64,000 bases of DNA, taken from positions 2,542,001 through 2,606,000 of the forward strand of contig NZ_CP076853.1 in assembly GCF_018987265.1 (NCBI RefSeq). The letters run 5' to 3'. Under the pieces are notes generated by a model. It made no database searches. It worked only from the letters and a program-made list of their open reading frames with translations, and was not told the DNA's origin. Source of the stretch: Rhizobium sp. WYJ-E13 (GTDB lineage: Bacteria > Pseudomonadota > Alphaproteobacteria > Rhizobiales > Rhizobiaceae). Made by a program: the position numbers and the translations under genes. This document shows positions 1 through 64,000 of the stretch, in pieces; position 1 is the stretch's first letter; each line of letters begins with the position of its first letter.

Positions 1-1
1 C

Positions 2-520
2 CTGGTCTCCGGCAGAGCCCCGGTTCGCCTTGGCAATGCCCATCCGAACATCTCACCTTATGAAGTCGTGCCGACGGCTGACGGTTATCTCATCCTTGCC
101 ATTGGCAACGATGGCCAGTTTCGCCGCCTTTGCACGATCCTCGCCCTTTCCATCGCCGATGACGAGCGTTTTGCGACCAACAAGGCGCGCGTCGCCAACC
201 GCGGCGAGGTGCGCCGGCTTGTCTCGACCGAAACGCTGAAATGGCGGAAGGCCGATCTCCTGAAAGCCTGCGAGGACAATGCCGTGCCGGCGGGCGCCAT
301 CAATACGATCGAGGAAATGTTTGCCGATCCGCAGATCAAGGCGCGTGGCCTGCGCGTCGACCTGCCGGATGCCGCGGGCACGATGATACCGGGCGTGCGC
401 ACGCCGGTGGTCCTGTCGGAAACGCCGCTGCGCTACGAACGGCCGAGCCCGCGCCTGGGCGAACACAATGCCGAAGTTCTGGCCGAACTTGAGGAATGGG
501 AGAGGAAAACGTCACCATGA
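2..520 (+). CDS. CaiB/BaiF family CoA-transferase, 3' part
   Basis: C-terminal part (about 172 residues) of a family III CoA-transferase; the 5' end lies before the window. The frame is open from base 2. The segment NAHPNISPYEVVPTADGY followed by ILAIGNDGQF is the conserved core of CaiB/BaiF enzymes, and the tail GIRTPVVLSETPLRYERPSP-like region (here with GVRTPVVLS) is the usual end of the family. These enzymes move CoA between carboxylic acids; the substrate cannot be read from this fragment. The catalytic Asp region is outside the window. The next gene starts 13 bases downstream on the same strand, so the two are probably co-transcribed. Confidence 0.88.
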   Translation: MVSGRAPVRLGNAHPNISPYEVVPTADGYLILAIGNDGQFRRLCTILALSIADDERFATNKARVANRGEVRRLVSTETLKWRKADLLKACEDNAVPAGAINTIEEMFADPQIKARGLRVDLPDAAGTMIPGVRTPVVLSETPLRYERPSPRLGEHNAEVLAELEEWERKTSP

Positions 521-533
521 GAAGGAAGGGGCC

Positions 534-2204
534 ATGAAAAGGACAGGCGGACAGTTGATCGTCGAAGCGCTGAAGGCGAACGGGGTGAAGCGCCTCTCCT
601 GCGTGCCGGGAGAGAGCTTCCTTGCGGTGCTCGACGCCCTGTATGACAGCGATATCGATGTCATCGTCTGCCGTCAGGAAGGTGGCGCGGCGATGATGGC
701 GGATTGCTGGGGCCGGCTGACCGGCGAGCCCGGTATCTGCATGGTCACCCGCGGCCCCGGCGCCACCAATGCCTCCGCCGGCCTGCATATCGCCAGGCAG
801 GATTCGATCCCGATGATCCTCTTCATCGGCCAGGTGCAGCGGGAGGCGCGCGAGCGCGAAGCTTTCCAGGAGGTCGAATTCCGCCGCGCGTTCACCGAAT
901 TCGCCAAATGGGTCGGCGAGATCGATGATGCCGCCCGCATCCCGGAATTCGTCACCCGCGCCTTCGCGATCGCCACATCGGGCCGTCCGGGTCCGGTCGT
1001 GCTGACGCTTCCTGAAGATATGTTGCGCGACGAGGTCGAGGCCCCGAAAGCAAGGCGCTACGCGCGCGTCGAAGCCCATCCCGGCCGCAGCCAGATCGAC
1101 GATCTCTATCTGCGCCTGCTGAAGGCCGAGCGGCCGATAGTCATCCTTGGCGGCACCCGCTGGGATGCTGATGCGGTCGCCGATTTCCAGACCTTTGCCG
1201 AGCGCTTCCGCCTGCCGGTCGGCTGTTCCTTCCGCCGGCAGATGTTGTTCGACCACCTGCATCCCTGCTACGCCGGCGACGTCGGTATCGGCATCAATCC
1301 GGCGCTCGCCAAAGAGATCAAGGAGAGCGACCTTCTGATCCTGCTCGGCAGCCGTATGTCAGAAATGCCTTCCTCGGGCTATACGCTGCTCGACATCCCC
1401 TACCCTGCCCAATCGCTCGTCCACATCCATCCAGACTCGTCCGAGCTCGGCCGCGTCTATCGCCCTGATCTCGCGATCTGCGCCAGTCCCATCGACTTCA
1501 TCGAAGCGCTCGCCGATCTGGAAGCCCCTGCCGAACCGCGCTGGGCCGAACGCACTGAGCGTATGCATCAGGCCTATCTCTCATGGTCGAAGCCGCCGGC
1601 CACGGGTCCGGGCGCCGTCCATATGGGGCCGATCTTGGAATGGCTGGAGGCAAACACGAAGCCGGATACGGTCTTCACCAATGGCGCCGGAAACTACGCC
1701 ACCTGGGTGCATCGCTTCCACCGCTTCCGCCGCTTCAACACGCAGGCGGCACCGACCTCAGGCTCCATGGGTTACGGCCTTCCGGCCGCCGTTGCCGCCA
1801 AGCGGCTCTTTCCCGATCAGGAAGTTATCTGCTTTGCCGGCGACGGCTGCTTCCTGATGCACGGACAGGAATTTGCGACCGCTGTGCGCTACGGCCTGCC
1901 GATCATCGCGGTCGTCGTCAACAACGGCATCTACGGCACGATCCGCATGCATCAGGAACGCGAATATCCAGGCCGCGTCAGCGCCACGGATCTCACCAAT
2001 CCGGATTTCGCAGCCCTTGCTCGCGCCTATGGCGGCCACGGCGAGACGGTGGAAAAGACCGAGGATTTCGCGCCGGCTTTCGAGCGCGCGCGCGACAGCG
2101 GCAAGCCGGCAATCATTGAAATCAAGCTCGATCCTGAAGCGATTACGCCGACAAGGACGCTCTCGGAAATCGCCCAACAAAAAGCCGGTGAGTCCGCGAA
2201 CTAA
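534..2204 (+). CDS. Thiamine-diphosphate-dependent enzyme, acetolactate-synthase-like
   Basis: A 556-residue member of the ThDP enzyme superfamily (acetolactate synthase, oxalyl-CoA decarboxylase and benzoylformate decarboxylase type). The N-terminal Pyr domain has the catalytic Glu in CVPGESFLAVLDAL near residue 25 and the GPGATNAS loop. The C-terminal PP domain has the ThDP-Mg motif, FAGDGCFLMHG through VVNNGIYGTIR, near residues 440-475. ATG at 534 is chosen because GAAGGAAGGGG sits just upstream; a longer in-frame start at 468 lies inside the CoA-transferase gene. Lying next to a CoA-transferase it might act on a CoA ester, as oxalyl-CoA decarboxylase does, but no substrate-specific residues were identified. 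It is unlikely to be the housekeeping acetolactate synthase because no small subunit follows. Confidence 0.85.
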   Translation: MKRTGGQLIVEALKANGVKRLSCVPGESFLAVLDALYDSDIDVIVCRQEGGAAMMADCWGRLTGEPGICMVTRGPGATNASAGLHIARQDSIPMILFIGQVQREAREREAFQEVEFRRAFTEFAKWVGEIDDAARIPEFVTRAFAIATSGRPGPVVLTLPEDMLRDEVEAPKARRYARVEAHPGRSQIDDLYLRLLKAERPIVILGGTRWDADAVADFQTFAERFRLPVGCSFRRQMLFDHLHPCYAGDVGIGINPALAKEIKESDLLILLGSRMSEMPSSGYTLLDIPYPAQSLVHIHPDSSELGRVYRPDLAICASPIDFIEALADLEAPAEPRWAERTERMHQAYLSWSKPPATGPGAVHMGPILEWLEANTKPDTVFTNGAGNYATWVHRFHRFRRFNTQAAPTSGSMGYGLPAAVAAKRLFPDQEVICFAGDGCFLMHGQEFATAVRYGLPIIAVVVNNGIYGTIRMHQEREYPGRVSATDLTNPDFAALARAYGGHGETVEKTEDFAPAFERARDSGKPAIIEIKLDPEAITPTRTLSEIAQQKAGESAN

Positions 2205-2228
2205 TCCAGTTCAAACCTCACCGGCTTT
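2181..2228. terminator. Bidirectional hairpin terminator
   Basis: A perfect 12-bp stem, AAAGCCGGTGAG against CTCACCGGCTTT, with a 24-base loop. The A-rich and T-rich outer ends suit termination in both directions. It overlaps the last codons of the ThDP enzyme gene and lies 22 bases past the stop of the convergent ridA-like gene. Confidence 0.65.
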
Positions 2229-2250
2229 GATTGGTCTCCGCAGGACGCTC

Positions 2251-2595
2251 TTAGTCGAGAGCGGCCGTAACGATGAACTCAACCTTGTACTTCGGCGCAG
2301 CGAGCTTGGCTTCGCTGGTGGCACGGGCCGGCGGGTTTGCCGGGTCGATCCAGCCTTCCCAAACGGCGTTCATCTCAGCGAAATAGGCGATGTCGGAGAG
2401 ATAGATGATCGTCTGCAGGATCTTCGATTTGTTGCTGCCGGCGGCAGCCAGCAGACGGTCGACTTCGCCAAGCGCGGACTTGCACTGATCGGTGACGCTC
2501 TCGCCTTCGCCGACCTGGCCTGCGAGATAAACGGTGTTGCCGTGGATGACGGCGCCGCTCATGCGGGCGCCGATATCGATACGCTTGATGCTCAT
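2251..2595 (-). CDS. RidA/YjgF/YER057c/UK114 family protein
   Basis: A 114-residue RidA-family protein. RidA enzymes hydrolyse reactive enamine/imine intermediates released by PLP enzymes and so protect other PLP enzymes. The sequence shows MSGAVIHGNTVYLAGQVG and the family-typical substitution of the last motif ARATSEAKLAAPKYKVEFIV. The canonical RidA arginine of the C-terminal motif is in the RATSEAKLA segment, but the usual IE.E.IA ending is replaced, so it may belong to a RidA paralogue subgroup (Rid4-7) rather than to true RidA. AGGAGAA lies 6 bases before the ATG. It precedes the DUF442 gene's terminator and is transcribed toward the ThDP enzyme gene. Confidence 0.85.
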   Translation of the reverse strand: MSIKRIDIGARMSGAVIHGNTVYLAGQVGEGESVTDQCKSALGEVDRLLAAAGSNKSKILQTIIYLSDIAYFAEMNAVWEGWIDPANPPARATSEAKLAAPKYKVEFIVTAALD

Positions 2596-2613
2596 CGTGT
2601 TCTCCTGTTCATT

Positions 2614-2643
2614 AAATGAAAGACGCCGCGTTCAGGCGGCGTC
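2614..2643 (-). terminator. Rho-independent terminator after the DUF442 gene
   Basis: Read on the minus strand, the stem GACGCCGC/GCGGCGTC with a 6-base loop is followed by TTTCATTT. It lies between the stop of the DUF442 gene (2668) and the start of the RidA-like gene (2595), so the two genes are probably separate units. Confidence 0.6.
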
Positions 2644-2667
2644 GGATTGTGTCCGGATGGGACCGGA

Positions 2668-3006
2668 TCAGGTGCGGATATGATGCGTCTTCTGATAGAT
2701 CGCCGTGGAGCGTGCGCCGGAGCGGCAGTAGCCGAGCATCGGGCGTTCGAATTCGTCGAGCGCATCGACCATGCCCTGCACGGCTTCCTCGGTCACCCCC
2801 ATCGGGCCGACAGGCACATGGGTAATCTCGAGGCCGATCTCCTTGGCACGGGCTTCGATGACCGCAAAGGGCGGCTGGTCCGGGCTTTCGTCGTCCGGAC
2901 GATGGCAGACGATGGACTTGAAGCCGAGGGCCTTGATCTGGTCGAGATCCTCAACCGTGATCTGGCCGGAAACGGAGTATTCATCGTCGATCTGGCGGAT
3001 ATCCAT
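2668..3006 (-). CDS. TIGR01244/DUF442 family phosphatase-like protein (Blh-like)
   Basis: A 112-residue protein of the DUF442 family, which has the fold of dual-specificity phosphatases. The P-loop signature is MLGYCRSGARSTAIY near residues 88-102, with the catalytic Cys in the HCxxGxR-like CRSGARS. The upstream region FKSIVCHRPDDES is also conserved. In several bacteria this domain is fused to a beta-lactamase-fold sulfur dioxygenase (Blh) and linked to sulfide or biofilm responses; here it stands alone. GAGGAG precedes the ATG at 3006; a longer in-frame start at 3060 has no such site. Confidence 0.85.
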   Translation of the reverse strand: MDIRQIDDEYSVSGQITVEDLDQIKALGFKSIVCHRPDDESPDQPPFAVIEARAKEIGLEITHVPVGPMGVTEEAVQGMVDALDEFERPMLGYCRSGARSTAIYQKTHHIRT

Positions 3007-3092
3007 CGTCTCAATCTCCTCGAAAATGGTGGGCTGAAGGTCTACGACGCGTCCTGTCAAGCGTCAACACGTCTTCAGCCAATCATCCTTCA

Positions 3093-3929
3093 TTAGACGA
3101 AGGCGAAACGCAGGCCATAGCTGCGGCTTTCACCAGGCTTCAGCCAGTTGAACTCGCCGGCCGCTTCCAGTTCATCGCGCAGCACCCAGCGGTGCGAAAC
3201 TGGCTCGATACCGATGATATGCGCCGGCGCCTTCTGGTTCCGCCAGATCTGCAGATGCGGCAGCGTATCGGCGCGAAACCGCACTCTGAGCGTCCTGCCG
3301 CCAATCGCCGCAATCGGCCCGAGCCGGACTTCGGCAAAGCTCTCCTCGGTGGCCGGAGCCTCCACGCAGAAGATACCACCCGGCTCCTCGCCGAAAGTCC
3401 AGGGAAAACCGCCGCCCTCCAGCATCCGGCCTTCGAGCCGCGTTCCCCCGTCCAGCCATTTGCCGCCGATGTTCATATGATACATCAGGAAGGTCGGCAC
3501 GGTCTCATTGCTCCTATTGACGATGCGGTCCTCCAGCGAAACCTCGCCGGTGGCCCCGTCGATCCGCCACAGCCGCTCGATGCGCCGCGGCAGCCCCTCC
3601 ACCGTGGTGATATCGATATCGGCGCGGCATTCGGCATTGCCATTCTCGAACGTCGTCCGGAGCACCTTGGCCTGATGGCCGGAGGCCGAACCGTGCAGCG
3701 GATAGATCTTGCCGTCCGTGCCGGGAACTGGCTGGCGGTGACGGATATGATCGGGACCGCAGGTAAAAAGGAAGCCTTCCAGCGAATGATCGATTCGCGG
3801 ATCGCCGTCATCAGGGATGGCCCGCTTGGGCGCGATGTCGACGCCCTCGACGATGCAGCCGCCGATATCCAGCACCGATGTTTCGTCCAGCATCAGGCGC
3901 GGCCCGCTTGCGGCGGCAAATTCGATCAT
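3093..3929 (-). CDS. DUF4432 family aldose 1-epimerase-like protein
   Basis: A 278-residue protein resembling the DUF4432 branch of the galactose mutarotase-like superfamily, whose beta-sandwich enzymes interconvert sugar anomers or act on uncommon sugars. Visible conserved stretches are PLHGSASGHQAK near residues 78-90 (substrate-binding His), MYHMNIGGKWLDGG near residue 150 and the late HIIGIEPVSHR near residue 238. ATG at 3929 is preceded by GGGAGG. It has no close operon partner: the DUF442 gene starts 86 bases downstream. The sugar substrate is unknown. Confidence 0.75.
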   Translation of the reverse strand: MIEFAAASGPRLMLDETSVLDIGGCIVEGVDIAPKRAIPDDGDPRIDHSLEGFLFTCGPDHIRHRQPVPGTDGKIYPLHGSASGHQAKVLRTTFENGNAECRADIDITTVEGLPRRIERLWRIDGATGEVSLEDRIVNRSNETVPTFLMYHMNIGGKWLDGGTRLEGRMLEGGGFPWTFGEEPGGIFCVEAPATEESFAEVRLGPIAAIGGRTLRVRFRADTLPHLQIWRNQKAPAHIIGIEPVSHRWVLRDELEAAGEFNWLKPGESRSYGLRFAFV

Positions 3930-4184
3930 CGGCAGTCCTCCCGGGGAATCTTGGTTGCGGTAGGGTTAGGTCGTGCGGCCACCCTCGTCAATCGGGACCG
4001 ATGAGATGGCCAGGGAGTACCGTAACCGACGACTTCACAGGAACGTCATCTTCGCGCAAGCGTTTATGAGTAAACGCAAAACACCGTTGTTTTTATGTTT
4101 TGTTCAGCACGGCTTAAGAAATTCCACACTAGCGTCAAAATTCGCAGGTGTGTGTCTGCCGAGCCACTGATCGAGGTGTGAGAC

Positions 4185-5573
4185 GTGAATCGCTTTATGA
4201 AATCGGCCCTTTCCCTTTCGGCCATGCTTTTGGCGCTCGCCGCCTTCACACCGCAGCAGGCCGGTGCGCAGCAATATGGGCGCAACAGAAGCGACATCGT
4301 GCTGGTGACGCCGAGCGGCGAAATCCTCGATTACGTCCCGCCCGGCCGCGGCTTCGTCTATGCCCACGATTATCGTGGCAATCGCGTGCTGATCGACCGC
4401 TACGGCAATATCGTCGCTACGGAAATGCGCGCCCGTGGCTACTACTCGCCAAGCACCAATCGAGAAGTCTATAACGACGTCTACAACAACGATCCCTATT
4501 ATCCCGACGGTAACCGCCATGGCGATACGCGCTATTCCGAGCGCGGCCCGGTAACCGGTTCCATTCCGCAGGACGCTGCCATCGAGCGCGGCCCGCTCGA
4601 GGATCAGCTCTACCCCGGCGACCAGCAGGGTCAGGATGACTATGCAGCAATTGAGCCCGATCAGCAGGTTCCGCCGGCCGACGAGCCGCGCCCGGCGCCG
4701 CAGGAACCTGTGATCACGCTCAAGGGCAAGTCCAAGCCCGAAATCGTCGCCCTTCAGGTCTTTCTGGATCGCTCCGGCGTTTCCCCCGGTGTCATCGACG
4801 GCCACATGGGCTCCAATGTCACCAAGGCGATCTACGCCTATGAACAGATGACTGGCACCAAGCTCGATCCAAACAATACGGATGCGATCCTCGAAGAGCT
4901 GCGCATGAATGGTGGCCTTCCGGTCGTCAGCTACACGATCACGGATGCGGATGCGGCCGGTCCCTATGTCGCGCAGATCCCTGAAGACTATTCGCAGAAA
5001 GCCCTCCTGCCGTCCCTCGCCTACACCTCGGTCACCGAAGCGCTTGCCGAACGTTTCCACATGGACGAAAATTTCCTGAAGGAAATGAACCCCGGCGCGG
5101 ATTTCACGATTCCAGGTACCGTCATCAAGGTCGTCAATCCCGGCGAGAACAAGAAGGGCGCTGTTGCAAAGATCCTCGCCGACAAGGGTCGCAAGCAGGT
5201 CTTCGCCTATGACGACGCAGGCAACCTCGTTGCCGCCTACCCCGCCTCGATCGGCTCCACGGACACGCCCTCGCCTTCTGGCATTGTCACGGTCGAGCGC
5301 GTCGCCTTCAATCCTGGCTACACCTACAATCCGAAGATCAATTTCCAGCAGGGCACAAACGACAAGATCCTCGACATCCCGCCAGGCCCGAACGGCCCGG
5401 TTGGTACGGTCTGGATGGCGCTTTCCAAGCCGACCTACGGCATCCACGGCACGCCCGACCCCTCGAGAATCGGCCGCACCCAGAGCCACGGCTGCATCCG
5501 GCTGACGAACTGGGATGCGACGGAGCTTGCCAAGATGGTCAAGCCCGGCGTGACTGTCGAATTCGTCGACTGA
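4185..5573 (+). CDS. L,D-transpeptidase with N-terminal secretion signal (YkuD family)
   Basis: A 462-residue exported cell-wall enzyme. Residues 1-28 form a signal peptide (NRFMKSALSLSAMLLALAAF, then AGAQ). A peptidoglycan-binding-like region lies near residues 178-235 (LQVFLDRSGVSPGVIDGHMG). The YkuD catalytic domain occupies the C-terminal third, with HGTPDPSRIG and SHGCIRLTNWDA; the nucleophile Cys is about residue 437. Such enzymes make 3-3 crosslinks, or attach proteins to peptidoglycan; L,D-crosslinks are abundant in Rhizobiales, which grow at one pole. The start is GTG at 4185, with an alternative ATG at 4197. The gene ends 6 bases from the convergent LuxR-type gene. Confidence 0.92.
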   Translation: MNRFMKSALSLSAMLLALAAFTPQQAGAQQYGRNRSDIVLVTPSGEILDYVPPGRGFVYAHDYRGNRVLIDRYGNIVATEMRARGYYSPSTNREVYNDVYNNDPYYPDGNRHGDTRYSERGPVTGSIPQDAAIERGPLEDQLYPGDQQGQDDYAAIEPDQQVPPADEPRPAPQEPVITLKGKSKPEIVALQVFLDRSGVSPGVIDGHMGSNVTKAIYAYEQMTGTKLDPNNTDAILEELRMNGGLPVVSYTITDADAAGPYVAQIPEDYSQKALLPSLAYTSVTEALAERFHMDENFLKEMNPGADFTIPGTVIKVVNPGENKKGAVAKILADKGRKQVFAYDDAGNLVAAYPASIGSTDTPSPSGIVTVERVAFNPGYTYNPKINFQQGTNDKILDIPPGPNGPVGTVWMALSKPTYGIHGTPDPSRIGRTQSHGCIRLTNWDATELAKMVKPGVTVEFVD

Positions 5574-5579
5574 GGAAAT

Positions 5580-6695
5580 CTACTCGCCCGGTGTCTGTGC
5601 GGGACGCTCGCCAAACTGGATGAGACGCAGGAGCTCCACCTGCTTTCTGGCACCGGTCTTCATGTAGACGGACCGCACCTGCGAGCGGATCGTCTCCCGC
5701 GAACGGCTGGTTTCGGCAGCCAGGCCCGAAACCGAGCCTCCCGAAACAAGCGCCCTCACGACCTTGATTTCAGCCTGCGTGAGACCGAAATCACTGCGCA
5801 GTTTCTCATCGCTCAGCCCTATGGAGCCTTGTTTCGGCTCGATAAGGATGGCGACGACAGGCCGTTCGAAGAAGCGTGGACGGTGGCTCTTCTCAAGCTT
5901 GAGCAAGGTGATCTTCCGGCCATCGGCCAGAACCGTATGCTGACGCTCTGCCTCCTCCTCATGCCTGAGCATCAGTGTGAGACGGTCGTCGGCATCCTTG
6001 TCGGCAAGATGCAACATTCCGAGCGGTGAAAGCCAGACACCCGCTCCCTGTTCAAGCACCGCCTCTCCAAAGACAGACGTGGAGATCAGTCGCCGCTCTG
6101 AATTTAACAGGAGCACGCCGACGCCAATGGCATCGAACAGCCGCCCATTGATCTCCGAAGCGTTCTTTTGCCGGCCGCCGGATTCGACCGCGATGAAGGC
6201 GCGCCTCAGATGAGGCCCGATCCGCGTCAGAAGCGCAGCGCAGGCCCGACTCTCATCCGGACCGGTCCAACGGGTCGTGGTGATCGAAAGATTGAACGAC
6301 CGGCCGCCCTCCCGCAGGATCGTCATGCCGACGGCGCCGTGACCTTCATGCCGATGCCAGAAGTCGTTGAAGAACTCGGTCCTGGAAAGCTCTGCATAGG
6401 ATATGAAATCCTCGCCGATTGCTCCCTGCCCGGTGGGCGTTCTGTTCAGGCCCGATATCCAGGGGTTCAGCCGGCAGTAATAGCGTGTGTAGGTGTCGAT
6501 CCACGCCTGATCCATATTGATGTGGAATTGCGACGAACCTTCCGCCCGCACAGCGTCATGATAGAAAAGGCTGGTTCCGGCCCCCGGCAGCAGCCCGTTC
6601 AACTCCGTCAGAAACGTATCCCATCGTGCTTCACCAAAAACGACCCCGTAGATGGAATCGATAAGCTTGTCGTCGACTTGCCGGGTGATGCTCAT
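5580..6695 (-). CDS. LuxR-type HTH transcriptional regulator
   Basis: A 371-residue regulator with a C-terminal LuxR-type helix-turn-helix at about residues 300-360 (LTQAEIKVVRALVSGGS, LAAETSRSRETIRSQV, then YMKTGARKQVELLRLI). The long N-terminal part is not an autoinducer-binding domain of the CinR/TraR kind. It contains a region resembling the PAS-like or GAF-like sensory half seen in other 350-400-residue rhizobial LuxR proteins, with no recognised ligand pocket. Both neighbours are transcribed independently, so the target genes are not evident from context. Confidence 0.85.
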   Translation of the reverse strand: MSITRQVDDKLIDSIYGVVFGEARWDTFLTELNGLLPGAGTSLFYHDAVRAEGSSQFHINMDQAWIDTYTRYYCRLNPWISGLNRTPTGQGAIGEDFISYAELSRTEFFNDFWHRHEGHGAVGMTILREGGRSFNLSITTTRWTGPDESRACAALLTRIGPHLRRAFIAVESGGRQKNASEINGRLFDAIGVGVLLLNSERRLISTSVFGEAVLEQGAGVWLSPLGMLHLADKDADDRLTLMLRHEEEAERQHTVLADGRKITLLKLEKSHRPRFFERPVVAILIEPKQGSIGLSDEKLRSDFGLTQAEIKVVRALVSGGSVSGLAAETSRSRETIRSQVRSVYMKTGARKQVELLRLIQFGERPAQTPGE

Positions 6696-6770
6696 GCGTT
6701 GCTTCGCGCGTGAATATATTTTTACAGCCTGTCAATCATTACAGCAGTGAGCAAATGTAATTTCAAATAG

Positions 6771-6796
6771 AAAATGCCCCAGCCGAAGCCGAGGCA
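6771..6796 (-). terminator. Rho-independent terminator of the ParA-like gene
   Basis: On the minus strand a 9-bp stem (TGCCTCGGC with GCTGGGGCA, two G-T pairs) closes a TTCG tetraloop and is followed by TTTTC. It lies 27 bases beyond the stop of the ParA-like gene. Confidence 0.8.
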
Positions 6797-6822
6797 TCCA
6801 ATTTCTTGCTCCGATATTCTGA

Positions 6823-7533
6823 TCAGGCGGCGCTTCGCATCGCGTTGGCCAGCCGAACAGCAACCGGCAGCCGTCCCGGTACCTTGCGTATGATTTCCTC
6901 TGCGAAACAGAGGGCATTTTCACGGGCCTTGTCGAGATTGCTGACGCGCGCCGGATCCATCGTATGCAGCGTGCCGCCGCAATCGAAAATGTCGCGAAAG
7001 GCCGAGCGTTCGATGATGGCCGTATCCAGAACCGACACATGGCGTTCGTTCAACAGGGCCTTGACGAGCTGCAGTGCGCGGGTGGTGACCATGGAGTTGA
7101 CGCGGGTCAGCACGACCGAATGGTCGATCTTGATGCCTGCCTTCTCCTCCAGATACTGGAGCAGCTCGAGAACCTGGGCACCGCCGCGGGCATCCATGGC
7201 GCAGCCCTGGATCGGGATCAGCACGTGGTCGGAGAGACCGACGGCCGTTGCCAGCAGCGGATTGCGCGCACCCGGCAGATCGATGATGAAATAATCGGTA
7301 TTGTGCTTGTTTTCGCTGATGTGCTGCGGCAGCGAGGCAGTCGTCACGAAATCGATGACGCTGATGTTGGGCACATGGCCGGAGATTTCGTGCCAGCGCG
7401 AAATCCAGTGCTGCGGGTCGGCATCGAGGATGGTGACACGGTAGCCCTGACGGGCCAGCTCGGTGGCAAGCAGCAACACGGCCGTGGTCTTGCCGGCGCC
7501 GCCCTTGGTATTTGCGAATGTGATGACTGGCAT
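6823..7533 (-). CDS. ParA/MinD-superfamily ATPase, orphan
   Basis: A 236-residue ATPase with the deviant Walker A motif KGGAGKTT at residues 10-17, the DADPQHW segment (Walker A') near residue 40 and DLPGARNPL (Walker B region) near residue 86. ParA-family proteins position DNA or protein cargo through ATP-dependent dimerisation. No ParB, origin or chemotaxis gene is nearby and the gene has its own terminator, so it is an orphan and not the chromosomal parA of a parAB operon. ATG at 7533 is chosen over an upstream in-frame start at 7572 because GAGGA precedes it and the family begins directly with the MPVITFAN strand. Confidence 0.88.
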   Translation of the reverse strand: MPVITFANTKGGAGKTTAVLLLATELARQGYRVTILDADPQHWISRWHEISGHVPNISVIDFVTTASLPQHISENKHNTDYFIIDLPGARNPLLATAVGLSDHVLIPIQGCAMDARGGAQVLELLQYLEEKAGIKIDHSVVLTRVNSMVTTRALQLVKALLNERHVSVLDTAIIERSAFRDIFDCGGTLHTMDPARVSNLDKARENALCFAEEIIRKVPGRLPVAVRLANAMRSAA

Positions 7534-7722
7534 ATTCTTAAGTCCTCGAAGGGAAATGGCGCGAGCCGGCATCGCTCGTTGTTAATCGCACAGTCGGAGC
7601 ATCGTGCGGTTAACCCATCCTTTCCAATCGTGGTTAACAAACTGTAAACACGCCCGCCGAAATTGCGGTCCGCATTTTTCGCATCATCAAAAATCAGGAT
7701 GGCCTGAAGCGCGAAAAACAAC

Positions 7723-7754
7723 AAAAAAGCCCGGAAAACCAAGGTTCCCCGGGC
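7723..7754 (-). terminator. Rho-independent terminator of the amine-catabolism operon
   Basis: On the minus strand GCCCGG pairs with CCGGGC around an inner AACC/GGTT stem and is followed by TTTTTTGTTG. It lies 27 bases after the stop of the iron alcohol dehydrogenase gene, the last gene of the five-gene operon. Confidence 0.78.
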
Positions 7755-7780
7755 CAGTTCAGAGGTCCGCCTTTATCTGT

Positions 7781-8935
7781 TCAGAAGCAATCCCTAAACA
7801 GGGTCTTCGTATTTTCGAGCGTCAATGCAACCGGATTACCGCCGGCGCTCGGATCTTCGATCGCCATTGCGGCCAGTTCATCGATCCGGTCGGGGGTGAT
7901 TCCCATCGCGGTGAGATTTTCGGGAACGCCGAGTTCGGAGCGCAGCTTCAGCACGTAGTCGTAGAAGCCGTCGAAACCGCCGGATATGCCGAGATAGGCA
8001 GCCGCGCGCGCAACCTTCTCTTCGATGGCCGAGCGGTTGAAGCGCAGCACCGCGGGCATCACGACGGCATTGGTCATGCCGTGATGGGTATTGTAGACCG
8101 CGCCGATCGGGTGCGAGAGCGCATGGATGGCGCCAAGCCCCTTCTGGAAGGCGACAGCGCCCATGGCGGCTGCCGACATCATGTTAGCGCGCGCTTCCAG
8201 ATCCGTGCCTTCCTTATAGGCGCGCGGCAGGAATTCCTTGACGAGCCGCATGCCTTCCAGCGCGATGCCGGCCGACATCGGATGGTAGAACGGTGAAGAG
8301 TAAGCCTCCAGGCAATGGGCGAAGGCATCCATGCCGGTGCCGGCAGTGATGATCTTCGGCATGCCGACCGTCAGTTCCGGATCGGCGATCACGACGCCCG
8401 GCAGGAACTTCGGGTGGAAGATGATCTTCTTCACATGCGTCGCGGAGTTGGTGATGACGCTGGCGCGACCGACTTCCGAGCCGGTGCCGGCCGTCGTCGG
8501 CACGGCAACGATCGGGGCGATGCCTTCGATGCTCGCGCGTGTCCACCAGTCTCCGATATCCTCGAAATCCCAGACCGGGCGCGTCTGGCCGACCATGAAA
8601 GCCACGCACTTGCCGAGATCGAGGCCCGAACCGCCGCCGAAGGCGACGACACCATCATGGCCGCCATCGCGGAAGGCCTTGATTCCGGCTTCGAGGTTCT
8701 TTTCGTTCGGGTTCGGATCGACATCGGCGAAGATCGCTCGGCCGAGGCCGGCATCTTCGAGAATGTCGAGCGCGTTCTTGGTGATCGCCATCGCGGCGAG
8801 GCCGCGGTCGGTGATGAGCAGCGGCTTCTTCATGCCGAGGCTCTTGCAGGCGTCTGCCAGTTCCTTGATGCGGCCGCGGCCGAGCTTGACTGATGTCGGA
8901 TAGCTCCAGTTGGCGGTGATGTTGGCGCTGCTCAT
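7781..8935 (-). CDS. Iron-containing (type III) alcohol dehydrogenase
   Basis: A 384-residue group III alcohol dehydrogenase. The nucleotide-binding loop is FGGGSGLDLGK near residue 96. The metal ligands lie in TAGTGMDAFAHCLEAY and in HALSHPIGAVYNTHHG. The family oxidises primary alcohols with NAD(P). The ATG overlaps the TGA of the upstream aldehyde dehydrogenase gene (ATGA), showing translational coupling, so the alcohol and aldehyde oxidation steps are probably consecutive. A longer in-frame extension to 9136 runs antisense-like through the neighbour and is rejected. In context it probably oxidises the hydroxyl group of a gamma-glutamylated amino alcohol. Confidence 0.92.
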   Translation of the reverse strand: MSSANITANWSYPTSVKLGRGRIKELADACKSLGMKKPLLITDRGLAAMAITKNALDILEDAGLGRAIFADVDPNPNEKNLEAGIKAFRDGGHDGVVAFGGGSGLDLGKCVAFMVGQTRPVWDFEDIGDWWTRASIEGIAPIVAVPTTAGTGSEVGRASVITNSATHVKKIIFHPKFLPGVVIADPELTVGMPKIITAGTGMDAFAHCLEAYSSPFYHPMSAGIALEGMRLVKEFLPRAYKEGTDLEARANMMSAAAMGAVAFQKGLGAIHALSHPIGAVYNTHHGMTNAVVMPAVLRFNRSAIEEKVARAAAYLGISGGFDGFYDYVLKLRSELGVPENLTAMGITPDRIDELAAMAIEDPSAGGNPVALTLENTKTLFRDCF

Positions 8936-10317
8936 GCTGTAACTTTCTTCAGGTGGTAGGATTTCGGGCGCGTCAGGTTGTGGAAGCCGATGATCGACAG
9001 CGAGCCGCCGCGGCCGGTTTCCTTGACACCGGTCCAGCACAGAGCCGGATCGAGATAATCGGCGCGGTTCATGAAGACGGTGCCGGTTTCGATGTCGCGG
9101 CCGAGCCGCCCTGCCCGCTCGGCGTCCTTTGTCCACAGAGAGGCGGTGAGCCCGTATTGGCTGTCGTTCATCAGCGCCAGGGCCTCATCGTCACTCTTGA
9201 CCTTCATGATGCCGACGGCCGGGCCGAAGGTTTCTTCGCGCATGAAAGCCATGGAATGATCGACGTTGACGAGAATCTGCGGAGCGAGATAGGCACCCCC
9301 GTCATCGGCCGGAAAAAGCTTTGGATCGACGAGCGCCTTGGCGCCCTTGGCGACCGCGTCCGCGATCTGCTCGCGTACCACCCTGGCGAAGCGCTTGTGG
9401 GCCATCGGACCAAGCGTTGTCTCCGGATCGAGCGGATTGCCGAGCTTGTAGTTCGAAACCCAGGCGACCGACTTCTCGACGAAGGCGTCATAGAGCGATT
9501 CATGCACATAGATGCGCTCAATGCCGCAGCAGCACTGGCCGGAATTATAGGTGGCGCCATCCATCAACGTATCGACGGCGGCATCGAGATCGGCATCCTC
9601 CATCACATAGCCCGGATCCTTGCCGCCGAGCTCGAGGCCGAGCCCAGTGAAAGTGCCGGCCGCAGCCCGCTCCATCGAGCGGCCTCCTTCGACCGAGCCA
9701 GTGAAATTGATGAAGTTGAAGCTGCCGGCCGCAATCAGCGCCGAAGTCGTCTCGTGATCGAGAAAGACATTCTGGAACACATCCTCGGGCACACCGGCCT
9801 CGACAAAGGCCTGCACCAGCCGCTCGCCGACGAGCAGCGTCTGCGAGGCGTGCTTCAGCACGACGGTATTGCCCGCCATCAGCGCCGGCGCGATCGTGTT
9901 GATCGCCGTCATGTAAGGATAGTTCCAGGGAGCGATGACGAAGACGACTCCATGCGCTTCGCGCTCGATGCGGCGCTCGAACTTGTCGCTCTCTTCGACG
10001 ACGAGCGGCGCGAGGGCGTCCGCAGCGATCGAGGCGACATAGTTGGAGCGTTCGTTGAAGCCGCGATATTCGCCGCCATACTTGATCGGCCGGCCCATCT
10101 GCCAGGCAAGTTCCGGCACGACGACATCGGACATCTCGTTGAGACGGGCGACACCCTTCAGCACAAGCTGGACGCGATCTTCGAGCGGGCGCCTGGCCCA
10201 GGCCTTCTGCGCCTTGCGGGCACGCGCGACGGCTTCCTTTGCCGCTTCGAGCGAAAGCGCCGGACGCTCCGCATAAACGGAGCCGTCAACCGGCGAAATG
10301 CATTGGATCATTGTCAT
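8932..10317 (-). CDS. NAD(P)-dependent aldehyde dehydrogenase
   Basis: A 461-residue aldehyde dehydrogenase. Visible motifs are APWNYPY (cofactor pocket), FTGSVEGG, LELGGKDPGYV (general base Glu) and NSGQCCCGIERIYV (catalytic Cys among three consecutive cysteines). The ending MNRADYLDPALCWTGVKETG resembles the branch that acts on amino or gamma-glutamylamino aldehydes in rhizobial amine pathways. It is 99 bases downstream of the glutamine-synthetase-like gene and overlaps the alcohol dehydrogenase gene. The likely role is oxidation of the aldehyde made by that enzyme to a carboxylate. The substrate is inferred from context. Confidence 0.92.
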   Translation of the reverse strand: MTMIQCISPVDGSVYAERPALSLEAAKEAVARARKAQKAWARRPLEDRVQLVLKGVARLNEMSDVVVPELAWQMGRPIKYGGEYRGFNERSNYVASIAADALAPLVVEESDKFERRIEREAHGVVFVIAPWNYPYMTAINTIAPALMAGNTVVLKHASQTLLVGERLVQAFVEAGVPEDVFQNVFLDHETTSALIAAGSFNFINFTGSVEGGRSMERAAAGTFTGLGLELGGKDPGYVMEDADLDAAVDTLMDGATYNSGQCCCGIERIYVHESLYDAFVEKSVAWVSNYKLGNPLDPETTLGPMAHKRFARVVREQIADAVAKGAKALVDPKLFPADDGGAYLAPQILVNVDHSMAFMREETFGPAVGIMKVKSDDEALALMNDSQYGLTASLWTKDAERAGRLGRDIETGTVFMNRADYLDPALCWTGVKETGRGGSLSIIGFHNLTRPKSYHLKKVTA

Positions 10318-10416
10318 GATCTGAATCCTGTTTTCTTCTGAGCCGCAGGGAAAGACGCCTCGATTGATCCTCCGCAGGAGAACCCGGTCGGGCGACTTTC
10401 CGCTTCGGATATGTTC

Positions 10417-11781
10417 TTAAGCTCTCTCGAAGCCGCGCGCCACTTCCCAATCCGTGATGCGGCGGTCGTATTCTTCCTGCTCCCATTCGGCAGCGCGGGT
10501 ATAGTGGTCGATGACATCGTCGCCGAAGGCTGTGCGCAGCATCTCCGATTCCGTCATGGCCTTGGTGGCAGCCCGCAGCGTGCGCGGGATTTCGCGGATA
10601 TCCTTGCCGAAATAGGCGTCACCCACATAGGGCGCCTCCAGCTCCAGCTTCTTTTCGATGCCGTCGATGCCTGCAGCAAGCAGCGCTGCGAAGGCAAGGT
10701 AAGGATTGAGATCGGAGCCGCCGACGCGGCATTCGATGCGGATCGCCTTGGTTTCCTCGCCGCAGAGGCGATAGCCGGCCGTGCGGTTATCCTTGCTCCA
10801 GACGGCCTTGGTCGGCGCGAAGGTGCCGGCCATGAAGCGCTTGTAGGAGTTAATATAAGGCGCCAGGAAATAAGTGATCTCGCTCGCGTGGCTGAGCAGC
10901 CCGGCAATATAGTTCTGCATCAGCGGCGTCATACCATGATGGCCGGCATGATCGAAGAAGAGCGGTTTTTCTTCCAGGCTCCAGAGCGACTGGTGGATAT
11001 GCGAGGAACTGCCGGCGGCATTGTAATGCCACTTGGCGAGGAAGGTGATCGCCTTGCCCTTCGACCAGGCGATTTCCTTGCAGCCGTTCTTGATGATCGC
11101 ATGCCGGTCGGCCATGGTGAGCGCATCGGCATAACGCACATTAATTTCTTCCTGACCGGCCGACGCCTCACCCTTGGAATTTTCGACCGGGATGCCGGCG
11201 CCCTGCAGGCCCTTGCGGATCGCCCGCATCACCTCTTCTTCCTTGGTTGTCTGGAAGATATGGTAATCCTCATTATAGGCACTGGCGAGTTTCAGGTTGC
11301 GGTAGCCGGACGCCTGGGCCGCCTCGTAACTCTGGTCGAAGAGGAAGAATTCAAGCTCGGAGGCCATGTAGGCCTTCATGCCCATGTCCTCCAGCCGCTT
11401 GACCTGCTTCTTCAGGATCGCGCGCGGCGAATGCGCCACTTCCTCGTGCGTATGATGGTCCAGCACGTCGCAAAGTACGAGCGCCGTGCCTTCGAGCCAG
11501 GGGATGAGCCGCAGCGTCGAAAGGTCCGGCTTCATCGTATAGTCGCCGTAACCCTTTTCCCAGCTTGTTGCCTTGTAGCCGGAGACGGTTTCCATCTCCA
11601 TGTCGGTCGCCTGCAGATAATTGCAGCTGTGCGTTTCCTTCCAGGCGCTTTCGAGGAAAAATTCCGCCTGGAAACGCTTGCCCATCAGGCGCCCCTGCAT
11701 GTCCACCTGGCAGGCGAGCACCGTATCGATGCGCCCGTCGGCAACGTCCTGTCTGAGATCGTCGAGAGTATAGCTGCTCAT
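10417..11781 (-). CDS. Glutamine-synthetase-family gamma-glutamyl-amine ligase
   Basis: A 454-residue protein of the glutamine synthetase fold, in the PuuA/GlnA-like group that ligates glutamate to an amine other than ammonia. Conserved elements are MASELEFFLF near residue 140 (metal-binding Glu), the nucleotide and glutamate loop KWHYNAAGSSSHIHQSLW near residues 250-267, and RIECRVGGSDLNPYLA near residue 345. Housekeeping GlnA normally has NGSGMHCHQS-like sequence and an adenylylated Tyr loop, neither of which is obvious here. It sits between an amino-acid/amine permease and an aldehyde dehydrogenase, which is the order of gamma-glutamylation pathways for putrescine, isopropylamine or ethanolamine. 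GAAA/GGCGG-type weak signals precede the ATG. Confidence 0.87.
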   Translation of the reverse strand: MSSYTLDDLRQDVADGRIDTVLACQVDMQGRLMGKRFQAEFFLESAWKETHSCNYLQATDMEMETVSGYKATSWEKGYGDYTMKPDLSTLRLIPWLEGTALVLCDVLDHHTHEEVAHSPRAILKKQVKRLEDMGMKAYMASELEFFLFDQSYEAAQASGYRNLKLASAYNEDYHIFQTTKEEEVMRAIRKGLQGAGIPVENSKGEASAGQEEINVRYADALTMADRHAIIKNGCKEIAWSKGKAITFLAKWHYNAAGSSSHIHQSLWSLEEKPLFFDHAGHHGMTPLMQNYIAGLLSHASEITYFLAPYINSYKRFMAGTFAPTKAVWSKDNRTAGYRLCGEETKAIRIECRVGGSDLNPYLAFAALLAAGIDGIEKKLELEAPYVGDAYFGKDIREIPRTLRAATKAMTESEMLRTAFGDDVIDHYTRAAEWEQEEYDRRITDWEVARGFERA

Positions 11782-11924
11782 GATTCATCCGCCTGAAATT
11801 GAAACCGGGAAATCGGGACAACGAAACGGCATGCGACCGCCGGGATCAACACGTTCGATGCCTTTTCGTTGAACCGTGATGGGGCCGCCGGAGCGGCCCC
11901 ATCGTGTAAGGGGGAAGCTCCTTT

Positions 11925-13475
11925 TCAGACTTCGCCAACCGCCGCCTCCGCGGCCGCGATTTCAGCCTGGCGTTTAGCAATCGCCTCGCCGATCGGCGGC
12001 CCCTTGAAGCGGCGGTTCTCGAATGCGAACCAGACGATAGCGGTCAAGACGAGGAAGCCTACAGTGATTTCCAGCGCCCAGTCGTTCGGCGGCTGAATGC
12101 CGATGTAGAAAATCAAAGCCATCGACAGGATGGCGAGAACGGCAACCACTTTATACAGCCCGATTCCCATATTCCAGGGTCCCATCTTCGGCCATTTCGC
12201 TGTTCCTATCGAGATGAGGCCGAGAGCGATCGGCACAACGAAGGACAGGAACAGGAAGATGACCGTGCACGATACGACGATCGAATAAGCAGGGGTACCG
12301 GCAATGGTAATCGCCGAGGTAAACCAGACAAAGAGCACGGAAAGGATCGAGCCCGTCCAGATGGCTGCGACCGGCGTGCGGAAGCTCGGGCTGACCTTGG
12401 CGAGGACCGAGGACGCCGGAAGCCCCTTGTCACGCGAGAAGGCAAAGATCATTCGCGAAAGCGAGGTGACCGTCGCAAGTCCACACAGGAACTGCGAGAC
12501 GAATATCAGCACGTAAAGAATGGTTTTGATCGTCGGGTTGACCTGCGCGTCCATCGCCCAGAAGAACACGTTCCAGCCCTGTTTTGCTGCATCGTCCATG
12601 TTCGGGATCATCAGCACGAAGGCACACAGCATGAGATAGCCGAAAAGCGCCGACCAGAGAACCGAGGAAACCATGCCACGCGGCACGGAGACGGCGGCCT
12701 TGACGGTCTCCTCCGAGGTATGCGCAGAGGCGTCATAGCCGGTGATGGTGTAGACCGGCAACAGCAGGCCGAGCAGGAACGCCATGCCGGTCGAGACGGT
12801 GGCCGGCCAGACGAGCGATGCACCTTCGGTGCCCGTATAGTTGGCGAAGGTGAAAAGCCGAGAAACATCCCAGCTCGAGGCAGCAGCCAAGCAGACGATC
12901 GTCAACAGAATAGCTGTTGCAAAGATCAGATATCCCGAAAAATCGGTCAGCTTGGCGGTCAAGCCGATGCCGAAATGGTTGATGCCGGCCTGCAGCGCAG
13001 TGATGATCGCCACGAAGACGACACGATGAAGGAGCGTGTCCTCTATGCCGAACTGCGGCCCGAAGGCCCCGAAGAAGAAGTAGAAGGTGCCGACATTGAT
13101 GGCACCGAGCACGGTGACGAGCCCGAGAAGGTTGAGCCAGGCCGACAACCAGCCAGTGAAACGGTTGCCGAGGATCGAGCCCCAATGATAGAGACCGCCG
13201 GCTGTCGGATAGGCGGAGCCGATTTGCGCGAGGCCGAGGGCGAAGATGAACGATATCAGGCAGCCGAGCGGCCAGCCGAGGCCGATCGCCGCTCCTCCCG
13301 CACCCGCTGTCGCCTGCCCGAGCGAATTGATGCCGCCGGAGAGAATGCAGATGATCGAAAACGAGATTGCAAAGTTCGAAAACGAGCTCATCCGCCGTTC
13401 GAGTTCCTGGGCATAGCCCATGGAATGCAGGATATGTATATCCTGCTTCTTGTCACTTTCAGTATAGTCCGACAT
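11925..13475 (-). CDS. APC-superfamily amino acid/amine permease
   Basis: A 516-residue membrane protein with about 12 hydrophobic helices. The start (MGYAQELERRMSSFSNFAIS, then FSIICILSGGINSLG) is the signature of the amino acid/choline (ACT, GABA-permease-like) branch of the APC superfamily. It contains TAGGLYHW after helix 2 and ITGYDASAHTSEET in the middle, both conserved in this branch. The APC fold imports substrate with H+ or Na+. In this operon the likely cargo is the primary amine used by the downstream ligase. The hydrophilic C-terminus ends in an Ala/Glu-rich tail. It lies 120 bases downstream of the amidohydrolase-like gene. Confidence 0.9.
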   Translation of the reverse strand: MSDYTESDKKQDIHILHSMGYAQELERRMSSFSNFAISFSIICILSGGINSLGQATAGAGGAAIGLGWPLGCLISFIFALGLAQIGSAYPTAGGLYHWGSILGNRFTGWLSAWLNLLGLVTVLGAINVGTFYFFFGAFGPQFGIEDTLLHRVVFVAIITALQAGINHFGIGLTAKLTDFSGYLIFATAILLTIVCLAAASSWDVSRLFTFANYTGTEGASLVWPATVSTGMAFLLGLLLPVYTITGYDASAHTSEETVKAAVSVPRGMVSSVLWSALFGYLMLCAFVLMIPNMDDAAKQGWNVFFWAMDAQVNPTIKTILYVLIFVSQFLCGLATVTSLSRMIFAFSRDKGLPASSVLAKVSPSFRTPVAAIWTGSILSVLFVWFTSAITIAGTPAYSIVVSCTVIFLFLSFVVPIALGLISIGTAKWPKMGPWNMGIGLYKVVAVLAILSMALIFYIGIQPPNDWALEITVGFLVLTAIVWFAFENRRFKGPPIGEAIAKRQAEIAAAEAAVGEV

Positions 13476-13595
13476 GACTTCCCCCTGTTGACAATCGCCC
13501 GCGGGATTGCGACCGATCCTATGCCAATAGTGCCCGTGGCTTTTCGCCTTGCGGGCTGTTCGCAGTTAAACTGCTCCCCGGGGTCTTCTTTTTAT

Positions 13596-14381
13596 TCAGG
13601 CATCCAGACTCTGCTGGAGAAGCCTTGTGAGATAGTCGGCCACGACCCCTTGGCCGGTATCGTCTGCGATGAGGTCGTTGCGGACCTCGATCATGACATT
13701 GCGAAGCCCATTGGAAATGCCATGCAGGATCAGCGTGTGCGTCACGCCGTCCTCAGGCCCGTAGGGTTCGTTGCGTTCGGTACGGTAGAGCGGCGCCTCG
13801 GCCGCAAAATCCAGCATGCGGTCGGCAAGGCGGCTGTCCTCGTCGTGGAGGATGCCGAGTTCGACAGCGCGCTGCCGGCCATTATAGATCGGCGTAAAAC
13901 TGTGGATCGTCACGATCACGCTGTCTTGCCCGCTTGCCTGACGGTCGCGGATCAGGGCGCGAACGGCATCGTGAAACGGCAGGTAGAGAGCTTCCGTGCG
14001 GGCGTTGCGCTCGCCCTCGGTCAAATCCTTGTTGCCGGGAATCGTATAGATCTCGCTGACCTCGGGCATGGCGCCGGGCGAACTCGGCGGCCGGTTGCAG
14101 TCATAAATCAGCCGCGAGAAGCGCTGGTAGATGAGTGTCGCATCCAGCGCTGCCGAAATGGCGCGGGCAACGGCAAGCGCACCCGGATCCCAGGCGATGT
14201 GGCTCGAAAGCGCTTCCTCGGAAAGGCCGAGATCGCCGAAATGTTCAGGAAGCGTGCGGGATGCGTGCTCGCAGATGACGAGCACCGGACTCTTGCCGTG
14301 AGCACGTTCGATTGCCACGCATTCGCCGTCGTCATCGCTGAGAATTTTGGCCTGAGCCAGCACCAAAGGCGCTTCCCCCAT
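13596..14381 (-). CDS. N-formylglutamate amidohydrolase-family protein
   Basis: A 261-residue member of the FGase (N-formylglutamate amidohydrolase, HutG-like) family, with CEHASRTLPEHFG near residue 38 and IHSFTPIYNGRQRAVELGIL near residue 150, which contain the metal-binding Glu and His residues. No histidine-utilisation (hut) genes are near, so formylglutamate from histidine is not the obvious substrate. As first gene of an operon with a gamma-glutamyl ligase, it could cleave a gamma-glutamyl or N-acyl glutamate intermediate; this is inference. It starts the minus-strand operon, 162 bases from the divergent RpiR-type regulator gene. Confidence 0.85.
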   Translation of the reverse strand: MGEAPLVLAQAKILSDDDGECVAIERAHGKSPVLVICEHASRTLPEHFGDLGLSEEALSSHIAWDPGALAVARAISAALDATLIYQRFSRLIYDCNRPPSSPGAMPEVSEIYTIPGNKDLTEGERNARTEALYLPFHDAVRALIRDRQASGQDSVIVTIHSFTPIYNGRQRAVELGILHDEDSRLADRMLDFAAEAPLYRTERNEPYGPEDGVTHTLILHGISNGLRNVMIEVRNDLIADDTGQGVVADYLTRLLQQSLDA

Positions 14382-14543
14382 CGCTTAATAAATTCTTTAT
14401 AAGAAAAGAATTCTTCAGGTTCGCAGCAGTGTCAAGCGCACTCTGAAAATTTCTTTTCATGACAGTCATTGACATGGATTGTGACAGCGTTGTTAACTTT
14501 CAATGGGAAAGTGGCGCTAGACCATCCCGGGGAGCAAAATCAC
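14382..14543. promoter_or_regulatory. Divergent promoter/operator region of the amine operon and its RpiR regulator
   Basis: An AT-rich intergenic region between two divergent starts. It holds a perfect spaced palindrome, TGAAAA-TTTC-TTTTCA at 14444-14459, and a perfect 10-bp palindrome, AAGAATTCTT at 14406-14415. Both resemble the A/T-rich GAAA...TTTC operators common for RpiR-type regulators. On the minus strand three TGTCA elements (14459-14487) are spaced 12 and 10 bases apart, which faintly recalls a Pho box pointing to the amidohydrolase gene. The start points are not known. Confidence 0.5.
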
Positions 14544-15416
14544 GTGAGTGTCGCGGCCAAGACCGTTTCGGACGTCATTCATTCGTATTTCGGCGTGCTT
14601 ACGCGCGCCGAGAAGCAATTGGCTGAAAGCCTGCTCGACAACTACCCCGTCTCCGGTCTCGGCAGCATCACCACCATCGCCGAAAATGCCGGCGTCTCCA
14701 CGCCGACGGTCGTGCGCATGGTCCAGAAGCTCGGCTACAAGGGCTATCCGGACTTCCAGCAGCATCTGCACCAGGAAGTCGAGGCAACGATTTCCAACCC
14801 GATCGCCAAACACGATCGCTGGGCTCAGAACGCGCCGGGCACCCATATATTGAACCGCTTCGCCGATGCCATCATGGGCAATCTGCGCCAGACGCTCTCC
14901 GATCTCGATACGGCAACCTTCGACAGCGTCGCCGCCCTGCTCTCGGACCGCAAGCGCACGCTCTATTTCGTTGGCGGACGTATCACCGGCGCACTTGCCG
15001 AGTACTTCTTCACCCATATGCAGGTCATTCGCCCGAACACGGCGCTGCTCTCCTCCAACTCGTCGAGCTGGCCGCAATATGTCCTCAATATGAATCCGGG
15101 CGATCTGCTCATCATCTTCGATATCCGCCGCTACGAGCAGGAAATGGTGAGCCTTGCCACTGCCGCCCGCAAGCGCGGAGCCGAAATCATCGTCTTCACC
15201 GACCAGTGGGCTTCGCCCGCCGCCAAGCTCGCCCGTCACGCCTTTCGTGTACAGATCGAGGCGCCGTCGGCATGGGATTCCTCCGTCGTCACGCTCTTCA
15301 TCGTCGAGGCACTCATCGAAGCGGTGCAGAACTCGACATGGGACGAGACGAAGGAGCGCATGAAAACGCTGGAAGGCCTGTTCGAACAGACCCGGCTTTT
15401 CCGCAAACCCGGTTAG
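14544..15416 (+). CDS. MurR/RpiR family transcriptional regulator
   Basis: A 290-residue regulator. The N-terminal RpiR helix-turn-helix spans about residues 5-80 (LGSITTIAENAGVSTPTVVR, then MVQKLGYKGYPDFQ). The C-terminal SIS domain lies at about residues 120-260 (TLYFVGGRITGALAEYF, then SSNSSSWPQYVLN), which binds phosphosugars or other small ligands. The start chosen is GTG at 14544 with GGGGAGC just before it; an in-frame ATG at 14469 would add a poorly conserved leader. It is divergent from the amine operon and probably controls it. RpiR proteins controlling amine or amino acid catabolism have been seen, but the ligand here is unknown. Confidence 0.9.
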   Translation: MSVAAKTVSDVIHSYFGVLTRAEKQLAESLLDNYPVSGLGSITTIAENAGVSTPTVVRMVQKLGYKGYPDFQQHLHQEVEATISNPIAKHDRWAQNAPGTHILNRFADAIMGNLRQTLSDLDTATFDSVAALLSDRKRTLYFVGGRITGALAEYFFTHMQVIRPNTALLSSNSSSWPQYVLNMNPGDLLIIFDIRRYEQEMVSLATAARKRGAEIIVFTDQWASPAAKLARHAFRVQIEAPSAWDSSVVTLFIVEALIEAVQNSTWDETKERMKTLEGLFEQTRLFRKPG

Positions 15417-15525
15417 GAGGGACAACTAAAAAAGGGGCAAAAACAACGACGGATCTCGCGGAAACAGAACAGCCCGTCGCAAATGAAACATCTGCTGCAA
15501 ATGCCTGCTATTCATGGCAAAATTA

Positions 15526-15558
15526 ACGTCACGCAACTGTCATACAAGCTTCATGTAA
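15526..15558 (+). promoter_or_regulatory. Candidate PhoB-binding site (Pho box)
   Basis: Three 7-mers spaced at 11 bases: ACGTCAC-GCAA-CTGTCAT-ACAA-GCTTCAT-GTAA. The middle unit is a perfect match to the PhoB half-site CTGTCAT and the outer two keep the TCA(C/T) core. A TGTAAG candidate -10 lies 10 bases after the middle unit. It is 48 bases upstream of the binding-protein gene and in the orientation that would drive it. Confidence 0.6.
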
Positions 15559-15606
15559 GCTCATTAACAGCATCGCCGGACACTGAAAACCCGAAGGAGA
15601 ACTACA

Positions 15607-16710
15607 GTGATCTCTAACATTTCTCGACTTCTGTCGCTTTCTACTGCGATGATCGTGGCTTCGACCGCGATTGCTGCTGCAGAACCGAGCGCTGAACTTA
15701 TTGCTGCCGCGAAGAAGGAAGGCACGCTGACCACGATCGCCCTCCCGCACGACTGGTGTGGCTATGGCGACGTCATTGCCGGCTTCAAGGCCAAGTACGG
15801 CCTGGAAGTCAACGAACTGAACCCGGATGCCGGCTCGGGTGACGAAGTCGAAGCCATCAAGGCCAACAAGGGCAACACCGGCCCGCAGGCTCCCGATGTC
15901 ATCGACGTCGGTCTCTCTTTTGGTCCGTCCGCTAAGAAGGATGGCCTGATTCAGCCTTACAAGGTCTCCACCTGGGATTCGATCCCAGATTCCGCCAAGG
16001 ATGCAGAAGGTTACTGGTACGGCGACTATTACGGCGTTCTCTCGTTCCTCGTGAACAAGGACCTCGTCAAAGAATCGCCGGCCGATTGGGCCGATCTGAA
16101 GAAGAGCGATTACGCAAACAGCGTTGCTCTCGCAGGCGATCCGCGCTCCGCCAACCAGGCCGTCCAAGGCGTCTATGCTGCAGGTCTTTCCGCATCCGGC
16201 GGTGACGCAGCCAAGGCAGGCGAAGAAGGCCTGAAGTTCTTCGCCGAACTGAACAAGGCCGGCAACTTCGTACCTGTTGTCGGCAAGGCTGCTCCCTTCG
16301 CGCAGGGCTCCACGCCGATCATCGTCGCCTGGGACTACAACGCGCTTTCCTGGGGTGAAAGCCTGAAGGGCAATCCTCCCTTCGAAGTCGTCGTTCCGAA
16401 GACGGGCGTCGTTGCCGGCGTCTACGTCCAGGCCATCTCCGCGTTCGCTCCGCACCCGAACGCTGCCAAGCTCTGGATGGAATATCTGTATTCCGACGAA
16501 GGTCAGCTCGGCTGGCTGAAGGGCTACTGCCACCCGATCCGCTTCAACGATCTTGCCAAGAACAACAAGATCCCGAAGGACCTGCTCGACAAGCTGCCGC
16601 CGGCGGCAGCCTATGAAAAGGCCGTCTTCCCGACGCTCGAAGAACAGGCAGCAGGCAAGGAAACCATCACCAAGAACTGGGATTCCGTCGTCGGCGCCAG
16701 CGTCAAGTAA
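15607..16710 (+). CDS. ABC transporter periplasmic binding protein (Fe3+/2-AEP/polyamine type)
   Basis: A 367-residue periplasmic binding protein. Residues 1-25 form a signal peptide (ISRLLSLSTAMIVASTAIAA). The mature part begins with AELIAAAKKEGTLTTIALPH, the hallmark of the class I Fe3+/AfuA, 2-aminoethylphosphonate and polyamine-type binding proteins. Start is GTG at 15607 with GAAGGAG 6 bases before it. The following two permease genes and an ATPase gene complete the transporter. The candidate Pho box upstream suggests an organophosphate, for example a sugar phosphate (known for an AfuABC homologue) or a phosphonate, rather than iron. No iron-binding tyrosine pair was confirmed. Confidence 0.88.
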   Translation: MISNISRLLSLSTAMIVASTAIAAAEPSAELIAAAKKEGTLTTIALPHDWCGYGDVIAGFKAKYGLEVNELNPDAGSGDEVEAIKANKGNTGPQAPDVIDVGLSFGPSAKKDGLIQPYKVSTWDSIPDSAKDAEGYWYGDYYGVLSFLVNKDLVKESPADWADLKKSDYANSVALAGDPRSANQAVQGVYAAGLSASGGDAAKAGEEGLKFFAELNKAGNFVPVVGKAAPFAQGSTPIIVAWDYNALSWGESLKGNPPFEVVVPKTGVVAGVYVQAISAFAPHPNAAKLWMEYLYSDEGQLGWLKGYCHPIRFNDLAKNNKIPKDLLDKLPPAAAYEKAVFPTLEEQAAGKETITKNWDSVVGASVK

Positions 16711-16722
16711 CATCCGATCCTG

Positions 16723-16747
16723 CCTCTCCGCCCAAAAGGCGGGGAGG
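16723..16747 (+). other. Intercistronic stem-loop between binding-protein and permease genes
   Basis: A 10-bp stem, CCTCTCCGCC with GGCGGGGAGG (one G-T pair), around CAAAA, followed only by CTTTG. It lies 13 bases after the binding-protein stop and just before the permease gene. It is probably a partial terminator or mRNA 3'-end stabiliser that lets the binding protein be made in excess. Confidence 0.6.
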
Positions 16748-16782
16748 CTTTGTCACTCCGACGCCCCAGGATGAGCTTTTCC

Positions 16783-17676
16783 ATGAGCACCGTTTCAACG
16801 CCTATGGTGAGCAGCGCCCCCTTGATCAACAAAGACCGCGTGATCGACTGGCTGGGCATTGCACCCTTCATTATTTTCTCCCTGCTATTCCTGATCATCC
16901 CCACACTTTATCTCGTGGCGGGCGCCTTCCTTACGCCCGAGGGCGATTTCACGCTGAAGAACATCGGCGATCTCTTCACTCCATCCATTATCAGCGCCTA
17001 CTGGATCAGTATTCGCGTCTCGGTGGCGTCGGCTCTCGGCGGCGCGCTGATCGGCTTCTTCCTCGCCTGGGCCGTCGTGCTCGGCGGACTGCCCAGCTGG
17101 GTGCGCTCGACGCTTCTGACCTTCTCCGGCGTCGCCTCGAATTTCGCCGGCGTGCCGCTCGCCTTCGCCTTCCTCGCTACGCTCGGCCGCACCGGCCTCG
17201 TGACCGTTTTCTTGCGGGAATGGTTCGGCTTCAATCTCTATGGCACCGGCTTCAACCTGCTCTCCTTCTTCGGCCTCACCATCACCTACATGTATTTCCA
17301 GATCCCGCTGATGGTGCTGATCCTGACACCGGCGCTCGACGGCATGAAGAAGGAATGGCGCGAAGCCGCTGAGATCCTCGGCGCCACCAACCGTCAATAC
17401 TGGACGATGGTCGCCCTGCCGATCCTCTGGCCGAGCCTGCTCGGCACAGCGCTGCTGCTCTTCGCCAACGCCTTCGGCGCCATCGCTACCGCTTTCGCGC
17501 TGACAGGCAGCTCACTGAACATCGTGCCAATCCTGCTCTACGCGCAGATCCGTGGTGACGTTCTGCATAACGCCAACCTTGGATACGCCATCGCGCTCGG
17601 CATGATCGTCATAACCGGCGTCTCCAATATCCTTTACCTCATGCTGCGCATGCGCGCCGAACGGTGGCAGAAATGA
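16783..17676 (+). CDS. ABC transporter permease 1
   Basis: A 297-residue inner-membrane permease with six predicted helices and the cytoplasmic EAA-type loop EWREAAEILGATNRQYWTMV near residue 200. It is of the PotB/FbpB (binding-protein-dependent, type I) family. The start is uncertain among TTG at 16750, ATG at 16771 and ATG at 16783; the last has AGGATGAG at a good distance. The gene overlaps the next permease gene by 13 bases, so the two subunits are coupled. Confidence 0.9.
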   Translation: MSTVSTPMVSSAPLINKDRVIDWLGIAPFIIFSLLFLIIPTLYLVAGAFLTPEGDFTLKNIGDLFTPSIISAYWISIRVSVASALGGALIGFFLAWAVVLGGLPSWVRSTLLTFSGVASNFAGVPLAFAFLATLGRTGLVTVFLREWFGFNLYGTGFNLLSFFGLTITYMYFQIPLMVLILTPALDGMKKEWREAAEILGATNRQYWTMVALPILWPSLLGTALLLFANAFGAIATAFALTGSSLNIVPILLYAQIRGDVLHNANLGYAIALGMIVITGVSNILYLMLRMRAERWQK

Positions 17677-18461
17677 AAGCTCAACGTCTCGGAGCCTGGA
17701 TCGCCATTATCATCGGCGCGTCCTATTTCGTCATTCCACTGATCGGCACCATCGAGTTTTCGCTGCGTATGCGTCGCGGCACCTATAGTTTCGACGCCTA
17801 TCAATCAGTCTTTTCGGACGTCCAGTTCCGCGAGACCTTCGGTTACTCCATGCTGATGGCGGCGCTTACCATCGTCTTCGGCATGCTGCTCGTCGTGCCG
17901 ACGGCCTATTGGGTGCGCCTGCGCCTGCCGCAGATGCGTCAGGTCGTCGAGTTCATCACGCTGCTGCCGCTTGTCATTCCGGCGATCGTCATCGTGTTCG
18001 GCTACCTGCGCATGTACAACTCGTCATCGATCCTGCCGCTGACGGGCTATACGACGGGCACGAACATCCTGCTGGTCATCTCCTACATCACGCTCTCGCT
18101 GCCCTACATGTACCGCTCCGTCGATACCGCCATGCGCGCCATCGACGTGCGCACGTTGACGGAGGCAGCCGAAAGCCTCGGTGCGAGCTGGATGACGATC
18201 ATGTTCAAATGCATCTTCCCGAATGTCATGAGCGGCGTGCTCTCGGGCGCCTTCATCACGCTCGCTATCGTCATGGGCGAATTCACCTTCGCAGCACTTC
18301 TGAACCGTCCAGCCTTCGGTCCCTACCTGCAACTCGTCGGTGCAAACAAGGCCTATGAACCCTCCGCGCTTGCGGTCATCGCATTCTCGATCACCTGGCT
18401 CAGCATGGGCCTGCTCAACCTCGTTTCTCGCTTTGGCAAAGCCCGCCCGGCTAAAGCATAA
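17664..18461 (+). CDS. ABC transporter permease 2
   Basis: A 265-residue permease of the PotC type with six hydrophobic segments. The EAA loop is LTEAAESLGASWMTIMFKCI near residues 165-185. It starts inside the end of permease 1 and forms the heterodimeric membrane pore with it. The ATG at 17664 is used; an in-frame ATG at 17673 is also possible. Confidence 0.9.
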   Translation: MAEMKAQRLGAWIAIIIGASYFVIPLIGTIEFSLRMRRGTYSFDAYQSVFSDVQFRETFGYSMLMAALTIVFGMLLVVPTAYWVRLRLPQMRQVVEFITLLPLVIPAIVIVFGYLRMYNSSSILPLTGYTTGTNILLVISYITLSLPYMYRSVDTAMRAIDVRTLTEAAESLGASWMTIMFKCIFPNVMSGVLSGAFITLAIVMGEFTFAALLNRPAFGPYLQLVGANKAYEPSALAVIAFSITWLSMGLLNLVSRFGKARPAKA

Positions 18462-18473
18462 GGTATTTGGCTC

Positions 18474-19535
18474 ATGTCCTTTCTTACGCTGACCAATATT
18501 CAGAAATCCTTCGGCCAGACTCAGGTCGTCAAGAACTTCAACATGAACATCGAGAAAGGGGAATTCGTCTCTTTCCTCGGACCGTCAGGCTGCGGCAAGA
18601 CGACCGTTTTGCGCATGATCGCCGGTTTTGAGACGCCGACCGGTGGCACGCTGACGATCAATGGCAAAGACCAGAGCTCGCTGAAACCGAACCAGCGCAA
18701 TATCGGCATGGTTTTTCAGGCCTATGCGCTGTTCCCCAACATGTCCGTGCATGACAACGTCGCCTTCGGCCTCAAGGTCGCGGGTGCTCCGAAGCCTGCG
18801 ATCGACGCCCGCGTCAAGGAAATGCTCGGCCTGATCAAGCTCGATCACCTGGCAGACCGCTTCCCTTACCAGATGTCGGGTGGCCAGCAGCAGCGCGTAG
18901 CACTCGCCCGCGCCCTTGCCGTCAAGCCGCAGGTCCTGCTGCTCGACGAGCCGCTGTCCGCTCTCGACGCCAAGATCCGCGTTTCGCTGCGCGAGGAAAT
19001 CCGCCAGATCCAGCAGTCGCTCGGCATCACCACGGTATTCGTCACGCACGACCAGGAAGAAGCGCTTTCGATCTCCGACCGCATTGTCGTCATGAACGCT
19101 GGCAAGGCAGACCAGATCGGCACGCCCTTTGAGATCTACAACACGCCGGCAACGCGCTTCGTCGCATCCTTCGTCGGCACGTTGAATCTCATCGAAGCCA
19201 AGGTTGTCGACCCCGACAGCAACCGGATCCAGATCGGTGATCAGGCTGTGACGCTGAAACAATCTGTCCAGACCTACAAGGCCGGCGATACCGTTCAGCT
19301 CGCACTCCGTCCCGAAGCCGGTTCGCTTGCCGAAAGCACACACAGCGATACGGCTCTGACCGGTCAGGTCGTCTCCGCCCACTTCCTGGGTTCTGTCATC
19401 CGAACCCGAATGAATGTCGGCGGCAACGTCATCTCCTTCGACATGTTCAACAGCCCCGGCGTCACCCCGCCGGCTGCTGGCGAAACCGTGACGCTCCGCT
19501 TCATGGCCGCCGATCTGCTCGTCATCCGCGATTGA
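18474..19535 (+). CDS. ABC transporter ATP-binding protein
   Basis: A 353-residue ATPase of the PotA/FbpC/UgpC group. Walker A is GPSGCGKTT near residue 40, the signature is MSGGQQQRVALARAL near residue 136, and Walker B is VLLLDEPLSALD near residue 158, followed by the switch His in FVTHDQEEA. A C-terminal TOBE-like beta domain starts near residue 275. It powers import through the two preceding permeases; a strong terminator follows. Confidence 0.93.
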   Translation: MSFLTLTNIQKSFGQTQVVKNFNMNIEKGEFVSFLGPSGCGKTTVLRMIAGFETPTGGTLTINGKDQSSLKPNQRNIGMVFQAYALFPNMSVHDNVAFGLKVAGAPKPAIDARVKEMLGLIKLDHLADRFPYQMSGGQQQRVALARALAVKPQVLLLDEPLSALDAKIRVSLREEIRQIQQSLGITTVFVTHDQEEALSISDRIVVMNAGKADQIGTPFEIYNTPATRFVASFVGTLNLIEAKVVDPDSNRIQIGDQAVTLKQSVQTYKAGDTVQLALRPEAGSLAESTHSDTALTGQVVSAHFLGSVIRTRMNVGGNVISFDMFNSPGVTPPAAGETVTLRFMAADLLVIRD

Positions 19536-19559
19536 CTGGAAGAAACCGGTCTTGATGAG

Positions 19560-19585
19560 GGCGCCGCCGATGCGGCGCCTTTTTT
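19560..19585 (+). terminator. Rho-independent terminator of the first ABC operon
   Basis: A perfect 8-bp GC stem, GGCGCCGC with GCGGCGCC around CGAT, followed by six T. It lies 24 bases after the ATPase gene. Confidence 0.9.
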
Positions 19586-19663
19586 CGTTATGACGAGAAC
19601 ATTGTCAGCAAACGTGATGAAGCCATCACGATAAAGGGCTTGAAGTGATGGGAGCCATGCCGC

Positions 19664-21037
19664 ATGGAGCAACCATACCGATCCACGAAGTGCTCCATCA
19701 TGTCATCAATCACAGCCTCCGCTCCCCGCAGCCTGACCCCCCAGGATTTTCGCACGCTTGGCCTTTCCGCCCTTGGCGGCGCGCTGGAATTCTACGATTT
19801 CATCATCTTCATCTTCTTCGCAGCCGTGATCGGCAAGCTTTTCTTCCCGCCGGAAATGCCGGACTGGCTGGTGACGCTGCAGACCTTCGGCATCTTCGCC
19901 GCCGGATATCTGGTGAGGCCGCTCGGCGGCATCGTACTGGCCCATTTCGGCGACCTCTTTGGCCGCAAGAAGGTCTTCGCCTTCTCGATCCTGCTGATGG
20001 CGCTCTCGACGCTCGGCATGGCCGCAATGCCGACCTATGCCTCGATCGGCATTGCGGCACCCATGCTTCTCATCCTGATGCGCGTCCTCCAGGGTGCGGC
20101 GATCGGCGGCGAGGTTCCGGGCGCCTGGACCTTCGTCGCCGAGCATGTACCCTTCCGCCGCGTCGGTTTTGCCTGCGGCTTCCTCTGCTCGGGCCTGACG
20201 CTCGGCATCCTCTTCGGCTCTTTCATCGCGACGATCATCAATACGGTCTTCACGCCCGACGATATCGCTGCCTATGCATGGCGCCTGCCATTCTTCATCG
20301 GCGGCATCTTTGGCCTCATCGCCGTCTATCTGCGCCGCTGGCTGCAGGAGACGCCGATCTTCTCCGAGATGAAGCAGAGCCGCTCACTGGTGCCGGAACT
20401 GCCGCTGAAGGCCGTGCTGCGCGACTATCCCCGCGGTATCGTGATCTCCATTCTGCTGACCTGGATCCTGTCCGCCGGCATCGTGGTGACAACCTTGATG
20501 ACGGCGACGTTTCTGCAGAAGCAGTATGGCTATACCGCCCAGCAATCGCTAGCTGCCACGAGCTTCGGCACGCTGTTCCTGATCTTCGGCACGGCGGCAG
20601 CGGGTGCAATCGTCGATCGTGTCGGCTCAGGCCGGTTCTTCCTGGTATCGAGCATCTTCTTCGCCATCGCCACCTTCGCCTTCTACAGCTATGCCGCAGT
20701 TTCGCTGACGGTGCTCTTCATGCTCTATGCCATCATGGGCCTCGCCGTCGGCATGGTCGGCGCAGTGCCTTATGTGATGGTGCGCGCCTTCCCGGCCCGC
20801 GTCCGCTTCAGCGGCCTCTCCTTCTCCTACAATGTTTCCTATGCGATCTTCGGCGGACTGACACCGCTTGCCGTCGCCGCCCTGCTCCCGATCAACCCGA
20901 TGGCACATGCCTATTATCTGCTGTTCATCGCCGCCCTTACCTTCGGCCTCGGCCTCTACCTTCTGGTCAAGGGAGACAGCATCGAGGCCGAAGTCGGCAT
21001 CGAGGAACTGACAGACCGGCTGACCTCCCGAACCTGA
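19664..21037 (+). CDS. MFS transporter, metabolite:H+ symporter (MHS) family
   Basis: A 457-residue major-facilitator protein with 12 hydrophobic helices. ALGGALEFYDFIIFIFF near residue 35, GYLVRPLGGIVLAHFGDLFG with RKK, and the loop LRRWLQETPIF near residue 225 are signatures of the metabolite:H+ symporter group (citrate, proline/betaine, shikimate carriers). ATG at 19664 has GGGAG upstream; a shorter start at 19700 is possible. It is separated by terminators from both neighbours, so it is a single-gene unit. The substrate is not identifiable. Confidence 0.9.
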   Translation: MEQPYRSTKCSIMSSITASAPRSLTPQDFRTLGLSALGGALEFYDFIIFIFFAAVIGKLFFPPEMPDWLVTLQTFGIFAAGYLVRPLGGIVLAHFGDLFGRKKVFAFSILLMALSTLGMAAMPTYASIGIAAPMLLILMRVLQGAAIGGEVPGAWTFVAEHVPFRRVGFACGFLCSGLTLGILFGSFIATIINTVFTPDDIAAYAWRLPFFIGGIFGLIAVYLRRWLQETPIFSEMKQSRSLVPELPLKAVLRDYPRGIVISILLTWILSAGIVVTTLMTATFLQKQYGYTAQQSLAATSFGTLFLIFGTAAAGAIVDRVGSGRFFLVSSIFFAIATFAFYSYAAVSLTVLFMLYAIMGLAVGMVGAVPYVMVRAFPARVRFSGLSFSYNVSYAIFGGLTPLAVAALLPINPMAHAYYLLFIAALTFGLGLYLLVKGDSIEAEVGIEELTDRLTSRT

Positions 21038-21050
21038 ACGTGCAACACAC

Positions 21051-21077
21051 GCCGGACGGCCAGTCGCCCGGCTTTTT
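21051..21077 (+). terminator. Rho-independent terminator of the MFS gene
   Basis: A GC stem, GCCGG-x-CG with CG-x-CCGGC, then TTTTT, 13 bases after the MFS stop. It separates the MFS gene from the NIPSNAP gene. Confidence 0.7.
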
Positions 21078-21095
21078 CCACAATGGGATATTTCA

Positions 21096-21401
21096 ATGAT
21101 TACCTGCTATCTGCGATACGTCATCGATCCATACAAGGTCGCCGAATTCGAGGAATACGCCCGGCTCTGGATTCCGATTGTCAACAGGATGGGCGGTACC
21201 CATCACGGCTATTTCCTGCCGTCAGAAGGCGCCAACAACATTGCGGTTGCGCTGTTTTCCTTCCCGAGCCTCGCCGCCTATGAGGACTATCGCACCCGGA
21301 TGGCAAGCGACCCAGAATGCCAGGCCGCCTTCGATCTCGACAAGCGTAACCGCAGCATCATCAGCTATGAGCGCAGCTTCATGCGTCCGGTTCTCCGGTG
21401 A
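21096..21401 (+). CDS. NIPSNAP family protein
   Basis: A 101-residue single-domain NIPSNAP protein, a dimeric alpha-beta barrel. The family pattern is visible as MITCYLRYVIDPYKVAEFEE at the start, IVNRMGGTHHGYFLP in the middle and SYERSFMRPVL at the end. Function in bacteria is not established; many act as small oxygenase-like or ligand-binding domains. It follows the MFS gene after a terminator and is followed by a bidirectional terminator, so it may be monocistronic. Confidence 0.88.
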   Translation: MITCYLRYVIDPYKVAEFEEYARLWIPIVNRMGGTHHGYFLPSEGANNIAVALFSFPSLAAYEDYRTRMASDPECQAAFDLDKRNRSIISYERSFMRPVLR

Positions 21402-21427
21402 AGACGGCTCTATCAATTGTCTGAAAT

Positions 21428-21454
21428 GAAAAGCCCAGCTTGGCGGGGCTTTTC
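21428..21454. terminator. Bidirectional terminator
   Basis: A 9-bp stem, GAAAAGCCC with GGGCTTTTC, with a 9-base loop, placed between two convergent genes (NIPSNAP and the sugar ABC ATPase). The A and T runs are part of the stem, which suits termination in both directions. Confidence 0.8.
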
Positions 21455-21468
21455 ATACGTAGACACAA

Positions 21469-22470
21469 TTACCGGATCGCTTGATCGTTCGCGTCGAAGC
21501 GGTGGATATGGCTTTCGTCCGGCGTCGCATAGACGATCTCGTCGGGCTCGTATTTATGCTCACCGAAGAGACGCGCGGTCAACAGGCCGCACTGCTCGGA
21601 TTCCAGATAGACGATGGTGTCAGCGCCAAGATGCTCGACATGCACAGTCTTCGCCTTCCAGGTGCCGCTGTCGCGCGAGAGCGTCAGATGCTCGGGGCGG
21701 ATACCGACGGTTTTTGCATCGGCATCCCCCACCTTGTCGCCGGAAATAAAGTTCATCTGCGGCGAGCCGATGAAGCCAGCGACAAAGACATTGGCCGGGC
21801 GGTTATAGAGGTCCATCGGCGAGCCGATCTGTTCGATCGCACCGGCATTCAACACCACGATCTTGTCGGCAAGCGTCATGGCTTCGACCTGATCGTGGGT
21901 GACATAGATCATCGTCGCCTTGAGGCTGCGATGCAGGCGGGCGATCTCGAGGCGCGTCTGCACGCGCAGCGCCGCATCGAGGTTGGAAAGCGGTTCATCG
22001 AACAGGAAGAGCTCCGGCTCGCGCACGATCGCACGGCCGATCGCAACGCGCTGGCGCTGGCCACCCGAAAGTTCGGCCGGGCGGCGGGCGAGATATTGTT
22101 CCAGCGACAGCATCGAGGACGCCTCGGAGACGCGCTTTTCGATCTCGTCCTTCGCCGTACCCGCCTGCTTGAGGCCGAGGCCCATATTGTCCTTGACCGT
22201 CAGGTGCGGATAGAGCGCGTAGGACTGGAACACCATGGCGATGCCGCGCTTGGCCGGTGGCGTCAGCGTCTCGTCGCGGCCATTGATGATGACGGCACCT
22301 GATGTCACGTCTTCCAGGCCGGCGATGCTGCGCAGCAGGGTCGATTTCCCGCAGCCGGAGGGGCCGACGAAGATGACGAATTCGCCGTCCTTGACCTCGA
22401 GGTCGATGCCCTTCAGCACGTCATGCTTGCCGTAGGCCTTGCGGATGGATTTGAGTTGAAGCGATCCCAC
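21469..22470 (-). CDS. Sugar ABC transporter ATP-binding protein (UgpC/MsmK type)
   Basis: A 333-residue ATPase of the CUT1 carbohydrate group. It has Walker [10 protein letters not shown] near residue 37, the signature [15 protein letters not shown] near residue 132, Walker [14 protein letters not shown] and the switch [14 protein letters not shown]. The C-terminal part is a MalK-like regulatory domain ([10 protein letters not shown] near residue 250). The start is GTG at 22470 with GGAAAG nearby; longer in-frame sequence upstream runs into the intergenic region. It is the last gene of the sugar operon, 10 bases after the oxidoreductase gene. Confidence 0.93.
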
Positions 22471-22480
22471 TAGTCTTTCC

Positions 22481-23548
22481 TTATAGTCTAACCGGTCGGC
22501 CGGTTCGCACGCTCTCGTCGGCGGCAAGACAGATGCGCAGCGAGGCTACGGCATCATCTATATGGCGGGTAAGGTCCAGATCCTCGTTGATAGCGCGCGC
22601 CACGAATGCCTGTTCCAGGTCGCAAAGCGCCTGATGACCCGGCTCGCCTTCCATGGTCATGTCCTGATCGGGACGGATGAATTTGCCGTCAGGCCCGGTC
22701 TCTGCCGTATGCAGGCGGATGACGGAAGTCTTGGTATGCGTGTCGATGTCGTCGGACTTCGCCTTCGGGTCCATGACGATCGAAACGGCGCCGTTCGGCG
22801 ACATGACGTCCTTCACGAAGAAGGCCGTCTCGGAAATCATCGGCCCCCAGCCGGCCTCGTACCAGCCGACGGAACCGTCCTCGTAAAGAACCTGCAGGTG
22901 ACCGTAATTGTACATATCCGGCGCGATCTCGTTCGACAGGCGCAGGCCCATGCCACGCACCTCGACCGCCCTAGCATCGGTGATCTGGCACATGACATCG
23001 ACATAATGGACGCCGCAATCGACGATCGGCGAGGTCGTCTGCATCAGTGACTTATGCGTTGCCCAGGTCGGCCCGCTGGATTGCTGATTGAGGTTCATGC
23101 GGAAGACATAGGGACCACCGAGCTTCCGCGCTTCCTCGATCAGCTTGATCCAAGAGGGGTGATGGCGAAGGATATAGCCGATCACCAGCTTCTTCTTCGC
23201 TTTCTTCGCCGCTGCCACGACACGCTCCGCATCGGCAACGGTCGTTGCGAGCGGCTTTTCAACGAAGACGTCGCAGCCGGCCTCGAAGGCGGCCACCGCA
23301 TAATCGGCATGGCTGTCGGAATAGGTGTTGATCGAGCAGAGATCCGGCTTCAATTCGGCAAGTGCGGCCATGAAATCCGGATGGATCGTGTACTGCTCCA
23401 GCTCCGGTGCCAGTTGCGACGGCTTGGAGCGGTTGACGAGGCCGACGATCTCGTAGTTCGGATTGTTGTGATAGGCGAGCGCATGGCTGCGGCCCATATT
23501 GCCGAGGCCGGCGACGAGGACGCGGATCGGCTTTTCGGATTGGCTCAC
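22481..23548 (-). CDS. Gfo/Idh/MocA family oxidoreductase
   Basis: A 355-residue NAD(P)-dependent sugar or inositol-type dehydrogenase. The Rossmann motif [14 protein letters not shown] is near residue 13 and the catalytic Lys lies in [10 protein letters not shown] near residue 92. The later segments [15 protein letters not shown] and [11 protein letters not shown] carry the conserved Asp and His. The GTG start overlaps the TGA of the upstream permease gene (GTGA), indicating translational coupling. It is probably the first catabolic step on, or a modification of, the sugar brought in by the operon's ABC transporter. Confidence 0.9.
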
Positions 23549-24387
23549 TTGACGGCTCCCGAGGTAATGCCGCGGATCAGCTGCCGCGAGAAGATGACGT
23601 AGAGAACGAGGATCGGCAGGATCGCGAGCGACAGTGCTGCCAGAACCGCATTCCAGTTGGTGACGAACTGGCCGATGAAGATCTGCGAGCCGAGCGTCAC
23701 GGTCTTGGTGGCTTCCGACGGCGCCAGGATCAGCGGAAACCATAGGTCGTTCCAGATCGGGATCATCGTGAAGACGGCGACCGTCGCCATTGCCGGCCGC
23801 ACCAGCGGCAGCACGAGGCGGAAGAAGATCGCATATTCCGAAAGCCCGTCGATGCGCCCGGCATTCTTCAGGTCGTCGGACACGGTGCGCATGAATTCCG
23901 ACAGGATGAAGATTGCCAGCGGTATGCCCTGCGCCGTATAGACCAGGATCAGCGCCGTCAGCGTATTGACGAGGCCGGTCGCGACCATGCCCTGCAGGAT
24001 GGCGACCGTGCCGAGGCGGATCGGGATCATGATGCCGATCGCCATGTAGAGGCCAACAAGCGTATTGCCCCTGAAGCGATATTCCGACAGTGCGAAGGCG
24101 GCCATGGCCCCGAACAGCAGCACGAGGAAGATCGCCACGATCGTCACGATGAAGCTGTTCTGGAAATAGGTGGCGAAGTCACCCTGCCCCAGCACCGTCT
24201 GGTAACCAACGAGGCTGAAGGTGGACGGCGTCGGCACCTGCAGCGGCGACCGGAAGATCGAGTTGCGATCCTTGAACGAATTGATGATCGTCAGGAACAC
24301 CGGGAAGATGGCAATTAGCGTGTAGCCAACCAGCGCCAGATGCACGAGGCCGGTGCGGATCGGGGATGTGCGCGCTCTGTTCGACAT
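23545..24387 (-). CDS. Carbohydrate ABC transporter permease (MalG type)
   Basis: A 280-residue CUT1 permease with six helices and the EAA loop DDLKNAGRIDGLSEYAIFFR near residue 182. It has the CUT1 MalG features IINSFKDRNSIF near residue 40 and a WNDLWFPLILAPS segment near residue 220. ATG at 24387 is preceded by GAGGAATG; sequence further upstream in frame overlaps the partner permease. Start of the next gene overlaps its stop by 4 bases. Confidence 0.92.
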   Translation of the reverse strand: MSNRARTSPIRTGLVHLALVGYTLIAIFPVFLTIINSFKDRNSIFRSPLQVPTPSTFSLVGYQTVLGQGDFATYFQNSFIVTIVAIFLVLLFGAMAAFALSEYRFRGNTLVGLYMAIGIMIPIRLGTVAILQGMVATGLVNTLTALILVYTAQGIPLAIFILSEFMRTVSDDLKNAGRIDGLSEYAIFFRLVLPLVRPAMATVAVFTMIPIWNDLWFPLILAPSEATKTVTLGSQIFIGQFVTNWNAVLAALSLAILPILVLYVIFSRQLIRGITSGAVK

Positions 24388-24400
24388 GGGCTCACATTCC

Positions 24401-25345
24401 TCAGAACTGGTAGCGGCGCATGCGCCGCTGGATGGCGAAAAGATAGAAGGAGACGCCGGCAAGGATGATCAGGAACATGACCGTTGCGATCGTCGCGCCC
24501 ATGGAGCGGTCGCCGAGCTGCAGCTGGAAGCCGAAGAAGGTACGATAGAGCAGCGTGCCCAGAATATCCGTCGACATGTCGGGGCCGGCAAGCGCGCCCT
24601 GCACCGTGTAGATCAGATCGAAGGCGTTGAAATTGCCGACGAAGGTGAGGATCGAGATTATGCCGATTGCCGGCAGGACCAGCGGCAGCTTGATCTTCCA
24701 GAACTGCGCCCAGCCGGTAATGCCGTCGCATTCGGCAGCCTCGATGACTTCCTCGGGAATGCTGAGAAGGGCAGCATAGATCAGCATCATCGGGATGCCG
24801 ATATATTGCCAGTTGGAGATCAGCGACACTGCGATCAGCGCAGGGCCGGACTGGCCGAGCCAGGGCGCAAAGGCCCACTTCAGGCCGACGAGGCTCATCA
24901 GCCAGGGTGCGACGCCCCAGATCGGAGAGAGGATCAGCTTCCAGATGAAACCGACGATAACGAAGGAGAGCAGCGTCGGCAGGAAGATCGCCGTCCGATA
25001 GAAGGCAACAAAGCGCAGTCGAGGCGTCGACAGCAGGGCCGCAAGCGCAATCCCGATCGGGTTCTGAACGCACATATGGATGATGAAGAAGATGACGTTG
25101 TTGCGGAGCGCATTCCAGAAGTCATGCACCCAGCGGGCATCGCCGAAAAGAACCTTGTAATTGGCGAAACCGACAAACGCCGGGGCGCCGTCGACCGTAT
25201 TGTAGAAAGAAAGCCGGAGCGTTTCGATCAGCGGCAGGATCATGATCGCCGAATAGACGATGAAGGCCGGAAGAAGGAAGATTCCGATATGCCAGCGGAT
25301 AGGACGCTTAATCGGTTCAGGAATTGCCGATGTCTGATCGGTCAT
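24401..25345 (-). CDS. Carbohydrate ABC transporter permease (MalF type)
   Basis: A 314-residue CUT1 permease. It starts with a cytoplasmic tail then HIGIFLLPAFIVYSAIMILP, and carries the EAA loop PEEVIEAAECDGITGWAQFW near residue 215. Six helices are visible. It is the first permease gene after the binding-protein gene, from which it is separated by about 200 bases containing a hairpin. With the MalG-type partner it forms the pore. Confidence 0.92.
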   Translation of the reverse strand: MTDQTSAIPEPIKRPIRWHIGIFLLPAFIVYSAIMILPLIETLRLSFYNTVDGAPAFVGFANYKVLFGDARWVHDFWNALRNNVIFFIIHMCVQNPIGIALAALLSTPRLRFVAFYRTAIFLPTLLSFVIVGFIWKLILSPIWGVAPWLMSLVGLKWAFAPWLGQSGPALIAVSLISNWQYIGIPMMLIYAALLSIPEEVIEAAECDGITGWAQFWKIKLPLVLPAIGIISILTFVGNFNAFDLIYTVQGALAGPDMSTDILGTLLYRTFFGFQLQLGDRSMGATIATVMFLIILAGVSFYLFAIQRRMRRYQF

Positions 25346-25501
25346 TACTTGGCTCGCTTTTGGCTTCGTTCTCTCCCTCATCCCTGTTCACGACGGGGAT
25401 CGAGCAGCGCCGCTTCAGCGGTGCGGGAGACTCTTTCACGCGAAAGACTTTGCGTGGCTAGGTTCCTGTGACATCCCCAGCCTGGCCGAGGATACGGGAA
25501 C

Positions 25502-25528
25502 GAGGGCGGCAACCCGATTGCCGCCCTC
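25502..25528 (-). other. Intercistronic stem-loop after the sugar binding-protein gene
   Basis: A perfect 11-bp inverted repeat, GAGGGCGGCAA with TTGCCGCCCTC, loop CCCGA on the plus strand, 17 bases beyond the binding-protein stop and with no T run. It is likely a 3'-end stabiliser or attenuator that lowers permease relative to binding-protein expression. Confidence 0.65.
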
Positions 25529-25544
25529 CTCTCATGCTTTCAGC

Positions 25545-26804
25545 TTACTTCGCCGGCTTGTACCAGCTGTCGAGGCCCTTCTGGAGCTTTTCGGCAGCAA
25601 CGGCAGGCGTATCCGTGCCATTGATGACGTTTGCCGATTCAACCCAGGTCTCGTTTTCGAGATTCGGCGTACCGCGCGACAGGATCTGATAGGTCGAGCG
25701 GACGGTCGACTTGTACGGGCCGCGCCAGGAAACGAATTCCTGAGCCAACGGATCGCTCATCTTGACCGGGTTGGAGTTCAGGCTGAAGAAGCCCGGCAGG
25801 GAGTTGGCATAGATATCGGCAAACTCAGGCGAAGCAACCCAGCTGAGAAACTTCTTGGCTTCTTCCTGGTGCGTGCTCTTGGCGTTCAGTGCAACGCCGA
25901 TATCCGGATGATCGGAGATGTAGCCCTGGTCGCCAGCCTTCGGAACCGGCGGCGGGAAGGCCCCCATCTTGAACTGCGCCTGCGTGTTGAACAGCGCGAT
26001 TTCCCACGAACCGGCCGGATAGATGGCGGCGCGGCCGAGCGTGAAGAGGTTCTGGCTGTCCGAATAGGTCTGGGCTTCGAAACCGTCGCCCAGATAGGGC
26101 TTCCACTTGGCAAGCTCTTCATAGGGCTTGACCCATTCGGGATCGGTCAGTTTCTGCTTGCCGGCGATCAGGGCTTCGCGGCCCTCTTCACCCTTCCAGT
26201 AGTTCGGGCCGATGTTCTGGTAGCCCATGGTTGCGGCTTCCCAGAGGTCCTTCGTGCCCATGGCGAGCGGGATGTAGGTACCGTCGGCCTTGATCTTGTC
26301 GAGGGCAGCGAAGAACTCGTCTTCCGTCTTCGGAACAGCGATGCCGAGCTTGTCGAAGGCATCCTTGTTGTAGATGAAGCCGTGGATGACCGAAGCCATC
26401 GGTACGCAGAAGGTCGACTTGCCATCGTCTGTCGACCATGCAGCCTTGGCGACCGGCGAGAAGTTTTCCATGCCGGACAGGCTGGTGATGTCGACGAGCT
26501 GCTTCTTGTTGAAGAGCTCGAGCGATGCGTCGAACGGACGGCAGGTAATGATGTCGCCTGCGGAACCGGCGTCGAGCTTGGCGTTCAGCGAAGCATTGTA
26601 TTCAGTCGGAGCGGTCGGCGAGAAGACGATCTTGATGCCCGGGTTCTTGGCTTCGAAAGCCGGGATGATCTTTTCCTGCCAGATCTGCAGGTCGTCGTTA
26701 CGCCAGCTTTCGACCGTGAGCGTCACGTCGGCGGCATGAACGAGGCCAGCCGACGACAGCAGGCTGGAGGCAAGCAGCAGGCTTTTCAGAGCAGTGTTTT
26801 TCAT
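25545..26804 (-). CDS. Sugar ABC transporter substrate-binding protein
   Basis: A 419-residue periplasmic binding protein of the CUT1 type. Residues 1-24 form a signal peptide (LKSLLLASSLLSSAGLVHAA). The mature start VTLTVESWRNDDLQIWQEKI is typical of oligosaccharide or amino-sugar binding proteins, as are PAFEAKNPGIKIVF and the C-terminal WYKPAK. It is first in a five-gene minus-strand operon. Given the divergent kinase and GntR regulator, an amino sugar or its derivative is a plausible ligand, but this is not shown by the sequence. Confidence 0.9.
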   Translation of the reverse strand: MKNTALKSLLLASSLLSSAGLVHAADVTLTVESWRNDDLQIWQEKIIPAFEAKNPGIKIVFSPTAPTEYNASLNAKLDAGSAGDIITCRPFDASLELFNKKQLVDITSLSGMENFSPVAKAAWSTDDGKSTFCVPMASVIHGFIYNKDAFDKLGIAVPKTEDEFFAALDKIKADGTYIPLAMGTKDLWEAATMGYQNIGPNYWKGEEGREALIAGKQKLTDPEWVKPYEELAKWKPYLGDGFEAQTYSDSQNLFTLGRAAIYPAGSWEIALFNTQAQFKMGAFPPPVPKAGDQGYISDHPDIGVALNAKSTHQEEAKKFLSWVASPEFADIYANSLPGFFSLNSNPVKMSDPLAQEFVSWRGPYKSTVRSTYQILSRGTPNLENETWVESANVINGTDTPAVAAEKLQKGLDSWYKPAK

Positions 26805-27336
26805 TTCCCTCTCCTGTTTTTAAGCGCCGCAAGGCGCTGTTTTCGATCTGGAACAAGCGGTTGGCGTGCCTGAGGAAACACCCAACGCCCCTTTTAGAGC
26901 CGCCAAGATTGCCGGCCCCGAAGCTCTGTCGACACGGAAGACGATTGCTTCCGGCCGGATGGTGCGCCCTCCCGATACGCTGAACCGGGCGCCTGAAAAG
27001 TAAGGGAAAGCTTGAAAGATGCCTCACACATCCGCGAGCCTTGCCAGCCCTTCGGATCACTGTCTGCACCTTTCTCGAAACCTGGCCGGCGCTGTTTTTC
27101 TTTGCCGGTTTTCACATGCCTCGATACGCTGTTCCCTTTTCCGGAATTAAGGCCAAAAAAATACCAATTGTCCAGCCGAAATTAACTTCTGAGCCCGAGA
27201 AAATTGATTAAAAAATTTTATCATATAAAATCAATAGGATAAAAACGGACAATTTCCTGATCATTTCCACTTGGTAAATGGTATTTTTTTGGTATTGTAT
27301 TAAAAAACACAAGGGAACGGCGTATCCGGAGGTCCG
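26805..27336. promoter_or_regulatory. 532-base divergent intergenic region with TGGTA/TACCA elements
   Basis: It separates the sugar ABC operon from the kinase-regulator operon. Base composition drops sharply to A/T-rich at 27150-27310. There are one ATACCAA element (27161-27167) and three TGGTA elements (27272, 27279 and 27290 onward) in the last 130 bases. TGGT-containing inverted repeats are the half-sites of GntR/HutC-type regulators of amino sugar genes, so these are candidate operators for the regulator at 28218. No gene was recognised; open frames here lack plausible starts or similarity. Confidence 0.45.
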
Positions 27337-28221
27337 ATGACGGAACTTGCAATCGGCATAGATGGCGGTGGAACAAGCTGCCGGGCCGCAGTTGCGGACA
27401 GAATGGGCAATGTCATCGGCCACGGCAGGGCTGGCCCTGCCAATATCCTTTCCGACCTAGAAACCTCTCGCGTCAATATCGTCGAAGCCGCTCGGGCTGC
27501 CCTTCGCGATGCGGGGCTCGAAAGTGAAACCGCTTCCACCGCCTCCGCAGTCGTCGGTGTCGCCGGCGCCAACGTCGGCGACTACGGCAAGCGCATCGAA
27601 AAGGCCCTGCCCTTCAGGAATGCACGAGTCGTCACTGATGCGCTGATTTCGCTGCAGGGCGCACTCGGCGACGCCGATGGCATTGTCGGCGCTTTCGGAA
27701 CCGGCTCCGTCTATAATGCGCGCCGGAACGGCAAGCTGCATGGCATCGGCGGCTGGGGCTCCATCGTCGGCGATCAGGCAAGCGGCGCCCGTCTTGGCCG
27801 CGATCTCTTGGAAAGATCCTTGCTTGCTTATGACAAGGTCCGCACTGCCTCGTCGCTGACCGATAGGCTCCTGGCCGAATACGACAACGATCCGGAACGC
27901 GTCGTCGAATTCGCCCATACGGCCCGGCCAACGGATTTTGCGCGTTACGCGCCCATGGTCTTCGAAGGCGCGCTGGCCGGCGATGCCACGGCAATCGAGA
28001 TCATCAAGGATGCGGCGCGCGCCATCGACGAAAGCCTCGACGCGCTGTCCTGGCCGGAGTGCCCGTCCATCTGTCTGCTTGGCGGACTGGCGAAAGCCTA
28101 TCACCCCTGGATTGCCGACCGACACAAGGCGCTGCTGTCGGAGCCGAAAGCCGACGCGCTGCGGGGCGCGGTCGATCTCGCCGTCAAACTCCTGAACCAA
28201 CGGCAGAGAGGTGCGGCATGA
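27337..28221 (+). CDS. BadF/BadG/BcrA/BcrD-type ATPase, N-acetylglucosamine-kinase-like
   Basis: A 294-residue member of the ASKHA kinase fold. The phosphate-1 motif is IGIDGGGTSCRA at residues 6-17, and the second nucleotide-binding segment is GAFGTGSVYNARR near residue 125, followed by IGGWGSIVGDQASGARLGR. These match N-acetylglucosamine kinases of the BadF/BadG family. It overlaps the next gene's ATG by its TGA (ATGA). It probably phosphorylates the sugar imported by the divergent ABC transporter. Confidence 0.88.
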   Translation: MTELAIGIDGGGTSCRAAVADRMGNVIGHGRAGPANILSDLETSRVNIVEAARAALRDAGLESETASTASAVVGVAGANVGDYGKRIEKALPFRNARVVTDALISLQGALGDADGIVGAFGTGSVYNARRNGKLHGIGGWGSIVGDQASGARLGRDLLERSLLAYDKVRTASSLTDRLLAEYDNDPERVVEFAHTARPTDFARYAPMVFEGALAGDATAIEIIKDAARAIDESLDALSWPECPSICLLGGLAKAYHPWIADRHKALLSEPKADALRGAVDLAVKLLNQRQRGAA

Positions 28222-28982
28222 CTGACGATCTCGCCACCATCCTCTCACCTGCACGCCTTCAGGCCGGCGGCACCGGCCCGCTCTATGTGAAGCTGCGCCG
28301 CACACTGGAAGATGCCGTCCGCACCGGCACCCTCGCCCATGGCGACGCCCTGCCGCCGGAACGCGACATCGCCGAATTTGCCGCCGTCAGCCGCGTCACC
28401 GTGCGCAAGGCGATCGACGAGCTTGTGGCCGACGGCCTGCTGGTGCGCCGCCACGGCTCCGGCACCTTCGTCGCCAAGCCGGTTTCGAAGGTCGAACAGC
28501 GCCTGTCGCAGCTCACCTCCTTCACCGAGGATATGGCCCGGCGCGGCATGACCGCCCGCTCCGAATGGCTGCACAAGGGCGTCCACACGCCCTCGCCCGA
28601 CGAGATGATGATCCTCGGCCTCGGCACCGACATCAAGGTCTCGCGGCTGTCGCGCCTGCGTATCGCCGACGACCAGCCCTTGGCGATCGAACATGCGAGC
28701 GTCTCGGGCGAATTCCTGCCCGACCCCTCCTCCGTGACCAACTCGCTTTATGCCGAACTGGAGCGCCGCGGCGTGCGCCCCGTCCGCGCCGTCCAGCGCA
28801 TATCCGCGACCAACATGAAGGAAGCCGACGCCCAACTGCTCGGCGTGCCCGTCGGTCAGGCCGGGCTTTCGATCGAGCGCATCTCCTATCTCGGCTCCGG
28901 CCGCGCGGTGGAATTCACCCGCTCCCTCTATCGCGGCGATGCCTATGACTTCGTCGCCGAACTGACGATCGGGGCAACGTAA
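28218..28982 (+). CDS. GntR family regulator with UTRA domain (HutC type)
   Basis: A 254-residue regulator. The winged helix spans about residues 18-88 (LPPERDIAEFAAVSRVTVRK, then AIDELVADGLLVRRHG, GSGTFVAK), and the UTRA ligand-binding domain follows at about 105-250. HutC-type regulators sense the phosphorylated sugar or amino acid of the operon they control. ATG at 28218 is coupled to the kinase stop; a longer in-frame start at 28059 lies inside the kinase. The likely targets are the two divergent operons on either side of 26805-27336. Confidence 0.92.
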   Translation: MTDDLATILSPARLQAGGTGPLYVKLRRTLEDAVRTGTLAHGDALPPERDIAEFAAVSRVTVRKAIDELVADGLLVRRHGSGTFVAKPVSKVEQRLSQLTSFTEDMARRGMTARSEWLHKGVHTPSPDEMMILGLGTDIKVSRLSRLRIADDQPLAIEHASVSGEFLPDPSSVTNSLYAELERRGVRPVRAVQRISATNMKEADAQLLGVPVGQAGLSIERISYLGSGRAVEFTRSLYRGDAYDFVAELTIGAT

Positions 28983-28985
28983 GCC

Positions 28986-29387
28986 TTACCAGAAGCGGGC
29001 GATCCAAAGCTCATTGCCGCCAAGTTCGTCGAAGACGACGTCGGCGGAGATGATGGGTATTCCATTCTGCATGGCAGTGGCCGCAAGCAGCCGATCGAAG
29101 GGATCGCGATGGTGCCAGTCCATAACGGCGGCTGTCAGACATATGTCCGGCGTCAACGCGGCAATGATACCGCCCTGCTCCTGCAAAAGATCTGCGAGCC
29201 GCTCGATGAAAGGTTCCATCTCTGGCCACTTGCCGAGACGAACCTTCTGGCCGATCTCAAACAGAGATAGGGGGCTGACGAAAATAGTCTCGGCCTTTTC
29301 GATCATGGCAATCGCCTTGGTCGAGAGACGATCGTCGCCGGTCAGCGACCATGCCCAGGCATGCGTATCGAGCAGAAGCGTATTCAC
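28986..29387 (-). CDS. PIN-domain toxin (VapC-like)
   Basis: A 133-residue PIN-domain nuclease. The acidic residues are visible in LLDTHAWAW (Asp near residue 7), PLSLFEIGQK (Glu near 42), HRDPFDRLLAATA (Asp near 96) and IISADVVFD (Asp near 116). VapC-type toxins cut initiator tRNA or rRNA. GTG start at 29387 overlaps the antitoxin TGA (GTGA). The gene is convergent with, and 3 bases from, the GntR/UTRA gene. Confidence 0.88.
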   Translation of the reverse strand: MNTLLLDTHAWAWSLTGDDRLSTKAIAMIEKAETIFVSPLSLFEIGQKVRLGKWPEMEPFIERLADLLQEQGGIIAALTPDICLTAAVMDWHHRDPFDRLLAATAMQNGIPIISADVVFDELGGNELWIARFW

Positions 29388-29617
29388 TCAGCCCCTTCCC
29401 AGGATGCGAGTTCTTCTTCATCCAATGGCTCGAAGAAGTCAGGCCCCTTACCACCGACTTGCCCCTTCAACAGGCCGATCTTGAAGGTTGCTTGGCCGAT
29501 CGGCACGATCTTCACGACAGGCTTGCGCCCCTTGGCGATCACAACTTCCTCACCGGAAAGGGCGGCGTCAATCAACTTCGACAGGTTGGTCTTGGCGGCA
29601 TGAATGGTAACTTGCAT
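29384..29617 (-). CDS. Phd/YefM-type antitoxin
   Basis: A 77-residue antitoxin with the N-terminal Phd/YefM DNA-binding fold (MQVTIHAAKTNLSKLIDAAL, then GEEVVIAKGRKPVVKI) and an acidic tail (FFEPLDEEELASWEG) that would wrap the toxin. ATG at 29617 with GAGGG upstream is chosen; an in-frame ATG at 29629 overlaps the operator. Pairing a Phd-type antitoxin with a PIN-domain toxin is common. Confidence 0.87.
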   Translation of the reverse strand: MQVTIHAAKTNLSKLIDAALSGEEVVIAKGRKPVVKIVPIGQATFKIGLLKGQVGGKGPDFFEPLDEEELASWEGAE

Positions 29618-29628
29618 GACTGCCCTCA

Positions 29629-29645
29629 TTAGCTAACTTAGCTAA
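29629..29645 (-). promoter_or_regulatory. Operator of the toxin-antitoxin pair
   Basis: Two perfect 8-bp palindromes TTAGCTAA spaced by one base, immediately upstream of the antitoxin start and within an AT-rich stretch. Phd/YefM antitoxins bind such repeated palindromes at their own promoter, so this is a likely autoregulatory operator. Confidence 0.7.
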
Positions 29646-29708
29646 ATATACCATCTTGACCTCCAAGCTGAAAGGCCCTGAAGGCAGGGAATTATGAGGC
29701 ACATCAAA

Positions 29709-29746
29709 AAGATAAAGCCGAAACATGAATCACGTTCCGGCTTTTT
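29709..29746. terminator. Bidirectional terminator between metH and the toxin-antitoxin pair
   Basis: AAAGCCG with CGGCTTT around a 17-base loop, with a T run on the plus strand and the matching A run on the other side. On the minus strand it lies 58 bases past the metH stop. Confidence 0.65.
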
Positions 29747-29803
29747 CATTAATTGAATCAATCACTCAGCCAGCCACCTCAAGCAACTGGAAAGACTCGA
29801 CAA

Positions 29804-33577
<3,774 letters not shown>

Positions 33578-33618
33578 GGGAAGGCTCCTTGACGTCATAA
33601 GATCAGAAACGACAAATC

Positions 33619-33638
33619 ACATAAAGATATCTTTATGT
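33619..33638 (-). promoter_or_regulatory. Perfect 20-bp palindrome upstream of metH
   Basis: ACATAAAGATATCTTTATGT, perfectly symmetric. Its shape (ATAAAGATATCTTTAT) fits the ArsR-family regulator sites, such as SahR, reported upstream of methionine-cycle genes in Proteobacteria; the identification is from memory and needs checking. Also 113 bases upstream of the divergent AGE-family gene. Confidence 0.6.
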
Positions 33639-33750
33639 CAACATATGCCTATCGCTTTAGGCCGTTGCAAGCCTTGGCGGATGACAGACTCGCCCAGCCC
33701 CTATATAGGCGTTCTCCTAAAGGCATTGTGCACGAATTCGGAGGAGTATC

Positions 33751-34995
33751 ATGGCACCTGCACTCGGCAACTGGTCCACCCGCGCCTATCATCGCGGCTG
33801 GCTGCTCTCGCAGGCCAACGGCCTCTTCGATTTCTTCCAGCACAATTCCATCAATCCCAAGTGTGGTTTCTACGACCTCGACGACGCCGGCAAGCCGCTG
33901 AACGCCGCAGGCCAGGTGCGCCCGCTCCATATCGCCTCGCGCGCCGTGCACTGCTTCTCGATCGGCACGCTTCTCGGCCGCCCGGGTGCCGCCGATGTGG
34001 TCGACCACGGCATGAACTACATCTGGAACCACCATCGCGACCGGAACAACGGCGGTTACTTCTGGTCGCTGGATAACGACGGTCCTGTCGATTCCAACAA
34101 ACAGGGCTACGGCCACGCCTTCGTGCTACTCGCCGCCTCCTCGGCAAAAACGATCGACCATCCGCTCGCTGACGGCATGCTCGCCGATATCACCGAGGTC
34201 CTGAACAACAGGTTCTGGGAAGCCAAGCACGGCGCGATTGCTGAGGAATTCACTGCCGACTGGCATCCGCTCGATGGTGGCGCCTATCGCGGCCAGAACT
34301 CAAATATGCACCTCACCGAAGCGCTTATGGCCGCCTTCGAAGCGACCGGCAACCGGGACTATCTCACGAAAGCAGAAAGCATCGCCGATCTCGTTATCCG
34401 CCGTTCGGCGGGCTCCGTCGACTGGCGCGTCGCCGAACATTTCGATGCCGAATGGAACCTCGATAAGGATTACTATCATCCGAACGAAATGTTCCGCCCG
34501 GCCGGCACGACGCCGGGCCACTGGCTGGAATGGACCCGCCTGATCCTGCAACTCTGGGCGCTCGGCGGCAAGAAGATCGACTGGATGCCGGATGCGGCAA
34601 AAGCCCTCTTCGAACAATCCATGGTACTCGGCTGGGACAACGACAAGGGCGGCTTCTTCTATACGCTCGACTGGGCAGACAAGCCGGCCAAGCGCAACAA
34701 GCTCTGGTGGCCGGCCTGCGAGGGTGCTGCTGCTGCGCACTTCCTCAACGAACACCTGCCGAGCGATTATCACGAAGAATGCTACCGCAAGATCTGGAAC
34801 GTGATCGAGCGCAGCTTCATCGACCACAAAAACGGCGGCTGGCACGAAGAACTGACGGAAGATCTCGTGCCCTCACACTCGCTCTTCCCCGGCAAGGGCG
34901 ACATCTACCACGCCCTGCAGGCCTGCCTTATCCCGCTCTTCCCGGCAACGGGCAGTCTTACCAAGGGCATCGTGGAAGCCGGCGGCAAGCTCTGA
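33751..34995 (+). CDS. AGE-family epimerase/isomerase (mannose isomerase/YihS-like)
   Basis: A 414-residue (alpha/alpha)6-barrel protein of the N-acylglucosamine 2-epimerase superfamily. Visible landmarks are RPLHIASRAVHCFSIG near residue 58, NNGGYFWSLDNDG near residue 100, GQNSNMHLTEALMAAFEATG near residue 190 and WWPACEGAAAAHFLNE near residue 315. The pattern fits aldose-ketose isomerases, described from Agrobacterium and as YihS, more than true GlcNAc epimerases. GGAGGAG precedes ATG at 33751. It is a single gene between the metH control region and a convergent DUF2799 gene. Confidence 0.87.
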   Translation: MAPALGNWSTRAYHRGWLLSQANGLFDFFQHNSINPKCGFYDLDDAGKPLNAAGQVRPLHIASRAVHCFSIGTLLGRPGAADVVDHGMNYIWNHHRDRNNGGYFWSLDNDGPVDSNKQGYGHAFVLLAASSAKTIDHPLADGMLADITEVLNNRFWEAKHGAIAEEFTADWHPLDGGAYRGQNSNMHLTEALMAAFEATGNRDYLTKAESIADLVIRRSAGSVDWRVAEHFDAEWNLDKDYYHPNEMFRPAGTTPGHWLEWTRLILQLWALGGKKIDWMPDAAKALFEQSMVLGWDNDKGGFFYTLDWADKPAKRNKLWWPACEGAAAAHFLNEHLPSDYHEECYRKIWNVIERSFIDHKNGGWHEELTEDLVPSHSLFPGKGDIYHALQACLIPLFPATGSLTKGIVEAGGKL

Positions 34996-35005
34996 GACAA
35001 AAGCC

Positions 35006-35629
35006 TCAGTAGCCAGGCATGACCGGCGGCGGTGCATTCGGATTCTGCTGGAACCACTGCACCTCAGCGCTCGCGTCATCAAGTTCGTCCTCAACGTCGC
35101 GCTGCTCTCTACGAATGCGGCGCATATCGTCTTCGAGATCGTCCATCCGCCGGCGGATATCATGCCGGTCCGCATCGGGCGCATCCTTGAGCTTGCGCGA
35201 CAGGTCGTCGATCTCGGCTTCCTTCGATCCGTAATCGCTCTGCAGCGAGCTTAGCCGTGATTGCAGCGAATGCTGGCGGTTCCCGAGCGTATAGCCGCGC
35301 AGGAAGTCTGCAGCCGTCGCCGGTGGGCAGACATTGGAGTAGCCGTGGCCCGCCTGCCCGTGCATCAGACCGCTCATCGGCGTGCAATAGCGCACGAGAC
35401 CGGCCTGATAGCCCTGATACCAGATGGTCTGGTCGGGCACGATCTTCACCCGCTCGCAGGATTTGGCATGCGCGGCAAAACGCTCCTGCGGCTCGTATCC
35501 GGCAGCGCCGTCGGATTCACCAATCACCCGCCAGTCGGCGGCGAGGCATTCTTCCTTTGAAAGCGTATTGCAGGAAACAAGGAGAAGGCTGAAACCAATG
35601 GCAGCAAAGGCAAAGAGCAAACGTAACAT
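35006..35629 (-). CDS. DUF2799 family lipoprotein
   Basis: A 207-residue protein with a lipoprotein signal (FAAIGFSLLLVSC, Cys near residue 16 from this start) and a DUF2799 domain: EECLAADWRVIGESDGAAGY and WYQGYQAGLVRYCTP are conserved. The C-terminal third is a charged coiled coil of heptads (SRLSSLQSDYGSKEAEIDDL, DLEDDMRRIRREQRDVEDEL) ending in a Pro-rich tail. It is likely anchored in the outer membrane facing the periplasm. Function unknown. ATG at 35629 is chosen; a TTG at 35641 would add four residues. Confidence 0.78.
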   Translation of the reverse strand: MLRLLFAFAAIGFSLLLVSCNTLSKEECLAADWRVIGESDGAAGYEPQERFAAHAKSCERVKIVPDQTIWYQGYQAGLVRYCTPMSGLMHGQAGHGYSNVCPPATAADFLRGYTLGNRQHSLQSRLSSLQSDYGSKEAEIDDLSRKLKDAPDADRHDIRRRMDDLEDDMRRIRREQRDVEDELDDASAEVQWFQQNPNAPPPVMPGY

Positions 35630-35748
35630 GATGTCCCGCAAGTCACAAAACAGGGCGCACCTTAACGTCAGGAAATAAAGCCGTCACCGGGAACGGATCG
35701 CGATCTTGCGCTTTTCGTGGCTTTTATTTGTCAGAAATGCGGCAGAAT

Positions 35749-36237
35749 TCACGCCAGCCGCAGCATATCGAGATCCTTCGCCAGGATAAGCGCCAAGGCT
35801 TCGACTGCGAGGTTGTGATCGTCCCGCTGCGGCAGGCCTGATACGGTGACGGCGCCGATGCAGCCGGTGCCCCTGACATTGATTGGGAAACTGCCGCCAT
35901 GCGGCGCATAGTCGGCGCCGGAAAGACCGTTGTCCTCGACCGTCTTGCCTTCCTTCTGCAGCTTGAGGCCGGAAGCGTAGCTGCTGCGGAAATAGCGGAA
36001 GACCATGTTGCGCTTGCGGCGCACCCAGTTGACATTGTCAGGCGTCACACCCGGCAAGGCCGCGTAGAAGACCGGCATGGAATGCAGCGTGATATCGATT
36101 GCGATGCCGAGGCCGCGTTCGGTGGCCAGTTCCTGCAAGAGCTTGCCGAGCTGCCATGCCGTCGTCAGATCGAAGGCGTCGAAGCTCAGTGCCTTTTCCT
36201 GCTCCGCGATACGGATCAGATCCTCGTCGATCGACAT
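35749..36237 (-). CDS. UPF0303/heme-degrading-domain family protein
   Basis: A 162-residue protein resembling the UPF0303 family (HbpS/GlcG-like fold). The motif KTVEDNGLSGADYAPHGGSF near residue 100, followed by GTGCIGAVTVSGLPQRDDH near residue 125, is characteristic. HbpS-like proteins bind heme or cobalamin; the role of this subfamily is not settled. GGAGGAGAG precedes ATG at 36237; an in-frame start at 36276 is weaker. It is 110 bases from the racemase gene on the same strand and could be the distal gene of that operon. Confidence 0.82.
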   Translation of the reverse strand: MSIDEDLIRIAEQEKALSFDAFDLTTAWQLGKLLQELATERGLGIAIDITLHSMPVFYAALPGVTPDNVNWVRRKRNMVFRYFRSSYASGLKLQKEGKTVEDNGLSGADYAPHGGSFPINVRGTGCIGAVTVSGLPQRDDHNLAVEALALILAKDLDMLRLA

Positions 36238-36346
36238 GGTACGGCTCTCCTCCAACGTGATAATCGGCTGCGACAATTCTCACGCGAGGGGGAAAAGTAA
36301 AGTCAAAACTTGGCGCTATGCACCATTGCGAGTTTTCGCACTACGT

Positions 36347-37090
36347 TCAGCCGGCTGCCCGGATCGGCGCAAAACCGCTCATCGCACCCGTGAAATGTTT
36401 GGGCAGCGGAGAGGCATAGGAACCGCGCTTGCTGGTCGAAAGGCCGAGCGAGACCAGCGCTTCCGCCTGCTTCACGGCAGCCGCGACCCCATCGATGACA
36501 GGCACGCCGTAGATATCCTGCAGCTCACGCGCCAGATCCGTCATGCCGGCGCAGCCGAGCACGATCGCCTCAGCACCATCTTCCGAAAGCGCCCGTTCGA
36601 TTTCCGCTTTCAGCTTACCGATCGCTCCCGATCCAGCATCTTCCAGTTCCAGCACCGGAATATCCGATGCCCTCACCTTCGCACGACCACCCATGCCGTA
36701 ACGACGCACGAGATTATCGATCAGCACCCGGGACCGCTCCAGCGTCGTCACCACCGTGAAGCGCTGGGCAAGGAAGCCTGCTGTCGCGACAGCGGATTCG
36801 CAGAGCCCGAGAACGGGCACGTCAGCGAAGGTGCGCGCGGCATCGAGCCCGGTATCGTCGAAACAGGCGACGATCGCCGCATCGTAGCCGGCCTCCTGCC
36901 GCTCTTTCAGTTCCGTCAGCAGACCGGGAATGGCGAGCGCCCCGTCGTAGTGCCCCTCGATGGAAACAGGCCCCATGCGTGAGGTCGCGGCAATGATGTC
37001 GGTGCCGGCGGCAGCGACCGCACGAGCGGCAGTTGCCGCCTTCTCGGTCATGGAAGCGGTGGTATTGGGATTGACGATCAATATGCGCAT
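36347..37090 (-). CDS. Aspartate/glutamate/hydantoin racemase family protein
   Basis: A 247-residue Asp/Glu/hydantoin racemase. The two catalytic cysteines are visible in AIVACFDDTGLDAAR near residue 78 and VLGCAGMTDLA near residue 175. RILIVNPNTTASMTEKA at the start is the hydantoin-racemase subgroup signature. The gene begins one base after the permease gene stops, so it belongs to the upstream ABC operon and probably acts on its cargo, perhaps a 5-substituted hydantoin or other racemisable amino compound. This substrate call is inference. Confidence 0.88.
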   Translation of the reverse strand: MRILIVNPNTTASMTEKAATAARAVAAAGTDIIAATSRMGPVSIEGHYDGALAIPGLLTELKERQEAGYDAAIVACFDDTGLDAARTFADVPVLGLCESAVATAGFLAQRFTVVTTLERSRVLIDNLVRRYGMGGRAKVRASDIPVLELEDAGSGAIGKLKAEIERALSEDGAEAIVLGCAGMTDLARELQDIYGVPVIDGVAAAVKQAEALVSLGLSTSKRGSYASPLPKHFTGAMSGFAPIRAAG

Positions 37091-37091
37091 G

Positions 37092-37913
37092 TCAGCGGGT
37101 CTTTGCCTGCCGCCGGCCGAGCATCATCATGATGCCCAACGCGACGAGAATGATGGTGAAGGAGAAGAGCGTCGTGACCGTGCCGAGCGCATAGAGCACC
37201 GGCGTCGTGACGTTCGTGGTCATGCCGTAGATTTCGAGCGGCAGCGTGTTGTAGGTGCCTGACGTCATCAGGGTGCGGGCGAATTCGTCATAGGAAAGCG
37301 TGAAGCCGAAGAGACCGACGCCGATCAGGCTCGGCGCAATCATCGGCAGAACGACATGCCGGAACGTCTGCCAGGAGGTCGCCCCGAGATCGCGCGCCGC
37401 CTCCTCGTATGCCGGCGAGAAGCGATTGAAGACGGCGAACATGATCAGCACGCCGAAGGGGAGCGTCCAGGTCAGATGCGCACCGAAGGCCGAGGAATAC
37501 CATGCCGGCCGCAAACCGCCTTGCTGGAAGACGACGCCGATACCAAGCGAGATGATGATCGAGGGCACGACGAGGCTTGCGACTGTCGCATAAAACAGCA
37601 CCGATGAGCCGCGAAACCGCCGGCGGAAGGCAAGGCCGGCCATCAGCGAAACCACGACGGTCACGATCATCACCATCAGGCCGAGAATGAAGGAGCGCTG
37701 GAAGGACGCCCCGAAATCGCCGACCGCCTGCTTCTCGAAGAGATTGAAGAACCAGTGCGTCGAGACGCCGTTCAGCGGGAAGGTCAGGCCGCCATCCGGT
37801 CCCTGGAAGGAGAGGATGACAATTGCCGAGAGCGGCCCGTAGAGAAAGAGCACGAATACAGCGAAGAAGAGTGCCAGCACATAGAATTGGAAGGAGCGTT
37901 TTTCGCGATTCAT
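37092..37913 (-). CDS. Polyamine-type ABC transporter permease (PotC-like)
   Basis: A 273-residue permease with six helices. The EAA loop EEAARDLGATSWQTFRHVVL is near residue 162. The periplasmic loop near residue 40 contains GPDGGLTFPLNGVSTHWFFN, which is common for PotC-type subunits. It is one base from the racemase gene and one from permease 1, a tight operon. Confidence 0.92.
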   Translation of the reverse strand: MNREKRSFQFYVLALFFAVFVLFLYGPLSAIVILSFQGPDGGLTFPLNGVSTHWFFNLFEKQAVGDFGASFQRSFILGLMVMIVTVVVSLMAGLAFRRRFRGSSVLFYATVASLVVPSIIISLGIGVVFQQGGLRPAWYSSAFGAHLTWTLPFGVLIMFAVFNRFSPAYEEAARDLGATSWQTFRHVVLPMIAPSLIGVGLFGFTLSYDEFARTLMTSGTYNTLPLEIYGMTTNVTTPVLYALGTVTTLFSFTIILVALGIMMMLGRRQAKTR

Positions 37914-37914
37914 C

Positions 37915-38826
37915 TCAGAGCTCCCTGCGGATATCGACGACGCGCAGAATCGCGGCGACCATCGTCAGCACCACTGCCAGCAGCACGACCGCATTGGCGG
38001 CAGCGGCCGGATATTGCAGCAACGACATCTGGTTCTTCATCATCAGCGCCACCGAAGCACTCTGCCCGCCCGACATGACCTGCACGGTGGAAAAATCCGC
38101 CATGACAAGCGTGACAACGAAGATCGTGCCGATCGCCATGCCAGGCTTGGCAAGCGGGATCACCACATTCCACAAAACCTGCCAGCCGGAAGCACCGGCA
38201 TCGCGCGCCGCTTCGAAGAGCGAACGGTCGATGCGCATCAGCGTATTGAAGATCGGTGTCACCATGAACAGCGTATAGAGATGCACCATGGCGAGCACCA
38301 CGGCGAAATCCGAATAGAGCAGCCATTCCACCGGCTGCGGTACAATGCCCATCTGCACCAGCGCCGAATTGACGAGACCGTTACGCCCGAGCACCGGGAT
38401 CCACGAGATCATGCGGATGATGTTCGATGTCATGAAGGGCACGGTGCAAACGAGGAAGAGGATCATCTGCGTCGAGGTCTTGCGGATATGGAAGGCCAGG
38501 AAATAGGCGACCCAGAAGCCGATGAAGAGCGTCAGCGCCCAGACGATGACGGTGAATTTCAGCGTGTTGAGATAGGTTTTCCACGTCACCCATGAACCGA
38601 GCGTCTCGGTATAGTTCATGGTCAGGAAATCGGGATAGAGACCGGCGAAATCATAATCCCAGAAACTGACGACCGCGATCATGGCGATCGGCAGGATGAA
38701 GAAGAAGCCGAGGATGGCGATCAGCGGCGTGGCCTGCAGATAGGAGATCGCCCATGGCGCAAGCCGGAAGGCGCGTTTGGGCGTCTCCGCTGCCGGTATC
38801 GTCTGCTCTGAAGCGATCGTGGCCAT
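37915..38826 (-). CDS. Polyamine-type ABC transporter permease (PotB-like)
   Basis: A 303-residue permease with six helices and the EAA loop SLFEAARDAGASGWQVLWNV near residue 195. It starts with a cytoplasmic tail (RAFRLAPWAISYLQATPLIA) and continues with the hydrophobic FFFILPIAMIAVVSFW. The next gene begins a base beyond its stop. It is separated from the binding-protein gene by 101 bases holding a palindromic repeat. Confidence 0.92.
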   Translation of the reverse strand: MATIASEQTIPAAETPKRAFRLAPWAISYLQATPLIAILGFFFILPIAMIAVVSFWDYDFAGLYPDFLTMNYTETLGSWVTWKTYLNTLKFTVIVWALTLFIGFWVAYFLAFHIRKTSTQMILFLVCTVPFMTSNIIRMISWIPVLGRNGLVNSALVQMGIVPQPVEWLLYSDFAVVLAMVHLYTLFMVTPIFNTLMRIDRSLFEAARDAGASGWQVLWNVVIPLAKPGMAIGTIFVVTLVMADFSTVQVMSGGQSASVALMMKNQMSLLQYPAAAANAVVLLAVVLTMVAAILRVVDIRREL

Positions 38827-38885
38827 GTCTGGTCCTTTCGTTCATCAAGGAAGAAAGGAGAGGTCGTCAAAGACCCCTCCCCAAC

Positions 38886-38903
38886 CCTCCCCACGAGGGG
38901 AGG
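38886..38903 (-). repeat. Palindromic intergenic element between binding-protein and permease genes
   Basis: CCTCCCC-ACGA-GGGGAGG, preceded by a partial repeat of the same arm (CCCCTCCCC at 38875). The CCCTCCCC...GGGGAGG arrangement is a frequent rhizobial intergenic repeat. Here it lies 25 bases after the binding-protein stop and may act as an intercistronic hairpin. Confidence 0.55.
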
Positions 38904-38927
38904 AAAAGCGGCAAACGCCGACGTGCC

Positions 38928-40229
38928 TCAGGCGGCGATGAATTCGTTCCAGCGGCGGACCATGTAGCGGTCTTCATCCATGACGGAATTCCAGCATGCC
39001 ACATGACCCATGCGCTCTTCGAACGAACCACCATCGCGAACAGCGCCGGCCTTTTCCATGACCTTGCCTTCCGGCGAAAGGATATCACCCTGCGCCGCCT
39101 TGCCTTCGATCCAGTAGCCCCATTCGTCTGCCGTCATGAAGTTCTTGGCGGTATCCATGCAAGCGGAGTAGTAGCCCTGACGGTTGAGATAGCCGCCGAC
39201 CCAGCCAGAGGTGTACCAATTGATATATTCGTAGGCGGCGTCGAGCTGCGCGCCCTTGAGGTGCGCGGCGAGGCCGAGACCGCCACCCCATGAACGATAG
39301 CCTTCCTTGAGCGGCTGATATTTGCAGGCAATACCCTTGGAGCGGACGGCGGCGACGGCCGGCGACCACATGGACTGGATGACAACCTCGCCCGATGCCA
39401 TCAGGTTGACCGACTCGTCGAAGCTCTTCCAGAAGGCGCGGAATTGGCCGTCCTGCTTTGCCTTGATCAGGAACTCGATCGTCTTGTCGATCTCCGCCTT
39501 GGTCATGTTGCCCTTGTCGGCATATTTGATGTTGCCCAGAGCTTCCATGATCATCGCGGCATCCATGATGCCGATCGACGGGATGTTGAGGATCGAGGTC
39601 TTGCCCTTGAACTTCGGATCCATGATATCAGCCCAGGTGGTGATCTCGCGGCCGACGAGGTCGGGACGAATGCCGAGCGTATCAGCATTGTAGATCGTCG
39701 GCATCATGGTGAAGAGCTCGGTCTCCCCCTTGGCGAAAGTCTTGGCATCCTTGCTTTCGACGTAGCCAACGGTGTGCGGTGCCGTGCCCTGGGCAATGAC
39801 GCTGTCTGGCTTCAGCTTGCCGTTCTTGAAGAGCGGCACGACCTGGTCGTAATATTTCAGCTTCTTCACATCCATCGGCTGGATGACGCCGGCCGGATAG
39901 ACCTTTTTCAGGATCCAGTATTCGATATCGGCAATGTCGTAGCTGTCAGGCTGGGTGACGGCGCGCTGGGCAGCGGCGTCGGAATCGGTCGCCGTCATCT
40001 CCAGCGTGATACCGAGATCGGCTTTGCACTTCTCGGCGATCGCATTGATGTTCGAAACGCCGGTACCGAACTGACGAAGCGTGATGTTCGTCTGCGCCCA
40101 GATGGTCGGGAAGCCGGTGATGGCGCCCGAGCCGGCAATGGCGCCGACGGCGGCAGCACCCGTCTTCAGAAGCGAGCGGCGGGAAATACCCTTTTCCGCT
40201 TTCGTCGTGGTTTTCGTTTCAGTCGTCAT
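38928..40229 (-). CDS. ABC transporter substrate-binding protein, polyamine-type, Tat-exported
   Basis: A 433-residue periplasmic binding protein with a twin-arginine signal (ISRRSLLKTGAAAVGAIAGS near residues 14-33) and a PotD/PotF-like fold. NITLRQFGTGVSNINAIAEK opens the mature part, with DIADIEYWILKKVYPAG near residue 115. PotD-type proteins bind polyamines, but the family is broad and this long, Tat-dependent member may bind another amine or amino compound. GGGGAAC precedes ATG at 40229. It lies 28 bases after the ATPase gene. Confidence 0.88.
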   Translation of the reverse strand: MTTETKTTTKAEKGISRRSLLKTGAAAVGAIAGSGAITGFPTIWAQTNITLRQFGTGVSNINAIAEKCKADLGITLEMTATDSDAAAQRAVTQPDSYDIADIEYWILKKVYPAGVIQPMDVKKLKYYDQVVPLFKNGKLKPDSVIAQGTAPHTVGYVESKDAKTFAKGETELFTMMPTIYNADTLGIRPDLVGREITTWADIMDPKFKGKTSILNIPSIGIMDAAMIMEALGNIKYADKGNMTKAEIDKTIEFLIKAKQDGQFRAFWKSFDESVNLMASGEVVIQSMWSPAVAAVRSKGIACKYQPLKEGYRSWGGGLGLAAHLKGAQLDAAYEYINWYTSGWVGGYLNRQGYYSACMDTAKNFMTADEWGYWIEGKAAQGDILSPEGKVMEKAGAVRDGGSFEERMGHVACWNSVMDEDRYMVRRWNEFIAA

Positions 40230-40257
40230 GGCAGTTCCCCTTTTTTGATGCTGAAGG

Positions 40258-41346
40258 TCACGCGGAAACGCGGCCGAGGAGGACGGCATCCTCCAGAGCC
40301 CAACTCAGAGACACCGCATCGCCGACCGAGACCGGCTTTGCGAAATAGTCGCTGTCACTTGCGATGACGGTGAAGTCGTCGCTGCCGGCTCCGAACACGG
40401 TGATCTTCACCGAGGAGCCGCGATATTCGATGTTGGAGACGATACCGTTGAAACCGAGGGTCCATTCGGTCGCCACTTGGAGGCGCACGCGGTCGGTGCG
40501 GATGCCGATATCGATGGGCTCGCCGATCTCCCTGCCAGTCCCGCGCACGGAAAAGCTCTGCCCCTCCGGCACCTGCATCACGACAACGCCGTTCTCGCTC
40601 GATGTCACCCGGCCGGAAAGCACGTTATGATCGCCCATGAAACGCGCAACGAAGGCGGTTGCCGGCTTCTCGAAAACGTCGCGCGGTGCAGCGGCCTGTT
40701 CGATGCGCCCGTCATTCATGATGACGATCAGGTCGGCGAGCGCCATCGCCTCTTCCTGGCTGTGCGTCACATGCACGAACGTGATGCCGAGCGTCTTTTG
40801 CAGCTTCTTCAGCTCCGCCCGCATGCGGATCTTCAGGAACGGGTCGAGCGCGGAGAGCGGCTCGTCGAGCAGCAAAGCTTCCGGATCGGTAATCAGCGCA
40901 CGCGCCAGCGCCACGCGCTGCTGCTGGCCGCCCGAAAGCTGCGCCGGCCGGCGGGATGCATAGGCATCCATCTGCATCAGCTTCAGCATGTCGAGCGCCT
41001 TGGCGCGACGCTCTTCCTTGTCGACACCCTTCATCTTCAGGCTGAAAGCAACATTGTCGATAAGGTCGAGATGGGGAAACAGCGCGTAGGACTGGAACAT
41101 CATCGCCGTGCCGCGCTTTGCCGGCGGGAAATCGGTGACGACGACATTGCCGAGGCGGACATCGCCCGATGAAATGGTCTCGTGACCGGCGATCATGCGC
41201 AGCGTCGAGGTCTTGCCGCAGCCTGAAGGACCCAGGAAGCAGCAATAGGAACCTGCCGGGATTTTAAGGCTGATGGCATGCACTGCGGTGGTCGCGCCAT
41301 AGACCTTGGAAACGGATGCTATATCGATCTCTGCCGCTTTCGACAT
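40258..41346 (-). CDS. ABC transporter ATP-binding protein (PotA-like)
   Basis: A 362-residue ATPase with Walker A GPSGCGKTS near residue 40, signature QLSGGQQQRVALARAL near residue 133, Walker B LLLDEPLSALDPF near 155 and switch HVTHSQEEAMA. A TOBE domain lies near residues 275-355. It is the first gene of the five-gene operon and starts 230 bases from the divergent GntR/FCD regulator. ATG at 41346 has GAGGAAG upstream. Confidence 0.93.
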   Translation of the reverse strand: MSKAAEIDIASVSKVYGATTAVHAISLKIPAGSYCCFLGPSGCGKTSTLRMIAGHETISSGDVRLGNVVVTDFPPAKRGTAMMFQSYALFPHLDLIDNVAFSLKMKGVDKEERRAKALDMLKLMQMDAYASRRPAQLSGGQQQRVALARALITDPEALLLDEPLSALDPFLKIRMRAELKKLQKTLGITFVHVTHSQEEAMALADLIVIMNDGRIEQAAAPRDVFEKPATAFVARFMGDHNVLSGRVTSSENGVVVMQVPEGQSFSVRGTGREIGEPIDIGIRTDRVRLQVATEWTLGFNGIVSNIEYRGSSVKITVFGAGSDDFTVIASDSDYFAKPVSVGDAVSLSWALEDAVLLGRVSA

Positions 41347-41421
41347 CGTGTCTTCCTCTGTTCGAGAAAGACGATGCATCTGCCGTGCCAATTTGCCGGG
41401 CGCATTCCAAACCCTTACAAA

Positions 41422-41529
41422 TCATGAATTTTTCATGACATAATGCGCCCTGACGAAAGAGCGGATATTTTTCGCGCTGCACACAAAATGGGCTTTCGTG
41501 CTCAATTCGTGCAAAAGATCGTATACAAT
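41422..41529. promoter_or_regulatory. Divergent control region with two palindromes
   Basis: TCATGAA-TTT-TTCATGA at 41422-41438 is a perfect spaced inverted repeat. ATCGTATACAAT at 41518-41529 contains GTATAC, resembling the T-GTA-TAC-A operators bound by FCD-type GntR regulators. Both lie between the PotA-like gene and the GntR/FCD gene. Confidence 0.5.
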
Positions 41530-41576
41530 TCTGACTAAATCCTGCTCACAAAATCCGTTTAACTTTTGAGACGAAG

Positions 41577-42323
41577 ATGGCTATGTTTACTGACATCAAG
41601 GAAACCGATTTCATGAAATCTGCCGCCAGCGCCATCAGTCAAGACGATACCCAGGAAACGGGCGTCCCGCAGATCCGCGATGCGATCAGGGACGCGATCG
41701 TCGAGCGGCGCCTGTCACCCGGCACGAAACTGTCGGAAAGCGATGTCGGCAATCTCTTCAACGTCAGCCGCACGTTGGCGCGCGCTGCCTTGCAAGCGCT
41801 ATCCTATGAAGGTCTCGTCAGCGTCGAAAAGAATCGCGGCGCTTTCGTCGCCTATCCCTCCCCGGAAGAGGCCCGGCAGATTTTTGCCGCCCGCCGGTTG
41901 GTCGAGCCCGGCATTCTGCGGGAAGCTGCCGCCCGCATCACACCATCCGATATCCAGCACCTGAAGCAATTGCTTTTGGAGGAAGGCCGGCTGATGAGCG
42001 AACGCGGCCAGACGGCAAGGCGGGCAGAGATCAAGGCGTCGGGCGATTTCCACCTGACGCTCGCGGCTATATCCGGTAATGCGATCATGCAGCGCTTCAT
42101 GGAAGAGCTGGTCGCCCGCTCATCCCTGGTGATCGCGCTCTACGGGCAATCGACGGTGTCAAGCTGCGGCCATGCCGAACACGGGGACATCATCGAGGCG
42201 ATCGAACGCAGGGAACTCGACCGCGCCTGCCATCTGATGCTGCACCATATCGCCCATATCGAGGCCGATCTCGACCTGCGTGAACGCAAGAGTCTCGGCC
42301 TCAAGGAAGCATTCGAACTCTGA
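41577..42323 (+). CDS. GntR family regulator, FCD (FadR-like) type
   Basis: A 248-residue regulator. The winged helix is at about residues 30-95 (LSESDVGNLFNVSRTLARAA, then LQALSYEGLVSVEKNRGAFV). The all-helical FCD domain follows at about 105-235, with the metal-binding pattern D..H..L near FHLTLA and the later histidines HGDIIEAI and HHIAHIE. FCD regulators respond to carboxylate or amino acid metabolites. Being divergent from the ABC-racemase operon it is the likely local regulator. ATG at 41577 is used; 41583 and 41613 are in-frame alternatives. Confidence 0.9.
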   Translation: MAMFTDIKETDFMKSAASAISQDDTQETGVPQIRDAIRDAIVERRLSPGTKLSESDVGNLFNVSRTLARAALQALSYEGLVSVEKNRGAFVAYPSPEEARQIFAARRLVEPGILREAAARITPSDIQHLKQLLLEEGRLMSERGQTARRAEIKASGDFHLTLAAISGNAIMQRFMEELVARSSLVIALYGQSTVSSCGHAEHGDIIEAIERRELDRACHLMLHHIAHIEADLDLRERKSLGLKEAFEL

Positions 42324-42327
42324 GAGA

Positions 42328-42735
42328 TCAGTGGCCTGGTGAAGGGAGATCGGCGGCGCGGCTGATTTCCTCCACGCTCATCGGTTCGCTCGAGCGCAGC
42401 TTGATCTTGCCGTCAGCGCCGATCAGCACCAACCCGAATTCGCCGTTGAGCGGTCCCTGAAGCTGTTCGCGCACATCGTCGGCATCAAGGTCATGTCCAT
42501 CCTCGAATAGGGAGAATGCACCGCCGCCGGCGATGGTGAAGACCTCGATATCGTCTTCGATCAGCCGCATCTGCGATTTGCGCAGCAATTCGTCCTGAAT
42601 GATCGGCCTGTCGTCCTCGGCGTCGGCAAAGACGATCAAGATATTCTTCTCGCCCAGGAACTGTTCCAGCGATCGCGGCAGATGAGGCTTGCGGACGCCG
42701 GATCCGATGATTTCTTGCAGAATGGATTTCAACAT
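42328..42735 (-). CDS. DUF4174 domain protein
   Basis: A 135-residue protein matching the DUF4174 pattern: RSLEQFLGEKNILIVFADAE near residue 24 and LVLIGADGKIKLRSSEPMS near residue 105. The fold is thioredoxin-like in outline but no CxxC is present, so disulfide exchange is unlikely. It is not obviously secreted. ATG at 42735 has AAGGA 9 bases before it. Its stop lies 4 bases from the convergent GntR/FCD gene stop. Confidence 0.78.
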   Translation of the reverse strand: MLKSILQEIIGSGVRKPHLPRSLEQFLGEKNILIVFADAEDDRPIIQDELLRKSQMRLIEDDIEVFTIAGGGAFSLFEDGHDLDADDVREQLQGPLNGEFGLVLIGADGKIKLRSSEPMSVEEISRAADLPSPGH

Positions 42736-42829
42736 GATGCTCATTCCTTCTCTGCCTGTTTCAACGGCTGGAAATGAGCACGGTTCCCGAATGGGGGAGG
42801 ATCGCGGCCAATGCCGCGATCCAGTAGGG

Positions 42830-43213
42830 CTATTCGCGCGGTTCGCCTTCGGATGCGCGCGTCGAAAGCGCGACGATGTCAGGCGTACCATTGGCGAGAA
42901 GGCGCTTGCGCACCAGAACGCGCATGACGCGCGCCGCCGTGGAAAAGGTCATCTGGTCCAACGGTCCCTCGCCCTCCCAGGGTTTGGTCAGCCGTTCGGT
43001 GACGGCGCTGACGATATTGGCCGGGACGATATCGGTGCATTCGCGCATGGCTTCGAAAACGAAACTGATAGGGATGACCCTGCCTTCATAGGTAACGATC
43101 GGCTCCGTCAATTCGCTGTCCCATTCCTCATAGGCGTAAAGCGCCTCGCGGAAGAGCTGCTGCAGGGTAAACGGCGCATGTCCGTTGTGAAGTGGCGGCA
43201 GTGCATTCATCAT
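42830..43213 (-). CDS. Small conserved protein of unknown function
   Basis: A 127-residue soluble protein, no signal peptide, no membrane segment. The sequence MMNALPPLHNGHAPFTLQQL opens it and a middle EEWDSELTEPIVTYEGRVIP segment follows. GAGGAGACAGAC lies just before the ATG, a strong ribosome site, which supports a real gene. It is 94 bases upstream of the DUF4174 gene on the same strand and may be co-transcribed. I do not recognise a family. Confidence 0.6.
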   Translation of the reverse strand: MMNALPPLHNGHAPFTLQQLFREALYAYEEWDSELTEPIVTYEGRVIPISFVFEAMRECTDIVPANIVSAVTERLTKPWEGEGPLDQMTFSTAARVMRVLVRKRLLANGTPDIVALSTRASEGEPRE

Positions 43214-43474
43214 GTCTGTCTCCTCTGTGGATTAAGCCAGCTTCCTCAAGACCCGGTCCGGATCGACGCGGAAACAAAAGCTCGACTCCTCCTTCGGACC
43301 GGATACACGATTCATTTTATAGAGTAACACAGGCGTGATAAAGCCATTTCTGACCACCCTGCTCGCGGCAGGTTCTAACCGATTGAAATTCATTAAGACT
43401 TGCCGGCATTTTTTGTTGGCGAGACAGGCTCAAACAGCGTTTTCGCCTGTAGACAACATCGGAAAGGCGGATTT

Positions 43475-43499
43475 GGAACCTTTAAGGCGCTGACAGGTT
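43475..43499 (+). promoter_or_regulatory. EcfG-type general-stress promoter
   Basis: GGAAC, 16 bases, then GGTT, close to the alphaproteobacterial EcfG consensus GGAAC-N16/17-CGTT. It is 33 bases upstream of ATG 43532 in the same direction. The rest of the 318-base gap (43214-43531) carries the upstream leader of the minus-strand gene and no recognised feature. Confidence 0.6.
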
Positions 43500-43531
43500 T
43501 TTCCCCCGCAAGCAGTCTGGGGAGATCAGCA

Positions 43532-43738
43532 ATGACGCAAATTCACCAACCTGAACGACGCAGCCGCACCCTGCGTGGCCGCCCCTATAGTCTTCATGAG
43601 TTCGCCGCCAAATACGGCCTCAAGAACGAACAGGCCGAAAGCCTCTTCACCCGCTTCGGTCCGTCTTCTATCGAGTTGGACTTGTTGATGGCGGCCAAGC
43701 GCCGTCCGCCAGTTCAGCCCGACCGTATCCGCGAGTAG
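43532..43738 (+). CDS. Small basic protein of unknown function, putative stress gene
   Basis: A 68-residue protein, basic at the N-terminus (ERRSRTLRGRPYSLHEFAAK) with a helical HEFAAKYGLKNEQAESLFTR region that superficially resembles the DUF3606 small helical fold. GGGGAG precedes ATG at 43532. An EcfG-type promoter is just upstream, so a role in the general stress response is plausible. A longer in-frame start at 43400 would begin before that promoter and is rejected. Confidence 0.65.
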   Translation: MTQIHQPERRSRTLRGRPYSLHEFAAKYGLKNEQAESLFTRFGPSSIELDLLMAAKRRPPVQPDRIRE

Positions 43739-43747
43739 GATAGAATC

Positions 43748-43963
43748 GTGAGCAGCAAAGACAAAATCCGCAAAGATGCCGGAGGACAGTTCGCGCGTTC
43801 GGACGAGGGCCGCCGCAACGACGGCGTCTCCAGCGCCAAGCCGCGCGACATCACTCATTCCGATGATGCCACCATCCACCGCACACCGCCCGGCCAGAGG
43901 TCGCACAGGGACTGGAACGTCAACCACGACGAAGCCAACAGCGAGCGGTCACGCCCTGAATGA
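43748..43963 (+). CDS. Small hydrophilic protein of unknown function
   Basis: A 71-residue, highly charged protein, without hydrophobic segments (SSKDKIRKDAGGQFARSDEG at the start). Start is GTG at 43748 with AGGA upstream, 9 bases after the previous gene stops, so it probably shares that EcfG-type promoter. The composition recalls disordered, desiccation- or stress-related peptides. The other open frame over this stretch (43776-44048) is Ala/Thr/Pro-rich and likely a shadow. Confidence 0.5.
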   Translation: MSSKDKIRKDAGGQFARSDEGRRNDGVSSAKPRDITHSDDATIHRTPPGQRSHRDWNVNHDEANSERSRPE

Positions 43964-44013
43964 CCGCTCCTCCCTCTGCGGCCTCCTGAAGCGAAATTTC
44001 ACCGAATATGTCG

Positions 44014-44038
44014 GGAACACATCTCAGGTGAAATCGTT
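44014..44038 (+). promoter_or_regulatory. EcfG-type promoter of the DUF2934 gene
   Basis: An exact GGAAC-N16-CGTT match. The next start codon on this strand is at 44198, so the transcript would have a leader of about 150 bases that contains a long inverted repeat. Confidence 0.7.
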
Positions 44039-44106
44039 CTTCCGGTGAGCATGGCGAAAGGCCATGCGGCCCCATCGAAAGACGGCATATTTTGCCGGCT
44101 CCTTCT

Positions 44107-44152
44107 ACACGATCGGCTTGAAGTGCCGCCTTTGGCGGGAGGCCGATCGTGT
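44107..44152 (+). repeat. Long inverted repeat in the DUF2934 leader
   Basis: Outer stem ACACGATCGGC (44107-44117) with GCCGATCGTGT (44142-44152), 11 bp and perfect, enclosing an inner CCGCC-TTT-GGCGG hairpin. There is no T run, so it is not a standard terminator. It would form a strong mRNA structure about 45 bases before the ATG. Confidence 0.65.
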
Positions 44153-44197
44153 GGAATCGAAGGCGGGGGAAAAGATCGGCGCAAGAAGGACGGAATT

Positions 44198-44446
44198 ATG
44201 AGCAACACCTCCAGGCATGAGTGGATATGCAAGCGAGCCTATGCGATCTGGGAAGCGGAAGGCAGGCCGCACGGCCGTGATGCCGAACATTGGCTCCAGG
44301 CAACAGCCGAACGCGAGAGGCTGGAGCGCACTCGTGCCTCGACGGATGGCAATGAAGTCCTCGTCAAATTTCGCCCGAAAGCGCCGAAACCACGCAGGCC
44401 GGCTGCTCTCGGCTACCAACGCCAAAAGCTGTCGCGGGCCGGTTGA
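44198..44446 (+). CDS. DUF2934 family small protein
   Basis: An 82-residue protein with the DUF2934 core EWICKRAYAIWEAEGRPHGR and DAEHWLQATAERERLE at residues 8-45, followed by a basic tail with RPKAPKPRR. The domain is frequent in rhizobia, often in stress-regulated genes. AAGGA is 8 bases before ATG at 44198; a longer in-frame frame from 44045 crosses the hairpin and is rejected. Function unknown. Confidence 0.8.
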   Translation: MSNTSRHEWICKRAYAIWEAEGRPHGRDAEHWLQATAERERLERTRASTDGNEVLVKFRPKAPKPRRPAALGYQRQKLSRAG

Positions 44447-44454
44447 ACGCACGG

Positions 44455-46401
44455 CTATTCCAAACTGACACGGAAACGGGCCGAGAAATCGCCTTCCCAC
44501 CACATCGGGAAGTTGGTTCCCCATTTATTGTTGTGCAGGTTGAAGCGGATTCCCTCTTCAAAATCCGGCAAGCCTTTGCAGAAACTCATGAAATCCCAGC
44601 TCTGCGGCGCGACCAGCGGCGTGTCCAGGGGCTTGATGAGGAGCGCCCTTGCACCGCCTCCAGCATCCTCGAAATCGCCCCGGACTGCAGTAACGGCCTG
44701 AAGCTGAGCACCACCGGAGCTGGCAGATTTTCCGGATGGGTGCCATAGACCCATCTTCCTGAAGGCCCAGCCCTTTGCGACCTCGGGCGTAAAGGAAAGG
44801 AAACTTGCCTCCGGCATGCGGTTCGCCGGCTTGTCGCGCAGCGAAAGGCGCAGTTCCAAGGCATCGCCATCGGCCGAAAACGCGACAGCGAGCTGGCGCG
44901 GTGCGCCGAAACGTTCAACAGCCTCAGTGGGCATGGACAGCAGAAGCCCTCCCTCGCCGGCACTTTTAAGATCAGGCATGAAAATCTTGGAGAGCGCAGC
45001 ACCCGAACGGTCAAGCCCCGGCTTGTCGTGATCCAGCACCGCCCATTCCTGGCGATGGGTGAGATAGCTGTCCATATGCCTGTTGACGTCGGCAGCATCG
45101 TAGCTCTCATAGCGATAGGCGATCAGAGAGCCAGCACGGCCGGTGATCCGCCGGCCCTGCGGTGATGTGAGCGCCGTGACATCACCCGTCACTTCATTCA
45201 GCTCGATCGACCAGCCGCCGGCGCTGAGACGGGTTTCGCGGCTCATGCTGTCGACGAACGGCGGCGCAAAAAGCTCCGCAAGCACAGCCTGTGCGTGCTG
45301 CTGGTCATCGCCATCGAGTTCGGCGACGGCCTGGTCGATATAGCCGCGCTGCTCGTCCCACGATGCCTCGGTATAGGCGAACCGGTAGTCCGTTTTGCGA
45401 GCAGCTTTGAAATCGGCTTTTGCCCAGGCCCTGTCGTCGCGCAGGTAGGATTTGATATCCACCCCGCACGTATGCTCCGCCACCATGGCAAGCCCGCGCC
45501 CAAAGGCGAGCCTGCGCCTATTGAGCCCCTCGCCGGCAAAACGGTCATAGAGCCGCTGCAGGGCCAGAAACTTCGCCGTCTTCAAGGGATCGGCGGCGCT
45601 GCCATGGATCCAGCTGTCGCCCAACTCCAGCTCCAGCACCGGAAAGCGTTCGCGCTTCCCCCAGAGGATCGCACCATAATCCTCCAGCGTCGCCGCGCGG
45701 ATGATCGCGTCAGGCTCATGGCGGCGCATGTCGCGATGGACTTCCGCAGTCTGCGGCACGCTCTGCGGACCGATATTGTCCTGCGTATGCGCAAAGCTCA
45801 GCCCGTCGTCGAAACCTTCGGGGAAATAGGTCTCGCCATAGGAGCGCTGGTACATGACGACGACTTCCGCCCCATCGGGCGCGCGCCAGCGGAAAACATC
45901 GGGCACATCAGGCGGCGGGGAAGCGGTGTTGACGCCGAGATGCAGGAAGCGGATGCCGGCCTCGGCAAGCAGAGGCACCATGCCGAGGGTGTGGCCGGGA
46001 ACGTCGGTCATCTTCGCCGCAATCGTCGTCCTGCCGAAACGGCGGTCGAGCTCCTGCGAAAAGGAAAGACCGGCGCGGAACAGGTCTGACGACATCAGCT
46101 CCGTGTGGGTGGTGAAGGGCAGCCCGTGCCAGCGGATGAGTCCCCGCTCGATCGCCTGCTCGAGTGCTGCGACCTCGGCAGGCGAGCGCGAATTCAGATG
46201 ATCCCAGATCAGCCACGCGCCCGTTGTCCAGATGAACTTCGGCTCTTCAGGGTTTTCGGCATGGAAATGCGCGCCGGTCTCGATCGCCTGCGGGATGAAG
46301 CGCTCGTGATATTGACGGCGGACTTTCTCGGCATGATCAGTAAAGCCGATGTCGAGATGGGTCTTGAAGACCAGATGCACACGCTTTTCGGTCATTTCCA
46401 T
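44455..46401 (-). CDS. DUF5054 / GH38-like catalytic-domain protein
   Basis: A 648-residue protein, cytoplasmic by lack of a signal peptide. It opens with HLVFKTHLDIGFTDHAEKVR, the zinc-type H-x-D motif of the GH38/GH57-like (mannosidase) fold. Further motifs are IWTTGAWLIWDHL near residue 56, KMTDVPGHTLGMVPLLAEAG near residue 128 and MYQRSYGETYFPEGFDD near residue 180. This is the arrangement of DUF5054 proteins, which lack proof of enzymatic activity. A C-terminal beta-sandwich half begins near residue 400. Start at 46401 is used; the next Met is two codons in. It has no operon partner; the upstream 380 bases hold no recognised gene. Confidence 0.75.
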   Translation of the reverse strand: MEMTEKRVHLVFKTHLDIGFTDHAEKVRRQYHERFIPQAIETGAHFHAENPEEPKFIWTTGAWLIWDHLNSRSPAEVAALEQAIERGLIRWHGLPFTTHTELMSSDLFRAGLSFSQELDRRFGRTTIAAKMTDVPGHTLGMVPLLAEAGIRFLHLGVNTASPPPDVPDVFRWRAPDGAEVVVMYQRSYGETYFPEGFDDGLSFAHTQDNIGPQSVPQTAEVHRDMRRHEPDAIIRAATLEDYGAILWGKRERFPVLELELGDSWIHGSAADPLKTAKFLALQRLYDRFAGEGLNRRRLAFGRGLAMVAEHTCGVDIKSYLRDDRAWAKADFKAARKTDYRFAYTEASWDEQRGYIDQAVAELDGDDQQHAQAVLAELFAPPFVDSMSRETRLSAGGWSIELNEVTGDVTALTSPQGRRITGRAGSLIAYRYESYDAADVNRHMDSYLTHRQEWAVLDHDKPGLDRSGAALSKIFMPDLKSAGEGGLLLSMPTEAVERFGAPRQLAVAFSADGDALELRLSLRDKPANRMPEASFLSFTPEVAKGWAFRKMGLWHPSGKSASSGGAQLQAVTAVRGDFEDAGGGARALLIKPLDTPLVAPQSWDFMSFCKGLPDFEEGIRFNLHNNKWGTNFPMWWEGDFSARFRVSLE

Positions 46402-46781
46402 TCCATTGGGCCGGCCTTGCCGCCATCAAGCGGTTTTCACGCGGTCTCCACGCAAGGCGCTGTGTGTCCAACGCGCAATACAGGCCATCCTCCCAATATG
46501 ATACAACAACCTGCTGTGTAATCGTTTCCACAAACAGCCTTGCGCCGCAACGTAACGATCCGTCAAGCATATTTGAGCGAGATACCCGAATATGCTGGAT
46601 ATTTTGTTGTACTTTGTTTCGAGCGTCTTGCCTGCGGTACCAGACCGCAATTATCTAACGAAAGAATGTGAAGACGTGTTCATATGCCATCTGCCCTGAT
46701 GGCCGGTGAGATGCGTTCGCGATATGCCTGTCATCTTGCTGCTTTACACGACGTATCCGAACCTTCGCCGATGGCCGCTCC
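46402..46781. other. Gene-free stretch upstream of the GH38-like gene
   Basis: About 380 bases, A/T-richer than its surroundings, probably containing the promoter of the minus-strand GH38-like gene. Short open frames exist on both strands but lack credible start signals or resemblance. No hairpin terminator or known box was seen. Confidence 0.4.
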
Positions 46782-47047
46782 ATGACCGAATTCACCGTCC
46801 ATGTCACACGTTCCAGCCAGGCGAATGATCACTGTTTCCAAGTGCCCTTCGATATTCCCTCGGGCACGACCATTTTCGGGCTAGTTTCGGGAACGGCAGA
46901 TATTCGCGGCGCAATGAGCGATCGCATCGTCCGGCCCGGTCAGGCATTCTCGCCGAAGAAACGATCGAAGCGGAGGAATGGCAGGACAGCTTTTCGGGAC
47001 CGCCAAAAACCTTGCGGCGCGCGGAAATCATCGTGGAAGCTGCGTAG
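46782..47047 (+). pseudogene. Possible frameshifted small gene
   Basis: The frame from ATG 46782 gives a plausible start (MTEFTVHVTRSSQANDHCFQ to about residue 50), then turns to low-complexity basic sequence. The frame one base earlier then yields EETIEAEEWQDSFSGPPK and EIIVEAA with a stop at 47045-47047, which looks like a natural C-terminus. A single missing base near 46945 would join them. Family not recognised. It could instead be two unrelated stretches. Confidence 0.25.
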
Positions 47048-47112
47048 CAGCCAATCCGGCAGTCCCGTCCACATCGAAGGAATTCGTAACTGATGTAACG
47101 ATAAAGGAGTGA

Positions 47113-47298
47113 CTATTTCTCTTCGCAGAGCGTCCGGTGAACCTCTGTCCAGAACAAGGCAAGCAACGTATCGCCGTTGCGTTCGGCGACGAGCGCGCGG
47201 ATCAGCGCCTCGGAGCCGGCCATGTCCTGCCAGCTCGATTTCAGCCCTTTGGCGGCCTGATGGCATTCGGCGATATCGAACGTTCTCTTACTGTCCAT
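47113..47298 (-). CDS. Small protein of unknown function opposite cinR
   Basis: A 61-residue acidic-basic helical protein (MDSKRTFDIAECHQAAKGLK to FWTEVHRTLCEEK). GGGGAGG is 8 bases before ATG at 47298, a strong ribosome site. It is transcribed away from cinR, whose promoter region begins right beside it, so it could share control with cinR. I do not recognise a family. Confidence 0.55.
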   Translation of the reverse strand: MDSKRTFDIAECHQAAKGLKSSWQDMAGSEALIRALVAERNGDTLLALFWTEVHRTLCEEK

Positions 47299-47347
47299 CT
47301 GGAGCCTCCCCGGAAAAGGCGCTAACAGATGGATCTGGAAAAGTCAT

Positions 47348-47365
47348 TCCCCGCATATGTGGGGA
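47348..47365. promoter_or_regulatory. Cin-type palindrome upstream of cinR
   Basis: TCCCC-G-CATATG-T-GGGGA, an 18-bp palindrome with only the N positions unpaired. It is the same motif as upstream of cinI. It is centred 68 bases before the chosen cinR start and also lies 50 bases from the divergent small gene. Likely CinR (lux-box-like) site. Confidence 0.55.
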
Positions 47366-47424
47366 TGCCTTGTATTTTTGACATTCCTCGCGGTAGGATT
47401 GAACGGTTTGAGACAGGCGGCACG

Positions 47425-48150
47425 ATGACGGAAAATAGCTATTCGCAAAAATTCGAAGCCGTTTTCGAACAGATCAAGGCTGCGGAAAATGTCGATGCTT
47501 CCATCCGCATTTTCCAGGCGGGATATGCCGTGGACTATGTCACCTATCACCTCGCTCAGACCATTGCGGCAAAGATAGACGCCCCTTTTGTGCGCACCAC
47601 CTATCCGGATGCCTGGGTGTCTCGCTATCTGCTCAACAGCTATGTGAAGGTCGATCCGATCGTCAAACAGGGCTTCGAGCGCCAGCTGCCCTTCGACTGG
47701 AGCGAGGTCGAGCCGACACCGGAAGCCTATGCCATGCTCGTCGACGCCCAGAAGCACGGGATCGGCGGAAACGGCTATTCGATCCCCGTTGCCGACAAGG
47801 CGCAGCGCCGCGCGCTGCTGTCGATCAATGCCCGCATTCCGCTCGATGACTGGACCTCCATGGTCAAGCTCTATCGCAATGAGTGGATCGAACTCGCCCA
47901 TGTCATCCATCGGAAGGCCATCTACGAGCTTCACGGCGAGAACGACCCGGTGCCGACGCTTTCCCCGCGCGAAATCGAATGTCTGCATTGGACGGCACTC
48001 GGCAAGGACTACAAGGACATCGCCGTCATCCTCGGCATTTCCGAGCATACGACCCGCGACTACCTGAAAACTGCACGCTTCAAGCTCGGCTGCGCCACCA
48101 TTTCCGCGGCCGCCTCGCGGGCCGTGCAGTTGCGCATCATCAACCCCTAA
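47425..48150 (+). CDS. cinR: LuxR-type quorum-sensing regulator CinR
   Basis: A 241-residue acyl-homoserine-lactone receptor. The autoinducer-binding domain covers about residues 15-160 ([20 protein letters not shown], with the W and Y of the lactone pocket) and the LuxR helix-turn-helix about 175-238 ([20 protein letters not shown], then [18 protein letters not shown]). It closely matches remembered CinR of R. leguminosarum. ATG at 47425 is preferred: the longer frame from 47329 would place the palindrome within coding sequence. It activates cinI in response to the long-chain hydroxy-acyl signal made by CinI. Confidence 0.95.
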
Positions 48151-48254
48151 GCTTTTCCGGATTAGTTTGGAACATTCTGTTGGCTCAAACGGGCCGGTCG
48201 ATCAGACCGCCCGTTTCAGAGTGGTTTATGCTGACCAGGAAAGACTCTAAACGA

Positions 48255-48272
48255 CCCCCCCATATGCGGGGG
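48255..48272 (+). promoter_or_regulatory. Cin-type palindrome 1 upstream of cinI
   Basis: CCCCC-C-CATATG-C-GGGGG, 18 bp, with the same unpaired N positions as the site at cinR. It ends 89 bases before the cinI ATG. If it is centred near -42 as lux boxes usually are, transcription would start near 48306. Confidence 0.6.
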
Positions 48273-48284
48273 CTCATCTGTAGG

Positions 48285-48298
48285 CACCCATATGAGGG
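48285..48298 (+). promoter_or_regulatory. Weaker Cin-type element 2 upstream of cinI
   Basis: A degenerate copy around CATATG (left arm CAC-C, right arm A-GGG), centred 28 bases after palindrome 1. It may be a low-affinity second site placed near the expected promoter -10 region. Confidence 0.35.
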
Positions 48299-48361
48299 AA
48301 TTTCCGATCCCGCCGTCCTGAACCATTCTGCCCTCACGAACCCAACACGCTGGAGGGCAAA

Positions 48362-49027
48362 ATGTTCGTTATCATTCAGGCACATGAGTATCAGAAATAC
48401 GCTTTCATACTCGACCAGATGTTCCGCCTGCGCAAGAAAGTCTTCGCGGACACCCTTGGCTGGAACGTTCCGGTAATCGGCCCCTTCGAGCGCGACAGCT
48501 ATGACTCGCTCTGCCCGGCCTATCTCGTCTGGTGCAACGAAACCCGCACCCGCCTATACGGCGGCATGCGCCTGATGCCGACGACCGGACCGACCCTCCT
48601 CTACGACGTCTTCCGCGCAACGTTCCCGCAGGCAGCCAATCTCGTCGCCCCCGGCATCTGGGAAGGCACCCGCATGTGCATCGACGAGGAAGCAATCGCC
48701 GACGATTTTCCCGATGTCGATGCCGGCCGCGCCTTCTCCATGCTGCTGCTCGCACTTTGCGAATGCGCCCTCGACCACGGCATCCACACGATGATCTCAA
48801 ACTATGAGCCGCATCTGAAGCGCGTCTACAAGCGCGCCGGCGCCGAAGTCGATGAACTCGGCCGGGCCGATGGCTACGGCAAGTATCCGGTCTGCTGCGG
48901 CGCCTTCGAAGTTTCCGAACGTGTGCTCACTAGGATGCGCGCATCCCTCGGCATCGATACCCCCCTCTACACCCGCTACGTCCCGACACGTTCCGTCGTG
49001 ACGCAATTCCTGGAGATGGCAGCATGA
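48362..49027 (+). CDS. cinI: Autoinducer synthase CinI
   Basis: A 221-residue LuxI-family acyl-homoserine-lactone synthase that makes N-(3-hydroxy-7-cis-tetradecenoyl)-homoserine lactone in R. leguminosarum. Conserved acidic/aromatic residues are visible as FRLRKKVFADTLGW near residue 20, ERDSYDSL near 42, RLYGGMRLMPTTGPTLLYDV near 65 and GIWEGTRMCIDEEA near 98. GGAGGG precedes the ATG. Its stop overlaps the cinS start by ATGA, so the two are translationally coupled. Confidence 0.97.
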   Translation: MFVIIQAHEYQKYAFILDQMFRLRKKVFADTLGWNVPVIGPFERDSYDSLCPAYLVWCNETRTRLYGGMRLMPTTGPTLLYDVFRATFPQAANLVAPGIWEGTRMCIDEEAIADDFPDVDAGRAFSMLLLALCECALDHGIHTMISNYEPHLKRVYKRAGAEVDELGRADGYGKYPVCCGAFEVSERVLTRMRASLGIDTPLYTRYVPTRSVVTQFLEMAA

Positions 49028-49215
49028 ACCGCTTGAACGAAACCACCGTGCAAAAAGATATCGGCGCGCTGGAACGACATATCCTCGCATCCCGCGATAT
49101 CGCCACGCAGATGGGAGACCCCTTCCTCTCCTATCTGCTCTCGATGGCTCTCTTCACGATCTACGAGAAGAAGGCGCATCAGGAAAACGACCTGCTGAAG
49201 AGCAGCTACAACTGA
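49024..49215 (+). CDS. cinS: Small anti-repressor CinS
   Basis: A 63-residue helical protein overlapping the end of cinI by four bases. This is the position, size and strand of cinS, which in R. leguminosarum relieves repression of the Rhi/Rai systems by binding the repressor PraR. The sequence NRLNETTVQKDIGALERHIL and MGDPFLSYLLSMALFTIYEK fits that family by appearance. It is followed by a palindromic repeat that may end the transcript. Confidence 0.88.
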   Translation: MNRLNETTVQKDIGALERHILASRDIATQMGDPFLSYLLSMALFTIYEKKAHQENDLLKSSYN

Positions 49216-49312
49216 GCAATTCCAGCAAAAGTGCTTGAGCGCTTTGCGTCCGGAATTGCGTGAAAACAAAGATATAGAGCATTTCCGTGACGTGAAGAAA
49301 ATGGAAATGCTC
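49216..49312. repeat. Rhizobial palindromic intergenic repeat
   Basis: Two consecutive hairpins. The first has GCAATTCC (49216-49223) with GGAATTGC (49252-49259). The second has GAGCATTTCC (49277-49286) with GGAAATGCTC (49303-49312). The sequence, with AAAGTGC and GCGTCCGGAATTGC, looks like a repeat widely dispersed in Rhizobium genomes. It begins two bases after the cinS stop, so it is in the mRNA 3' end. Confidence 0.65.
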
Positions 49313-49423
49313 CAACGGGTCCCCCGGGGCCAGCGGCCGGGCTTGAAGCAGACCTCCCCTTCAGGCTCGGCTGCGCCTCCCGATCTCAGGCGCCTTGCCT
49401 GAACTGGCCAGAACTGGCCGCAG

Positions 49424-49792
49424 CTACCGCCTCATGGAAGCGATCGCCGAAATCAAGGCCTCGTGCTGATAGGGTTTCGGCAGGAAAGCGGTGTTGGCCG
49501 GCAGCGACATGGGATCGAGCCGCACCATGCCCGAGGTAATGATGATGCCGATATTCGGCCGCATCGCCCTTACCCGCTTGGCCAACTGGATGCCATCCAT
49601 CGAACCGGCCATGTTGACGTCGGTGAAGAGGATATCGACATCGTCGCGGGCCTTCAGAAGCACCATCGCCTCATCCGCATTCCCGGCCTCGAGCGCCACG
49701 TGCCCAACATCTTCAAGCACATCCAGAATATTGAACCTGATCAGCGGCTCATCCTCGACAATGAGCACCACGGCACCCTGGGAAGCCACCAT
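49424..49792 (-). CDS. Single-domain response regulator (CheY-like)
   Basis: A 122-residue receiver domain. It begins VVLIVEDEPLIRFNILDVLE with the acidic pair near residue 12, the phospho-acceptor Asp lies in ILFTDVNMAGSMDGIQLA near residue 55, then IIITSGMV and the conserved Lys in FLPKPYQHEAL near residue 107. No output domain is present. Such stand-alone receivers are common in rhizobia for general stress or polar signalling. ATG at 49792 has GAGGG upstream; the in-frame extension to 49999 runs into the tRNA. Confidence 0.88.
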   Translation of the reverse strand: MVASQGAVVLIVEDEPLIRFNILDVLEDVGHVALEAGNADEAMVLLKARDDVDILFTDVNMAGSMDGIQLAKRVRAMRPNIGIIITSGMVRLDPMSLPANTAFLPKPYQHEALISAIASMRR

Positions 49793-49984
49793 TCTGCGAT
49801 TGCCCTCTTCAGATCCAGTCTGACAGGAGTAAATGTAGCCCGTGTGCGAAGGTTCCAGAGGGCAAACCGGAAATATGCATCGTCCACAGATGCTTGCGCT
49901 GATGGCTTGTGACTGTCCCGGATTTGCGTTAAGCGGACACAAGCTGCGGGTGCCATTGCCCCGGCTGACCGCACCCTGGGTGCC

Positions 49985-50060
49985 GGGCCTGTAGCTCAAT
50001 GGTTAGAGCCGGCGGCTCATAACCGCTTGGTTGGGGGTTCGAGTCCCTCCGGGCCCACCA
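49985..50060 (+). tRNA. tRNA-Ile2 (CAT anticodon, lysidine-type)
   Basis: A 76-base tRNA with encoded CCA. Acceptor GGGCCTG pairs with CGGGCCC, the D-stem is GCTC/GAGC, the anticodon stem is GGCGG/CCGCT with loop CTCATAA (anticodon CAT), and the T arm has GGTTCGA. The extra arm and the CGCTTGGTTG segment resemble E. coli tRNA-Ile2 (ileX) more than elongator Met, and it lacks the G-C run of initiator tRNA. The CAT is expected to be modified to read ATA. Methionine elongator is the alternative. Confidence 0.93.
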
Positions 50061-50104
50061 GTTTCTCATCTTTTCAAAAAGCTAATGTAGCCGGACGCGA
50101 AAAA

Positions 50105-50152
50105 CCGGAATTTTGACACCAGGTTCCGGAATTCTGAAATTGGCGCGCCAAT
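50105..50152. repeat. 21-bp-spaced direct repeat and adjoining palindrome
   Basis: CCGGAATT(T/C)TGA occurs at 50105-50116 and 50126-50137, 21 bases apart. A perfect 14-bp palindrome, ATTGGCGCGCCAAT, follows at 50139-50152. It lies 45 bases from the tRNA. Repeated helically phased elements resemble the ends of IS21-type elements, but no transposase gene is nearby. Confidence 0.45.
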
Positions 50153-50193
50153 CATTCAAAGGGACTTTAAACCGCTTTTGAAGAGCCGGGACC

Positions 50194-50541
50194 TCACGCG
50201 CCTTTTTTCCGCGTAAAAAGCGCTCTCATGATCTTAAAGAAATCTTTGATCAGCCGAATGTAGGTCCAGTAGTTGGGATATTCGTCATATGATACCTCCC
50301 AAGGCGGCGTGCGCGGATCTCTTTTCTTGCGCCTAACACCCCAAGGGCCGACGTTGTCGCCTCCTAGTTTCTGCATCTCTTTCTTGAGTGCATCAATCTT
50401 GTCGCGCTCGGTTGGCATCTCAGTCCTTAAACAATCCGTAAGGCGTTCGAAATCATCGGATGTCTTGCTACGTTTGCCGCAGTCCGTTTCTGCAATGCTG
50501 CTTCCGCAGCCAAGGAACCGTACTAGGCCGCCGAAAACCAC
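50194..50541 (-). CDS. Hypothetical protein, possible lipoprotein
   Basis: A 115-residue protein. A short hydrophobic start (LVRFLGC) could be a lipoprotein signal, but it is very short. The rest is charged (KRSKTSDDFERLTDCLRTEM) with a C-terminal basic tail. Start GTG at 50541 is 6 bases after the upstream gene stop, so translation is probably coupled. Base composition is A/T-richer than the flanking chromosome. No family recognised. Confidence 0.5.
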   Translation of the reverse strand: MVFGGLVRFLGCGSSIAETDCGKRSKTSDDFERLTDCLRTEMPTERDKIDALKKEMQKLGGDNVGPWGVRRKKRDPRTPPWEVSYDEYPNYWTYIRLIKDFFKIMRALFTRKKGA

Positions 50542-50547
50542 ATAACG

Positions 50548-51153
50548 TTACCCGCCGGCATTATTCTCCGCATTTGATTCGTCAACTTTTGGAAGACCAG
50601 CTGTCTTGATCGTCAACCAAACGAATAAAATCAGCGCGACCAGCGCAGGAACGCCCAAAAGGACACAAAAATAAATCACCAGTGGAAGGTCGTGAATTCC
50701 TACGAATAGTTCCTGCGCAGCACACTTATCCGCCATGTAATCTTTGAAATGTGTACACTTGCCGGCGTCGGGGAATAAATAGAAAGCCCCGTCCACAACA
50801 ACCAGGAAGCCAGCCATGATGGCCATGCCTTCAAGCAGTTTTCCATTTGCTTGCCGCCTGAGTGACAGCTCCGGCTTCGTTTTCTTAACCGACCAGAGTA
50901 ACTTGCCGAACAGGAAGCACGCAGCTGTACCGAGAAACTGGGCAAGCATAATCACAAAGAAAAGGTTGAAAGCGGGTTTGACGAGGTGGGCAGTAAGTGC
51001 AGCCAGAAATGCCACCACCCCCAGTATTGAAACTGCGGACACCCACGTAAGCCCGTCTCGCGTCACAACAGCACGGTAGAGCCCATATGACGCCCAGGCG
51101 GTCAGGGCTATGGGGACGGGACCGATGGGCCAAGGAAACGATAGATCAAGCAT
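50548..51153 (-). CDS. Hypothetical integral membrane protein
   Basis: A 201-residue protein with about five hydrophobic segments (WPIGPVPIALTAWASYGLY, VSILGVVAFLAALTAHLV, FNLFFVIMLAQFLGTAACFL, MAIMAGFLVVVDGAFYLF, LPLVIYFCVLLGVPALVALI). Two cysteines lie in the third extramembrane loop (GKCTHFKDYMADKCAAQE). ATG at 51153 is used, with TTG at 51174 as an alternative. It heads a two-gene cassette beside the tRNA. No family recognised. Confidence 0.6.
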   Translation of the reverse strand: MLDLSFPWPIGPVPIALTAWASYGLYRAVVTRDGLTWVSAVSILGVVAFLAALTAHLVKPAFNLFFVIMLAQFLGTAACFLFGKLLWSVKKTKPELSLRRQANGKLLEGMAIMAGFLVVVDGAFYLFPDAGKCTHFKDYMADKCAAQELFVGIHDLPLVIYFCVLLGVPALVALILFVWLTIKTAGLPKVDESNAENNAGG

Positions 51154-51769
51154 GCTGCGACTATGCCTGATCAAATGCGTTACTCAACCGAATTATGTCT
51201 CGACACCGGGATCTTTCCTAACTCAGCGATGTAATGCGTCCGGGTCGTACGGCTGAGGTTCCATTTTGCCCCACGAACCTCAACTGTCGGACGACCATGT
51301 CCCGCTTCGGCGGGCTCTTTTTGCGAGATCCCCGACATTTTACGGATATCTTTCGGTCGCCGGATGCCACAGTCTAGCGGTGCGCGGAGCATGGTTGGTT
51401 ACCACGGCGCAGGCGCTGGCGGTTTGGTTGGAAACAGACCGTCAGCGTCGCCCAACCAAGCGGAAATCCTTATTTTCTCCGCATTCGCCGCTTCTGCTAG
51501 GCGATACGGATCTTGCAATCATCTCTCAGCGAGATCTCATCAGCCGCGAAAATGCCTTGGCTACAAAACGCTGGCCGAAGTGTTCATGGCCCATTTGCAA
51601 GAACAGGGGTGATCCCCTACCCTGAACGTCGGCGTGATGCATCTGGGTGAGCTTCTCCGATTCTTCCTCAAGCCCGACATCTCCATTCATTGCCGCCCCC
51701 TCATATTCATGATAGCTTAACCACGCTTTCGCGCTTGTGAAGCCAGGGATGGCAAGACGGGGGTGCGCG
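51154..51769. other. Gene-poor stretch with hairpins, possible small RNA
   Basis: No supported protein gene. On the plus strand TGAGGTT/AACCTCA (51254-51282) forms a stem-loop, followed by a CCCGC-TTCG-GCGGG stem with a CTCTTTTT tail (51301-51322). This pair looks like the 3' end of a small RNA or a remnant terminator. Open frames here (for example 51266-51625) have no credible ribosome site or recognisable family. Confidence 0.4.
51301..51322 (+). terminator. Isolated rho-independent terminator
   Basis: A 5-bp CCCGC/GCGGG stem with TTCG tetraloop, then CTCTTTTT. No annotated upstream gene on this strand ends here, so it may end a small RNA that starts within 51154-51300. Confidence 0.5.
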
Positions 51770-52360
51770 ATGAATGTCTTTTGGATCAGCGTCATCTGCT
51801 TCGGCCTTGGGATCTCCGCTGCTACGGCAGGCCCACTGCATGATGCCGCGCGCGAAGGCAATGTCGAGCGCGTCAAGCAGCTTGCGGATCAGGGGGTAAA
51901 CCTCTCCGAGCCTGATGATACCGGGGAACCGGCGCTGCTGATCGCGGCCCTGTCCGGCAAGGCCGATGTCGTCACTCTTCTTCTCGACCGCGGCTGCGAC
52001 ATCAAAATCCGCAACAAGGGCGGGCTGACGGCCCTGCATGCGGCGGCCTATGGCGGCCATCTGGATATCGTGGAACTGCTGGTGGCGAAAGGCGCCTCCG
52101 TCAACGACCACGACAACTTCTACAATATGACGCCGCTGCATGCGGCGGCCGAGGAAGGTCATGCCGATGTCATTGCCTTCCTGCTTGCGCAGAAAGCCGA
52201 TATCGAGCCGAAGGAAAGGAACGGCTACACGCCGGTGACCCAGGCCGGATGGCGGTCACACTGGGACGCCGTCACTCTGTTGTTGAAAGCGGGCGCCGCC
52301 TGTCAGGGAGCGGACCTTACGGGTCAGTGGCTCTATGACGAATGCACGAAGCGAAAATGA
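51770..52360 (+). CDS. Exported ankyrin-repeat protein
   Basis: A 196-residue protein with an N-terminal signal peptide (NVFWISVICFGLGISAATAG) and five ankyrin-like repeats from about residue 22, seen as PLHDAAREGNVERVKQLADQ, GLTALHAAAYGGHLDIVELL and TPLHAAAEEGHADVIAFLLA. Ankyrin repeats bind other proteins; this one would do so in the periplasm. ATG at 51770 has GGGG 6 bases upstream; GTG at 51737 and ATG at 51749 are in-frame alternatives. The YHS gene follows 31 bases later, so they may form an operon. Confidence 0.87.
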   Translation: MNVFWISVICFGLGISAATAGPLHDAAREGNVERVKQLADQGVNLSEPDDTGEPALLIAALSGKADVVTLLLDRGCDIKIRNKGGLTALHAAAYGGHLDIVELLVAKGASVNDHDNFYNMTPLHAAAEEGHADVIAFLLAQKADIEPKERNGYTPVTQAGWRSHWDAVTLLLKAGAACQGADLTGQWLYDECTKRK

Positions 52361-52391
52361 GCGTGCGCGCCTGAAAAACGGGAGCATTGAA

Positions 52392-52919
52392 ATGTCTCAC
52401 TGGAATGGATTTGTGAAGGCTGCAGCTACAGGCGGCATCGCCGTCCTGCTGCTGGCAAACGAGGCCACAGCCGAAGACTTCGTCAACACGGGCTATTTCG
52501 GGGATGTGGCGATCAAGGGCTATGACCCGGTCGCCTATTTCACGGATGATAAGGCCGTGGAAGGATCACCGCAATATTCCCACCACTGGCTGGGCGCGAC
52601 CTGGTATTTCGCCAGCGCCGAGCATCGTGACATGTTCGCCAAGGATCCCGGCAAATATGCCCCGCAATATGGCGGCTACTGCGCCGATGGCGTTTCCTTC
52701 GGAACGGTGACGACCAATATCGATCCGAAGGCCTGGCGGATCATCGATGGCAAGCTCTATATCAGCTATGATCCGGGTGCGGCCGAAGGGCTGGTGAAGA
52801 ACCCAACGAAGGTGGTGGATTCCCAAAAACACTGGTCGGAAGTGCAGAACATCCTGATCTCGGAGAAGGCGCAGAAAGACTGGCAGCATCCCTCTGCCCA
52901 GCAGCTGACCAATCGGTGA
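52392..52919 (+). CDS. Exported YHS-domain protein
   Basis: A 175-residue protein with signal peptide (GFVKAAATGGIAVLLLANEA) and a YHS domain (VAIKGYDPVAYFTDDKAVEG, then HHWLGATWYFASAEHRDMF and YAPQYGGYCADGVSFGT). YHS domains are small metal-associated modules; the YGGYCA segment has the conserved Cys. GGGAG is 8 bases before ATG at 52392. Its stop touches the stop of the convergent cyclase gene with no gap. Confidence 0.88.
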   Translation: MSHWNGFVKAAATGGIAVLLLANEATAEDFVNTGYFGDVAIKGYDPVAYFTDDKAVEGSPQYSHHWLGATWYFASAEHRDMFAKDPGKYAPQYGGYCADGVSFGTVTTNIDPKAWRIIDGKLYISYDPGAAEGLVKNPTKVVDSQKHWSEVQNILISEKAQKDWQHPSAQQLTNR

Positions 52920-55133
52920 TCAGCCCCCGATAGAGAAGAATTTCAGCGCCTGCGGCGTGACATGAACATATGTCGCGCCGGGTTCTTCCGCAGCGTGATT
53001 GCGATAAACGTTCCCGCAGACCATCCGATCCATGAAATAGCCTGGGAACTTTTCGCAGAGCCAGTCTCCCTGAATTTCGACCGTGCCTGTTATGTTGGTG
53101 TTGGCGCTTCGATAGGCCGTGTTGCCGGCATTGTCGAAGAACTGGACGAATTGCGTGCCGTTGCGGTGTTTGCCGGTCCAGGTCTTGTCGCTGATGAGAT
53201 CGCGCAACTGCTCGCCGGTGACCTGATCGTCCTTCTCGCCCCGAAATCCGAAGGGCCATTCGGGAATTCCGGCCTTCTGCAGCCTGCTCAGATGTTTGTT
53301 CAGATCGTCCTTGCGCCAGTAGTCGTAGAGATAGCTGTAATAGGTCAGGTTGCTTTCGGGAAAGAGCGCCAGGAGCTTCGTCTTCTCCTGAAGGCTGCGC
53401 GCCTTATCGCCGTCATCGATGTAGGCTGCCGTGAGAAATTCGCGCGCAGCCTCCGCTTTGGGAAGCGCGTCGCGGGCAGCCTCCATCAGCGAGATCGCCC
53501 GGTCCTCGTCTCCAACGATGTAGAAAACGATACCGGCCAGCAACTGGAAGCCTGATGATGGCGAAGGATCGAAGCGCAGCGCCTTTTCCATTTCGCTGAT
53601 CGCCTGATCATGATTGCCGATATGAGCGAGCACGAGGGCCAGATTGCCATTGGCTTCAGCGTCGCTCGGCTGTGCCTGCACGGCACGGTTTGCCGATGTC
53701 AGTGCCTCGGTCTGGCGGCCATCGACCAATTGCAGCAGAGCAAGCACGGTATGCGCCCGCGCATTGTTCGGATCGATCTTCAATGCCTGCCCTGCCGCGT
53801 CATAGGCGATCTTGCGGGCAACAGCTGCCGACCAGAGGATGTTGTAGTCGTTGCGCCAGACATCGACGGCAATGCGGGCAATCCCCGCATGTGCATCGGC
53901 AAAGTTCGGATCGAGGTCGATCGCCTTCTGGTAATAGGACAGCGCCTCGCGATAGGTCACCACGTCACCATAGGTGAGACCCGCCTGCTCGGCCCGCATA
54001 TAGTAATCATAGGCCTCGAGATTCTCCGTCGGGATCTGCGCCAGCTGCGTGCGCTCGCCCTCGCTCAGCCTGATGGCAAGCGCTGCGATGATCTTGCCGA
54101 TCACGTCATCCTGGACTGCGAAGAGGTCGGCATATTCGCGGTCGTAGCGCTCGGCCCAGAGGGAAAGCCCGGTCAGCGCATCGATCAGTTTGACGTTGAT
54201 ACGCAATCGCGAGCCGGCGCGCTGCAGCGTGCCTTCAAGCACATAATGGACACCAAGTTCGGCGGCCACATCCTGTATCTTGCCGCCATCATCGCGCACC
54301 GCAAAGACGGAATGGCGCGCGATGACGAAGAGGCCGGAGACTTTCGAGAGTTCCGTAATCAGGTCATCGGTCAGGCCTTCGGCGAGATGATCGTGCTCGA
54401 CGTCGCCGCTGACATTGATGAATGGCAATACGGCGACGGATGGTTTGTCGGGCAAAGGATAGGCAAAACGCCCGGTAATCGATGGGGTTTCGAGCAGCAC
54501 CCATGGCTGCCACCACAGCGCCGCTGCCGCCGGAACGAGAAGGATCGCAACGCCTATTGCTGCGATGCGCCAGCGGCCAGGATATCGGCGAGCGTTGGCA
54601 GCTCTGTTTGCCGCCAATGGGCCGAGCACGACACGATAGACCCGCACGGGCTCGGCAATGCTTTTGAGCCTCTGCTCGCCGAGCGAGACGAAACCGACGT
54701 CGAGTTTCGATTTCACCTGGTCGTAGGCTGGGCCTGAGATCGCTATTCCACCGGGTTCGGCGAGCGACTGCATGCGGTCGGCCAGGTTGACGCCATCGCC
54801 GTGAATATCGTCACCCTCGACAATGATGTCACCAAGGTTGATGCCGATGCGGAAATCGAGACGGCGATCGGCCGGGATCTCCGCATTATGCTTCGCCTTC
54901 AGCTTCTGCACGTCCACTGCGCAGCGCATGGCGTCGACGACGCTGTGAAACTCGACCAGCAGCCCGTCGCCCATGGTTTTGACCAACCGCCCGCTATGCT
55001 CGGCTATCGAAGGCTCGACAATCTCTCTCAGGTCCGCCTGGAAACGCAGACGTGTCCCCTCCTCGTCGACCTGGCTTAGACGGCCATAGCCCACGACATC
55101 GGCAATCAGGACAGCTGCAAGGCGGCGCTCCAT
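52920..55133 (-). CDS. Adenylate/guanylate cyclase with TolB-like domain and TPR repeats
   Basis: A 737-residue multidomain protein. Residues 1-170 form a class III cyclase domain (AAVLIADVVGYGRLSQVDEE, then VKTMGDGLLVEFHSVVDAM and INLGDIIVEGDDIHGDGVNL). A membrane segment lies near 190-212 (AAIGVAILLVPAAAALWW). A TolB-like/FlgO domain covers about 230-355 (PSVAVLPFINVSGDVEHDHL). Tetratricopeptide-like repeats fill about 370-600. It would make a cyclic nucleotide in the cytoplasm, with the TolB/TPR part on the other side of the membrane or mixed. Rhizobia carry many such cyclases of unknown signals. Confidence 0.9.
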   Translation of the reverse strand: MERRLAAVLIADVVGYGRLSQVDEEGTRLRFQADLREIVEPSIAEHSGRLVKTMGDGLLVEFHSVVDAMRCAVDVQKLKAKHNAEIPADRRLDFRIGINLGDIIVEGDDIHGDGVNLADRMQSLAEPGGIAISGPAYDQVKSKLDVGFVSLGEQRLKSIAEPVRVYRVVLGPLAANRAANARRYPGRWRIAAIGVAILLVPAAAALWWQPWVLLETPSITGRFAYPLPDKPSVAVLPFINVSGDVEHDHLAEGLTDDLITELSKVSGLFVIARHSVFAVRDDGGKIQDVAAELGVHYVLEGTLQRAGSRLRINVKLIDALTGLSLWAERYDREYADLFAVQDDVIGKIIAALAIRLSEGERTQLAQIPTENLEAYDYYMRAEQAGLTYGDVVTYREALSYYQKAIDLDPNFADAHAGIARIAVDVWRNDYNILWSAAVARKIAYDAAGQALKIDPNNARAHTVLALLQLVDGRQTEALTSANRAVQAQPSDAEANGNLALVLAHIGNHDQAISEMEKALRFDPSPSSGFQLLAGIVFYIVGDEDRAISLMEAARDALPKAEAAREFLTAAYIDDGDKARSLQEKTKLLALFPESNLTYYSYLYDYWRKDDLNKHLSRLQKAGIPEWPFGFRGEKDDQVTGEQLRDLISDKTWTGKHRNGTQFVQFFDNAGNTAYRSANTNITGTVEIQGDWLCEKFPGYFMDRMVCGNVYRNHAAEEPGATYVHVTPQALKFFSIGG

Positions 55134-55254
55134 GCCAGTCTCTTCCCCCGAAAGGACGACAGCGGCAGCATCTTACAGTACCGCCATAGCCGATACCATC
55201 GACGGTGAGAGGGAAGGTCCTCAGCCTGTTGTGGGGTGGCCTGAGGCCGCGCCA

Positions 55255-55288
55255 CTGTCACATCACTGTCACATCACTGTCATATTCT
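55255..55288 (+). promoter_or_regulatory. Candidate triple Pho box
   Basis: CTGTCAC-ATCA-CTGTCAC-ATCA-CTGTCAT, three 7-mers spaced exactly 11 bases, the canonical PhoB-box arrangement, with a TATTCT candidate -10 (55283-55288) ten bases after the second unit. Orientation is toward the small gene at 55381. Confidence 0.75.
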
Positions 55289-55380
55289 GCATAGGTGGCA
55301 TGCCAAAATGCCCATTGTTACAGCATCACGCACAAATTATATGCTCGCCGGCTAACAAAAATAAGAAAAGTGAGCTTGCT

Positions 55381-55527
55381 ATGCACTTGATTTTCAAACG
55401 CCGCAAAAGCGGCTTCATGCAACGGATCGTTAATGGCTTGGGTTCTGCCCAGCAGCGCTATCGTGATGCGCGCGAGGCAAGGAAGACCGCCATCCATCCT
55501 TCGTTTCTGGACGATTTCGGTATCTGA
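55381..55527 (+). CDS. Small Arg-rich DUF1127-like protein
   Basis: A 48-residue basic protein (HLIFKRRKSGFMQRIVNGLG, then AQQRYRDAREARKTAIHPSF). It ends LDDFGI, similar to the L(D)DIGL ending of DUF1127 proteins, short Arg-rich peptides in alphaproteobacteria. In Agrobacterium, DUF1127 proteins have been tied to phosphate and carbon metabolism and RNA binding. AGTGAG lies about 6 bases before the ATG. A triple Pho box sits 93 bases upstream. Being short, its reality rests on this context. Confidence 0.55.
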   Translation: MHLIFKRRKSGFMQRIVNGLGSAQQRYRDAREARKTAIHPSFLDDFGI

Positions 55528-55592
55528 CAACGCGGGCGCTCCAACGCAGGAGCGCTGAGCAATCCCTTTCGGGCCGGGGTTTCATCACCCTC

Positions 55593-56936
55593 TCAGGCAG
55601 CCTTCCGATCACCGGCGACCATGCTGGCCTCCTGCCTGACCTCCCCCTTCTTCAACATGATCCCGCAGGCAAACGCGACGGCGGAGAACACGAAGAAGAA
55701 CGATTCGCCGATCGCCAGCCGATTGTTGGAATTGGACAGGATCGTTCCAAGGAAGAACAGTGTGATCATGGTATAGGCCAGCAAAGCGCTGAGGCTGATC
55801 AGTTTCTCCCTCCACGCGGCCACGACGCGTCTGTACATGGCGACCGCCAGAATGGCGAAAACGATAATGCCGAAGAGCCCGTGGCGGACGAGCATTTCGA
55901 AATAGCCATTGTGAAGCAGCGTATAAGGTACGCCGGCATAGGTCGTAGACTGCCAGAGCGTGAGCCAGTGGTTGCCGGCACCAAAAACTGGCGCCTGGGC
56001 AATCACTTCCGAGGCGTTCGCCCAGAGCTGCAGCCGCTCGCTCATCGACTCCGGCGTATCTTTCGACTCAATCGCGGAACTAACGGCATTCCATACGCCA
56101 TGCGCCGAGATTTCAGTCTCGATCCGTGCGGTTGCCTCATAGGTCGGGCCGGCAAACCTCCAGATATCATCGCCGCCGACAAAAAGTGCCGCTGCGATGA
56201 GAGCGAGGACAGCAGCCCCTACCAACGCGGCTCGGCGCCTGTTTGCGTAAAGCAGCAGTGAAGCGAGCATGAGAGGCCCGACGAGGACGAGACTCAGCCA
56301 GACGCCTTTCGCCTTCGAGCCGTAAATGTTGAAAAGGCTGAGCGCGATGATGAGCGTCGCGACGGCAACAATCCAGTTGCCGGAACGGCGCTGGAGCTTG
56401 CCGGTCTCCCAGGCGTGCAACAGCCAGTAGAGGGCGCCGATCATCAGGAAGCCGCAGCCGATGGCCCCGTGGATCAGATTATTGTGGTAAAGTGGCGAAA
56501 TGCGGTCGTCGCCAGCAAGGATCAGCCGATAGTCGGTAGAGACCAGCAGGGCGGCCAGTGCCACCGGGAAATAGATCGTAAAGACCGTTTCAACATGCTT
56601 GCGGCTGGAATAGAGCGCGATGCCGACCGCCGGGAAAAACAGCGTAAAGGCGTAGAGCCAATCGGACGCCCCCTTCTCGCCGTAAACGATCAGGCCGAAG
56701 AAAAAGCGCAGCAGCGCATAGGCACCCCAGGCAAGACAGGCATTGGCCAGCCAGTCACCCTTCAGCAGGCGAAAATTCGGCCTGAAATAGGCATAGGTCG
56801 TCCCGATCAGCAGCAGTGCCGCATAGCGATAGATGTCGCTTTCCACAATGGGAGCCGAAATCAACAGCAGCCACAGGATGACAAGGACCGGCTTGAGGTG
56901 GGAGGGCGTGGCAATCGGCTCTTCGCTCGCTACCAT
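55593..56936 (-). CDS. O-antigen ligase/polymerase-like membrane protein
   Basis: A 447-residue protein with about 11 membrane segments. The large periplasmic loop near residues 270-340 carries ESMSERLQLWANASEVIAQA and FGAGNHWLTLWQS followed by PYTLLHNGYFEMLVRHGLFG; the His and Arg of the conserved LHNxY...R region of WaaL/Wzy-type enzymes are visible. Such proteins join O-antigen to lipid A-core or polymerise polysaccharide repeats. It overlaps the glycosyltransferase gene by 7 bases and follows it. Ligase versus polymerase cannot be decided here. Confidence 0.85.
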   Translation of the reverse strand: MVASEEPIATPSHLKPVLVILWLLLISAPIVESDIYRYAALLLIGTTYAYFRPNFRLLKGDWLANACLAWGAYALLRFFFGLIVYGEKGASDWLYAFTLFFPAVGIALYSSRKHVETVFTIYFPVALAALLVSTDYRLILAGDDRISPLYHNNLIHGAIGCGFLMIGALYWLLHAWETGKLQRRSGNWIVAVATLIIALSLFNIYGSKAKGVWLSLVLVGPLMLASLLLYANRRRAALVGAAVLALIAAALFVGGDDIWRFAGPTYEATARIETEISAHGVWNAVSSAIESKDTPESMSERLQLWANASEVIAQAPVFGAGNHWLTLWQSTTYAGVPYTLLHNGYFEMLVRHGLFGIIVFAILAVAMYRRVVAAWREKLISLSALLAYTMITLFFLGTILSNSNNRLAIGESFFFVFSAVAFACGIMLKKGEVRQEASMVAGDRKAA

Positions 56937-57667
56937 AGAGAATACCGTACCCTTCTAGCATAATCGGCGGCGCGAAGCAGATGAGTGACGGAGCGGCGTA
57001 TTCCCGTGAATTTCTGCCGCCTGTAATCGAGCTTCGTCGCAATCGCGGTCTCGTGACTGTTTGCCCCTAGCTCTAGCAGATTGCTCTTGAGCGTAAAGGT
57101 ATTAACCTTAGTCGACCACCCGCGTTCTATTGCCACATCGAAGGGATAGACCATGACGAACATGGTTCGCAGCAGCTTCTCAGCGCCGGATCGGGTGACG
57201 AGGTAGCAGGCCGCCGAGCCCTGCGGCCCGTGAATGCAGCGGCCAATGATATCGCGATATTTCGTCATCGCCTTGTATCTAAATCCATCGGACCGGTGAT
57301 TGAGAAGCTTGACCAACTCTGCCTTCGGAACGGTGGCAAGCACCGCCTCCGCGCGCCGCATCAGATCGGCCTGCAGCTCGACATCGTCTTCCATGATGAT
57401 GGCAGCATCATTGCTGCTGTTCAGAAACTCGGTAAGCGCCTTGAGGTGGCTGCGGTAGCAACCGTGCTCGCCCGGCAGATAGTTCCTGCCGTTGCGAAGA
57501 AGAAATTGCCGCTGGTTGATATCCGCCTTGTCGTGCGGCTGGATCTGCGAACCGTCCACGCCGGATATCCTGATGATATCGAGCTCCAGCGAATTGGCCT
57601 TTCGCGAAAGCTGTTCCCACCGGGCGATGGAGCGGTTCAGGTTGATGACATAGGCACCAAGTTTCAT
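56930..57667 (-). CDS. Glycosyltransferase family 25 (LPS biosynthesis)
   Basis: A 245-residue GT25 enzyme. It begins KLGAYVINLNRSIARWEQLS, and has GEHGCYRSHLKALTEFLN near residue 68, the IIMEDDVELQ motif (DxD-like) near residue 92 and the CYLVTRSGAEKLL segment near residue 152, all typical of family 25. It transfers a sugar onto LPS or a capsule. Its stop overlaps the next gene start by 7 bases, so the pair act together in surface polysaccharide assembly. Confidence 0.88.
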   Translation of the reverse strand: MKLGAYVINLNRSIARWEQLSRKANSLELDIIRISGVDGSQIQPHDKADINQRQFLLRNGRNYLPGEHGCYRSHLKALTEFLNSSNDAAIIMEDDVELQADLMRRAEAVLATVPKAELVKLLNHRSDGFRYKAMTKYRDIIGRCIHGPQGSAACYLVTRSGAEKLLRTMFVMVYPFDVAIERGWSTKVNTFTLKSNLLELGANSHETAIATKLDYRRQKFTGIRRSVTHLLRAADYARRVRYSLW

Positions 57668-57897
57668 AAAGGCGGAACTTCAGTATGAGATGGAAAAGCA
57701 CTTCTTTATAAGGTGATGCTTAATCGCGGGCAACTGCCATATGCCGCCACCATCTACCATGCGTTGTTTCTCCCCCCACACCCTTTGGTCGAACCCATTA
57801 TTTATAGTAGAGAAATTCTCATGCGCGCTATTGCCGCAATAGCTTCACAATCCGCAGACACAAAGCTCGCAGGGACGCAAACAGCCGAGGAACAAAC

Positions 57898-58641
57898 ATG
57901 GCGCCGAACTACACCAAGACTGCCTTTCTCACAGCCTTTCTGAGCCTGCCGCTCGCGGCATCCGCTCCGCTTCTGGCGGAGGAGAACCAGCCGCGCGAAG
58001 CGGTCATCAACGTATCCGGAGAAGGCGAATCGGCATTGGCTCCCGATATGGCCGTCGTCAATCTCGCCGTGGTCAAGCAGGCAAAGACCGCCCGCGAAGC
58101 GCTCGACGAGAACAACAAGGCCATGAAGGAGGTGCTGGCTGCGCTAAAGAAGAGCGGCATTGCCGAGCGCGACCTGCAGACCTCGGGCTTTTCGATCCAG
58201 CCGCAGTATAATTACCCGCAGCCGGTCGATAACCAGCCGCAGCCGCCTGAGCTGATCGGCTACCAGACCAGCAATTCGGTCACCGTGCGCGTCCGTGACC
58301 TTTCCAAGCTGGGAGAGATCATCGACCAGTCCGTCACGCTCGGCGTCAATCAGGGCGGCGATATCCAGTTCACCAACGACAAGCCGGAAGCAGCCCTTGA
58401 GGAAGCCCGCAAGAACGCCGTCGCCAACGCGATCAAGAAAGCCAAGACGCTGAGCCAAGCCGCCGGCGTCGAGGTCGGCCGCATCATCGAGATCAGCGAG
58501 AATGTCGTCCGTCCGATGCCGCAGCCGATCTATCGTGCAGCGATGATGAAGGAAGCCTCCGATGTCGCTGCCGTTCCGGTCCAGGGCGGCGAAAACAGCT
58601 ACAATGTCACCGTCAGCGTGACGTTCGCGATCGAGCAGTAG
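57898..58641 (+). CDS. SIMPL-domain (DUF541) periplasmic protein
   Basis: A 247-residue exported protein. A signal peptide is at 1-26 (TAFLTAFLSLPLAASAPLLA). The DUF541/SIMPL domain starts with REAVINVSGEGESALAPDMA and continues through GIAERDLQTSGFSIQPQY, NSVTVRVRDLSKLGEII and GVEVGRIIEISENV. Such proteins are often linked to oxidative-stress defence (BP26 of Brucella is the closest known relative in this order). GAGGAAC is just upstream of ATG 57898. A terminator follows. Confidence 0.93.
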   Translation: MAPNYTKTAFLTAFLSLPLAASAPLLAEENQPREAVINVSGEGESALAPDMAVVNLAVVKQAKTAREALDENNKAMKEVLAALKKSGIAERDLQTSGFSIQPQYNYPQPVDNQPQPPELIGYQTSNSVTVRVRDLSKLGEIIDQSVTLGVNQGGDIQFTNDKPEAALEEARKNAVANAIKKAKTLSQAAGVEVGRIIEISENVVRPMPQPIYRAAMMKEASDVAAVPVQGGENSYNVTVSVTFAIEQ

Positions 58642-58690
58642 AACATTCAGGGCGCTTCGGCGCCCTGCCCCGCGCTAACGCCACTCAAAA

Positions 58691-58727
58691 GAAAACCGCC
58701 CTTGCAGACAGCAGGGGCGGTTTTTTT
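58691..58727. terminator. Bidirectional terminator
   Basis: AACCGCCC with GGGCGGTT around a 13-base loop, with four A before and seven T after. It serves the SIMPL gene on the plus strand and the convergent small secreted protein gene on the minus strand. Confidence 0.88.
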
Positions 58728-58750
58728 GTGGTGAAAATCGTACGCCGATA

Positions 58751-59134
58751 TCAGCGGCGCAGGAGCGGGCAACCGCGAACGTTGCCAAAGGTCATCTGGT
58801 CGGGACCGCGACGACTCCAGCCCTGCACGATGACACGGCGTGGCGTGACATCGACGACGCGCGTGCGGCGCAAACCGTAATCCTCGGCGATATTTTCCGC
58901 CATGCGCGGATCGCAGCCGCCACGCGGCGGGCGACCGTAACCTGGCGGAGGCAGAGGCGGACGGCCATATCCCGGCGGCGGTGGCGGCGGGCGGCGCCAA
59001 TCCGGCGGCGGCGGACCACGGTCCGGTTCGCCGATAATGATATTCACCTGCGCGGAAGCCGGCACAACGGTGCCGGCCAGCGCAGCAGCGGAAAGAAGGG
59101 CGGCAAGCCCCGCCTTCGCCAGAAACTGCATCAT
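58751..59134 (-). CDS. Small secreted Pro/Arg-rich protein A
   Basis: A 127-residue exported protein. Signal peptide at 1-25 (MQFLAKAGLAALLSAAALAG, then VVPASAQ), then a Pro-rich linker (PPPPDWRRPPPPPPGYGRPP) and a C-terminal module with GCDPRMAENIAEDYGLRRTR, RRVIVQGWSRRGPDQMTFGN and VRGCPLLRR. Two cysteines of the module could form a disulfide. It shares the module with the neighbouring gene at 59289. ATG at 59134 has GAGGA upstream; longer in-frame sequence is rejected. Function unknown. Confidence 0.8.
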   Translation of the reverse strand: MMQFLAKAGLAALLSAAALAGTVVPASAQVNIIIGEPDRGPPPPDWRRPPPPPPGYGRPPLPPPGYGRPPRGGCDPRMAENIAEDYGLRRTRVVDVTPRRVIVQGWSRRGPDQMTFGNVRGCPLLRR

Positions 59135-59288
59135 GAAAAAGATCCTCGTGGTTAGTAGCCGCGCGCGGGCAATTGCCGAAGCCTGTTTCGGAATCACTTA
59201 CATACAGTTCCGAGAGAAGACGGTCTAAAGTGTCGCGGTCAAGGCAAAATGGCCGAAGCGCAGGTTTTCCCGGCTCCGGCCGATGGAA

Positions 59289-59594
59289 TTAGCGGTACAT
59301 GACAGGGCAGCCGCGCACGTTGGCGAAAGTCATGCGGTCCCAGCCACGGCGATCCCGGCCGGCAACGACGACCCGGCGCGGTGTGATGTTGAAAACGCGC
59401 ACGTCGCGCAGGCCGGAATAACGGGCTTTGCGGATGGCCTCCATCGGCGAGCAACCGCGAACTGGCGGACGGTGGTACTGCGCCTTGACGACGAAGTCCG
59501 TCTGCGGCGCGGCGAAAGCGACAGAACCCGCGAGCGGGATGGAACTCAGAGCAAGCAGTGCGGCAAGCGAAGCCTTGGCAAGGAAATGCGACAT
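59289..59594 (-). CDS. Small secreted protein B, paralogue of A
   Basis: A 101-residue exported protein with signal peptide (HFLAKASLAALLALSSIPLA, AGSVAFA). The C-terminal module RGCSPMEAIRKARYSGLRDV, RRVVVAGRDRRGWDRMTFAN and VRGCPVMYR corresponds closely to that of the neighbour, including both cysteines, but it lacks the Pro-rich linker. GAGGAG precedes ATG at 59594. A weak EcfG-like element (CGAAC-N16-CGTT) lies at 59654-59678 on the minus strand. A tandem duplication is likely. Confidence 0.8.
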   Translation of the reverse strand: MSHFLAKASLAALLALSSIPLAGSVAFAAPQTDFVVKAQYHRPPVRGCSPMEAIRKARYSGLRDVRVFNITPRRVVVAGRDRRGWDRMTFANVRGCPVMYR

Positions 59595-59717
59595 TTGGGG
59601 TTGTCTCCTCGTGGTGTTTCCTCGATCTCCCGTTTGGGATTGTCTCGAAACTAAACGCGTGAAGCTGAATGCCGTTCGAACCGCCCATTCAGTTGGCATT
59701 CAGAACTGTTAACGAGA

Positions 59718-60140
<423 letters not shown>

Positions 60141-60213
60141 GGCGGGCTCCGTCGCAAATTGTCCCTGCGAGGTGGCGCGCCCTGCCTCTGGAGTCAATGG
60201 AAATGAGTTAAAA

Positions 60214-60567
60214 CTAGAGCCGCAGCAGCTCCTCGAAACCGCCGTAGATCATGCGCTTGCCGTCAAATGGCATCTTCCATTTGTCGCTGGAAAGGCGCGG
60301 ATCGGCCATGACCTTAGTATTGATCTCGTCGCGGTGCTGCCTGGATTTGTAGAGGATCCATGAAAAGACCACCACCTCGTCATCCCTTGCCATGACAGCG
60401 CGCGGAAATGAGGTCATTTCGCCATAGGGCACGTCATTGCCGAGGCACTCGACATATTCGAGCGCACCATATTCCTTCCAGATCGACCCGGCATAGGCGG
60501 AGAATTTCTTATAGGCATCGACATTCTCGCGGGGAACGGCGACGATGAAACCATCAACATAAGACAT
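60214..60567 (-). CDS. DUF1428 family protein
   Basis: A 117-residue protein of the DUF1428 family (dimeric alpha-beta barrel). MSYVDGFIVAVPRENVDAYK, YVECLGNDVPYGEMTSFPRA and WILYKSRQHRDEINTKVMAD are its conserved blocks. The role is unknown; the fold resembles small monooxygenases. AGGAGAAGTGC precedes the ATG. It sits alone between the YjbQ gene and an MFS exporter gene. Confidence 0.88.
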   Translation of the reverse strand: MSYVDGFIVAVPRENVDAYKKFSAYAGSIWKEYGALEYVECLGNDVPYGEMTSFPRAVMARDDEVVVFSWILYKSRQHRDEINTKVMADPRLSSDKWKMPFDGKRMIYGGFEELLRL

Positions 60568-60676
60568 TGCACTTCTCCTCTTGCGTTAACGTCCGAAAGA
60601 CGTTCGACGCCGGTCACATCCGACATTGCCGCGTCAATTAACGTCCGCGGCCGTGCGGCAAGGAGATGAGAGCCCA

Positions 60677-61900
60677 TCAGCCCTGAAGGGTCTTTACCTT
60701 GAGGAGATCGGGGAAAAGCCGCGTCCACAAGAGCACGACGGCGATCGTACCGACTCCGCCGACAATGCCGGCTGCGACCGGACCGACCACACCGGCAAGC
60801 ATGCCGGATTCGAACTCGCCGAGCTGGTTCGAGGTGCCGATGAAGAGCGAATTGACGGCATTGACACGCCCGCGCATCTCATCCGGCGTCAAAAGCTGCA
60901 CCAGCGAACTGCGAACGACGACGCTGACCGTATCGGACGCACCGATGACCAGCAGCGCCAGAAACGAAAGCGCGATGTTGGTGGAAAGCGAGAATACGAT
61001 GGTGGCGACACCGAAAACCGCGACTGCGAACAGCATCTTGCGGCCGACATCCGATGTCAGCGGCCGTCGCGCCAACACAATCGACATGGCAAGCGCACCG
61101 ATTGCAGGTGCCGCGCGCAGCATGCCGAGCCCCCACGGGCCGGCATGCAGGATATCACTGGCAAACATCGGCAACAGCGCCGTGGCGCCGCCAAGCAGAA
61201 CCGCGAAAAGATCGAGCGAGATGGTGCCGAGCATCACCGGCCGGCTGCGAATGAAGGAAACCCCGGCGAAGACGGACGACAAAGTCACCGGCTCACGTTT
61301 CGAGGGCGCCCATTCCATGCGGATCGAAATCACGTTGAAACTCGCCGCGGCAAACAGCACGGCCGACATCGCAAAGGGAGCGACAGGGCTCACTCCGTAG
61401 AGAAGACCGCCAAGCGAAGGACCGATGATCAGCGCCGTCTGCATCATCGAGGTCGAGGTGGCAATCGCTTTCTGCAGCATCGAAGCCGGCACGATATTCG
61501 GCAGGAGCGCCGCCATGGTCGGTCTTTCGAAGGCGACAACAGCCCCCATGATGGTGACCGCAACAAGCATTCCAGCCGGCGAAAGCCATTGCTGCCACGT
61601 CGCTATCGCCAGCACCAGCGAAGTAATCGCTTCGACGAGTTGGCAGGCAAGTCCGATCCGTCGGCGATCGAACCGGTCGGCGACATGGCCGACGACGAAG
61701 GTCAGAACAGCCATCGGCAGAAACTGGCAGAAGCCGACGAGGGCAAGCGCGAAGGCGCTATGGGTTTGTTCGTAGATCATCCATCCCATGGCGATCGCCA
61801 CGGACTGAAAGGAAAGCGAGGAGAAGACCCGGGAGGCAGCGAAATTCAGATAGCCGGGATGGCGCAGAACGCTTTCCCGCTCTTTCACTATTATGTCCAT
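60677..61900 (-). CDS. MFS exporter (EntS/multidrug type)
   Basis: A 407-residue major-facilitator protein with 12 membrane helices. The start HPGYLNFAASRVFSSLSFQS, GFCQFLPMAVLTFVVGHVAD and RFDRRRIGLACQ form the family's motif A area. NSLFIGTSNQLGEFESGMLA near residue 350 is the ending of EntS/AraJ-type siderophore or drug exporters. It is alone on the minus strand and no siderophore biosynthesis gene is nearby. Substrate unknown. Confidence 0.87.
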   Translation of the reverse strand: MDIIVKERESVLRHPGYLNFAASRVFSSLSFQSVAIAMGWMIYEQTHSAFALALVGFCQFLPMAVLTFVVGHVADRFDRRRIGLACQLVEAITSLVLAIATWQQWLSPAGMLVAVTIMGAVVAFERPTMAALLPNIVPASMLQKAIATSTSMMQTALIIGPSLGGLLYGVSPVAPFAMSAVLFAAASFNVISIRMEWAPSKREPVTLSSVFAGVSFIRSRPVMLGTISLDLFAVLLGGATALLPMFASDILHAGPWGLGMLRAAPAIGALAMSIVLARRPLTSDVGRKMLFAVAVFGVATIVFSLSTNIALSFLALLVIGASDTVSVVVRSSLVQLLTPDEMRGRVNAVNSLFIGTSNQLGEFESGMLAGVVGPVAAGIVGGVGTIAVVLLWTRLFPDLLKVKTLQG

Positions 61901-62054
61901 TGTTCAGTCACCGGCCTGCGGCCAAGCCCCAGGCACTTATAGGAATCTTATAAGAACGGAACGGTGTTCTGCTCGAAAATGATCTATGTCAACCGGAATA
62001 AGCTCCGGCGCGCAATTGCCGCATCAACGTGGAGGTGGGCAGCAGCCCGACGTT

Positions 62055-62681
62055 CTAGCACGCGGCGGTATGGAGCTGGTCGCGCATGTTGAGCAGCCAA
62101 ATGGTCTCCTCCATGACACCGAGGATTGCCGAACGCAAATCCGGGCCGACAAGAGCGAGCAGCTCGTTCTGCGAACTTCCTATGATCTCCGTGCCGCTTA
62201 GAAGCTGTCTCATCTGCTCGACAGAGGGAGTGGTGGAAATCTCAGCCGCATCCTGAATGTCCGGAGAAGGAATACCCATCCAGGCAAGTGCCGAAGCAAC
62301 GAGCACTTTGGAGAGCGCCCGGCACAGCGGACAGGGCAATTCCCCTGATATATTGACCATCTTCCGCTTGAAGCAGGCGATCGTCGCCCGGACTTTGCTG
62401 TTGACGGCTGCGAACATGCCGACAGCAATCCTGCGAGCAGCTTCGACGGGTCTCACGATGTAGACCCTTTGCCGGCTCCAGAGTGAAGAGGCGGCACTAT
62501 TTTCCTCATCGAAACCCTGAACAAGGAAATCGCCTCTCCCTGCCAGTATTTCCAGGAGGATCAGAACGTATCCGTCGCTGCGAAAGACATCGAATTCAAG
62601 ATTGAATGAACCATCGCCGAGGCCTTCAACGATACGAATATCCAATACTTCGGAGCGAAGCTCCACCTGATCCAGTTTCAT
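62055..62681 (-). CDS. Hypothetical protein with CPLC motif
   Basis: A 208-residue soluble protein. The central GELPCPLCRALSKVLVASAL has a CxxC-type pair (CPLC) near residue 118, which could bind metal or a disulfide. No signal peptide or membrane segment is clear. GGGGACC precedes ATG at 62681; an in-frame start at 62729 is weaker. The gene is bordered by wide gaps and no family is recognised. Confidence 0.5.
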   Translation of the reverse strand: MKLDQVELRSEVLDIRIVEGLGDGSFNLEFDVFRSDGYVLILLEILAGRGDFLVQGFDEENSAASSLWSRQRVYIVRPVEAARRIAVGMFAAVNSKVRATIACFKRKMVNISGELPCPLCRALSKVLVASALAWMGIPSPDIQDAAEISTTPSVEQMRQLLSGTEIIGSSQNELLALVGPDLRSAILGVMEETIWLLNMRDQLHTAAC

Positions 62682-62822
62682 GAGGTCCCCGGCCTGCAGT
62701 ATTCCTCGCGCGCGACGAGAATACTGCAACCTGAGGGGGATTCATATTAACCCAATACGCTTACACGTCCGGCGTCATTTTTCCCGATGCGATCGATCAG
62801 AAGGTGGAAGTCAAGTAATCCC

Positions 62823-63221
62823 TTAGAACTGCCCCGCTTCGGGCGACGGCAACTCTTCGATGGAATCGACCCTATCAGGATAAAAGGCCATATGGCCCTT
62901 GATGTTGGCAACGGCGGGATGGGGCGCCTCATACGTCCAGATCGCATTCTTCGAACGCTCGCCGCCATCAGGAATGCTGTAATAGGAGGCATCCCCCTTA
63001 TAGGGGCAATGACTCTCGTGGTCGGTGCGCTCCAGCAGCGACATATCCACGTCCTTCCGTGGAATATACTGCACCGGCGGATAGGAAGCCTCGCGAAGCG
63101 TCAGCGCATCATGCGTATCGGCGATCACGCGGCCGCCGAGCTTGACGACGACGCGGGAGGGATTGTGTTCGACGGTGATCGGATGATCCGGCCCCGGAAT
63201 CTTGATCGGCTTGCCTGACAT
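62823..63221 (-). CDS. DUF427 domain protein
   Basis: A 132-residue protein with the DUF427 pattern: HPITVEHNPSRVVVKLGGRV, then LREASYPPVQYIPRKDVDM near residue 45, and CPYKGDASYYSI near residue 72. Such proteins are small, cytoplasmic, of unknown function, sometimes called nucleotidyltransferase-like. ATG at 63221 has GGAG 9 bases before it; the upstream in-frame start at 63278 is less likely. Confidence 0.88.
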   Translation of the reverse strand: MSGKPIKIPGPDHPITVEHNPSRVVVKLGGRVIADTHDALTLREASYPPVQYIPRKDVDMSLLERTDHESHCPYKGDASYYSIPDGGERSKNAIWTYEAPHPAVANIKGHMAFYPDRVDSIEELPSPEAGQF

Positions 63222-63395
63222 GAATGTCGTCTCCGGATTGATATCTCTCCGAAAGAGATAGGGTAGGCAAACGGCCATCCCAAGGGGTCAGCGGTCCCCT
63301 CCTCGTTCTCGGCCGATTTCACCCGCAGATGTGCGGATGAGGGACAGCATCGGCAGATTCGTGCCGGACCGCGCAGGCATAACGCCGATGATAGT

Positions 63396-63427
63396 GAAAG
63401 AGCCGCGGAGTGTTCTCCTCCGCGGCT
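63396..63427 (-). terminator. Rho-independent terminator of the phytanoyl-CoA-dioxygenase-like gene
   Basis: AGCCGCGGAG with CTCCGCGGCT, a perfect 10-bp stem with a 7-base loop, followed on the minus strand by CTTTCACT. It lies 17 bases after the stop at 63445. Confidence 0.75.
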
Positions 63428-63444
63428 TGTGATCTTATATCGTC

Positions 63445-64000
63445 TTACCAGCGGTCGAGGCCGAGCAGCTTGCGGCCGAGCGGCGTCAGCTCGGCAGTCT
63501 TGGCATTGTGCTTTTCCCATTCGCGCGGATCGCCAGGGAAGGCATCGCGCTTGGGATGGTCGAGCTCTCGCCACAGACGGATCCGTTCCTCACGTTCCTC
63601 CGCATTGTCGTATTCGGCCGGATGCATGGAGATATATTGCGCCATGCGCACCCGATTATCCGAATGGTTGGGGCGAACGCCGTGGGCGAGCAGTGAATTG
63701 AAGATCATCAGGTCACCCGGCTCCATGTCGATATTGACGACTGAAAGGCCGGTCATATCGGGATGCATCGGATCACGGTCCTCGGGCTGCGTCTTCACCC
63801 ATTCGTCGAAATGCTCGAAGAGATAGGGTACGCACTGGAAGCCACCGACATCGCCGTCCTGCTTCTTGAGGCTCAGCACGCCCTGCACGCCAATCGGCAG
63901 CGGCCGGATGGACGTATCGACATCCCAGTGGATGAAGCCGTTGGGATTGCCCTTCACCTTCTTCGGAGGGTTGAGGTTGGCGCGGTCGATCGTCACCCAC
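63445..64000 (-). CDS. Phytanoyl-CoA dioxygenase (PhyH) family protein, 3' part
   Basis: The C-terminal 184 residues or so; the 5' end is beyond the window, since the codon before the GTG at 63996 is a sense codon. Iron(II) ligands of the 2-oxoglutarate dioxygenase fold are visible as GFIHWDVDTS (H-x-D) and, later, FNSLLAHGVRPNHSDNRVRM (second His and the 2-oxoglutarate-binding Arg). The tail REWEKHNAKTAELTPLGRKL follows the family. The substrate is unknown; PhyH-like proteins hydroxylate diverse small molecules. Confidence 0.88.
   Translation of the reverse strand, partial: WVTIDRANLNPPKKVKGNPNGFIHWDVDTSIRPLPIGVQGVLSLKKQDGDVGGFQCVPYLFEHFDEWVKTQPEDRDPMHPDMTGLSVVNIDMEPGDLMIFNSLLAHGVRPNHSDNRVRMAQYISMHPAEYDNAEEREERIRLWRELDHPKRDAFPGDPREWEKHNAKTAELTPLGRKLLGLDRW

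Follow-up and report, generated by a model that had tools for sequence, protein, structure and literature searches.

A probable rhizobial operon for ethanolamine catabolism by γ-glutamylation, with an exchangeable permease and a linked ABC importer

What would a rhizobium do with a protein of the N-formylglutamate amidohydrolase (FGase) family that is encoded beside a glutamine-synthetase-like ligase and two dehydrogenases? In the window, a stretch of 64,000 nucleotides from Rhizobium sp. WYJ-E13, five minus-strand genes encode an FGase-family hydrolase (13596..14381), an APC permease (11925..13475), the ligase (10417..11781), an aldehyde dehydrogenase (ALDH; 8932..10317) and an iron alcohol dehydrogenase (ADH; 7781..8935). 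Pfam matches bear out this order, given in a preliminary description of the locus, and the ATGA overlap of the ALDH and ADH genes (8935-8932) and the adjoining divergent RpiR-family gene on the plus strand (longest ORF 14469-15416) are present as described there. Beyond the regulator, at 15607-19535, lies an ABC importer that is co-conserved with the operon and that the description had not mentioned.

The five genes very probably form a catabolic operon for ethanolamine, a rhizobial copy of a γ-glutamylation pathway already published for bacteria, for which this type of hydrolase, too, is already listed. As read from the sequence, ethanolamine would be imported by the APC permease and coupled to glutamate by the ligase at the expense of ATP; the product, γ-glutamylethanolamide, would be oxidized to an aldehyde by the ADH and then to γ-glutamylglycine by the ALDH; finally, the hydrolase, metal-dependent by fold, would split γ-glutamylglycine into glycine and glutamate, with RpiR governing the divergent promoter. 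Because the last step would free both products, glutamate would be recycled and a free amino aldehyde avoided: ethanolamine, which comes from membrane phospholipid, would become glycine with its aldehyde held on glutamate. The same chemistry (ligation, oxidation of the alcohol and then of the aldehyde, and liberation of glutamate by an FGase-type enzyme), with ethanolamine as a candidate, had been proposed from the gene content and matches the published ethanolamine pathway.

The ethanolamine pathway of Chromohalobacter salexigens, with its binding protein Csal_0678 and ligase Csal_0679, was reportedly described by Vetting and by San Francisco in 2015. Table 2 of PMC9397018 lists families PF00120, PF00465, PF00171 and PF05013 for γ-glutamylation of ethanolamine in this bacterium; all four are found at the window locus, and its ligase is of the Csal_0679 type (61% identity; PDB 5dm3), but C. 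salexigens is described as using an ethanolamine-binding TRAP protein (PMC4646407; PMC10132767). The closest parallel in layout is operon MED193_10021-10056 of Phaeobacter sp. MED193, which lies beside an RpiR gene and is induced by phosphorylethanolamine (Westermann 2023, PMC10132767). As given there, RpiR, γ-glutamylglycine amidohydrolase, transporter, ethanolamine γ-glutamylase, aldehyde and then alcohol dehydrogenase follow in the identical order; the Phaeobacter amidohydrolase is given by name, with no Pfam family in the account consulted. The two operons differ in that the TRAP transporter EtoVWX takes the place of the APC permease in Phaeobacter, for which the same account lists no ABC importer. 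In the Agrobacterium operon with an Atu2144-like hydrolase, the transporter slot holds a EutP-like permease; loci retrieved with the Atu2144 sequence, including four of Agrobacterium tumefaciens (L085, L087, L091, L138), otherwise share all enzymes, their order, RpiR and the ABC importer with the window (strain C58 is not among the 80 named loci introduced below). The GlnA4 cluster of Streptomyces coelicolor resembles the window in its ligase and in the proposed route to γ-glutamylglycine; it differs in its enzymes as drawn, the figure legend giving a short-chain dehydrogenase together with a glutamine amidotransferase, although the formylglutamate amidohydrolase family is named in the text (PMC6529630).

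How widely is this arrangement kept? Among 151 genomes of the family, a close relative of the ligase was found at 113 places in 110 genomes, from which 40 "drawn" loci were picked by hand; a second set of 80 "named" loci, for which the hydrolase served as anchor, was found with the Atu2144 sequence, and the two sets overlap by four loci, giving 116 distinct ones. At every drawn locus the hydrolase and ligase genes are either direct neighbors or separated by a transporter alone; ALDH and ADH are present in 39/40 and RpiR in 38/40 (L058 lacks all three, L067 only RpiR). The named loci hold the ligase in 77/80, ALDH in 76/80, ADH in 75/80 and RpiR in 80/80, and those that miss a gene (L096, L106, L110, L111 and L144) are truncated by contig ends. 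The arrangement is more than chance, and with a close relative of the ligase in 110 of the 151 genomes, the route is probably a common means of ethanolamine use in rhizobia and agrobacteria.

The variable element is the transporter. Between hydrolase and ligase, relatives carry an APC permease, a EutP-like permease or an ethanolamine-type TRAP transporter; the last occupies the slot in 18/40 drawn and 9/80 named loci. The window holds an APC permease instead and lies outside the TRAP-fed (EtoVWX) subtype, which does not define the pathway. Its permease (PF13520, 166.6 bits), likely an amine importer, reaches no NCBIfam cut-off (best TIGR00907, 206.4 of 598.3 bits), and the two EutP-like relatives examined both score below the TIGR00908 cut-off. 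Could the APC variant apply the same chemistry to another short amino alcohol, such as 3-amino-1-propanol or alaninol, or to several? This permease is distinct from the EutP-like and TRAP types, and substrate range is unreadable from sequence; yet the identities of relatives' ligases to the window's overlap between slot types (APC 64-93%, EutP-like 80-85%, TRAP 62-85%), and a quick tree of the ligases, built with no mixture model and no shuffled-label control, implies 19 or more changes of slot type. We consider a substrate other than ethanolamine, or several, improbable.

The ligase (PF00120, 341 bits), likely an ethanolamine γ-glutamylase, finds its best solved match by sequence in a Brucella chain that is entered in the PDB as glutamine synthetase (11zs; 60% identity, 666 vs 636 bits for Csal_0679), and it falls under the cut-offs of the NCBIfam models for GlnA, type III enzymes and PuuA. 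An operon of the putrescine (Puu) or isopropylamine (Ipu) type would have a ligase, an aldehyde dehydrogenase and a permease in common with the window, and the PuuA model NF045547 does give 199.7 bits, but far under its cut-off of 650; moreover, the five genes include neither a monooxygenase nor an amidotransferase-type hydrolase, the kind of enzyme with which Ipu is described as cleaving γ-glutamyl-alaninol (PMC6776027). Such an operon is very unlikely here: Puu was rejected by the NCBIfam models, and Ipu by gene content together with that description. A search for EutB (PF06751), of the ethanolamine ammonia-lyase (eut) route, gave no match in the genome (98.11% complete), with a positive E. 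coli control.

The ALDH (PF00171, 403.1 bits, cut-off 23) is likely a γ-glutamylacetaldehyde amide dehydrogenase; N132, E229 and C263, which we take to be its catalytic residues, are kept in 98% or more of the 116 rows. The ADH (PF00465, 160.4 bits, cut-off 31.3), likely a γ-glutamylethanolamide dehydrogenase, keeps D203, H207, H271 and H285, presumably its metal ligands, in 98% or more of the 115 rows; its top NCBIfam match, 4-hydroxybutyrate dehydrogenase, stays below the cut-off (350.3 of 500 bits). PDB sequence matches of ALDH and ADH include no specific relative of either.

Is the hydrolase, then, out of place? The preliminary description took an FGase-family enzyme to be the unusual point of the pathway, a view contradicted both by the literature, in which PF05013 is the listed γ-glutamylglycine amidohydrolase (PMC9397018 Table 2; PMC6529630), and by its presence at all 40 ligase loci examined in the family. 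The protein (PF05013, 150 bits, cut-off 28.9) is likely that amidohydrolase: it is 56% identical to Agrobacterium Atu2144 (PDB 2odf), and its H39, H160 and E232, whose functional roles are putative, are invariant in 121/121 sequences. Its likeness to γ-PGA hydrolases is, at the lower end (12.0), tied with that to cell-wall amidases; a literature search on Atu2141-2144 and 2odf gave the PghL paper as the sole relevant one, and a separate search that included N-formylglutamate gave none. A remnant of histidine degradation, in which the FGase would be an N-formylglutamate deformylase and the remaining genes unrelated, has the family name and the Pfam domain in its favor but is extremely unlikely and was rejected with the NCBIfam models, the hydrolase scoring 21.3 bits against the HutG model TIGR02017 (cut-off 278.75), where the genome's separate HutG scores 398.5, and accompanying the ligase at all 40 loci examined. 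That HutG gene (G000:C2:429732-430382) lies on another contig, and one of the genome's four FGase-family genes is in the window; to this extent the earlier statement that no hut genes are near holds. As this hydrolase shows, the family name N-formylglutamate amidohydrolase can mislead.

The regulator (HTH_6 and SIS domains in Pfam) matches in 38/40 drawn (32-94% identity) and 80/80 named loci; its longest ORF opens with TTG, and the true start may lie downstream. Upstream of the hydrolase, an operator-like stretch (14402..14459, minus strand) comprises a palindrome, AAGAATTCTT, at 14406-14415 and an inverted repeat, TGAAAA-N4-TTTTCA, at 14444-14459, around TTGACA (14430-14435). The inverted repeat occurs once in the window and in 0 of 100 shuffles; the 10-mer TGAAGAATTC also occurs once, with a chance of 0.14. 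This 10-mer is found 5′ of the hydrolase in 76/80 named loci, the set it was picked from, and in 18/40 drawn loci; 20 of the 21 more distant drawn loci (L054-L074) lack it, L055 alone having one. In the 320 bases upstream of other locus genes, exact copies number 0/25 and 0/80 for the ABC binding protein, 0/40 and 0/77 for the ligase, 0/39 and 0/77 for ALDH, 0/13 and 0/42 for the APC gene and 0/18 and 0/9 for EtoX, and with one mismatch allowed the 10-mer appears in 15 of these stretches. The 10-mer thus does not support shared control of the ABC genes.

Why would an operon with its own permease need a second importer? The plus-strand ABC genes encode an SBP_bac_6-type binding protein (15607..16710; PF13343, 93 bits), two permeases (16750..17676, PF00528 at 25.8 bits, just below the cut-off of 26.4; and 17664..18461, 35 bits) and an ATPase with TOBE_2 (18474..19535; PF00005, 133.5 bits; PF08402, 44 bits). 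In 62/67 genomes holding both, no more than 12 kb separates the binding-protein gene from that of the ligase, the importer standing beyond the divergent RpiR; the PDB match of the protein, 5t1p (193 bits), has no named ligand. The exchangeable slot and the linked importer, neither of which appears in the portions of the published pathway accounts consulted, pose a defined uptake question. No title in the literature searched concerns an ABC importer in such an operon, and one may exist in print. We tentatively suggest a two-importer ethanolamine system, in which a freely exchanged permease (APC, EutP-like or TRAP) would be paired with a co-conserved SBP_bac_6-type importer taking up an ethanolamine-bearing compound (for example, glycerophosphoethanolamine or phosphoethanolamine) or ethanolamine at low concentration. 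Eighteen genomes of the family have the binding protein but no ligase match at E 1e-100; its neighbors there, surveyed in an automatic ORF table in which some genes are lost to longer shadow ORFs, are diverse and give no hint of a substrate. In two of these, the binding protein stands beside a permease 72% identical to that of the window or 88% identical to the EutP-like type; that it is kept with a permease where a close ligase match is missing is consistent with a self-contained transport module.

The operon on the minus strand of the window very probably directs ethanolamine catabolism by gamma-glutamylation, a pathway of a kind already known and reported, by citation, for Agrobacterium in the same family. 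The order is FGase-family hydrolase (14381-13596), APC permease (13475-11925), ligase (11781-10417), aldehyde dehydrogenase (ALDH; 10317-8932) and alcohol dehydrogenase (ADH; 8935-7781), with an ATGA overlap joining the last two; positions, order and overlap all agree with the five co-directional genes of the preliminary description. Gaps of 99-143 bases among the first four genes make a single transcript likely.

How new is this arrangement? Table 2 of PMC9397018 assigns PF00120, PF00465, PF00171 and PF05013 to the Chromohalobacter salexigens pathway, and all four enzyme families recur in the window. An excerpt of PMC10132767 describes a Phaeobacter operon of identical gene order and states, citing Vetting 2015, that related genes have been shown for both C. 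salexigens and A. tumefaciens C58. The FGase-family enzyme had been set against the Puu and Ipu hydrolases as an unusual choice: the contrast is fair, as the published descriptions indicate (in the Ipu route, according to an excerpt of PMC6776027, an amidotransferase-type enzyme releases alaninol from its glutamyl amide), but the role is not new, given PF05013 in PMC9397018. For Streptomyces coelicolor, the text of PMC6529630 speaks of the formylglutamate amidohydrolase family, although one of its figure legends names a glutamine amidotransferase. Two further FGase-family genes of the genome that holds the window (contig C1, 3326348-3327040 and 3288971-3289588) score 110.7 and 24.7 bits with the HutG model, under its cut-off of 278.75. 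PDB 11zs, a structure from Brucella melitensis deposited under the name glutamine synthetase, shares 60% identity with the window ligase, so its place may be in the ethanolamine ligase clade and not among the true glutamine synthetases.

Ligase matches at E 1e-100 or better occur in 110 of 151 family genomes. In 40 places chosen by hand out of 113 (drawn loci), hydrolase and ligase are always together, both dehydrogenases are found in 39 and RpiR in 38; RpiR identity spans 32-94%, so orthology need not hold for every match. A second set, anchored on the Agrobacterium Atu2144 sequence and biased toward its hydrolase type (named loci; best 80 of 553 confirmed), holds RpiR in 80, ligase in 77, ALDH in 76 and ADH in 75, the losses being confined to L096, L106, L110, L111 and L144, all cut by contig ends. 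Across both sets, 116 of 120 loci are distinct. Since the best 80 of 553 come from Rhizobium, Agrobacterium, Ensifer and their relatives, and the hydrolase DNA of four is identical to that of drawn loci, we infer that the sampled family is Rhizobiaceae. Two genomes (G031, loci L053 and L073; G010, L066 and L067) each have the hydrolase-ligase-dehydrogenase cluster twice, in diverged form. A ParA/VirC1-like ATPase gene (6823-7572) comes after the operon; its relatives appear in 72 of the best 80 of 553, possibly through mere synteny.

The RpiR gene (14469-15416, plus strand) is divergent; its longest ORF opens with TTG, and translation may really begin further downstream. Around a TTGACA in the divergent region lie the palindrome AAGAATTCTT and the inverted repeat TGAAAA-N4-TTTTCA; the repeat has one copy in the window and appears in 0 of 100 shuffles. 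RpiR presumably binds this region at a putative site. The 10-mer GAATTCTTCA, selected from the named loci as the commonest one ahead of the hydrolase, precedes that gene in 76 of these 80 (the selection set; best 80 of 553) and in 18 of 40 drawn loci, counts that are not independent because the loci share kinship; no exact copy was found 5' of the other tested genes. Among the 21 drawn loci that are more distant, L055 alone carries it; in the other 20, RpiR identity is 32-60% wherever RpiR is found.

The exchangeable transporter slot, between hydrolase and ligase, and an ABC importer are modest leads. Drawn loci fill the slot with TRAP (18), APC (13) or EutP-like (4) transporters or leave it empty (5); the best 80 of 553 have APC in 41, EutP-like in 27, TRAP in 9 and none found in 3, two of them cut by contig ends. 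One TRAP binding protein matches 4uab (508 bits), and for two EutP-like permeases the scores with the ethanolamine permease model TIGR00908 are 362.1 and 338.8 bits, both below the cut-off of 381.75. A quick ligase tree (118 rows) calls for at least 25 switches of slot type, or at least 19 without empty slots; we read this variety and repeated change as interchangeable importers serving one substrate.

The ABC importer (SBP_bac_6 type; 15607-19535) lies close to the operon in many relatives, though its arrangement varies: in the mapped loci it is found past RpiR, or past ADH in both orientations. Close relatives of its binding protein (15607-16710; E 1e-60) occur in 85 of 151 genomes, within 12 kb of the ligase in 62 of the 67 that have both; 18 genomes have the binding protein without the ligase and 43 the reverse. 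The importer is linked to the operon, not essential to it. In two of the 18, with no ligase match at E 1e-100, the binding protein adjoins a permease, either of the window's APC type (72%; L161, 8993-11868, also with an iron alcohol dehydrogenase) or EutP-like (88%; L165, 8616-10136), possibly a decayed or transport-only form of the locus.
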